Shown piece after piece: positions 1-30,344 of a stretch of 30,344 nt of DNA; the first letter of the stretch is position 1; the number at the start of each line of letters is the position of its first letter. The position numbers were made by a program, and so were the translations under genes. The notes below the pieces were generated by a model. That model was given only the letters and a program-made list of their open reading frames with translations, did not search any database and had not been told where the DNA came from. Origin of the DNA: a virus; the IMG/VR virus record IMGVR_UViG_3300033150_001932, positions 1 to 30,344 of that record; one strand, given 5' to 3'.

Positions 1-54
1 GAGATGAAGGAACAGCGGCGGAGCGGCGGCCAGCAAACCTTGGAGGTGACATGA
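1..54 (+). CDS. 3' end of an upstream gene, probably a type IV-B csf/cas11 gene
   Basis: An open frame enters from the left edge and ends at TGA 52-54, immediately before the ATG of the Csf2-like gene at 55. Only 17 codons are visible and they are too short to identify by sequence. In known type IV-B loci the genes next to csf2 are the large-subunit-like csf1 and a small-subunit cas11-like gene, so one of these is the natural expectation. That is inference from gene order. The GGAGGTGAC inside the last codons serves as ribosome-binding site for csf2, which implies translational coupling. Confidence 0.5.
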   Translation, partial: EMKEQRRSGGQQTLEVT

Positions 55-921
55 ATGATACAGCGTATTGAGGGTATCATTGTTGCACAATCGCCGATTG
101 CCCATTTCGGCGACGAGAAGACCGGCTCCTCGCCAATACTGCGTTCTATTGTGCATTGGGATCCGGCGCAGGGCAGGCATGTGCGCCTGCCGTTCATAAG
201 CGGGAATGCGATTCGGGGCATGTTGCGGCGACTATGCATGCATGACTTCCTCGCGGCGATTGGCTATGAGAACAAGTCGGCGAAGCTGCACCATGCGCTA
301 TTCACGGGTGGCCTGCTCGAGAGCACCGATGAGGCATCTGGCAAGGTAGACTTGGAATTGCGCAGGGCATTACGGGACGCGCTGCCGCCGGTGGGGCTAT
401 TTGGAACAGCGATAGGAAACCAGATAATAGACGGATGCTTGAAGGTTGACCATGCAATACCGATTTGCGCTGAATATGCCGCTTACTTGGAAGGCATTGA
501 CGATCCCCGCAAGCAGCACAGCATCCGTACGTTCACCGATAATAGCTTCGCGACGCGGCGTGATGACTTGCATGAGGAGCGCGAGGAGGGCGAACAAGCC
601 AGGCAAATGAAAGTGGACTTTGAAACGTTCGTGCCCGGCACCGCCTTCGTGCATGGCTTCGTGCTGGTGCATGCCAATGCCGCGGAGGCGGCCTGCCTGG
701 GCAGGGCCTTAGAGTTATGGGCGGAGCAGCCCTGGGTAGGCGGGAAATCATCGAGTGGCTACGGCCGGGTAACATTCGACTACAGGCCGGAGCTGGATAG
801 TGCGGCTTACGTGGAGTTTTGCAACGATGCCGCCAACGCCGAGGCAGCGCGCGCAGTACTGGACGTGTTGGCTGATGCCCTGGGTGGCAGGCAGGTGAAG
901 GCGGATGGCAGTCTCCTTTGA
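55..921 (+). CDS. csf2: Csf2-like RAMP protein (Cas7 backbone subunit, type IV-B CRISPR)
   Basis: A 288-aa RAMP-superfamily protein. Residues 50-60 (GNAIRGMLRRL) match the 'GN(S/A)hRGhhRR' signature that Csf2 shares with Csm3-like Cas7 proteins. Residues 228-238 form a glycine-rich loop (VGGKSSSGYGR) typical of the RAMP ferredoxin fold. In type IV effectors Csf2 polymerises along the guide RNA as the filament backbone. The start at 55 follows directly on the stop of the preceding gene with GGAGGTGAC upstream, and the 3' end overlaps the next gene by 17 nt, so the genes are translated as one operon. No catalytic motif is obvious. A Csm3/Cmr4-type protein from another class is possible, but the following Csf3-like and CysH-like genes point specifically to type IV-B. 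Confidence 0.75.
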   Translation: MIQRIEGIIVAQSPIAHFGDEKTGSSPILRSIVHWDPAQGRHVRLPFISGNAIRGMLRRLCMHDFLAAIGYENKSAKLHHALFTGGLLESTDEASGKVDLELRRALRDALPPVGLFGTAIGNQIIDGCLKVDHAIPICAEYAAYLEGIDDPRKQHSIRTFTDNSFATRRDDLHEEREEGEQARQMKVDFETFVPGTAFVHGFVLVHANAAEAACLGRALELWAEQPWVGGKSSSGYGRVTFDYRPELDSAAYVEFCNDAANAEAARAVLDVLADALGGRQVKADGSLL

Positions 922-1564
922 GCTGAAGCTGGTCATGGCGACGCCGGTCAATATCAATCACCCCTGGATACACTTGGATGGGCTATTGCACCACCTCAGG
1001 CTGCTGAAGCGGCTGGGGCGTGACTACTACTTGCTCCCCACGAAGCAAGTCGCGGCGTTCGATTGGAAAGGCCACCGCTACGAACATGTAATCGTGTACC
1101 GCCAAGAGTTGCCGTTTGCATCGGTGAGCTTCTTTGAACCGCCCGATGTCCGTAGCCTGCAATATTACAAGCGTCTCGAGGTGGCAGGGTTTCCCGGCAA
1201 GCGCCGGGTGGACATTGGCAGCGGGCATTACAGGAACTGGATGCTGCGGGCAGTTTACGTGCCTTGCCACACCGTAACGTTTTACGGCAGGGGCAACCTG
1301 TCGTTGGTGAAGGAGTTACTGGAAGACCTCACGCACTTGGGCAACGATACTCGCATTGGCTGGGGTAAAGTAGCAACATGGCAATTGGAGGAGATTGAGG
1401 AGGACCACTCAATCGTATGGCAAGGCAAGGCCATGCGGCCCATACCGGTGCGATTGTTGAAGAGCTACAGTGAAGCAGTGCCATTGGCTTGGCGGGCGCC
1501 ATACTGGGCGGCTGATACCGTTGAGCTGTGTGCTCCGCCGGGTGCGGAGGTCGAGTTGCGGTGA
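905..1564 (+). CDS. csf3: Csf3-like RAMP protein (Cas5 group, type IV-B CRISPR)
   Basis: A 219-aa protein with an N-terminal beta strand and an 'hTPVNIN...IHLDGLL' motif at residues 10-28. This resembles the start of Csf3 proteins, where a P-x-h segment leads to a conserved LDGLL. Residues 146-155 (GNDTRIGWGK) are the RAMP glycine-rich loop. In type IV complexes Csf3 is the Cas5-like subunit that caps the 5' handle of the guide RNA. The length fits Csf3. The start overlaps csf2 by 17 nt, with AGGTGAAGG just upstream, and the stop overlaps the start of the CysH-like gene by 4 nt (GTGA). The assignment rests on motif memory and gene order; a profile search against the Csf3 family would settle it. 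Confidence 0.72.
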   Translation: MAVSFELKLVMATPVNINHPWIHLDGLLHHLRLLKRLGRDYYLLPTKQVAAFDWKGHRYEHVIVYRQELPFASVSFFEPPDVRSLQYYKRLEVAGFPGKRRVDIGSGHYRNWMLRAVYVPCHTVTFYGRGNLSLVKELLEDLTHLGNDTRIGWGKVATWQLEEIEEDHSIVWQGKAMRPIPVRLLKSYSEAVPLAWRAPYWAADTVELCAPPGAEVELR

Positions 1565-2250
1565 CCGACCGGTGGCAGGAAACATTCTTGGCATGGGCAG
1601 AGACAAAAGAGTACAAGTGGCGACTGGAGCAGGCCAAGACGATGATCGCCGATGCAACGTGGCGGACTACCTGCTACGTGGCCTTTTCGGGCGGCAAGGA
1701 CAGCACGGTATTGACGCACTTGGTACTACAAGACCTGCCCACAGTGATGGTGCTACACTGGGATTATGGCCGCCATTATGTGCCGGAGCCATTGCACCGT
1801 GAAATTATAGCCAATGCATACAAGCTGGGAGTGCGGAATCTCCGCATTGAGACCTCCGATGAGTACGAAAAGCTCGGCCGCAAGGCAGTCGGCGTGCTGG
1901 CCCGGGAAATGATTCGCAAGTTGATGCCACAACTGAAGGAAGAGGGCTATAACTTGACCTTCGTGGGGCTGCGCAAGGAGGAAAGCCTGAAGCGGCGACG
2001 GCGCATGAGGCGGCGGGAAATAATCAGCCCGCTTGCGGAATGTTGGCCCTTGGAGAATTGGACGTGGATGGATGTGTGGGCCTATATCGTGAGTAATGAG
2101 TTGCCATACTTGAGTATCTACGATCAGCTATGTGAGTTGGTCGGTTACGACAAGGCGCGGTTTACGACGCTATTCGATCCGGAGTTCAGGCACTTGGGCA
2201 CGGAGGCAGTGGATAATGTCTTGCATTGGAAATGGCGCAACCTAACCTAA
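1561..2250 (+). CDS. cysH: CysH-like PP-loop enzyme linked to type IV-B CRISPR
   Basis: A 229-aa member of the PAPS-reductase/ATP-pyrophosphatase fold. The PP-loop SGGKDS lies at residues 43-48, the family's GhRKEES motif at 136-142, and the aromatic 'PLENWTWMDVWAYI...LPYLSIYD' segment at about 163-188. Classical assimilatory PAPS reductases end in an ECGhH redox-cysteine motif, which I do not see here, so sulfate reduction is doubtful. CysH-like genes are established companions of type IV-B CRISPR loci, with unknown role. A GTG at 1561 is chosen as start because it overlaps the csf3 stop (GTGA) and has GGAGG about 10 nt upstream. An ATG at 1528 is in frame but buried in csf3. Confidence 0.85.
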   Translation: MTDRWQETFLAWAETKEYKWRLEQAKTMIADATWRTTCYVAFSGGKDSTVLTHLVLQDLPTVMVLHWDYGRHYVPEPLHREIIANAYKLGVRNLRIETSDEYEKLGRKAVGVLAREMIRKLMPQLKEEGYNLTFVGLRKEESLKRRRRMRRREIISPLAECWPLENWTWMDVWAYIVSNELPYLSIYDQLCELVGYDKARFTTLFDPEFRHLGTEAVDNVLHWKWRNLT

Positions 2251-2270
2251 ACCAGCAGGAGGGAACCAAG

Positions 2271-2495
2271 ATGGATAAGCCGACCAAGCAGTTTGTAGCC
2301 CAGGCGGCGGCAGAGAGGGCAGTGCTACTGCAACTACCGGGCATCCTGGCACAGTTGCCGTCGTTGCTGGTGCAGAGAGCCAGAGAGGCAGTCGAGGCGC
2401 GGGCGGTCAGCGAAGCCGACATATCAATGCAGGAGGCCCAGCGCTTCGCAAACTTGGCTATCACCCAGTGGAAGCAGAAGGCGCTGAAGCCGTGA
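2271..2495 (+). CDS. small hypothetical protein, alpha-helical
   Basis: A 74-aa predicted protein rich in Ala, Gln, Leu and charged residues, probably wholly alpha-helical, with no cysteine and no membrane segment. The ATG at 2271 is preceded by AGGAGGGAACC at the right distance, making it preferable to an in-frame upstream ATG at 2226 that lies within the CysH-like gene. It sits just after the CRISPR module and may belong to the same transcript. I do not recognise the family, and no function can be given. Confidence 0.6.
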   Translation: MDKPTKQFVAQAAAERAVLLQLPGILAQLPSLLVQRAREAVEARAVSEADISMQEAQRFANLAITQWKQKALKP

Positions 2496-2537
2496 AATAT
2501 CAGGGGAAGCACTGGAACGCACCGGGAGGCGATAGCG

Positions 2538-2840
2538 ATGGGCAAGATATTCCGCAAGAGTGACTTTGAAAAGCAGAAGATGATCCTGGCTGCGCGGGCA
2601 AAACCCCGCCCGGCGGCAAAATCCGATATTTGGCAGATGGATGTGGGCGGGCTGATGGTTGCGGTGATATCGTTCATGGTCCCGATTCTGGGCTTTATAG
2701 CGGGCATGGCATATATCCTGGCCGCGGCCGCACCAAGCCCCAAGTCCGAAAGCCAGCGCAACCTGGGAGGAGCCTGCATTGCCTTGGCAATCGCGGGCAC
2801 CCTTGCTTGGGCCACGGTTGCCGTGCTAAAATCACAATAG
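2538..2840 (+). CDS. small two-helix membrane protein
   Basis: A 100-aa protein with a basic, soluble N-terminus (residues 1-30, several Lys/Arg) and two strongly hydrophobic stretches, roughly residues 38-64 and 76-96, separated by a short Ser/Pro-rich polar loop. This predicts an inner-membrane hairpin. GGGAGG lies about 10 nt before the ATG. There are no cysteines and no recognisable catalytic motif. Its place between an early module and the packaging genes would suit a small phage membrane protein (for example a superinfection-exclusion or lysis accessory protein), but nothing in the sequence decides this. Confidence 0.6.
   Translation: MGKIFRKSDFEKQKMILAARAKPRPAAKSDIWQMDVGGLMVAVISFMVPILGFIAGMAYILAAAAPSPKSESQRNLGGACIALAIAGTLAWATVAVLKSQ
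2803..2832 (+). promoter_or_regulatory. possible extended -10 promoter
   Basis: TGC followed by TAAAAT (2824-2832) is an extended -10 match inside the last codons of the membrane-protein gene, with TTGCTT (2803-2808) 18 nt upstream as a weak -35. It would serve the HTH gene at 2874. The match is modest and could be chance. Confidence 0.3.
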
Positions 2841-2873
2841 CAATACCCGCCCGGCCGGGGGCAGAGTAGCTGG

Positions 2874-3308
2874 ATGATGCAAGCATCGCAGCCGGCAACT
2901 TGGAACTGGTGGACGCAGGCGACCCTCAGGAATCCCGACGGCCTGCGGGCTTGCCGTTCCCGCGTCCGCCACTGGCTGGAATGGTACCCGGAGCTACGGG
3001 AGGCATGCTATGGGCAATGCGCCGTGGAGGCCCGCGAATTGCCGGAAGCCCCGGTGGGCAGGGGAGGGGGAAGGGGCGACGGCTGGGTGGAGTTGCTACT
3101 CATAAAGGCAGATATCGACCGGGCGATAAGCACGGCGTGCACCCCGCGACAACAGCAGGCAGTTCGATTGTGTTGGCTCAGTGGTGCGACGCAACGAGAC
3201 GTGGCCAAGCGCATGGGAGTGAGGCCGACAGCGGTCTCGCGGTTGCTGGGGCGGGCGGTTGATAATATCACCGCTTGGCTGGGAGGACCACGGGGGGCTG
3301 GTAAATAG
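2874..3308 (+). CDS. sigma-70 region 4-like HTH protein (phage transcription regulator)
   Basis: A 144-aa protein whose C-terminal third (about residues 90-136) reads as a sigma-factor region 4 type helix-turn-helix. It has 'TPRQQQAVRL' as the leading helix, then a TQRDVAKRMGV turn and the recognition helix 'RPTAVSRLLGRAVDNI'. The N-terminal half is Trp-rich, and a glycine-rich linker lies near residues 62-70. Phages commonly place such ArpU/sigma-like regulators just before the terminase genes, where they turn on late genes. Here an extended -10 promoter and the small terminase follow directly, which fits that role. Target and partner are inferred. The start could be either of the two adjacent ATG codons at 2874 and 2877. 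Confidence 0.65.
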   Translation: MMQASQPATWNWWTQATLRNPDGLRACRSRVRHWLEWYPELREACYGQCAVEARELPEAPVGRGGGRGDGWVELLLIKADIDRAISTACTPRQQQAVRLCWLSGATQRDVAKRMGVRPTAVSRLLGRAVDNITAWLGGPRGAGK

Positions 3309-3350
3309 CCTCTTTTCAAGTCTGCAATGTAAACTTCAGGCTATATGGCG

Positions 3351-3359
3351 TGGTATAAT
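3351..3359 (+). promoter_or_regulatory. extended -10 promoter before the packaging genes
   Basis: TGGTATAAT is a perfect TATAAT with the TGn extension, sitting in an AT-richer gap (3309-3390) between the HTH regulator and the small terminase. There is no good -35 at 16-18 nt (AAACTT at 3331), as is usual for extended -10 or activator-dependent promoters. Transcription would start near 3366, leaving a short leader with a GAGGGATAA ribosome-binding site before ATG 3391. Confidence 0.6.
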
Positions 3360-3390
3360 AGAAGCAGGGATTGCTGAATGAGGGATAATT

Positions 3391-3879
3391 ATGGGTCGCC
3401 CGACAAAGCTTACACCAGAGCTCCAACAGCAAATCTGCAACCTGCTAGCCATGGGCAACTACGTGGCTCATGTCTGCGAGATGGTGGGCATCAGCGAGCG
3501 CACGTTCTATTATTGGCAGGAGCGTGGCGAAGCCGGCGAGGAGCCGTTTTCACAGTTTTTGCAGGCTGTAAAAAAGGCGCAGGCACAGGCAGTGGCACGG
3601 GCTGTTGCAGGCATACAGCGGGCAGGCCTTGATGGGTCTTGGCAGGCCCTGGCCTGGTTTCTGGAGCGCCGCTATCCCGATATGTGGGGCAGGCGGGATC
3701 GGGTGGAGCATTCCGGGGATATGCAAGTCGGCGTCTCATTTGAGGATGATTTGGATATCGATACCCTAGCCCGTATAGCCAAGGGGGAGTATGTGCCACC
3801 ATATGGCGAAGGCGAGGATAGCGCCGGAGCAGGCGAAGACGAGAATAACGGAGATGGCGAGGGCGAGGGCGCGCCGTGA
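3391..3879 (+). CDS. terS: terminase small subunit
   Basis: A 162-aa protein beginning 'GRPTKLTPELQQQIC', a typical opening for small terminases of the HTH type. The helix-turn-helix is at about residues 20-46 (NYVAHVCEMVGISERTFYYW). A central helical region with 'SWQALAWFLERRYPDMWG' follows, as in the phBC6A51/Terminase_2-like group. The C-terminus is extremely acidic (Asp/Glu/Gly repeats over the last 40 residues). It binds phage DNA at the packaging site and regulates the large subunit. It is the first gene after the extended -10 promoter, and its 3' end overlaps the large terminase gene by about 77 nt in another frame. Confidence 0.85.
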   Translation: MGRPTKLTPELQQQICNLLAMGNYVAHVCEMVGISERTFYYWQERGEAGEEPFSQFLQAVKKAQAQAVARAVAGIQRAGLDGSWQALAWFLERRYPDMWGRRDRVEHSGDMQVGVSFEDDLDIDTLARIAKGEYVPPYGEGEDSAGAGEDENNGDGEGEGAP

Positions 3880-5203
3880 TACTGTTGCTTGGTGCGCGCT
3901 GTATTGCCCGCATGTCCGCGCCCCGGCCGGCGGCACTACACCGTTCCTGCCCTACGACTACCAGGCCCAATTGCTCCGATCCCTTGATGGCGGTGGGCCG
4001 CATATCGTGTGCAAAGCCAGGCAAATAGGCATTAGCACCAGCGCCATGATATATGCCCTGTCCAAAGCGCTGGAGCTTGACAATTGGCTGGCCCTAGTGA
4101 TAAGCCGCACCGCGGATGCGGCGCGTGAGCTGATAGGGATAGCGCGGCTAGCTTATCTGACTGCGCGAAAGTCTGCCAAGCCTGCGCTGACCGTCGACAA
4201 CCAGATGGAACTGGGATTCTCCAACGGCTCGCGGATCGTCGGGGAGCGGTCGAGCGAGGAGGCGGGCCGCGTGTTCTCGGCCGGGTTGTTGATACTCGAC
4301 GAGGCGGCACACCTGCCTTGGCAAGAGGAGATGTGGCGCTCAGCCGAGCCCACGGTTGAGCGCACCGGCAACGTGCTGGTGGTGAGCACGCCGAACGGTG
4401 AGGGCGACCTGTTCGAGCGCCTATGGTCGCAGCATACGGACCCGGCCAAGGTGGGCGGCGTCGGGCCGGTGCACCGCGAGGATTCGGACTGGAAAGCATT
4501 CCGCCTGCCCTGGCACGTGCACCCGCAGCGTGACGCGGCGTGGAAGCGGCGGCAGTTGGAGCACATGACGGCCCGCGACTTCGCGCAGGAGTACGAGTGC
4601 GAATTCGTGTCGGCGGGTGCCAACGTGTTCCCCGCGGAAGCAGTGCAGGCCTGCGTGGAACTGTGGCCGGAGGTCCGGGACCGCGAGCCGTCGCGCGTGA
4701 CCATCGGCGTGGACGTGGCAGGCGAGGGGCGCGACGAATCGGTGGTGACGGTGCTGGACTGCTCGGCAAGCCCCTACCGGGTGATAGAGCAGGCGGCATG
4801 GGGGCGGATACCGGCGCCGGCACTACAGGCGGAGATTGAGAAGCGGCAACGGCATTGGGGCGGCGAAGTGGCGATAGACTACACGGGCGTGGGCTACGGG
4901 GTGGCACAAAACCTGGACGTGGACCACGTGCGTATCACGTTCACCGGCGGGCAAGCGGTGACGGGCAGCGGCGGCCACCAGCGGGTCCCGCGAACCGTGT
5001 TGCTGTCCAACGCGGTGCAGATGGTTGAAGCGGCGGCATTGGCCCTCAATCCCGAGGATCGCGAGTTGCTGCGGGCGGTACAGACAGCGCGCTGGGAGAA
5101 GGCACGCGGTGAGTTCGTGGACCGCCTCGACAGCCTGTTGCTGGCCCTGTGGCTGGCACGGGAGCGCGGGCGGCCCTTCGCCTATGCGACTGGCAAATAC
5201 TGA
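3803..5203 (+). CDS. terL: terminase large subunit (packaging ATPase-nuclease)
   Basis: A 466-aa DNA-packaging motor. The ATPase domain has a Walker A-like segment KARQIGIST at residues 71-79 (the RQxGxST form usual in terminases), Walker B LLILDEA at 162-168 and the coupling motif STPNG at 195-199. The RNase H-like nuclease domain supplies acidic residues in 'GVDVAGEGRDES' (D304), 'AIDYTGVG' (D359) and 'FVDRLDS' (D440/D443). The length is usual for the family. Starts at 3791 and 3854 are also in frame. 3803 is preferred because the AAGGGGGAG at 3781-3789 is too close to 3791 but lies 13 nt from 3803. The long overlap with terS suggests coupled translation. Confidence 0.92.
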   Translation: MAKARIAPEQAKTRITEMARARARRDTVAWCALYCPHVRAPAGGTTPFLPYDYQAQLLRSLDGGGPHIVCKARQIGISTSAMIYALSKALELDNWLALVISRTADAARELIGIARLAYLTARKSAKPALTVDNQMELGFSNGSRIVGERSSEEAGRVFSAGLLILDEAAHLPWQEEMWRSAEPTVERTGNVLVVSTPNGEGDLFERLWSQHTDPAKVGGVGPVHREDSDWKAFRLPWHVHPQRDAAWKRRQLEHMTARDFAQEYECEFVSAGANVFPAEAVQACVELWPEVRDREPSRVTIGVDVAGEGRDESVVTVLDCSASPYRVIEQAAWGRIPAPALQAEIEKRQRHWGGEVAIDYTGVGYGVAQNLDVDHVRITFTGGQAVTGSGGHQRVPRTVLLSNAVQMVEAAALALNPEDRELLRAVQTARWEKARGEFVDRLDSLLLALWLARERGRPFAYATGKY

Positions 5204-5220
5204 GACTGGAGAACGCGGCA

Positions 5221-6567
5221 GTGTGGCCTTTCAGGCGAAAAGCGGCAAGTGACGGCAGTCGGCAGGCGGTAGCAAGCGCAGTATCGCGGCGCAGCTATGA
5301 CAACCCCTGGTCTGGAGTATGGAGCAAGTACATTCCCCTGAAAGTTGATTACGACGTCTACGACGCGATACGCGAGGGCATACCATTCATCGACGCGGGC
5401 CTGCGCAAGTTCGCGCGCTACTGCAGCGGGTTCAAGCCGCAGTGCGACAATGAAACCACGCAGGCGGCACTCGACGCATGGATGCGCGAGGTCGGGTTCC
5501 TCGATACTTCGCTGATACGCGGCTTCCACAAGTTCTCCTACGCCTACATCAATCACATGCTGCAATACGGGCGGGCCGCGGCGGAGATAGTGCTCAGCCA
5601 GTCCGGGCGCGAGCTGTCTTACCTGACCATCGTGCCACCGCGCAAGCTGCGAATAACGCGCCGCGACGGGCGCATGGTACTGGGGCAGGCCAATGCGAGC
5701 GGCGACGTGGACGTGTTCCCGCGCCAAGACCTGTTCGTGTTTGCCCCGCTGAACGTGGAGGGCGACAATCCACAGGGTACGAGCCTGCTACGTTCATTGC
5801 CGTTCGTATCGAACATCGCCATAATCATGGAGAACGCCACGCGGCAGAAGTGGCAACGGCACGGTGCGCCGGCCTTCCACATCGCCATAACGGTGCCCCC
5901 GGATATACAGACAGAGAAGGCACAGAACCTGCTGGAGGCCGCGGTGAGCGACTACCAGAGTGCATGGCACAAGGCGATGGAGGCGCGCTGGGAGAACCAG
6001 GGCATCATAGACTTCTTCACGGGCTTCCAGGGCGACATCGAGGTCAACCCCATCGGCGCACAAGTGCAGGAGCTGGAGTTCCGCGAGACGTTCCGCGCCA
6101 TACAGGAGCAGATAGTCAGCAGCCTGGAGTTGGCCCCGTTCATGCTGGGGTTGCAGTGGTCGACGACGGAGCGGCTGAGCCAACAGCAGGCGGACGCGAT
6201 AATCAGCATGATAAACTACGTGCGCATGGAGCTGGAATCGCCATTCATGCAGATAGTGGACTGGTGGCAGCGGCTGACGGGGGCGCGGGGCGAGATACGG
6301 CCTGATTGGGAGCCGGTGTCACTGCAAGACATGGTGGAGACGGCGCGGGCGGAGCTGATGGAGGCACAGGCGGGGAAGATACGGCGATTGAACCTGGCCT
6401 TCGACTGGGCTAACGGCTTCATCGACGGCGAGCAGGCGGCGGAACTGCTGGGCTACCGCGAGCCGGTGGCTGTGGGTGACCAACCCGTGATAATCGGGCA
6501 ACCCGGCGCAATGGCCGTGCAAGCGCAGCATACGGCGGAGCGCCTGTGGGAGCGATACCCATCATAG
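5221..6567 (+). CDS. portal protein
   Basis: A 448-aa protein in the position (after terL, before MuF) of the head portal. The GTG at 5221 gives the common portal opening 'MWPFRRKA' and has TGGAGAA about 10 nt upstream. An in-frame ATG at 5149 would overlap terL by 55 nt. The body shows portal features: 'QYGRAAAEIVLSQSG', 'FVFAPLNVEGDNPQGTSLLR' (the usual 'P.G.S.L' clamp), 'EFRETFRAIQEQIVSSLELAPFMLG', and a long C-terminal helical region of the DUF935-like or SPP1-like type. Twelve copies would form the ring through which DNA is pumped, docking the terminase outside and the neck proteins later. Confidence 0.85.
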   Translation: MWPFRRKAASDGSRQAVASAVSRRSYDNPWSGVWSKYIPLKVDYDVYDAIREGIPFIDAGLRKFARYCSGFKPQCDNETTQAALDAWMREVGFLDTSLIRGFHKFSYAYINHMLQYGRAAAEIVLSQSGRELSYLTIVPPRKLRITRRDGRMVLGQANASGDVDVFPRQDLFVFAPLNVEGDNPQGTSLLRSLPFVSNIAIIMENATRQKWQRHGAPAFHIAITVPPDIQTEKAQNLLEAAVSDYQSAWHKAMEARWENQGIIDFFTGFQGDIEVNPIGAQVQELEFRETFRAIQEQIVSSLELAPFMLGLQWSTTERLSQQQADAIISMINYVRMELESPFMQIVDWWQRLTGARGEIRPDWEPVSLQDMVETARAELMEAQAGKIRRLNLAFDWANGFIDGEQAAELLGYREPVAVGDQPVIIGQPGAMAVQAQHTAERLWERYPS

Positions 6568-6597
6568 TGTAACTTGAAGACAGGGCAAGGCGGCGGA

Positions 6598-8982
6598 ATG
6601 ACCCTGAATGTTGAACACTTACAAGCAGTCGAGAAGTTCCCGCGCAACTTCAAGCCGGCGCGGTTTCCCGAGCACCGCCGTGGCGAGCAGGAGGCTTACC
6701 GCAGGCTAGCCGCGGCACTAGATAAGCTGAAGCAGCGCACCTTGGCAATCATCAGGCGGCGAGCGGGGCACAAGGGCGTGGACATCCCCGGCCTGGGCCC
6801 CGTGGAATTGCACGAGCTTGACCGTGCGATAGCGGAGTACATGGAGGAGTGCACAGGCGGCGCAACGTCCGCCGACGAATGGCTGACATCGCCCGGTATC
6901 CTGCCCGAGACCCTGCGCGTGAACTTCGGCGTGGGGGTGGAGAATGCGGCGCGCACCGTGGGGCGGGAGACGGCCCTGTCTGGAATGCGCAATGACCTGC
7001 CCCTCCGCCGCTTCCTGCGCGAGGGTTACGAGCGCCTGAGCCGGCGCGGATGGAGCTGCCTGCAGGACGTGTTGTACCGCGGCGAGGACAGCGTGACGGC
7101 AATCATCGAGCGCGGTTTGCGCGAGGGCCTCAATCCGCTGGAAATATCGCGGCAACTGTCGCGTCGCTTCGACGCCTACAAGCGCTGGGAGTTTGCACGG
7201 TTAGCGCGCACAGAGGTGGCGATAGCGCAGAACGAGGGGCGGCGGGAGGAGTTCAAGGCTCAGGGCTACAGCGAGCTGGAAGGCGTGGAGTACCCGCCAT
7301 ACCATCCGAATTCGGCAGCGCCATGGTGCACGATAGACTGCCACGATGGACGCAAGCGAGCCTGTGACATCAGGGCGGGGGATATGGTCTTGACACACCG
7401 GGGCCGCTATAAGCGGGTGACTGCCGTAAAAGTTCAAGAATACGATGGACTGATATATGAGGTTGGCCGGTGTGCGCTGACGGCTGAACACCCTGTGGCG
7501 ACCGCGGATGGATGGATGCCAATAGCCGAGGCGGCGGCGAAACGTTGCTCGTTATTGCAAGCCAAGCCAGGCCAGGATTTGCGGCTTCAGAAACTCGAAG
7601 TCCTTGCAACCACGCGGTACCGGCAAGCGCAAGACCTGGTAGCCCTGCTGTTGCAGGTACTGATCTTTGAGCCTGTCGCGAGCCCTGTAATCCCGGTTCT
7701 CATGGGCTCGGCCGTCTATCTCCACAACCTTACGCAATGGTTCGAAAACGAAATCGCAGACGTACCTGCCCATCGGCTTTTGAAATTCGTGCGGGATGTT
7801 GATGCTCTCAAGCCAATTGTGTATGAATTGCTCCGCCGCTGGGGCATTTCGGCGATATGCTTGCGCTTTCTTCAATGCGGCCTTTTCGGGTGCGCCGGCG
7901 CGTTTCATCGGATTGTCGCGCCGCATTCGCACGGAGTGCCTGCGATAAAGTTCGCTGGTTTCTTTGGTGAGGCCCTTGCACCAAGAGGCGCGAGGGCGGG
8001 TCGGTATCCCGTGGTGTTGCATTGTCCGCAATATGGCCGAATCGCCGGACGGACTATAGTTGAGGCTTGCGGCAATTTGCTTCAAGGTCCAGCCTTTGCC
8101 CCAATAGCGGTCGCGGATATAGTCAAGAAGGGCATCAGGGCCGGTGAAACCCAGTTCTGCCAAGCGGGTGCGGGTGGTGGCTCGTATTCGCATGCTGTCA
8201 GTATACGCAATTTGGATGTGCGAATCAAGAGGTATCGCGGCCCAGTCTATGATTTTGAGGTTGATGAAGACGGCACATTCAGCAGCGATACGCTTATTTG
8301 CCACAACTGCGTGTGTTCGACCACCATCGACCCTGACACGGGCTACATCCTGCCCGACGTGGCGAGCACTGCGTGTTGGATTTGCCAAGCGGCACGAGAG
8401 GAGGCAATGGCGAGATTTGACGCGGTGCAGAACCGTTCGGCCAGCGATGAACTGGGGCGGCCCACACGGATTGGACTGGATGCACCCGAACGCAATCCGC
8501 ATCGCGTGGCATGGGTTTGCCGGCCCTCGCTATTCAAGTTCGCCGAGAAAGCGCCTCCACCGCCGCGGGATATCGGGAGCATTCCAATCTGCGTGGAATT
8601 GCGCGACCAGGAGCTGGGCGATAATGGCGAACGTTTGGCGAGCAGACTGCTTCGACTGGAAACCACGGAGCATACTGCACCATTTGACGGTATCGAGCCC
8701 GAGCTCAAGGAAGCCTGGGAAATCAAGACGAAGCGGGCTGGGAGTAAACACATGCAAATCAGGATGGGGCCGCACGCGAAGCGGCGCAAGGCCGAATGGC
8801 TGGCTATGCATGAGGGCTACACAGCCCGGACCTGCGTTGTACTGGTGGACGAACTGAATAAGTCCGAAGTCTATATTAAAGAGGGCTTTGGAAGTTTCAG
8901 GATCAACAGTATGGAGCATGTGGCGACTGTGGAACCGAGCGGCCGCGTGCAATGGCATAGGGAGATTTGGTGGCGCGAATGA
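6598..8982 (+). CDS. MuF-type head protein interrupted by an intein, with a nuclease-like C-terminal domain
   Basis: A 794-aa precursor. Residues 1-243 are the MuF (SPP1 gp7/Mu gpF) minor head protein, recognised by 'FARLARTEVAIAQNEGRREEF' near 207-227 and the 'YPPYHPNS' that leads to its CxC motif. Residues 244-570 are an intein inserted just before that motif, so the spliced join would be 'AAPW|CVCSTTIDPDTG' and the mature protein 467 aa. The extein's last 140 residues carry a separate domain with 'TEHTAPFDGIEPELKEAWEIKT'. This D...ExK arrangement resembles PD-(D/E)xK nucleases and fits the known habit of MuF proteins to carry toxin domains. ATG 6598 is preferred to a TTG at 6574. MuF is packaged in the head next to the portal, whose gene precedes it. 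Confidence 0.85.
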   Translation: MTLNVEHLQAVEKFPRNFKPARFPEHRRGEQEAYRRLAAALDKLKQRTLAIIRRRAGHKGVDIPGLGPVELHELDRAIAEYMEECTGGATSADEWLTSPGILPETLRVNFGVGVENAARTVGRETALSGMRNDLPLRRFLREGYERLSRRGWSCLQDVLYRGEDSVTAIIERGLREGLNPLEISRQLSRRFDAYKRWEFARLARTEVAIAQNEGRREEFKAQGYSELEGVEYPPYHPNSAAPWCTIDCHDGRKRACDIRAGDMVLTHRGRYKRVTAVKVQEYDGLIYEVGRCALTAEHPVATADGWMPIAEAAAKRCSLLQAKPGQDLRLQKLEVLATTRYRQAQDLVALLLQVLIFEPVASPVIPVLMGSAVYLHNLTQWFENEIADVPAHRLLKFVRDVDALKPIVYELLRRWGISAICLRFLQCGLFGCAGAFHRIVAPHSHGVPAIKFAGFFGEALAPRGARAGRYPVVLHCPQYGRIAGRTIVEACGNLLQGPAFAPIAVADIVKKGIRAGETQFCQAGAGGGSYSHAVSIRNLDVRIKRYRGPVYDFEVDEDGTFSSDTLICHNCVCSTTIDPDTGYILPDVASTACWICQAAREEAMARFDAVQNRSASDELGRPTRIGLDAPERNPHRVAWVCRPSLFKFAEKAPPPPRDIGSIPICVELRDQELGDNGERLASRLLRLETTEHTAPFDGIEPELKEAWEIKTKRAGSKHMQIRMGPHAKRRKAEWLAMHEGYTARTCVVLVDELNKSEVYIKEGFGSFRINSMEHVATVEPSGRVQWHREIWWRE
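7552..8193 (-). CDS. antisense intein-encoded homing endonuclease (EDxHD/Vsr-like, DUF559-related)
   Basis: A 213-aa protein on the minus strand inside the intein. Residues 35-66 form a helix-turn-helix (TLKQIAASLNY...ILRTMQHHGI). Residues about 70-100 resemble a NUMOD-type DNA-binding linker (RRDNPMKR). Residues 118-191 are a Vsr/DUF559-like nuclease: 'AAEQFIHNWL' (E121), 'RYVCDFVF' (D147), 'KVVEIDGRAH' (E158, D160, H164), then 'DRLKDQYLQQQGYQVLRLP'. This is the EDxHD arrangement known for homing endonucleases of phage inteins and introns. It presumably cuts intein-less MuF genes. ATG 8193 is chosen because the nuclease architecture starts there and a promoter is placed exactly upstream; the frame continues open to 8502 on the same strand. 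The stop TAA overlaps a sense TTA (Leu) codon at 7552. Confidence 0.87.
   Translation of the reverse strand: MRIRATTRTRLAELGFTGPDALLDYIRDRYWGKGWTLKQIAASLNYSPSGDSAILRTMQHHGIPTRPRASWCKGLTKETSELYRRHSVRMRRDNPMKRAGAPEKAALKKAQAYRRNAPAAEQFIHNWLESINIPHEFQKPMGRYVCDFVFEPLRKVVEIDGRAHENRDYRARDRLKDQYLQQQGYQVLRLPVPRGCKDFEFLKPQILAWLGLQ
8193..8228 (-). promoter_or_regulatory. antisense sigma70-type promoter giving a leaderless endonuclease transcript
   Basis: On the minus strand, TTGATT (complement of 8223-8228) and TATACT (complement of 8200-8205) are separated by exactly 17 nt. Six nt lie between TATACT and the ATG, so +1 would be the A of ATG at 8193. No Shine-Dalgarno sequence is present, which agrees with a leaderless mRNA. 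The element lies in the sense codons of the intein's C-terminal half and is AT-rich against its GC-rich surroundings. Confidence 0.7.
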
Positions 8983-9278
8983 TAGCTTGGTATGTAGGTG
9001 CAAGCGAAGATGGTGCCGACATTTGTGCGGCAACATTTATGACGTCACTGCTAAATTGGGCGGCGGAAGCAGCCGTGCGGCATGGCATAGATATTACAGT
9101 GCTCATGGGGCAATCGCCGTGGGAAGGGAGCTTCCCTGTTGAGGATTTACCGGCACTGATTGATGCATTGTCGGCATTGCTGGACATTGCACCCGAGAGG
9201 TTCCAGCCTGCATTGAGTACTATGTTGTCGGTGGCGCACCGGGCACTGAAGGTGGGTCAGCCGGTCGAGATAGAGTGA
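8979..9278 (+). CDS. hypothetical protein overlapping the MuF stop
   Basis: A 99-aa predicted protein starting at ATG 8979, which overlaps the MuF stop by 4 nt (ATGA); TTG and GTG codons at 8967 and 8970 are possible alternatives. The sequence opens 'MIAWYVGASEDGADICAATF' and continues with amphipathic helices. No family is recognised. A gene tightly coupled to a MuF protein that carries a toxin-like tail could be its immunity protein, but I see no immunity-family motif, so this is only a positional idea. It may equally be a minor head component. Confidence 0.55.
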   Translation: MIAWYVGASEDGADICAATFMTSLLNWAAEAAVRHGIDITVLMGQSPWEGSFPVEDLPALIDALSALLDIAPERFQPALSTMLSVAHRALKVGQPVEIE

Positions 9279-9301
9279 CAAAATACAAAGGGGGAGTAGT
9301 C

Positions 9302-9784
9302 ATGAGCACACTGCCGGAGTTGATACGAGAGGGCATAGAAGGCCTTGAATCGGTCGAGATAGCCCTGCCACTGGAACAAGAAATAAAGGCGGCATTGCGA
9401 CGGGCCAAGAAGGGCGAAGTCGCGGAGGCAGGGGAAGCCCTGATAGTCGCAGTCCAGGAGCAGGCCGACAAGGCGAGCAAGAATATCGAACGGGCGGAAT
9501 CATCCTGGGACGCGCACGCAGGACCGCGTAGCTTTATCTGGGCGCGACACCTGTACCAGAAGGCAATTAAAAAATGGCGCAATGCGCGAAACGATGATAT
9601 TGCGGCATTACGGGAGTTCTGCAGGGATGCATTGGAGGTGGCATGCTATGACACGTGCTGCCAAATCGAGTTCTTCTATTATGACCCGGCGACTGGGATA
9701 AAGACTCGTGGCTATCACTACGACAAGCGGCAGGCGGCCCGCCGCCGCGATTACTCGCGGCTGATGAAGCGGCTGGGCCTGTGA
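9302..9784 (+). CDS. hypothetical helical protein
   Basis: A 160-aa protein with a strong AAAGGGGGAG ribosome-binding site 5-6 nt before ATG 9302. An in-frame GTG at 9275 overlaps the previous stop but has no site of its own. The first 120 residues are alpha-helical and rich in Ala, Glu, Lys and Arg. The last part has three Cys (REFCRD, CYDTCC) and an aromatic 'IEFFYYDP' strand, ending in a basic tail (RRRDYSRLMKRLGL). It lies among head genes, and its product might be a virion or assembly component. Family not recognised. Confidence 0.6.
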   Translation: MSTLPELIREGIEGLESVEIALPLEQEIKAALRRAKKGEVAEAGEALIVAVQEQADKASKNIERAESSWDAHAGPRSFIWARHLYQKAIKKWRNARNDDIAALREFCRDALEVACYDTCCQIEFFYYDPATGIKTRGYHYDKRQAARRRDYSRLMKRLGL

Positions 9785-9806
9785 ATACTCAAAGGGGGAG
9801 TAACGA

Positions 9807-10118
9807 ATGAGACGAAGACAACGACAGGGATTGCCAGAGGCCAGCAAGGAGCTGAAGGAATCAGTACTGGAGGCCGTCAAGAGGGTCCTCCCCAAGGGCT
9901 TCGATGCAGAATTGGTGGACGCGGCACGGCCTGGGCACGTGCGATTGCGCATTATGGGCCCATGCACCCGCGGCCACAGGGATGGTATACTCGAATGGTC
10001 GTGGCCGGTAACCACCAAGCCAGTGACCCCGTCAATCCTGGACGGCTTCAAGCGCGCCTGCAAGGCGTGGGCCAAGGAGCCACGGCTGAAGGGGGGAGGC
10101 GGTCATGGCAAGGCCTGA
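9807..10118 (+). CDS. hypothetical protein
   Basis: A 103-aa basic protein beginning 'MRRRQRQGLPEASKELKESV', preceded by AAGGGGGAG. It shows a helical start, a beta-rich middle (HVRLRIMGPC...ILEWSWPVTT) and a basic C-terminal helix (FKRACKAWAKEPRLK). Its stop lies 13 nt inside the acetyltransferase gene, so the two are translated together. No family is recognised. Confidence 0.6.
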   Translation: MRRRQRQGLPEASKELKESVLEAVKRVLPKGFDAELVDAARPGHVRLRIMGPCTRGHRDGILEWSWPVTTKPVTPSILDGFKRACKAWAKEPRLKGGGGHGKA

Positions 10119-10830
10119 GGATGTGACGGCCGCGGGAATGGTAGCAGCGGAGTGCCGTGGTGGCGGCACCTATTGGCACCACGAGACGGCAATCGTCGAG
10201 CCGGGGGCAGAGATAGCGCCCGGGGTCGTGATTTGGCACTTCACGCACGTGCGCGCCGGTGCCCAAATAGGCATGAATACGCGAATCGGCAAGGGCTGCT
10301 ACGTGGCCGAAGAGGCCGTGGTCGGCGCCCGCTGCAAGGTGCAGAACGGCGTGAACCTGTGGAACGGTGTCACCTGCGAGGACGACGTTTTCATCGGCCC
10401 GCAGGCGGTCTTCACCAACGTGCGCTACCCGCGGGCTTACAGGCGGGCGGAGAAGTGGGGTCGCACGCTGCTGAAGCGCTGCTGTACGGTGGGTGCTGGT
10501 GCAGTCATAGTGTGTGCCGAGCAGCGCACCATAGGCGAATATGCCTTCGTGGGTGCAGGGGCGGTAGTGACGCACGACGTGCCACCGCAGACGCTGGTCG
10601 CTGGCAACCCGGCGCAATTTATCGATTTCGTGTGCATGTGCGGCCATCCATTGCGGACGCGCGGCCTATTGATACCGGTAGAGCAGGGGCATGACGTATA
10701 TTGGCACGCACTCATGCCCGACAGGATCGTGACCTGCCAGCATTGCAGTGAGTCCTACAGGCTGGGTGACTTGCTGGACGCGGCCGACGGATTGCGGAGA
10801 AGGAGAGACTACTCGTGGAATGCGAAGTGA
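10105..10830 (+). CDS. left-handed beta-helix sugar N-acetyltransferase (WbpD/WlbB type)
   Basis: A 241-aa hexapeptide-repeat acyltransferase. It carries the hallmarks of enzymes that N-acetylate UDP-3-amino-sugars: 'IWHFTHVRAGAQIG', 'CKVQNGVNLWNGVTCEDDVFIGPQAVFTN', 'VGAGAVI', 'IGEYAFVGAGAVVTHDVP', and 'LVAGNPA' closing the beta-helix. A C-terminal zinc-ribbon-like tail (CMCGHPL...CQHC) also occurs in this family. The usual reaction transfers acetyl from acetyl-CoA to a UDP-2-acetamido-3-amino-2,3-dideoxyhexuronate or relative, in the cytoplasm. Finding it among head genes, with two glycosyltransferases 5 kb downstream, suggests a phage-encoded sugar made for virion or host-surface decoration. 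GGGGGGAGG precedes the start, and the 3' end overlaps the next small gene by 16 nt. Confidence 0.85.
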   Translation: MARPEDVTAAGMVAAECRGGGTYWHHETAIVEPGAEIAPGVVIWHFTHVRAGAQIGMNTRIGKGCYVAEEAVVGARCKVQNGVNLWNGVTCEDDVFIGPQAVFTNVRYPRAYRRAEKWGRTLLKRCCTVGAGAVIVCAEQRTIGEYAFVGAGAVVTHDVPPQTLVAGNPAQFIDFVCMCGHPLRTRGLLIPVEQGHDVYWHALMPDRIVTCQHCSESYRLGDLLDAADGLRRRRDYSWNAK

Positions 10831-10994
10831 GGGATTGCAGGGAGACGGCATGGTACGCAGTGCGGCTCGGTGGGCGTTTGGTATGGCTGTGCCCACGGCA
10901 CCGGCTGGACGCGGTGCTGGCCGGGCGCGAGCTACCTCCTCTGGAGTGCGCCGCCGAGGACGACAATGGTAGCGACGGGGGCGATGACGAGTGA
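10815..10994 (+). CDS. 59-aa cysteine-containing mini-protein
   Basis: A short frame starting at GTG 10815, with AAGGAGAG about 8 nt upstream inside the acetyltransferase gene, and ending at TGA 10994. It reads 'ECEVRDCRETAWYAVRLGGR' and then 'WLCPRHRLDAVLAG'. This C-x4-C...CPRH pattern suggests a single zinc site (Cys3His) of the kind in many small phage proteins. The tail is acidic (EDDNGSDGGDDE). It overlaps the acetyltransferase by 16 nt and the next gene by 4 nt (GTGA). Shortness limits confidence, but the signals and the chain of overlaps argue that it is real. Confidence 0.6.
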   Translation: MECEVRDCRETAWYAVRLGGRLVWLCPRHRLDAVLAGRELPPLECAAEDDNGSDGGDDE

Positions 10995-11167
10995 AGGTCC
11001 TTATCCCGCGAATGCCGCGGCAGTGGCTCGTGACATGCCCGCGCTGTGGCAGGCCGTTTGTTGTCAAGGCCAAGGCCCGTTGCCCGCGTTGCGGCGAGCT
11101 GGTGGTACTGGATGCAGAAAAGTATGCAACAAAGGGGGCCAGTCGTGGACGGCGCGCGCTGGTATGA
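10991..11167 (+). CDS. 58-aa zinc-ribbon protein
   Basis: Starts at GTG 10991, overlapping the preceding stop by 4 nt. It contains a textbook zinc ribbon, 'TCPRCGRPF' followed after 12 residues by 'RCPRCGELVVLD', that is two CPRCG knuckles. A basic tail follows (KGASRGRRALV). Such stand-alone ribbons in phages bind nucleic acid or act as protein adaptors. The 3' end overlaps the protease gene by 23 nt, which holds that gene's AAAGGGGG ribosome-binding site. Confidence 0.7.
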   Translation: MKVLIPRMPRQWLVTCPRCGRPFVVKAKARCPRCGELVVLDAEKYATKGASRGRRALV

Positions 11168-13103
11168 AATCCCGAATCCGAATTATAGCGGACAGGAGTG
11201 GGGCGGCCACGAGCGATTGGCCGCCGCGGGGGGTGCCGGTAGCCCGGTGCTACGCTGGGCGCCGCTGGCCCGCTCCGGGGTGTGGCAGGTGCGCTCGGTG
11301 CTATTTCCACGCGATACCTGGGCTGACCGCGAGAGTTGCGAACGTTGGGTGCAAGAGCACCGCGAGGAGTTGGTGGTGACGACCGTGACAAACTTGATGG
11401 TGAAGACGGTGACACTGAAGGCCGATGGGTTCGGCCCCGAGCCTACCGAGGACCAGATGGAGTTGATCAACGAGTACGCCCTGGAGCCACTCACGCCCGA
11501 CCAGGTGTACACGCGGCGCATGCGGTTGGCAAACGACCAGTGGGACCGGTCACTGGAGCGATTCAGCCGCGGAACGCTGCGCGCACTGGCCAAGACCATC
11601 ATCGGAAAGAGCGTGATGGAGGGGCACGACCATGGCAGGGCACCCCTGGGGCGATTCTATGATGCACGCGTGGGCAAGGACCCGAAGGGCGAAAATGATT
11701 GGCAGTGGCTGAATGCCTACTGGTATACCGTGAAAACAGCAGCCAATGAACCCATGCGACAAAGCATTGATGCAGGGGTATGGCGTGACGTCAGCATAGG
11801 GTTCTTCTACGAGTGGATGCAATGCAGCATCTGCCAGGAAAACTACATGGACGAGAACAAGTGCCCGCATATCAAGGGGAACAGGTATCCATTGGAGGAG
11901 TGCGTCGATCCCTCGGATACGCCACTTACCGAGGATGGTAGCCAGGCGATTTGCGGGGTAATCTACCGCGGCAAGGCCGAAGCGGTAGAAGGCTCGTTCG
12001 TGTACCTAGGGGCGCAGTATGGCGCCGAGGTAGTCAAGGCGGCCATGAGCGGCGACTTGGTGGCCGCGAAAAAACTCAAGCTGGGCGAGGAGGAACCGGA
12101 AGTGTCACAGGCAAGGAAGGCGAGGTTGGTAGTGCCGGGGTTGGATAGCGACGCCAAACCGGAGGGTAAGATGAGCGAGGGGGCGCACATCGGCACGCCT
12201 CACAGGCTCCCACCTGCACCGGAGGACGCGCGTTGGAACCCGGATGGCGTGAGCGAGGCGCAAATCATCCATACGATTCTGGGCAATTGGCAGAATGACC
12301 GGGAACCGAACTGGGATAATGCCAAGAAATGCAACGTCTACTGGCGCGACCCGGGAGACCGCATAAACGACTACAAGTTGAAGGTAGCGCGACGTGATCC
12401 CATCCGCAATGACGGCAGGCTGAAGCTGTTCTGGAGGCAAGTGGCGAGCCGCATGGCCATCCTATTTGGGGCGCGCGGCGGTGTGGACATCCCCAGGGAG
12501 GACCGGCGAGCTTGCTACGATGAATTGGTTCGCTGCTACAAGGTTTTCGACAAGGAACCCCCGGAGTTCAAGATTGCTGACCAGCAGATGGGGCTTGATG
12601 CATTCATAGACTTGACAGGGAGCTGGCCCGACTTGGACCACGTGGTGTTTAGGGCGGGCGAGTTCGGCATATTGGCGACTGGGGCGGGCCCGGACCCCGG
12701 TGGCGGCACAGACATGGCGGGCAAAGGAGCTGATACGATGGACGATGCACAGGTAAAGGAACTGCAGGAGGCGCTAGAGGCGGAGAAGGCCAAGGCCGAA
12801 GAAGCCCAGAAGGCGGCGGAACATTCCGCCAAGGAGGCCGCGGCATTGCGGGCTCGCGTAGTCGAGGACGTCGTGCGTCTGGCCGGCGTGCTCAAGCGCG
12901 AGGCGGAACTGGAGACACTGCAAGCCGCATTCGGCGAGGACCTGGCCTCCATGCCGGCAGAGAAGCTGCTGGAACTGCAAAGCCGCTGGCAGAAGCTCTG
13001 GGACGAGGAGCGGCCACACGGCCAGCAGAGTGACCCCGGCGACAGCGCCGACAGCGCCGACGACGAGACGGTGGTAACCGTCACCGGGCCGCTCATGGCC
13101 TAA
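11145..13103 (+). CDS. prohead protease-scaffold fusion with zinc-knuckle insert
   Basis: A 652-aa protein. Residues about 95-300 match the HK97/S78 prohead protease pattern: 'VMEGHDHGRAPLGRF' (H161/H163), 'WRDVSIGF' (candidate nucleophile S217) and 'AEAVEGSFVYLGAQYGA' (E282). Between them is a zinc knuckle, CSIC...CPH at 227-242. Residues about 364-474 are a helical domain with 'RINDYKLKVARRD' and 'ASRMAILFGARGG', which I recall from other large phage proteases. Residues 534-587 form a strong coiled coil (EALEAEKAKAEEAQKAAEHS), the scaffold part, followed by an acidic tail. Self-cleavage and scaffold removal during head maturation is the expected role, just before the capsid genes. GTG 11145 has AAAGGGGG upstream, and an ATG at 11124 is possible. 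Confidence 0.78.
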   Translation: MDGARWYEIPNPNYSGQEWGGHERLAAAGGAGSPVLRWAPLARSGVWQVRSVLFPRDTWADRESCERWVQEHREELVVTTVTNLMVKTVTLKADGFGPEPTEDQMELINEYALEPLTPDQVYTRRMRLANDQWDRSLERFSRGTLRALAKTIIGKSVMEGHDHGRAPLGRFYDARVGKDPKGENDWQWLNAYWYTVKTAANEPMRQSIDAGVWRDVSIGFFYEWMQCSICQENYMDENKCPHIKGNRYPLEECVDPSDTPLTEDGSQAICGVIYRGKAEAVEGSFVYLGAQYGAEVVKAAMSGDLVAAKKLKLGEEEPEVSQARKARLVVPGLDSDAKPEGKMSEGAHIGTPHRLPPAPEDARWNPDGVSEAQIIHTILGNWQNDREPNWDNAKKCNVYWRDPGDRINDYKLKVARRDPIRNDGRLKLFWRQVASRMAILFGARGGVDIPREDRRACYDELVRCYKVFDKEPPEFKIADQQMGLDAFIDLTGSWPDLDHVVFRAGEFGILATGAGPDPGGGTDMAGKGADTMDDAQVKELQEALEAEKAKAEEAQKAAEHSAKEAAALRARVVEDVVRLAGVLKREAELETLQAAFGEDLASMPAEKLLELQSRWQKLWDEERPHGQQSDPGDSADSADDETVVTVTGPLMA

Positions 13104-13137
13104 CAGGGGGAAATAGCGAGGACGAGGTGATATTGAT

Positions 13138-13548
13138 ATGGCACTTCCAGTTATCGGTGGACCGAATTACGATAACTGCTTGGTCTGCGCCTGCAAGGTG
13201 GTTGATACGTACACTGCGGCCATCGCAGTCGGAGACCTGGTGGAATGGTCTACCAGCTCTAACATGGCAATCAACAGCCACGCGACCGACCGCGGGTTCG
13301 AGCACGTGGGCGAGGTCATCGCCTTGAGCGAGGACAGCACCGTGGCCACGGTTCGCTGGTTCGGCTACAACAAGATAATCCAAGTGACTTACTCCGGCAC
13401 GATAGCTTTGGGCAATTACCCGATGTGTTGCTCGGCCACGTACGACAAGGTCGTGGGGTCGGGTTCGGCGACAAGTTCGGTGGCCAAGGCTCGCGTCGTG
13501 GCGAAGGACGTTCCCGCCTCCGGAGAAGTCTTGGTGGCGGTACGATAG
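13138..13548 (+). CDS. capsid decoration-like protein
   Basis: A 136-aa beta-rich protein directly before the major capsid gene, with GAGGTGAT 8 nt before ATG 13138. It has alternating strands such as 'AAIAVGDLVEWS', 'GEVIALSEDSTVATVRWFG' and 'VVAKDVPASGEVLVAVR'. This pattern and length recall DUF2190-like or lambda gpD-like head decoration proteins, which bind the outside of mature heads. Four cysteines (CLVCAC, CC) are unusual for the group. Assignment rests on position and overall look. Confidence 0.6.
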   Translation: MALPVIGGPNYDNCLVCACKVVDTYTAAIAVGDLVEWSTSSNMAINSHATDRGFEHVGEVIALSEDSTVATVRWFGYNKIIQVTYSGTIALGNYPMCCSATYDKVVGSGSATSSVAKARVVAKDVPASGEVLVAVR

Positions 13549-13561
13549 GAGGCGATGACGA

Positions 13562-14767
13562 ATGGCATATAAATTCTCTCCACCTGACAAACAAATATAC
13601 AAGTCCTTGCAAGAGGACGCGCGCGCTTTCTACGCAGAGGCGCAGATAAGGCGCAAGGAAGGCGGCGCAGACTACCTGCTGGAGCTGGACCCGCCCGACC
13701 CAGTGCAGGACGCGGAGGCGGTGAAATACTACGAGCAGCAATTGATCGCCGGCATCCGTGGCAGTGGCAAGGCGGCCGAGCATAATGCCGAGCTGATGAG
13801 CCCGCGGCGGCGTGCCGAGATTCACGAATGGGCGCGCAAGCGGGCCAACGTGCAGCGCTACATCGCGAAGGCTGCCGGGTCGAACCCCATACTCACGTTG
13901 AAGGATTTCTTCGTGGATACGGGGGTGACGGCCCTCTTCCCGGCCTACGTCGAGACCCGCATACAGCAGGGGCGGCTACAAACCTCGCTGGTTAGCGAGT
14001 TGGTATTTGCCGATGAAACAGCATCCAGCCCGCGGGCCACGGCGCTGTACTTCAGCGACACTGCGGCCGATCGCACACTGTTGAAGACCAACGAGGGTGC
14101 GGAGCTGCCGGCCACGGAATTCTCGGTGGCGGACAGTACCATCACCCTGTATAAGTACGGGCGACAGTTGCAGTTCAGCTACGAGTCGCTGGATTCGCAG
14201 AACATCGATGCAGTCGGCAACATGCTGACCCGTATAGGGCAACAGATAGGTATCAACGAAACCGACATGCTATTGAATATCGCCATAGCCGGAGATGGAA
14301 CCACGGCGGGGGCCGCGGAGACGGACAGCACCGACACCGACGTCGCTTCTGCGGGGACCATCGCATTCAGCGACCTGCTGAACTGGTTCTACGCGACAGG
14401 CAATCCCGCCTACCAGCTGGACAAGGCGGTGGCGGGTGCCACGGACCTCAAGCTGATAGCGGACTTGGCCGAGTTCGCCGACGTGGAGTACATCACGGGC
14501 CAGGGTAGCCTGCCCATTCCCACGCCGGTCGGCATCCGCTACTTCTGGTGGGACGGTGGCGTGAGCGGTTCGTCTTATGTTGACCGGCTGGTTATCGGCT
14601 TCGACAGCTCGGCGGCCATGATGAGGTACACTTACGGCGGCTTCATCGAGGAGGCCGACAGGCTCATCACCCGCCAGGTGCACCGGCACACGTTCAGCTA
14701 CTACGTCGGGTTCCGCAAGTTCGACGCGACCGCGGTACAGGTCCTCGACGTGAATGCGGTGCTCTAA
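13562..14767 (+). CDS. major capsid protein (HK97 fold)
   Basis: A 401-aa protein. The helical, charged first 110 residues look like a delta domain that the upstream protease could remove. The body shows HK97-fold landmarks: an N-arm region, an extended E-loop part ('VSELVFADETASSPRATALYF'), 'LYKYGRQLQFSYESLDSQNID' leading into the spine helix, and a C-terminal P-domain stretch ('ADRLITRQVHRHTFSYYVGFRKFDATAVQVLDVNA') that is very typical of phage major capsid proteins. It lies between the decoration-like and fibre-like genes. About 415 copies would be the norm for a T=7 head. Confidence 0.88.
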   Translation: MAYKFSPPDKQIYKSLQEDARAFYAEAQIRRKEGGADYLLELDPPDPVQDAEAVKYYEQQLIAGIRGSGKAAEHNAELMSPRRRAEIHEWARKRANVQRYIAKAAGSNPILTLKDFFVDTGVTALFPAYVETRIQQGRLQTSLVSELVFADETASSPRATALYFSDTAADRTLLKTNEGAELPATEFSVADSTITLYKYGRQLQFSYESLDSQNIDAVGNMLTRIGQQIGINETDMLLNIAIAGDGTTAGAAETDSTDTDVASAGTIAFSDLLNWFYATGNPAYQLDKAVAGATDLKLIADLAEFADVEYITGQGSLPIPTPVGIRYFWWDGGVSGSSYVDRLVIGFDSSAAMMRYTYGGFIEEADRLITRQVHRHTFSYYVGFRKFDATAVQVLDVNAVL

Positions 14768-14779
14768 GGAGGTGGTCAC

Positions 14780-15295
14780 ATGGCAAAGCCAATGAAGGCC
14801 TGGTTCAAGGCCGGCGTGATTGACGCGACCGAACTGGCTGCCAATTCCGTGGGCACCTCGGAGCTGAGCGCGGCGAGCGTGACGAACGCCAAGCTGGCCA
14901 ACCCGAACCACTATTTCGTGGTGGGGCCGTTCGTGGCGGCGGGCACGGCAAGTGACGGCGACCGGATCGGCACCTTCGGGATGCCGGTGGATGCCACGTT
15001 CGTGGGCCTGTACGTGAACCTGAGCACGGTAATGACGGCGCAGTCGGCGGTGTTCGACTGCCATATCCTGAGTAATGCGTCGAGTAGCGCGGCCAGTGCG
15101 AACTCGGTCTTCGGCACGGGCAGCAAGCTCAACGTGCCGTCAACCGTGGATGCATTCGAGACGCGCAGCGGCGTGAGCAGCGGGACACTGACGACCGCGT
15201 CTGCAGGCAACGTGGTGCTCATCGACGTGCATGAAGCCGGCAGCACGGCGGGCGGGATAACTGCCTACGCGCTGTTCAAGGTGGCGCACGTTTAG
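14780..15295 (+). CDS. fibre-like structural protein (head fibre candidate)
   Basis: A 171-aa protein beside the capsid gene with TAAGGAGGTGG upstream. The N-terminus has a phage-fibre repeat style, 'IDATELAANSVGTSELSAAS...NAKLA', where 'T-A-x-L/K-L' units form a triple helical stalk. The rest is Ser/Ala/Thr/Gly-rich beta sandwich ('VGPFVAAGTASDGDRIGTF', 'TASAGNVVLIDVHEAG'). Head-fibre proteins of siphophages have this build and position. It is the last gene before a strong hairpin. Confidence 0.65.
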   Translation: MAKPMKAWFKAGVIDATELAANSVGTSELSAASVTNAKLANPNHYFVVGPFVAAGTASDGDRIGTFGMPVDATFVGLYVNLSTVMTAQSAVFDCHILSNASSSAASANSVFGTGSKLNVPSTVDAFETRSGVSSGTLTTASAGNVVLIDVHEAGSTAGGITAYALFKVAHV

Positions 15296-15301
15296 AAAAC
15301 A

Positions 15302-15331
15302 GGGGGCCGTCGCGATTACTCGACGGCCCCC
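15302..15331 (+). terminator. perfect 11-bp GC hairpin after the capsid block
   Basis: GGGGGCCGTCG (15302-15312) and CGACGGCCCCC (15321-15331) pair perfectly around an 8-nt loop, starting 7 nt after the stop of the fibre-like gene. No run of T follows on the + strand (GGAATAAAAT). On the minus strand the stem is followed by TGTTTTC. It may terminate partially, protect the 3' end of capsid mRNA, or act in both directions. Confidence 0.65.
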
Positions 15332-15359
15332 GGAATAAAATCACAAAGGGGGAGTGAAA

Positions 15360-15644
15360 ATGTCGTGGGCTAGTTGTAGCGGAACTTTGGGGGTTGGACC
15401 GCGACTCATTGGATGGGCAATATGCGGGGTATGTAAAGAAGAAGTTCCCATGTTCGAGGACAGCGGAGGCTTGCTCCCGGCTCATGAATTGCCTGGCCCG
15501 GGCCAGCCAGGAGGATGTGTCGCACCCACCATTTTTGAATTGGGGGCAGCCGGGATCACACCGTGTCCAGGCTCGGGGAAGCCACCGCTCAAGTGGATTA
15601 AGGACTATCGGAAAGAAGACAACGAGTGGCCCATCACCACCTAG
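15360..15644 (+). CDS. small zinc-finger-like protein
   Basis: A 94-aa protein at ATG 15360 with AAAGGGGGAG 5 nt upstream. It contains 'ICGVCKEEVPMFED', then 'LLPAHELPG', then 'GITPCPGSGKPP', a C-x2-C...H...CPGSG layout like the small zinc-binding proteins seen in many phage genomes. No catalytic motif is visible. A competing frame beginning at 15394 is open over the same stretch but lacks a ribosome-binding site. It starts the glycosyltransferase block after the hairpin. Confidence 0.65.
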   Translation: MSWASCSGTLGVGPRLIGWAICGVCKEEVPMFEDSGGLLPAHELPGPGQPGGCVAPTIFELGAAGITPCPGSGKPPLKWIKDYRKEDNEWPITT

Positions 15645-15655
15645 GGGGAGCGGCA

Positions 15656-17225
15656 ATGCGGATAGGAGTAGCGAGCAGCAACCTCAACTTCGCAAAGGGC
15701 CTTATCGCGGAACTTGACAAGCGTGACCACACGGGCGATTGCCTGCTGTACGAACAGCCTGCTGTACGAACACACCGCCGACCTCGCCTCTAACATGATG
15801 CAACTCGGCGGGATGTTCGCAACCTGCGACGTGATATTCGTGGACTTTGCCCAATGGCCGCTACCGGTGGTGCTGGAGAAGTTCCCCGGCCGGGTAATAG
15901 TCCGCCTGCACCGCGTGGAGCTGTACAACGAAGAACTCTACAAGCTGCCGTGGGGGCGTTGCGAGACGCTGGTATTCATTGCCGAGCATGTACAGCGGCG
16001 GTTCCTCGAGCGGCTGGAGGCAGCAGGCGGCCAAATGCCCAAGTCGGTGCGTTGCCTGGGGCACGTGGGCGTGGACTTGGAGCGCTTTGCCTTCCGCGAA
16101 CGCAACTGGGAACCGCCGTGGCGGATACTGTTGGCCGGGCAACTGGTGCCCAAGAAGCGGCAGTACACGGCGATACAGATGCTGGCCGACCTGCCCGAGG
16201 AATTCCACCTCACCGTGGTAGGCAGCGGCGGGCAGCAAACCGGCTATGGCAATCCCGAGTACCACGTCAACTGCCAAGACCTGGTGGAGGAGCTGGGTTT
16301 GCGGGGGCGAGTGACTGGCCTGCCCTCGATGCCGCAGGAGCAGCTTGCCGAGGAGATGGGCAAGCACCACCTGGTGCTGTCGGCCAGCAACGAGGAGGGC
16401 TGCCATACCGTGGTCGCGGAGGGCATGGCAACGGGGCTGGTGCCGCTGGTGAACCGTTGGCGCGGAGCCAAGCACATGTACCCCGCGCGGTGGGTCTGGG
16501 GTAGCCCCAAGGAGCTGTATATATTATGCCGGCGCTGGGCACGGTACGGCGAGGCGCGCAAGGCCAAGCTGTCCACCGAGATGAGTGAATGGGCGCAGCG
16601 CTGGGATGCAGCGAAGCTCAATGCCGAACTAGCCGACATAATCGCAGGGCCGCTGCCCACGGAAGAGCAGTTCTACGACGCCCACCTCGAGCACCAGGCA
16701 CAGCAGTGGGGCAACCCGCGGCAGCAACGTTGCTTGGGCCTGCTGATGGACAATACCAAGAGCGGGGATAAATGCCTGGACGTGGGCTGTGGCGCCGGCT
16801 ACGTGGTGGCGCGCGCGGCGGAGGCGGGCCGCGTCGTGCTGGGCGTGGACATCAGCAAGCGGTTATTGCAGTTCGCCGCCGAGCATGCACCGCCGCAGGC
16901 AAAGTTCCTACAGCTGGACATCAGGCAGCAAGTGCCCCGCGGCCCGTGGGCGGCGATAAGCATGTTCGATGCCCTCGAGCATATACCCTCCGCGGACAGG
17001 CGCAAGGTCCTGCGGGGGCTGACGCGGCAACTTGCAGAGGGCGGCAGGCTGCTACTCACCTTCCCGTGGGGAACGGGCGACGCCTCGCAACCATACGAGG
17101 AGCCGGTACACCCCAAGACAGTGGCGAAATACCTGGTCGAGGAGTGCGGGTGCACGGTAGTCCGCTCCGAGCCGCTTGACGAGACGTACTTTTGCCTGGT
17201 CGCAGAGAAGGGGGAGTGCGCATGA
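15656..17225 (+). CDS. glycosyltransferase-methyltransferase fusion, 5' end frameshifted by a 16-bp duplication
   Basis: ATG 15656 follows AGGGGGAG and opens 'MRIGVASSNLNFAKGLIAEL', a GT-B style first strand. At 15741-15772 a 16-bp unit is present twice, and the frame runs into TAA at 15791. With one copy removed it reads straight into the long downstream frame (LLYEHTADLASNMM...), giving a 517-aa protein. That frame encodes a GT4 glycosyltransferase ('WRILLAGQLVPKKRQY', 'LVLSASNEEGCHTVVAEGMA') and then a class I SAM methyltransferase ('CLDVGCGAGYVVARAAEAG', 'LGVDIS', 'MFDALEHIPS'). As written, only re-initiation at ATG 15795, 1 nt after the stop, would express most of the protein. The 3' end overlaps the next glycosyltransferase by 4 nt (ATGA). 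Confidence 0.82.
15741..15772 (+). repeat. 16-bp tandem duplication (two copies)
   Basis: GCCTGCTGTACGAACA occurs twice, head to tail, at 15741-15756 and 15757-15772. Because 16 is not a multiple of three, the second copy shifts the frame of the glycosyltransferase gene. Deleting one copy restores an uninterrupted frame. Confidence 0.95.
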
Positions 17226-18256
17226 GCATCAAGGTACTGCACTGGTCGCTGTTCGCACCGAACCGTTCCGGCATGTACCACACGACCAAGGACCTGGTAA
17301 TTGCCCAGCAGGCCGCGGGTATCGACGCGCAGATGGTGTGTGCCTTTCGGCCGGAGACGGTGCACGCCGACGGCGACTTCCGCACGGTCACCAGCAAGTG
17401 GAAGGACGTGGCGGACATCTACGTGCTGAGTAGCCGTATCAACCCGCCGGCCTACAACGACGGCACGCCGATAGTGTTCCTGCTGCACGGTCACCCGCTG
17501 TACTCGTGGCAGTCGGAGCTGTACGGGCTGGAGCCGGCGAATCCCACGCCTTGGACTACGAGCCTGCGGTATTTCGGTGAGCAGTGCATCCAGCGCTTCG
17601 TGACGTTCTGGCCCGACCAGCTACCCTACTGGCAGGCACTGGACGGCCCGCGCAAGGAGAGCCGCGTGCGGCTGGTGCCGCGGGGCATCATGTTCGGTGA
17701 CAGGTTCACGCCGCAGGGTCCAAAGGAGGAGCTTGCCGGCGATCCCGTTCTGGTGATTGCCGACCAGTTCCGGTTGTTCAAGGACTCGTTTGCATTATGG
17801 TTCGCGGCGCGCGAGTTCCAGAAGCGTCACCCGGAGGCGCGACTGCACATGTACGTCATACCGCCCGCCGACACCAAGCCGGGCGAGGCGATACGGCGGG
17901 TCATATCCGAGTCGGAATTGCGCTACGTGGTGGGGAGCCTCAATCCCATACACGAGCACATCGAGCGAGTGTTCCGCGCTGCCGACATCGTCCTCACCTC
18001 GGTAATCAGCGAGAGTCGCGTGGCCTTGGAGGCCATGGCGTGCGGTGCAGATGTTGTAAGCCAATTCTGTGACGGGACGCACGAGGCCTGTTTCCGCAGT
18101 CCCGCCACGATAGCCGATACGATCGAGAAGGTATGGCTGGAGCGGCAAGAGGAAGGCCCGGGGCGGCGCGAACGGTTATCCCGGGAGGTGCGCGAGAGGT
18201 TCGATATCCGCCGCACCGTGGAGGGCATGAGGCAGGTATACGAGGAGTTACTGTGA
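17222..18256 (+). CDS. GT4-family glycosyltransferase
   Basis: A 344-aa GT-B fold enzyme. It begins 'MSIKVLHWSLFAPNRSGMYHT', the usual GT4 first strand with its glycine-containing acceptor loop. It carries 'LVPRGIMFGDRFTPQG' at the domain junction, 'VLVIADQFRLFKDSFALWFA' as the donor-binding strand, and 'AADIVLTSVISESRVALEAMACG', the conserved ExxxxxAMACG nucleotide-sugar motif. It would transfer a sugar from an NDP-sugar to an acceptor that the sequence does not reveal. ATG 17222 overlaps the preceding stop by 4 nt and has AAGGGGGAG upstream, so the two transferases are co-translated. They form a cassette inside the structural genes. Confidence 0.85.
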   Translation: MSIKVLHWSLFAPNRSGMYHTTKDLVIAQQAAGIDAQMVCAFRPETVHADGDFRTVTSKWKDVADIYVLSSRINPPAYNDGTPIVFLLHGHPLYSWQSELYGLEPANPTPWTTSLRYFGEQCIQRFVTFWPDQLPYWQALDGPRKESRVRLVPRGIMFGDRFTPQGPKEELAGDPVLVIADQFRLFKDSFALWFAAREFQKRHPEARLHMYVIPPADTKPGEAIRRVISESELRYVVGSLNPIHEHIERVFRAADIVLTSVISESRVALEAMACGADVVSQFCDGTHEACFRSPATIADTIEKVWLERQEEGPGRRERLSREVRERFDIRRTVEGMRQVYEELL

Positions 18257-18259
18257 GCA

Positions 18260-18754
18260 ATGGCACTCATAACACGTGATGAATTGCGGCGCGAGGGGCG
18301 CTTCACGCCGGGTGAGTTTGACTGGGACGACCAAATCGAGGGTGAGCTGGACGCCTACCTGGACGACGTGATAGCGCGGGCATCAGCGAGGCTGCAGAAG
18401 GACGTGGGAGACGCAACGTATGCAACGACGGATGCGACTGATGCCGCACTATTGAAAGAGGCGGAACTACACATGGCGATGGTCTTGTGCCTCTCGCGCC
18501 GCCTCAATATCCTATCCAGCCGGCCGGAGGAAGCGCCGCCGACAGAATACATAGACCTGAACACGTTGGCAAACCTTATCGACTGGCACCGGCGGCAATA
18601 CGACGAGCTGATAGCACCATTCGAGACCGAGACCGCGGAGGAGCCAGGACTGGCATGGACAATGACTTCTATCGGCGTGGATGAGACCAAGACTGACGAC
18701 TACAGCAAGGTACGGCACGGCAACTTGCCCACCAGCCAACACGGGGTAGACTGA
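18260..18754 (+). CDS. head-tail connector (adaptor) protein
   Basis: A 164-aa, mostly helical acidic protein opening 'ALITRDELRREGRFTPGEFDWDDQIEGELDAYLDDVIARASARLQ'-like. A helical bundle of this type with early Asp/Glu, then 'LLKEAELHMAMVLCLSRRL', is characteristic of HK97 gp6/SPP1 gp15-type adaptors that bind below the portal. It precedes a gp10-like gene, the normal order. GAGGAG lies about 12 nt before ATG 18260. Function is inferred from helix pattern and gene order. Confidence 0.72.
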   Translation: MALITRDELRREGRFTPGEFDWDDQIEGELDAYLDDVIARASARLQKDVGDATYATTDATDAALLKEAELHMAMVLCLSRRLNILSSRPEEAPPTEYIDLNTLANLIDWHRRQYDELIAPFETETAEEPGLAWTMTSIGVDETKTDDYSKVRHGNLPTSQHGVD

Positions 18755-18755
18755 C

Positions 18756-19271
18756 ATGGCACGAGCAAACAGCTTCAAGGAGCTTAAGCAGCTAATGCAG
18801 GAGCGCGGTCTACAGGTGAGGGTGGCAATGGAGGCAGCACTCAAGGAACATACCAGCCGGGTGTATAGCCGTTGCAAGGAGTTGTTGAACTCGGAGATAT
18901 ACAGCATACCAGAGGACATAGCGCAATACAGCATAGGCACCGGGCGGCGAGTACGCAGGACAATCAAGGTGCGGACCAAGGCGGGCACACTGAAGGTCAA
19001 GGGCGGCAAGAAGAAATGGCGCCGGACAGGCAACCTGCGCAACTCGGAGCGCATGCGCATATACGGCCTAATCGCGGAAATACGCAATGATGCCGCGTAT
19101 GCACTGCCACGGCATGACCTGGGCCTGCCGGCAGGCCACCCGGACGCGATAGAAGGCAGCAAGCGAAAATCATGGCGGATAGCACCGTGGCGCAAGCGTG
19201 CAGTGCGTGAAGAGGAGCCTAACAGGTTGCCTCGATTCCGCGAGGCGGTGCTGGATGTATTGCGCAAGTGA
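18756..19271 (+). CDS. HK97 gp10-like tail-completion/neck protein
   Basis: A 171-aa basic protein with a long helix at the start (FKELKQLMQERGLQVRVAME, ending in 'YSRCKELL'). A central 'RTGNLRNSERMRIYGLIAEIRNDAAYAL' follows, the hallmark of HK97 gp10-like neck proteins where 'TGxLRxS' leads to 'NxAxYA'. The C-terminus is very basic and then helical (LPRFREAVLDVLRK). The ATG is 1 nt past the previous stop, indicating coupled translation. It would cap the tail or join it to the head. Confidence 0.75.
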   Translation: MARANSFKELKQLMQERGLQVRVAMEAALKEHTSRVYSRCKELLNSEIYSIPEDIAQYSIGTGRRVRRTIKVRTKAGTLKVKGGKKKWRRTGNLRNSERMRIYGLIAEIRNDAAYALPRHDLGLPAGHPDAIEGSKRKSWRIAPWRKRAVREEEPNRLPRFREAVLDVLRK

Positions 19272-19277
19272 ATGGAT

Positions 19278-19357
19278 TGGGCGGTGGCGGCGCAGTCCTG
19301 CCGTAGGGCGGGACCAGGCGCCGTGGCGGTTCTGCTCCCCCGGCCGCTGACCGCCCA
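19278..19357 (+). other. branched inverted-repeat element in the gap before the tail-tube gene
   Basis: The gap 19272-19403 has no gene. TGGGCGGT (19278-19285) pairs with ACCGCCCA (19350-19357), continued by GCGGC (19287-19291) with GCCGC (19343-19347). Inside, GTCCTGCC (19295-19302) pairs with GGCGGGAC (19307-19314) around GTAG (one G-T pair). CAG/CCG with CGG/CTG (19315-19334) gives a weaker third arm. This is a three-way-junction fold. No T-run follows. Downstream GAGGAGTG serves the tail-tube start. Confidence 0.5.
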
Positions 19358-19403
19358 TTGAATTGCGACACGTGGGGGAATCCATAGGTAGAGGAGTGTC
19401 AAG

Positions 19404-19784
19404 ATGGCAAACAAGAGCGGGTACGGGGCCAGCCTGACCGTGGGCAGCTACACCGGCGCAGAGCTGACCGAGGTTGGGGTGGCGATGGACAACGAGGCCA
19501 TTGACGTGGCTGACTTGGCCGATTACATTGCCCAGGTGGACGTTGGCCAGACGACGGTGGTAGTGACCGGGCGGGCCAACTACAATGCGACCGTGCACTT
19601 CCTGAGCATGGTAGTCAGTGCATCGTCAAGTGCTGCCAGCGTGGGCGTGACCATTACGGACCCGGCTGGCAGTGTCGTGCTGTCTGGTGCTGGCTTCGTG
19701 ACACGCGGCACCTGGACGGCACCCAAGGGCGGCGCTATCAACCAGGAAGTCGCCGTGCGCATTAACACGTTGTCGGTGCCATAA
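19404..19784 (+). CDS. major tail (tube) protein
   Basis: A 126-aa protein rich in Gly, Ala, Thr and Val, made of beta strands ('GYGASLTVGSYTGAELTEVGVAM', 'AIDVADLADYIAQVDVGQTTVVVTGRANYN', 'GGAINQEVAVRINTLSVP'). The composition, its position just before the frameshifted chaperone and tape measure, and its own strong GAGGAG site 8 nt before the ATG all fit a compact siphophage tail-tube subunit. It is shorter than many tube proteins but about the size of minimal ones. Confidence 0.75.
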   Translation: MANKSGYGASLTVGSYTGAELTEVGVAMDNEAIDVADLADYIAQVDVGQTTVVVTGRANYNATVHFLSMVVSASSSAASVGVTITDPAGSVVLSGAGFVTRGTWTAPKGGAINQEVAVRINTLSVP

Positions 19785-19807
19785 CCGACGGCATGCAGGG
19801 GGAGTGA

Positions 19808-20371
19808 ATGATGAACGACAAGGAAGAGAAAATCGAAGAGACCGAGGAGCGTTTCTTGTCGCTGGATGACTTGCCTGACGTGGAATCGGCTTATCCGCGG
19901 CGCAAGCTGTGGGTGCCGGAGTGGCGGCGCTGGGTGTGGGTCTGGGCGCTCGACATAGGCGCCGAGGGGCGCATCCGCGAGACAATGGAAGCTCTGCCCT
20001 CGCTCGATGCCGACGCGAAGCTACGCAGGGCGATGGTGCGGCGGGTCATCGAGGCCGTGCGCGTCAGCGGCGAGCTGGACGAGAACGGCAAGCCGCCGGC
20101 ACCACTGTTCGACCTCAAGACGCATTTCGGCTGGTTGGAACGGCAGCCGATTGGTGCAATCACGCGGATATGCCGCCTCTCGCAACAACTCGACGGGCAG
20201 GACGAGGGGACATTGGAGCGGATGGAGGCTTTTTTCGAGATGCTGCCGGCGGTGCTCGGCTGCTTGAAGCATATCGCTTCTGTATCCGGCGCTTGCACCG
20301 GCTGCCCGCAGAACTCCCAGGAGACCTGCCCGCTCGTGCTTTCTGGGCGGCTGTCGCTGCTGACAGGGTAA
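19808..20371 (+). CDS. tail assembly chaperone, zero-frame product (gpG-like)
   Basis: A 187-aa protein between tail tube and tape measure, where lambda has G. It starts at ATG 19808 (a second ATG follows directly) after GGGGGAGTGA. The first 140 residues are acidic and Trp-rich (PEWRRWVWVWALDIGAEGR) and helical. A zero-frame tail holds 'CTGCPQNSQETCPL' and ends at TAA 20371. A T TTT TTC heptamer at 20230-20236 is in the right phase for -1 slippage to the downstream frame. GC-rich third positions in the zero frame continue up to its stop, so this product is likely made in full as well. Confidence 0.78.
   Translation: MMNDKEEKIEETEERFLSLDDLPDVESAYPRRKLWVPEWRRWVWVWALDIGAEGRIRETMEALPSLDADAKLRRAMVRRVIEAVRVSGELDENGKPPAPLFDLKTHFGWLERQPIGAITRICRLSQQLDGQDEGTLERMEAFFEMLPAVLGCLKHIASVSGACTGCPQNSQETCPLVLSGRLSLLTG
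20230..20236 (+). promoter_or_regulatory. -1 ribosomal frameshift site (T TTT TTC)
   Basis: The zero-frame codons GCT TTT TTC contain the canonical X XXY YYZ heptamer T TTT TTC. Slipping back one base lets both Phe tRNAs re-pair and moves the ribosome into the frame ending at 20532. GC-rich sequence follows and could supply a stimulating stem. Confidence 0.65.
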
Positions 20372-20532
20372 TTAGCGAGCAGGAAAATGCCTACGTATGC
20401 CCAGATTGCTACGAGAAGCATATCGAGCCGCGGCGCGAATGTGTCTTTTGCGGCAGGACTGAGGCAGATGTACGTTCCCAACAGCGGGCGCGGGCCATGG
20501 CACAGGCAGAGTTGGGACGCGCACGGGGCTGA
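20236..20532 (+). CDS. -1 frame extension of the tail assembly chaperone (gpGT-like) with zinc finger
   Basis: The frame entered by -1 slippage continues for 98 codons past the slippery site and past the zero-frame stop, ending at TGA 20532, 12 nt before the tape-measure gene. A fusion starting at 19808 would be about 241 aa. The extension carries 'YVCPDCYEKHI' and 'RECVFCGRTEADV', a C-x2-C/C-x2-C zinc site, and a helical Ala/Arg-rich end. The extension's equivalent in lambda (T domain) binds the tail tube, while the G part binds the tape measure. Third-position composition is weaker in the overlap, so the true shift point might lie later than 20236. Confidence 0.65.
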   Translation, partial: RDAAGGARLLEAYRFCIRRLHRLPAELPGDLPARAFWAAVAADRVISEQENAYVCPDCYEKHIEPRRECVFCGRTEADVRSQQRARAMAQAELGRARG

Positions 20533-20543
20533 GTGACTGAACA

Positions 20544-22619
20544 ATGGCACTTGTGACAGACGAGCTGATAACCAGGTTGCAGCTGGAAGGCGTCGAGACC
20601 TACGAGCGCGCCATGCTCAAGACGGCACAGTCACTCGACGTGGCGGCGCAGGCCGAACAGCGGCAATTGCGAGCCATGCGCCTGCGGGCGCAGCAGATGT
20701 CGCAACAGGCCATGCTGATGAGCCGCTATTCAATGCTGGCTGGTGGGGTCGCGGCGGCAGTGAGCGGAATGGCTGCAGTGAGTATCTCCAAGGCGATGCA
20801 GCAGGAGGACGCGGAGAAGGCACTGACCACGATCCTGGGCGACAAGGCGCAGGCCCTCATTGAGCTTGCCGCGGCATACCAGAAGCAGACACGGTTCGGA
20901 GACGAGCAGATAATCCGGGCACAGGCACTCATGGCCACGTACCCCAAGCTGCGGCCCTACCTGGCAGAGGCCACGCGGGCGGCGCTGAACCTCGCCGAGG
21001 CCTACCGTTTTATTGGCATGACGGTGGAGCAGGCGGCGCAGACCTTGGGTAAGGCGAGCATGGGGCAGGCGGGGCAATTGCGTCGTATCGGTATCGACAT
21101 CGACCCGGCGAAGCTGAAGGCGGAGGGCTTCCGGGCGGTGCTGGAGCAATTAGGCACCGAGACGCAGGACATCGCCTTCAAGACGGACAGTGCGAGCAAG
21201 GCCTTGTCGCAAATGAAGAACGTCGTGGGTGATTCTGCGGAGCAAATCGGCAAGGTATTGCTACCCTATGTGAAGCAGGCTGCCGGGTTCGTGGAACAAC
21301 TCGTGTACGACTTCGATAAGCTCAGTCCGAGCATGAAGCGGTTCATAGTCATTGGGGGCGGCCTTACCGGGATAGCGGCGGCCACTGGTGCCGTGGCATT
21401 ACAAGTGGCGGCGATATGGCGGCAGTGGCAGTACTCGACGCTGATGCTACGCACCTACAACCTGGAACTACAGCGGACTATAGGAATACAGGGTGCAGTA
21501 ACAGGTACAGGTATCACTGCGGCGGGGGCCGCGGGTGCTGCAAGGGCTGCAGGGGCGGCCAGCGGTGTGGGTATAGGTGCGGCGCTTACGAGCCTCGTCA
21601 ATCCGATTACACTCCTAGCCGGGGCTATCCTCGGATTTGGGCTGGTATGGGAGCATGATGTTGCTCCCGCACTGCGGGATGCTGCAGAGGCATTTAAGGG
21701 CCAGCGCGAGATGGAGGCGAGGTTCCCGTGGACGTTCATCCGACAAGGCACACTGCCGAGCCGGCAAGGATGGGCGCCGTGGAGCCCGGTTGTTTCCGAG
21801 GAGGAGCAGGTGCGGCGCATGGGCGGCTGGGCAGTGCCAGGCGGATATGTGGTTCCGACTGAACAGTTACCAGAGACAGAGGCCGAAGCCCAGCGTCAGC
21901 TGGGCGGCGGCCGTGCTCATGGAGGATGGGCAGGGCTGGCACTATCGGCTGCGCTACCGGTAATCGGGCCAATGTTACGGGCATGGATTTACGGAAGAGG
22001 CGAACAGGGCCTGTCATGGGCGGAAATCCGGGCCCAAATGCGGCAATTCGGCGAATACAAACGGGAAACAGACCGCATGGCCGAGGGGATGGACCGGGCC
22101 AAGGAGGCAACCAAGGAAGCTACTGATGCGGAGAACCAATGGGCAGAAGCTGTCGAGCGGGCCCGCATGGCCGTTGAGCAGTATGCCAGTTCGCTCAATC
22201 GGTTGCAGTCGGGCACGAGCAATTACATGGCCGTACTCCAACAGCTTGGGGTGCAACCGGCTAGCCCGCTGATGCGGCAAGCATTGCAGTGGCAGTACCG
22301 CACAGCCTGGCAGCAAGCAGCCCTTGGCTACCAGACCGGCGACTACCAGCAATACATTTCGGGCATTCGCGCGATGGTAGAAGCAGAGCGCGCGGCCCTC
22401 GGGCCTGGAGCACAACTCGGCGCTGGCTGGTCCTCAATTCGGCCCGAAGCAATCATGGCGCCGTGGCAATTTGAGGGTGCTGTTCAATCACCGCCGCCCA
22501 TGACTGTCTATCATAACGTCTGGATCAAAGCGCCGGATGGATGGGTCAAGGGAGAGGTAGTGCAGGCACAGGATGAGGTGGGGCGTAACGCCTACTACAT
22601 GCGGCAAGGGGTCAATTGA
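20544..22619 (+). CDS. tape measure protein
   Basis: A 691-aa protein in the tape-measure position. The N-terminus is helical and coiled (Ala/Gln-rich). Residues around 90-215 have the 'TILGDKAQALIELAAAYQKQTRFGDEQI'-type domain seen near the start of many tape measures. Hydrophobic segments follow at about residues 270-295 and 320-370 (GITAAGAAGAARAAGAASG...LLAGAILGFGLVW), which can insert in the host membrane for DNA entry. The helical part resumes around 500-590. By the usual rule of about 0.15 nm per residue, the tail would be roughly 100 nm. No peptidase or lysozyme motif is seen. The stop shares one base with the next start. Confidence 0.85.
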   Translation: MALVTDELITRLQLEGVETYERAMLKTAQSLDVAAQAEQRQLRAMRLRAQQMSQQAMLMSRYSMLAGGVAAAVSGMAAVSISKAMQQEDAEKALTTILGDKAQALIELAAAYQKQTRFGDEQIIRAQALMATYPKLRPYLAEATRAALNLAEAYRFIGMTVEQAAQTLGKASMGQAGQLRRIGIDIDPAKLKAEGFRAVLEQLGTETQDIAFKTDSASKALSQMKNVVGDSAEQIGKVLLPYVKQAAGFVEQLVYDFDKLSPSMKRFIVIGGGLTGIAAATGAVALQVAAIWRQWQYSTLMLRTYNLELQRTIGIQGAVTGTGITAAGAAGAARAAGAASGVGIGAALTSLVNPITLLAGAILGFGLVWEHDVAPALRDAAEAFKGQREMEARFPWTFIRQGTLPSRQGWAPWSPVVSEEEQVRRMGGWAVPGGYVVPTEQLPETEAEAQRQLGGGRAHGGWAGLALSAALPVIGPMLRAWIYGRGEQGLSWAEIRAQMRQFGEYKRETDRMAEGMDRAKEATKEATDAENQWAEAVERARMAVEQYASSLNRLQSGTSNYMAVLQQLGVQPASPLMRQALQWQYRTAWQQAALGYQTGDYQQYISGIRAMVEAERAALGPGAQLGAGWSSIRPEAIMAPWQFEGAVQSPPPMTVYHNVWIKAPDGWVKGEVVQAQDEVGRNAYYMRQGVN

Positions 22620-25600
22620 TGGCTCTGAACTGGGGAGACTGGGCCAAAACCGCGATAACTGAACAGGCTACATGGTCGGGCACGCTGACCCTGGAGAACA
22701 TAGACGATAATCCAGTGGGTGCAGCAACCGGCCCGCCAAGCGGCATAATCAGGCGTGTGCAACTATCGGCCATGGGCGTTGCAGTCGTCATAGTCGAATA
22801 CGGCAGCGGCACGATGATGGGGCCGCCGGCCGATTGGCCGCAAGCAGCGAAGGACGCGGTAAACGACTGGATTGATTGGGTAACGAACAACCCGCCAGAA
22901 GGAGAAGACCCACCCCCGCCGGCGCAGTACACCTGGTTCTGCTACCATGTCTACATCTCGGCACCGGGGCCAGTGATAGACGAAAGCTGGGAGGTTACGG
23001 GCTTTGCCTACTCAATGTGGTATGGCCCCTTCAGTAGCTTGACCCGCGACTTTTCATTGTACTGCAAGAACGTGGGCTTGCGGGCCCGAGGCGGCATTTA
23101 TGAATACTCGCACCGGCAGACACGTGATATCATAGACACAGTGGCGCGGCACCACTGGTTCGCAGACGATACCACGGTCAGCGGCGGTACGTTCGGGGCA
23201 TTGTCGGCGGAGGGCACCTGGACGGGCGGGCCCGGCGTTGGGGAGTTGCCCGATGACTGGCCGACAACGTTCCAAGCCAGCTATCAGATACAGTACGGGT
23301 CTACTGGCTCGGCTCAACTTGACACGAATTACGGTAGTATCGCAGTGGAATGGGACGGGCAGGACGTCAAGCTCAATGCTCTCGACGACCGCTATTACGA
23401 CAGCGCTTGGCACCATTGGTGGGACGGAGATGAATTCCAAGACCCTTGGCCGCCCAGCGGAAAGACCGTGTACTGGCGCTGCTACGGCGATGGCAATACG
23501 ATACGATTACACAAGACCGCGGCGACCACCAACGACATCACATGGACAGGATGGAGCCGGGTACCCAAGATTGTAGCATTCAACATTGAGGCAGGCAAGT
23601 GGGACGACCCCGACGGGGACTTTGACAACCCCATACAGTTTGACCTATTCGGGTTGAAGGACCCGCTTACCGGCGACCGTATTTACCTGGGGGCGGGCCA
23701 GAGTGATTATTACACCGAGGCACATCATGCTTGGTTCGAGGAAGATGTGTTCGGTGCGGGCCTACAAACCGTGCGGATCAAGCAGGAATGGTACGAGGAT
23801 CCCGATAATGGCGTCAACTCAAGCGCCGAGGACAAGCTTGTAGATACGTATGATGTCAGCCTTGATGATCGGGTCTGCGGCATAGCGATTTGGGATTTGA
23901 CGCAAGATGATTATACGCAGACGCCATATGTGAGCGCCGCGGGGATCCTGGACATAAGCCATGACAGCGTGAACGTGCACTTGCCGCCGGGTCTGTCTGC
24001 GCCGCCGACGCAGTGGCAGGGTTCCGGGGGCTTGGTAGTCACGAACCAGACAAATACAACCGTGACCTTCGAAATCCCGTCAACGGCGACCGAGCCCAAG
24101 TTGTACCGCGAGCTCACGAGCCGCTACTGGGTCCAGATGGATAGGCTACAGCCGCCGAATTACGATGATACTTTGGCATACAAAACTGATTGGCCGATTT
24201 ACCTGAAAGCGAACCTGGACAACAGCGATGTGCCGGCAACTGACCCGCTCTATGCCGCCCTGACAGCCGACGAGGACGTGACTAATTACAGCAACCACTC
24301 GTACCTGCGGCTGAAATACAATGCTCCCCGCGACAGCGACCTTACCGTGCAGTTGACGTACCGGCGGCTGATAGCGGTGGTTGACCCTTGTTATACCTGC
24401 TGGGAGTACCGCTATGGCCCAGAAGGAGCGTTCTGGTATGCACGCGGCGAGCAGGAGACGGCCACCTACAGCTATGACTACCAGGGCAATACCCTGTCGG
24501 GGGCGGGCAACCAGGACTACTACATAGACCTGCGCGTGCCGGCGGAAGGCGGGCTGGTGCGCGGGGCACTGTCGCACGTCGAGAAGATAGAAATCAGCGG
24601 CTTTTCGGTGCCAGCCAGCGGCACTGATACTTGGACCCTGGATGTGCAGAACATGACCCTCTGTGACGGGCCAAGTGCCGACCCAGGCCCGAAGTGGAAA
24701 TTCAAGCGGCCATGGCGCTGGACCAAGAATTGGACGGCGGGTCATGCACTGCATTGCGGTGCCGATATTGTGCCCATCCAGTACGGCTATGAGCAATTTG
24801 AAATCAACGAGCAGTATTCGCTCAAGCACACGCAGTTTCGGCAGCACTGCCCGACATATAGCGGCACGCCGAGCGACCTGTCATATGCCAAGACCCTGCG
24901 GCGCCTTGCTGAGGAATTGAATTTCCAGGAAGGCATAAGTGCCAGCTTTACCGATAGTGGATACGATGCACTATTCAAGGACGGTGACGGCAACTACCTG
25001 TTCGCACCGGGCAATGCCTACTGGTGGTGGCTGAAGTATGACCCTGACGTGGACGCGCCTCTGGAAATGGCTTGTACCGTCGGGGCATTCCAGATGGCGC
25101 CCGGGGTGGTGTACAACTTCCATATCCGCAAGTTCTTGGACGGGAAGGCACATGGGCTGGTGACCGACGGCATAAAGCGACTTACCAACCAGGTGGAGGC
25201 GGTGGCGGTATACAAGCGTTCGGTCGACTATGGCGGAGAATGGAGCCTGACCGACCCCAACGTGATATTGGTTGGCAAGTATGACACAGATGCCGATGGA
25301 CGGTGGGTCTCCGATCCGCTGGAGCCCGAGGGCTGGCATTACGCAATGTGGACGGCCGCAGAGGGATTCGAGAACCTGTACGATCCCGTGCATCGCGAGT
25401 ATTTCCTGCATCCGCCGACGGGCCGAGGGGCAATGGAGCCTACCCTATGCGAGGGCCCGGTGGGCAACCTGTTCCTTGTCTACGAATGGAGCGGCTATAT
25501 CTGGCTGCGGCGGCGCAACTCGGTAAGCCAGCCATGGAGCGACCCGATACCGGTTTGCCAAGCCCGTGGCCCCGCGGTGCTCAAGGCCGGCACCGGCGTG

Positions 25601-25690
25601 CTGTGGCTGGCAGTATATGACGGGACCACGGTGGAGGTCTGGAAGTCGGAGAAGGACGGGGACGCCAACACGTGGGAGCAGGTGACGTGA
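22619..25690 (+). CDS. large tail-tip structural protein with sialidase-like Asp-box end
   Basis: A 1023-aa protein unusually rich in Trp, Tyr, Asp and Gly, after the tape measure, where siphophages encode distal tail and tip proteins. Beta structure dominates. There are 'DGDGNYLFAPG' and 'KYDTDADGRW' acidic loops that may bind calcium. The last 100 residues look like beta-propeller blades, ending in 'KSEKDGDANTW', an Asp-box (S-x-D-x-G-x-x-TW). It may bind host glycans. The start shares an A with the TGA of the tape-measure gene (TGATG). Its UGA stop is followed in the same frame, three nt on, by the GTG of the next gene. No closer family is recognised. Confidence 0.68.
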   Translation: MALNWGDWAKTAITEQATWSGTLTLENIDDNPVGAATGPPSGIIRRVQLSAMGVAVVIVEYGSGTMMGPPADWPQAAKDAVNDWIDWVTNNPPEGEDPPPPAQYTWFCYHVYISAPGPVIDESWEVTGFAYSMWYGPFSSLTRDFSLYCKNVGLRARGGIYEYSHRQTRDIIDTVARHHWFADDTTVSGGTFGALSAEGTWTGGPGVGELPDDWPTTFQASYQIQYGSTGSAQLDTNYGSIAVEWDGQDVKLNALDDRYYDSAWHHWWDGDEFQDPWPPSGKTVYWRCYGDGNTIRLHKTAATTNDITWTGWSRVPKIVAFNIEAGKWDDPDGDFDNPIQFDLFGLKDPLTGDRIYLGAGQSDYYTEAHHAWFEEDVFGAGLQTVRIKQEWYEDPDNGVNSSAEDKLVDTYDVSLDDRVCGIAIWDLTQDDYTQTPYVSAAGILDISHDSVNVHLPPGLSAPPTQWQGSGGLVVTNQTNTTVTFEIPSTATEPKLYRELTSRYWVQMDRLQPPNYDDTLAYKTDWPIYLKANLDNSDVPATDPLYAALTADEDVTNYSNHSYLRLKYNAPRDSDLTVQLTYRRLIAVVDPCYTCWEYRYGPEGAFWYARGEQETATYSYDYQGNTLSGAGNQDYYIDLRVPAEGGLVRGALSHVEKIEISGFSVPASGTDTWTLDVQNMTLCDGPSADPGPKWKFKRPWRWTKNWTAGHALHCGADIVPIQYGYEQFEINEQYSLKHTQFRQHCPTYSGTPSDLSYAKTLRRLAEELNFQEGISASFTDSGYDALFKDGDGNYLFAPGNAYWWWLKYDPDVDAPLEMACTVGAFQMAPGVVYNFHIRKFLDGKAHGLVTDGIKRLTNQVEAVAVYKRSVDYGGEWSLTDPNVILVGKYDTDADGRWVSDPLEPEGWHYAMWTAAEGFENLYDPVHREYFLHPPTGRGAMEPTLCEGPVGNLFLVYEWSGYIWLRRRNSVSQPWSDPIPVCQARGPAVLKAGTGVLWLAVYDGTTVEVWKSEKDGDANTWEQVT

Positions 25691-25693
25691 ACA

Positions 25694-25987
25694 GTGGCGA
25701 TCACCGGCAAACACCCAGACATTGACCAGGCGAACGAGGTGCAGTACCTGGCTTGGTACAATGGCGGTGCGCAGTACATCACGCGATCGCTGGATGGCTT
25801 CGTGACCCGGCTCAGTTATGGTTCAAGCACCTCGGCCGTGATAACGACTGCCAGCGATGATGCACGCTGTGCTATATGCAAACTGAGGACACAGGGCAGG
25901 CCGCTGGTGGCCGTGGTGCCGCATGGCGGCGACCTGGAGACGTGGATTAGTTACGATGATGGCGCGACTTGGAGTCAAGTGAGCTAA
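25694..25987 (+). CDS. Asp-box (BNR-like) propeller-blade protein
   Basis: A 97-aa protein starting at GTG 25694, one codon beyond the UGA of the preceding gene and in the same frame. It contains 'RSLDGFVT' and 'SYDDGATWSQV', Asp-box turns as found in sialidase-type beta-propellers, with strand-like 'VQYLAWYNGGAQYI' and 'RPLVAVVPHGG'. A blade or two alone cannot form a propeller, so it likely assembles with its neighbours or is read as an extension of the upstream protein. The TAA stop overlaps the next ATG by 1 nt (TAATG). Confidence 0.62.
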   Translation: MAITGKHPDIDQANEVQYLAWYNGGAQYITRSLDGFVTRLSYGSSTSAVITTASDDARCAICKLRTQGRPLVAVVPHGGDLETWISYDDGATWSQVS

Positions 25988-28296
25988 TGCCGAAACGCAT
26001 AGGGCCATACTACGAGGTCAAGCTATACGACAGGCACCTGCAATATGGGCGGGTGGGCGGCTTCGGCCGCAAGGACACCATGGCGCAGGTGCACGACAGC
26101 CGTGCCGCGATAATCCCCTACTTTATCCCCTCGCATTATAGCAATCTTGGCTGCTATGGCTCGCAGCCGGTGGCCGCCGTGCACTTGACCAAGGTTGGAG
26201 AGCACGGGGTGGCGGTGCCCAAGGCACTCTGCGACATGGGGCAGGCGGCGAGCCTGGGCAGCTCATACTATGAGACATTCGGTGGCACTTGGACGGTGCT
26301 CACGGGGTCCCAATATGGAGAGCAGATAATGTACCAGTACGACGGGGCCAACGCGGTGACTGGCCTCAAGACGACCTGGTACTACCCGCCCAACCCGGTT
26401 ATCTGCGTGAGCCTATGGCGCGGCGAGACCAGCGGGAGTGCTGGTTCGAACCATGCGCAGTACACGGCGATATACTTCGGCCGCAACTATGAAGGTGGAC
26501 CCGGCGGCCAGTTTCGCTTGGTGATACCATATGGCGGCTGGGGGCCGTGGATGTCATTCTGGAACCAGTGGACGAGTCGCTGGGAGCCGCTGGAGCCGGT
26601 AGATGCCAACATCACGGGACTGCCGCCCGTAGAGGGCATCCAGGAAGGACAACGGCTATTTGTGTGGATAGCCTGCTGGCGCGGAGAGATATGGGCCTCG
26701 ACGGACGGCTTCCAATCGGTTGCCCAGGGCTGGATGATACCCGAGGGTGCCTATGATTCGGCTGGCATATGGCATTCGTTCGCGGTCAAGCGGCACGTGT
26801 ATTCCGGCCCGGTGTCGATAGAACATACCGTGGGCCAGTGGGCGGCGACGGTTTACCCCATCTGGATGCCCAACAGCACCGATGGTATCACGCCCACGAT
26901 ACAATCGCAGCCCTATGAATTTGGCTACAAAGTTGCGGACAACCCCAACGCGGTGAATGTGCAGACGGCCTCGTGGCCGGTGCGCGCCGACCCCGAGGGT
27001 AGCGAGACGGAGGGCGAGATATTGGCTGACGTCAGCGTATCGGTAGTAGACCTCGGCGATACGCAACGGGCCTGGAAAGTAACGCTGGAGCCGTACAGGT
27101 GGGAGCACGGCGGGGTAACCACGTATGTAGCCCCACAATTGCTGGCCGCACAGATTTGGCAAGCGGCTCATGTGTATTCATATGAGACTGTACCGACACC
27201 GACCACGGTTAGCGACGTGGTGGAAGTGGAATTGACTTGGCCGGGCACTTTCCGCCCGGCGACGGGCCGCATAGTATTTGAAAACTCCGAGCGGACTTTT
27301 TCATCACTCAAGGACTACCAGCGCGTGCAGATAAAGCTGGGTAGCAAGCTTGATGATGGGAGCAACGACGGCGACCTCGTGTTTGCGGGCTGGATCGTGA
27401 CGCCGGGCCGCAGGGCGCGGACACGAGGGCCGCGGGCCGCCGAGGCCTATGTGTTTGATGCCTTGGCCCGACTTGAGGATATCAAGGTGCTACTCGATAG
27501 CCCCGACTTCGGCTGGAGCACAGGCGATGGTGCATTCACCTGGATCCTGGGACACTGCGGATTTCATAGCAATCAAATCAGCGGCAGCGGTAGCGGCGAC
27601 ATGCTGATTGAAGACTACGACCCAGAGGACGACCGGTACCTGCCCGAATTTGGCCGCCCATGGCTGGACGTAGTGCGGCAGATACTGCATGCCGATGGGC
27701 AGAGCGAGTTGTACGTAGATTACGATGCAACGGAATTTGAAATACTGACGCGGACGAATGGGCCGTTCAGCAGCACCAGCGTGGACTACCAACTGCAGGA
27801 GAAGACGCCGCCGGACGAGAGTAGTAGCATTTATCACATCTACTCCATACGGGTGGACCGGGATACGGCCTCCGTGGACCGCTATGCCAACTGGGTAGTA
27901 GTGGAAGGGGCGAGCAAGCCGTGGCGGCGAGTGGCGGCGATGGCCTGGGATGAAAACATGTTCAACAGCTCCGCCGATACCTTCGCCGGCGGCTGGCCCC
28001 ACACCTATGCTGAGCGAGACATGGGCATACAGACGATGAGCGACGCCATGGGGCGCGCTTATGGCATTTACGAGGAGCGGGCCGGCCTTGCCGAGTATTG
28101 CACGGTGGAGACTGACCTGATTGCGGGGGTACGGTACGGGCAAGTCTTCTCCACGACTTCGACGCGGGCTGACGGGCGCTTGGCAGAAGTGGGGGCGCTG
28201 GACAAGAAGTGGAGGATCATTGCTTATAAGCATCGCGTTGCCAAGGGCCGCCAAGCGCGAACGGAATTGACCGGCAAGTACATCGGGACGGTGTAG
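25987..28296 (+). CDS. tail hub/tip protein, late-control-like C-terminal half
   Basis: A 769-aa protein. The N-terminal half is beta-rich with more Asp-box-like turns ('GEIWASTDGFQSVAQGW'). From about residue 340 the style changes to that of tail hub proteins, with 'EVELTWPGTFRPATGRIVF', 'RVQIKLGSKLDDGSNDGDLVFAGWIV' and 'PWLDVVRQILHADGQSELYVDYD'. This resembles the gp27/gpD-like baseplate-hub fold that closes siphophage tails. ATG 25987 overlaps the previous stop and has GGAG about 11 nt upstream. It probably forms the central tip and holds the receptor-binding proteins encoded next. Confidence 0.65.
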   Translation: MPKRIGPYYEVKLYDRHLQYGRVGGFGRKDTMAQVHDSRAAIIPYFIPSHYSNLGCYGSQPVAAVHLTKVGEHGVAVPKALCDMGQAASLGSSYYETFGGTWTVLTGSQYGEQIMYQYDGANAVTGLKTTWYYPPNPVICVSLWRGETSGSAGSNHAQYTAIYFGRNYEGGPGGQFRLVIPYGGWGPWMSFWNQWTSRWEPLEPVDANITGLPPVEGIQEGQRLFVWIACWRGEIWASTDGFQSVAQGWMIPEGAYDSAGIWHSFAVKRHVYSGPVSIEHTVGQWAATVYPIWMPNSTDGITPTIQSQPYEFGYKVADNPNAVNVQTASWPVRADPEGSETEGEILADVSVSVVDLGDTQRAWKVTLEPYRWEHGGVTTYVAPQLLAAQIWQAAHVYSYETVPTPTTVSDVVEVELTWPGTFRPATGRIVFENSERTFSSLKDYQRVQIKLGSKLDDGSNDGDLVFAGWIVTPGRRARTRGPRAAEAYVFDALARLEDIKVLLDSPDFGWSTGDGAFTWILGHCGFHSNQISGSGSGDMLIEDYDPEDDRYLPEFGRPWLDVVRQILHADGQSELYVDYDATEFEILTRTNGPFSSTSVDYQLQEKTPPDESSSIYHIYSIRVDRDTASVDRYANWVVVEGASKPWRRVAAMAWDENMFNSSADTFAGGWPHTYAERDMGIQTMSDAMGRAYGIYEERAGLAEYCTVETDLIAGVRYGQVFSTTSTRADGRLAEVGALDKKWRIIAYKHRVAKGRQARTELTGKYIGTV

Positions 28297-28300
28297 CATA

Positions 28301-28522
28301 ATGGATTTTCAACGAGATATTTTGCGGCGCGGCCTGCGGGCACTGGAGCCAGTGCAGCTTGATGCCGCCATGGCTGCCCGCCGCTGGCTTCAGCAGGGAT
28401 GGACAGTGGCACCGGGCCAAAGCATCGGCTACTGGGAATTATCGGGCACGGCGCCGGTATTCCGCAAGTGGTTCATGTTCGGGATGCCGTCGAGTGCATT
28501 CGGTGATGGGAGGTTAGGATGA
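28301..28522 (+). CDS. small hypothetical tail-region protein
   Basis: A 73-aa protein starting 4 nt after the hub gene's stop. A basic amphipathic N-terminal helix (FQRDILRRGLRALEPVQLDAAMAARRWLQ) leads to 'GWTVAPGQSIGYWELSGTAPV', a hairpin-like segment. It ends at TGA directly abutting the ATG of the next gene, in the same frame. The family is not recognised. It may be a minor tip component or a chaperone for the fibre-like protein that follows. Confidence 0.58.
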   Translation: MDFQRDILRRGLRALEPVQLDAAMAARRWLQQGWTVAPGQSIGYWELSGTAPVFRKWFMFGMPSSAFGDGRLG

Positions 28523-29311
28523 ATGGCGACGACCATGTTTGGCCTGCCGACATTCAGTGACCACAGCGAGGTCCTGTCGGCGGACTTCAACCAGATACCG
28601 TGGGCCGTAGACCGCCTGGGGAGGGCAGTGGATGCAGCGCGTAACCAGGGCGTGATTGCCGGCTGGCAGGCGGCCTCGGGGGTCAGCACTATCACCAGCG
28701 GCCAAGGTGTAATTGGCGGATGCTACTGCGTGACGACCGGTAGCCAAGCCATAAGCGGCCTGCAGGCAAGTAGCACCAACTACTTGTTCGCACGCCTGAA
28801 CAGTGGTAGCCCGACCTCGGGCACGGTGGACTTCGTGGCGCGGCTGACTAGTTCGCCTCTGACCAATCCCGACGGTGCGACCTACGCCGTGCGGCTGGGC
28901 TACGTGACAATGTCGGGCAATACGATTAGCGGGGTGTACGGGAGCGGCACGAGCACGTTCCCGCGCGATAAGCTGGTGCGGCTTGCCGATAATACAGCGA
29001 ACCTGATGGTGGTGGATGGGCCGTTCGGGTTGGCGACCAGTACGGTCTACAGTGGCAGCTACACGGCAGGCGACAAGCCGGTGATCCTGGCTGATGCCAG
29101 CGGCGGAGAAGTGCGGGTGAACCTGCCGGCGGCTGACAGCGTGAAGTGGCGTTGCTACCATGTCAAGAAAATCGCCGGGTCGGCGGCCAGCCAGGTGGTA
29201 CTATCAGCCGCCAGCGGCGAGACCATAGACGGGCAGGATACACAGGTAATCACGGCACAGTACAACAGCCTGCAGGTCGTCTGTGACGGGAGCGACTGGT
29301 ACATCATATAG
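28523..29311 (+). CDS. tail fibre-like protein
   Basis: A 262-aa Gly/Ser/Thr-rich beta protein. It opens 'LPTFSDHSEVLSADFNQIP', then 'GWQAASGVSTITSGQGVIGGCY', and later 'DKPVILADASGGEVRVNLP', a motif type seen in phage tail-fibre and spike proteins where 'v.a.a.gg.vtv.LP' precedes the C-terminal shaft. It ends 'QYNSLQVVCDGSDWYII', a very common terminus for this group. The ATG abuts the preceding TGA, with GGGAGGTTAGGATGA upstream. Likely part of the receptor-contacting apparatus. Confidence 0.72.
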   Translation: MATTMFGLPTFSDHSEVLSADFNQIPWAVDRLGRAVDAARNQGVIAGWQAASGVSTITSGQGVIGGCYCVTTGSQAISGLQASSTNYLFARLNSGSPTSGTVDFVARLTSSPLTNPDGATYAVRLGYVTMSGNTISGVYGSGTSTFPRDKLVRLADNTANLMVVDGPFGLATSTVYSGSYTAGDKPVILADASGGEVRVNLPAADSVKWRCYHVKKIAGSAASQVVLSAASGETIDGQDTQVITAQYNSLQVVCDGSDWYII

Positions 29312-29319
29312 GGGTGTGA

Positions 29320-29865
29320 ATGGGAATGAGTTATTTTGCCAAGGTGCGGCTCTGGGATGGTACGGATGCCGCGGCGATTACTAATGATGGTGCAGTAGGG
29401 GCCGAGGACAGTCGCAGGCTGCAGGTTGCGGCGGGCGACCGGTTCTTGGTGAGCTATATCTACAGCGGCGTGGCAAGTAATGCAAGCACCTGCCTGTACC
29501 TATCTGGTGCCGCGGGCGGCCAATGCTGGGCGGTCATAGGCGTGGAGGGTGGCGACAGCGTGGAGGTGCGGCTCTACGAGGGCACGGTAATGTCCACGGC
29601 CGGCACGGGCGTGACCCCAGTCAACCTAAACCGCGACAGTGCGGCGACAGCGGCTTGGACGTTCTACCGCGACGGCGTGCTCAGCACGGTGGGAACAGAG
29701 ATATACCAGGGCGTAGCCGGACACAATCCATGTAGGGTAGGCGGAATGGCGGCGCCGGCGAGCGAGTGGGGCCTGGCGACTTCGCAGACGTACCTGCTGA
29801 AGACGATCAACCGCACCGGGGCTGCGGCCGACATAGGCGTGACTATAGAGTTCCACGAGGGGTAG
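29320..29865 (+). CDS. fibre-associated structural protein
   Basis: A 181-aa protein with two nearby starts, ATG 29320 and ATG 29326, after TAGGGGTGTGA. Predicted to be all-beta: 'MSYFAKVRLWDGTDAAAIT', 'RFLVSYIYSGVASNASTCLYLSG', 'DSVEVRLYEGTVMST', 'TAAWTFYRDGVLSTV', 'AADIGVTIEFHEG'. The strand pattern suggests a jelly-roll-like domain such as occurs in tail-tip accessory or decoration proteins. No family is recognised, and position is the main clue. Confidence 0.6.
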   Translation: MGMSYFAKVRLWDGTDAAAITNDGAVGAEDSRRLQVAAGDRFLVSYIYSGVASNASTCLYLSGAAGGQCWAVIGVEGGDSVEVRLYEGTVMSTAGTGVTPVNLNRDSAATAAWTFYRDGVLSTVGTEIYQGVAGHNPCRVGGMAAPASEWGLATSQTYLLKTINRTGAAADIGVTIEFHEG

Positions 29866-29874
29866 GGTGAGCTG

Positions 29875-30344
29875 ATGGCACAGATTGTTCGGAGGATAGT
29901 ATACAGTGCGGCGGCGCCGATAACCGTCAGCGGCTACACCATCGGCCTCGATTACAATACCACCAACCTGCAGGTTGATGGTGGAGCACTGGATACTATT
30001 CAGGACATACATACCGGCGCGACGCCCACATTTGCGGGCTTGAACTTCGGCGCGGAGGCCACCATTTCCACCACTACTGGCGACATCAACCTCTCGCCGG
30101 CCACCAATACCGTGAACCTTGCTAGCACGTTCACGTTCGACTTGGCAACAGGGGCACATAGGACAGTCAATTTTGGCAACAGCAGCATTGATGATGACAA
30201 AAGCACCTACTATTATTTCTATGGTTGCGGCACGGGCGCATCAAGCGGCAACCGTTATGTAAGACTTCGGTTCGAGAGTAATAGTGTTACAATAGGTGGT
30301 AACATTAGCTATCTGTGGATTGGACAAGGCGTTGGGAGTGCGAT
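29875..30344 (+). CDS. tail fibre protein, 5' part (runs off the right edge)
   Basis: An open frame from ATG 29875, with GTAGGGTGAG just upstream, runs to the window end (156 codons). It begins 'MAQIVRRIVYSAAAPITVSG' and contains 'IHTGATPTFAGLNFGAEATI' followed by 'TGDINLSPATNTVNL', the repeated shaft unit found in many phage tail fibres and neck-whisker proteins. A Ser/Gly-rich domain with 'NSVTIGGNISYLWIG' follows. The C-terminal, receptor-binding part is outside the window. Codons after about 30120 are more AT-rich than the rest of the window, a possible sign of domain exchange in a host-range gene. Confidence 0.75.
   Translation, partial: MAQIVRRIVYSAAAPITVSGYTIGLDYNTTNLQVDGGALDTIQDIHTGATPTFAGLNFGAEATISTTTGDINLSPATNTVNLASTFTFDLATGAHRTVNFGNSSIDDDKSTYYYFYGCGTGASSGNRYVRLRFESNSVTIGGNISYLWIGQGVGSA

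Follow-up and report, generated by a model that had tools for sequence, protein, structure and literature searches.

The locus raises the question of whether a short tandem repeat near the start of a predicted phage glycosyltransferase gene acts as a switch, marks a gene that has recently been broken, or was added to the record by sequencing or assembly.

The 16-bp repeat and the reading frames around it

An exact repeat search of the window, which is the entire 30,344-base virus record (the whole assembly), found GCCTGCTGTACGAACA as two identical, adjoining head-to-tail copies at 15741-15772 (Table 1). The array comprises exactly 2.00 units, neither flank extends the repeat identity, and inspection of the breakpoints found no microhomology flanking the array. 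By length as well as by score the repeat ranks first among the exact tandem repeats of the window, and other viral loci, about 982 kb in total, contain few exact tandem repeats with a period of at least 10 and a run of at least 16. By coincidence, such a 16-bp repeat would be expected ~1e-5 times in the window (rough estimate, 30,344 x about 0.26^16), which rules out a chance origin and indicates that the repeat is either a duplication event or an artefact. The duplication brings GCTGT-ACGA-ACAGC together, and the folding of the DNA is unremarkable in its context (z -1.2).

Table 1. Coordinates and strand of the features at the interrupted gene, with the reading or evidence for each.
Feature	Position	Strand	Reading or evidence
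Repeat copy 1, GCCTGCTGTACGAACA	15741..15756	+	upstream-frame reading ..CLLYEQ
Repeat copy 2, same as copy 1	15757..15772	+	downstream-frame reading ..SLLYEHT
True 5' end of the gene, with the truncated frame of 45 aa, TAA stop	15656..15793	+	L024 homology, codon usage, ribosome-binding site
Rest of the gene, predicted GT4 glycosyltransferase followed by SAM methyltransferase domain	15754..17225	+	+1 frame relative to the start; left edge approximate, inside the repeat
In-frame ATG, possible but unsupported re-initiation site	15795..15797	+	one base past the TAA; no Shine-Dalgarno
Second glycosyltransferase	17222..18256	+	start codon overlapping the broken gene's stop (ATGA); own ribosome-binding site

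The duplication is located 85 nt into a gene starting at ATG 15656, and a strong ribosome-binding site, GGGGGAG, is positioned 5 nt before this ATG. The frame of ATG 15656 translates as MRIGVASSNLNFAKGLIAELDKRDHTGDCLLYEQPAVRTHRRPRL and reaches a TAA at 15791-15793 after 45 codons, while the remaining gene is open to 17225 in another frame. Since 16 is not a multiple of three, ribosomes initiating at ATG 15656 would change frame at the duplication and terminate at 15793. Ahead of the repeat, codon usage trained on the other genes of the window favours the start frame (+7.0 bits, against -20.9 and -24.7), and past the repeat it favours the downstream frame, so that the switch in preference coincides with the repeat. 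A mechanical ORF finder begins the long frame at TTG 15714; no Shine-Dalgarno sequence precedes this TTG or ATG 15795, in contrast to the starts at 15656 and 17222. Searched by itself against Pfam and NCBIfam, the 45-aa peptide gives no match, and its homology becomes visible only against the ortholog of a related phage (see below). The sequence-only reading had described a perfect 16-bp head-to-tail duplication that shifts the frame 85 nt into the gene, a one-copy product of 517 aa, and a truncated frame whose TAA lies 1 nt before an in-frame ATG of the long frame. Indeed, the two copies adjoin and do not differ at any base, the frames run as described, the arithmetic is correct, and the TAA-C-ATG arrangement is found at the ATG at 15795.

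Intact orthologs and the predicted enzyme

Scanning with a conserved piece of the glycosyltransferase retrieved a relative from another virome (IMGVR_UViG_3300033064_001810, here L024), which is syntenic with the window for the gene at 11046-13103, the capsid, the GT-methyltransferase, the second glycosyltransferase and several later genes. Its ortholog is one uninterrupted 520-aa ORF with one copy of the segment, which begins MKIGVATSNDAFLKPLENELNRRGHDILKYRHTGDPRQDAFQLGQL, and the ATG equivalent to 15656 is immediately preceded by a ribosome-binding site. Residues 1-32 of the L024 protein align to the first 34 residues of the upstream frame of the window (17/34 identical, E 1e-6), and the alignment to the downstream frame spans residues 26-519 (41%, 331 bits); each of the two repeat copies, read in its respective frame, matches the L024 segment ILKYR. 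Both alignments thus meet inside the repeat, as predicted if a segment once present singly was duplicated in tandem. A second, more distant relative (L106) encodes an intact 343-aa glycosyltransferase with a similar type of N-terminus and 37% over the GT part, and its methyltransferase is a separate gene downstream of the glycosyltransferase. A tandem repeat at the equivalent site is absent in both L024 and L106. The comparison identifies one copy as the ancestral state and the duplication as a derived frameshift. The earlier claim that the duplication puts a glycosyltransferase out of frame is therefore borne out by the intact one-copy relatives, with the addition that the gene also carries a fused methyltransferase. 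The same reading had suggested comparing related phages for a different natural start downstream. Both relatives start at the upstream-frame start, and a natural start at TTG 15714 or ATG 15795, each of which is devoid of a ribosome-binding site, was rejected. An overlap of about 120 nt between the two frames (15672-15793) could also accommodate programmed +1 ribosomal frameshifting that joins them. The duplication, however, fully accounts for this overlap, and the relatives use a single frame, so that there is no conserved frameshift site; programmed frameshifting was ruled out on this lack of conservation and is given next to no credence.

The downstream frame of the window matches Glycos_transf_1 (PF00534; E 2.6e-11, 43.8 bits against a curated cut-off of 26.4), as does the L024 ortholog (37.7 bits), which has the same domain order. 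Furthermore, a SAM methyltransferase domain is recognized by a Methyltransf_25/11 match above the Pfam cut-off (E 4.9e-16), and the glycine-rich SAM motif LDVGCGAGY is read in the downstream frame. A structure model of the L024 ortholog, of modest confidence (mean pLDDT 72, alignment of 3 sequences), was compared with the PDB using Foldseek. Its best match is the mannosyltransferase 7qsg (E 7.6e-12), and other GT-B matches include sucrose-phosphate synthase, MshA and BshA. Domain matches and model together identify the protein as a predicted GT4-type glycosyltransferase (GT-B fold) fused to a class I SAM methyltransferase, and they place the window allele as a broken member of the GT4-type glycosyltransferases of which L024 and L106 are predicted to carry intact forms. 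In the model the N-terminus is composed of β1 (2-6), α1 (10-22), β2 (26-30), α2 (36-49) and β3 (52-57). The frameshift interrupts β2, leaving the window allele without a complete N-terminal Rossmann domain in one frame. This bears on the earlier suggestion of TAA-coupled re-initiation at the in-frame ATG. By such re-initiation at ATG 15795, or by a start at TTG 15714, the allele could remain productive and yield a shortened enzyme (~476-503 aa), or else a methyltransferase half that still works. The TAA-C-ATG spacing fits termination-reinitiation, the ATG is in frame and the methyltransferase domain is intact, so that the arrangement does permit coupling. By contrast, 15795 and 15714 are without a Shine-Dalgarno sequence, unlike 15656 and 17222, and both relatives use the upstream start. 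In addition, the re-initiated product would miss β1-α1-β2 of the N-terminal Rossmann domain of the GT-B fold, and a product from 15795 is thus unlikely to work as a glycosyltransferase, although its methyltransferase half might fold. A productive two-copy allele is therefore considered very improbable.

The glycan cassette beside the capsid gene

Upstream of the interrupted gene lie the major capsid protein (phrog_3922) and then a small protein, and downstream follows the second glycosyltransferase. The cassette is flanked by capsid genes on one side and tail genes on the other. Via the ATGA overlap at 17222-17225 the frameshift could reduce coupled translation of the second glycosyltransferase. 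A conserved phage cassette can be delimited in all three genomes (window 15656-18256, L024 4296-8326, L106 5911-10202). It combines two glycosyltransferases, the first of GT4 type, with a methyltransferase that is fused to the GT4 enzyme in the window and L024 but has its own gene in L106. The L024 cassette is extended by a gene resembling UDP-sugar dehydrogenases and by a weak match to a methyltransferase, and that of L106 by a calcineurin-like phosphoesterase. By analogy with mycobacteriophages (PMC12363180), a natural guess would be that the cassette glycosylates a component of the virion or of the host. The gene between capsid and cassette in L024 (3173-4219) contains a long array of related repeats with tandem units of 51 bp and longer, all in frame; the protein at 14780-15295 of the window occupies the same place and is weakly similar (E 7e-4), without the array. 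The protein encoded at this place could be a head fibre and might serve as acceptor of the glycan. The portal and capsid genes of the window (5149-6567, 11046-13103 and 13562-14767) indicate a divergent phage group, the sole named isolate with a portal match being Microcystis phage MACPNOA1 (27%); the matching gene there bears the annotation glycerone kinase, which is apparently wrong.

Further relatives of the gene were sought in several collections. Cultured phages, searched at both the DNA and the protein level, gave no match to the gene, the first round of whole-protein scans of IMG/VR and GTDB found nothing, and a 16-mer scan of IMG/VR returned 16 loci, none of which (0/16) is similar to the window by DNA. 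Scans of IMG/VR and GTDB relied on short exact peptide patterns, so that many relatives will have been missed. Capsid-only and portal-only sequence scans gave no matches, the capsid alignment search reached distant phages only, with the gene absent from the stretches compared, and a GTDB scan with an alignment gave only a weak match in the methyltransferase region.

Origin of the two-copy allele and its relation to known systems

The recorded lesion is best explained, with fair though incomplete confidence, as a real frameshift allele that arose by a recent exact tandem duplication in the phage genomes. The duplication would have been generated in the 5' part of the GT-methyltransferase gene by a single event, replication slippage or template switching, and the resulting two-copy allele would be null or near-null for the enzyme; reversion by loss of one copy could occur at low frequency. 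It is probably recent, since the copies are identical and the gene carries no other lesion, while a near-identical one-copy sister genome was not found in the searches of IMG/VR, cultured phages and GTDB. Against a real slippage event stands the missing breakpoint microhomology, which the simplest slippage model expects.

Alternatively, the phage genomes could carry one copy and an intact gene, the second copy being an artefact of assembly or library preparation. This would agree with the one-copy, intact state of L024 and with the otherwise undamaged downstream coding sequence, and the record is a single metagenomic consensus contig for which a search of IMG/VR found no second assembly. However, the usual assembly k-mers are longer than a tandem copy of 16 bp and tend to collapse, not to create, repeats of this kind. 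Furthermore, the other window genes comparable with L024 each align in one frame with no other frameshift apparent, which indicates that the contig is not generally error-ridden. An artefact is accordingly regarded as a minority explanation that deserves to be taken seriously.

Beside recent loss of function and assembly error, the sequence-only reading had also raised phase variation by repeat slippage, in which one- and two-copy phages coexist and copy gain or loss reversibly toggles glycan modification. Glycan genes are typical targets of phase variation, exact duplications in Streptococcus pneumoniae capsule genes provide a precedent, and reversion of a perfect 16-bp tandem is possible in principle. 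However, the array has two copies only, and thus no pre-existing slippage-prone multi-copy tract; it lacks the breakpoint microhomology that would make gain recurrent, the repeat is missing from L024 and L106, and a one-copy sister was not seen among the public viral contigs of IMG/VR. Phase variation, as raised earlier, is therefore possible, being mechanistically sound, but unsupported, and coexisting, reversibly toggling phages are judged improbable. That gain or loss of a single 16-bp copy switches the GT-methyltransferase, such that virions or infected cells vary in their surface glycan, appears slightly less probable still. The locus does not demonstrate an on/off switch; it is either a copy of the gene that was broken recently or a slip in sequencing.

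If the two-copy allele is real, the glycan-modifying enzyme would be dispensable, or selected against, in that phage population, and the allele would represent a natural knock-out that points to the role of the cassette as well as a test case for phase variation by tandem duplication in phages. If it is an artefact, the locus cautions against taking frameshifts in single contigs as biology. The intact orthologs delimit a little-described phage glycan cassette beside the capsid gene.

Contingency loci usually have multi-copy tracts that are conserved among relatives. As in the simple-sequence-repeat loci of bacterial glycosyltransferase genes, a change in repeat copy number frameshifts a glycosyltransferase here, but those loci comprise many short units conserved as repeats among relatives, and the repeat of the window has neither feature. 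In Streptococcus pneumoniae, work by Waite and colleagues from 2001 and 2003 reportedly found that spontaneous exact duplications in capsule genes cause phase variation at the type 3 locus, cap8E and tts, where reversion and population switching are said to have been measured in culture. The phage allele differs in being known from one metagenomic consensus, with no evidence of reversion; as in the capsule genes, a precise head-to-tail duplication affects a non-repetitive stretch of a glycan-synthesis frame, and the gene is predicted to be inactivated. Microhomology-mediated tandem duplications are flanked by microhomology pairs (PMC13207564). The window array, of exactly 2.00 units, has no such flanking pairs, although it resembles these duplications in being exact, two-copy, situated in coding sequence and open to renewed loss. 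Finally, virion glycosylation encoded by the phage itself is described for the mycobacteriophages Che8, Corndog and Myrna (PMC12363180). The window, with its predicted GT-methyltransferase fusion, shares with them that the glycosyltransferases are encoded by the phage, here between the capsid and tail genes.
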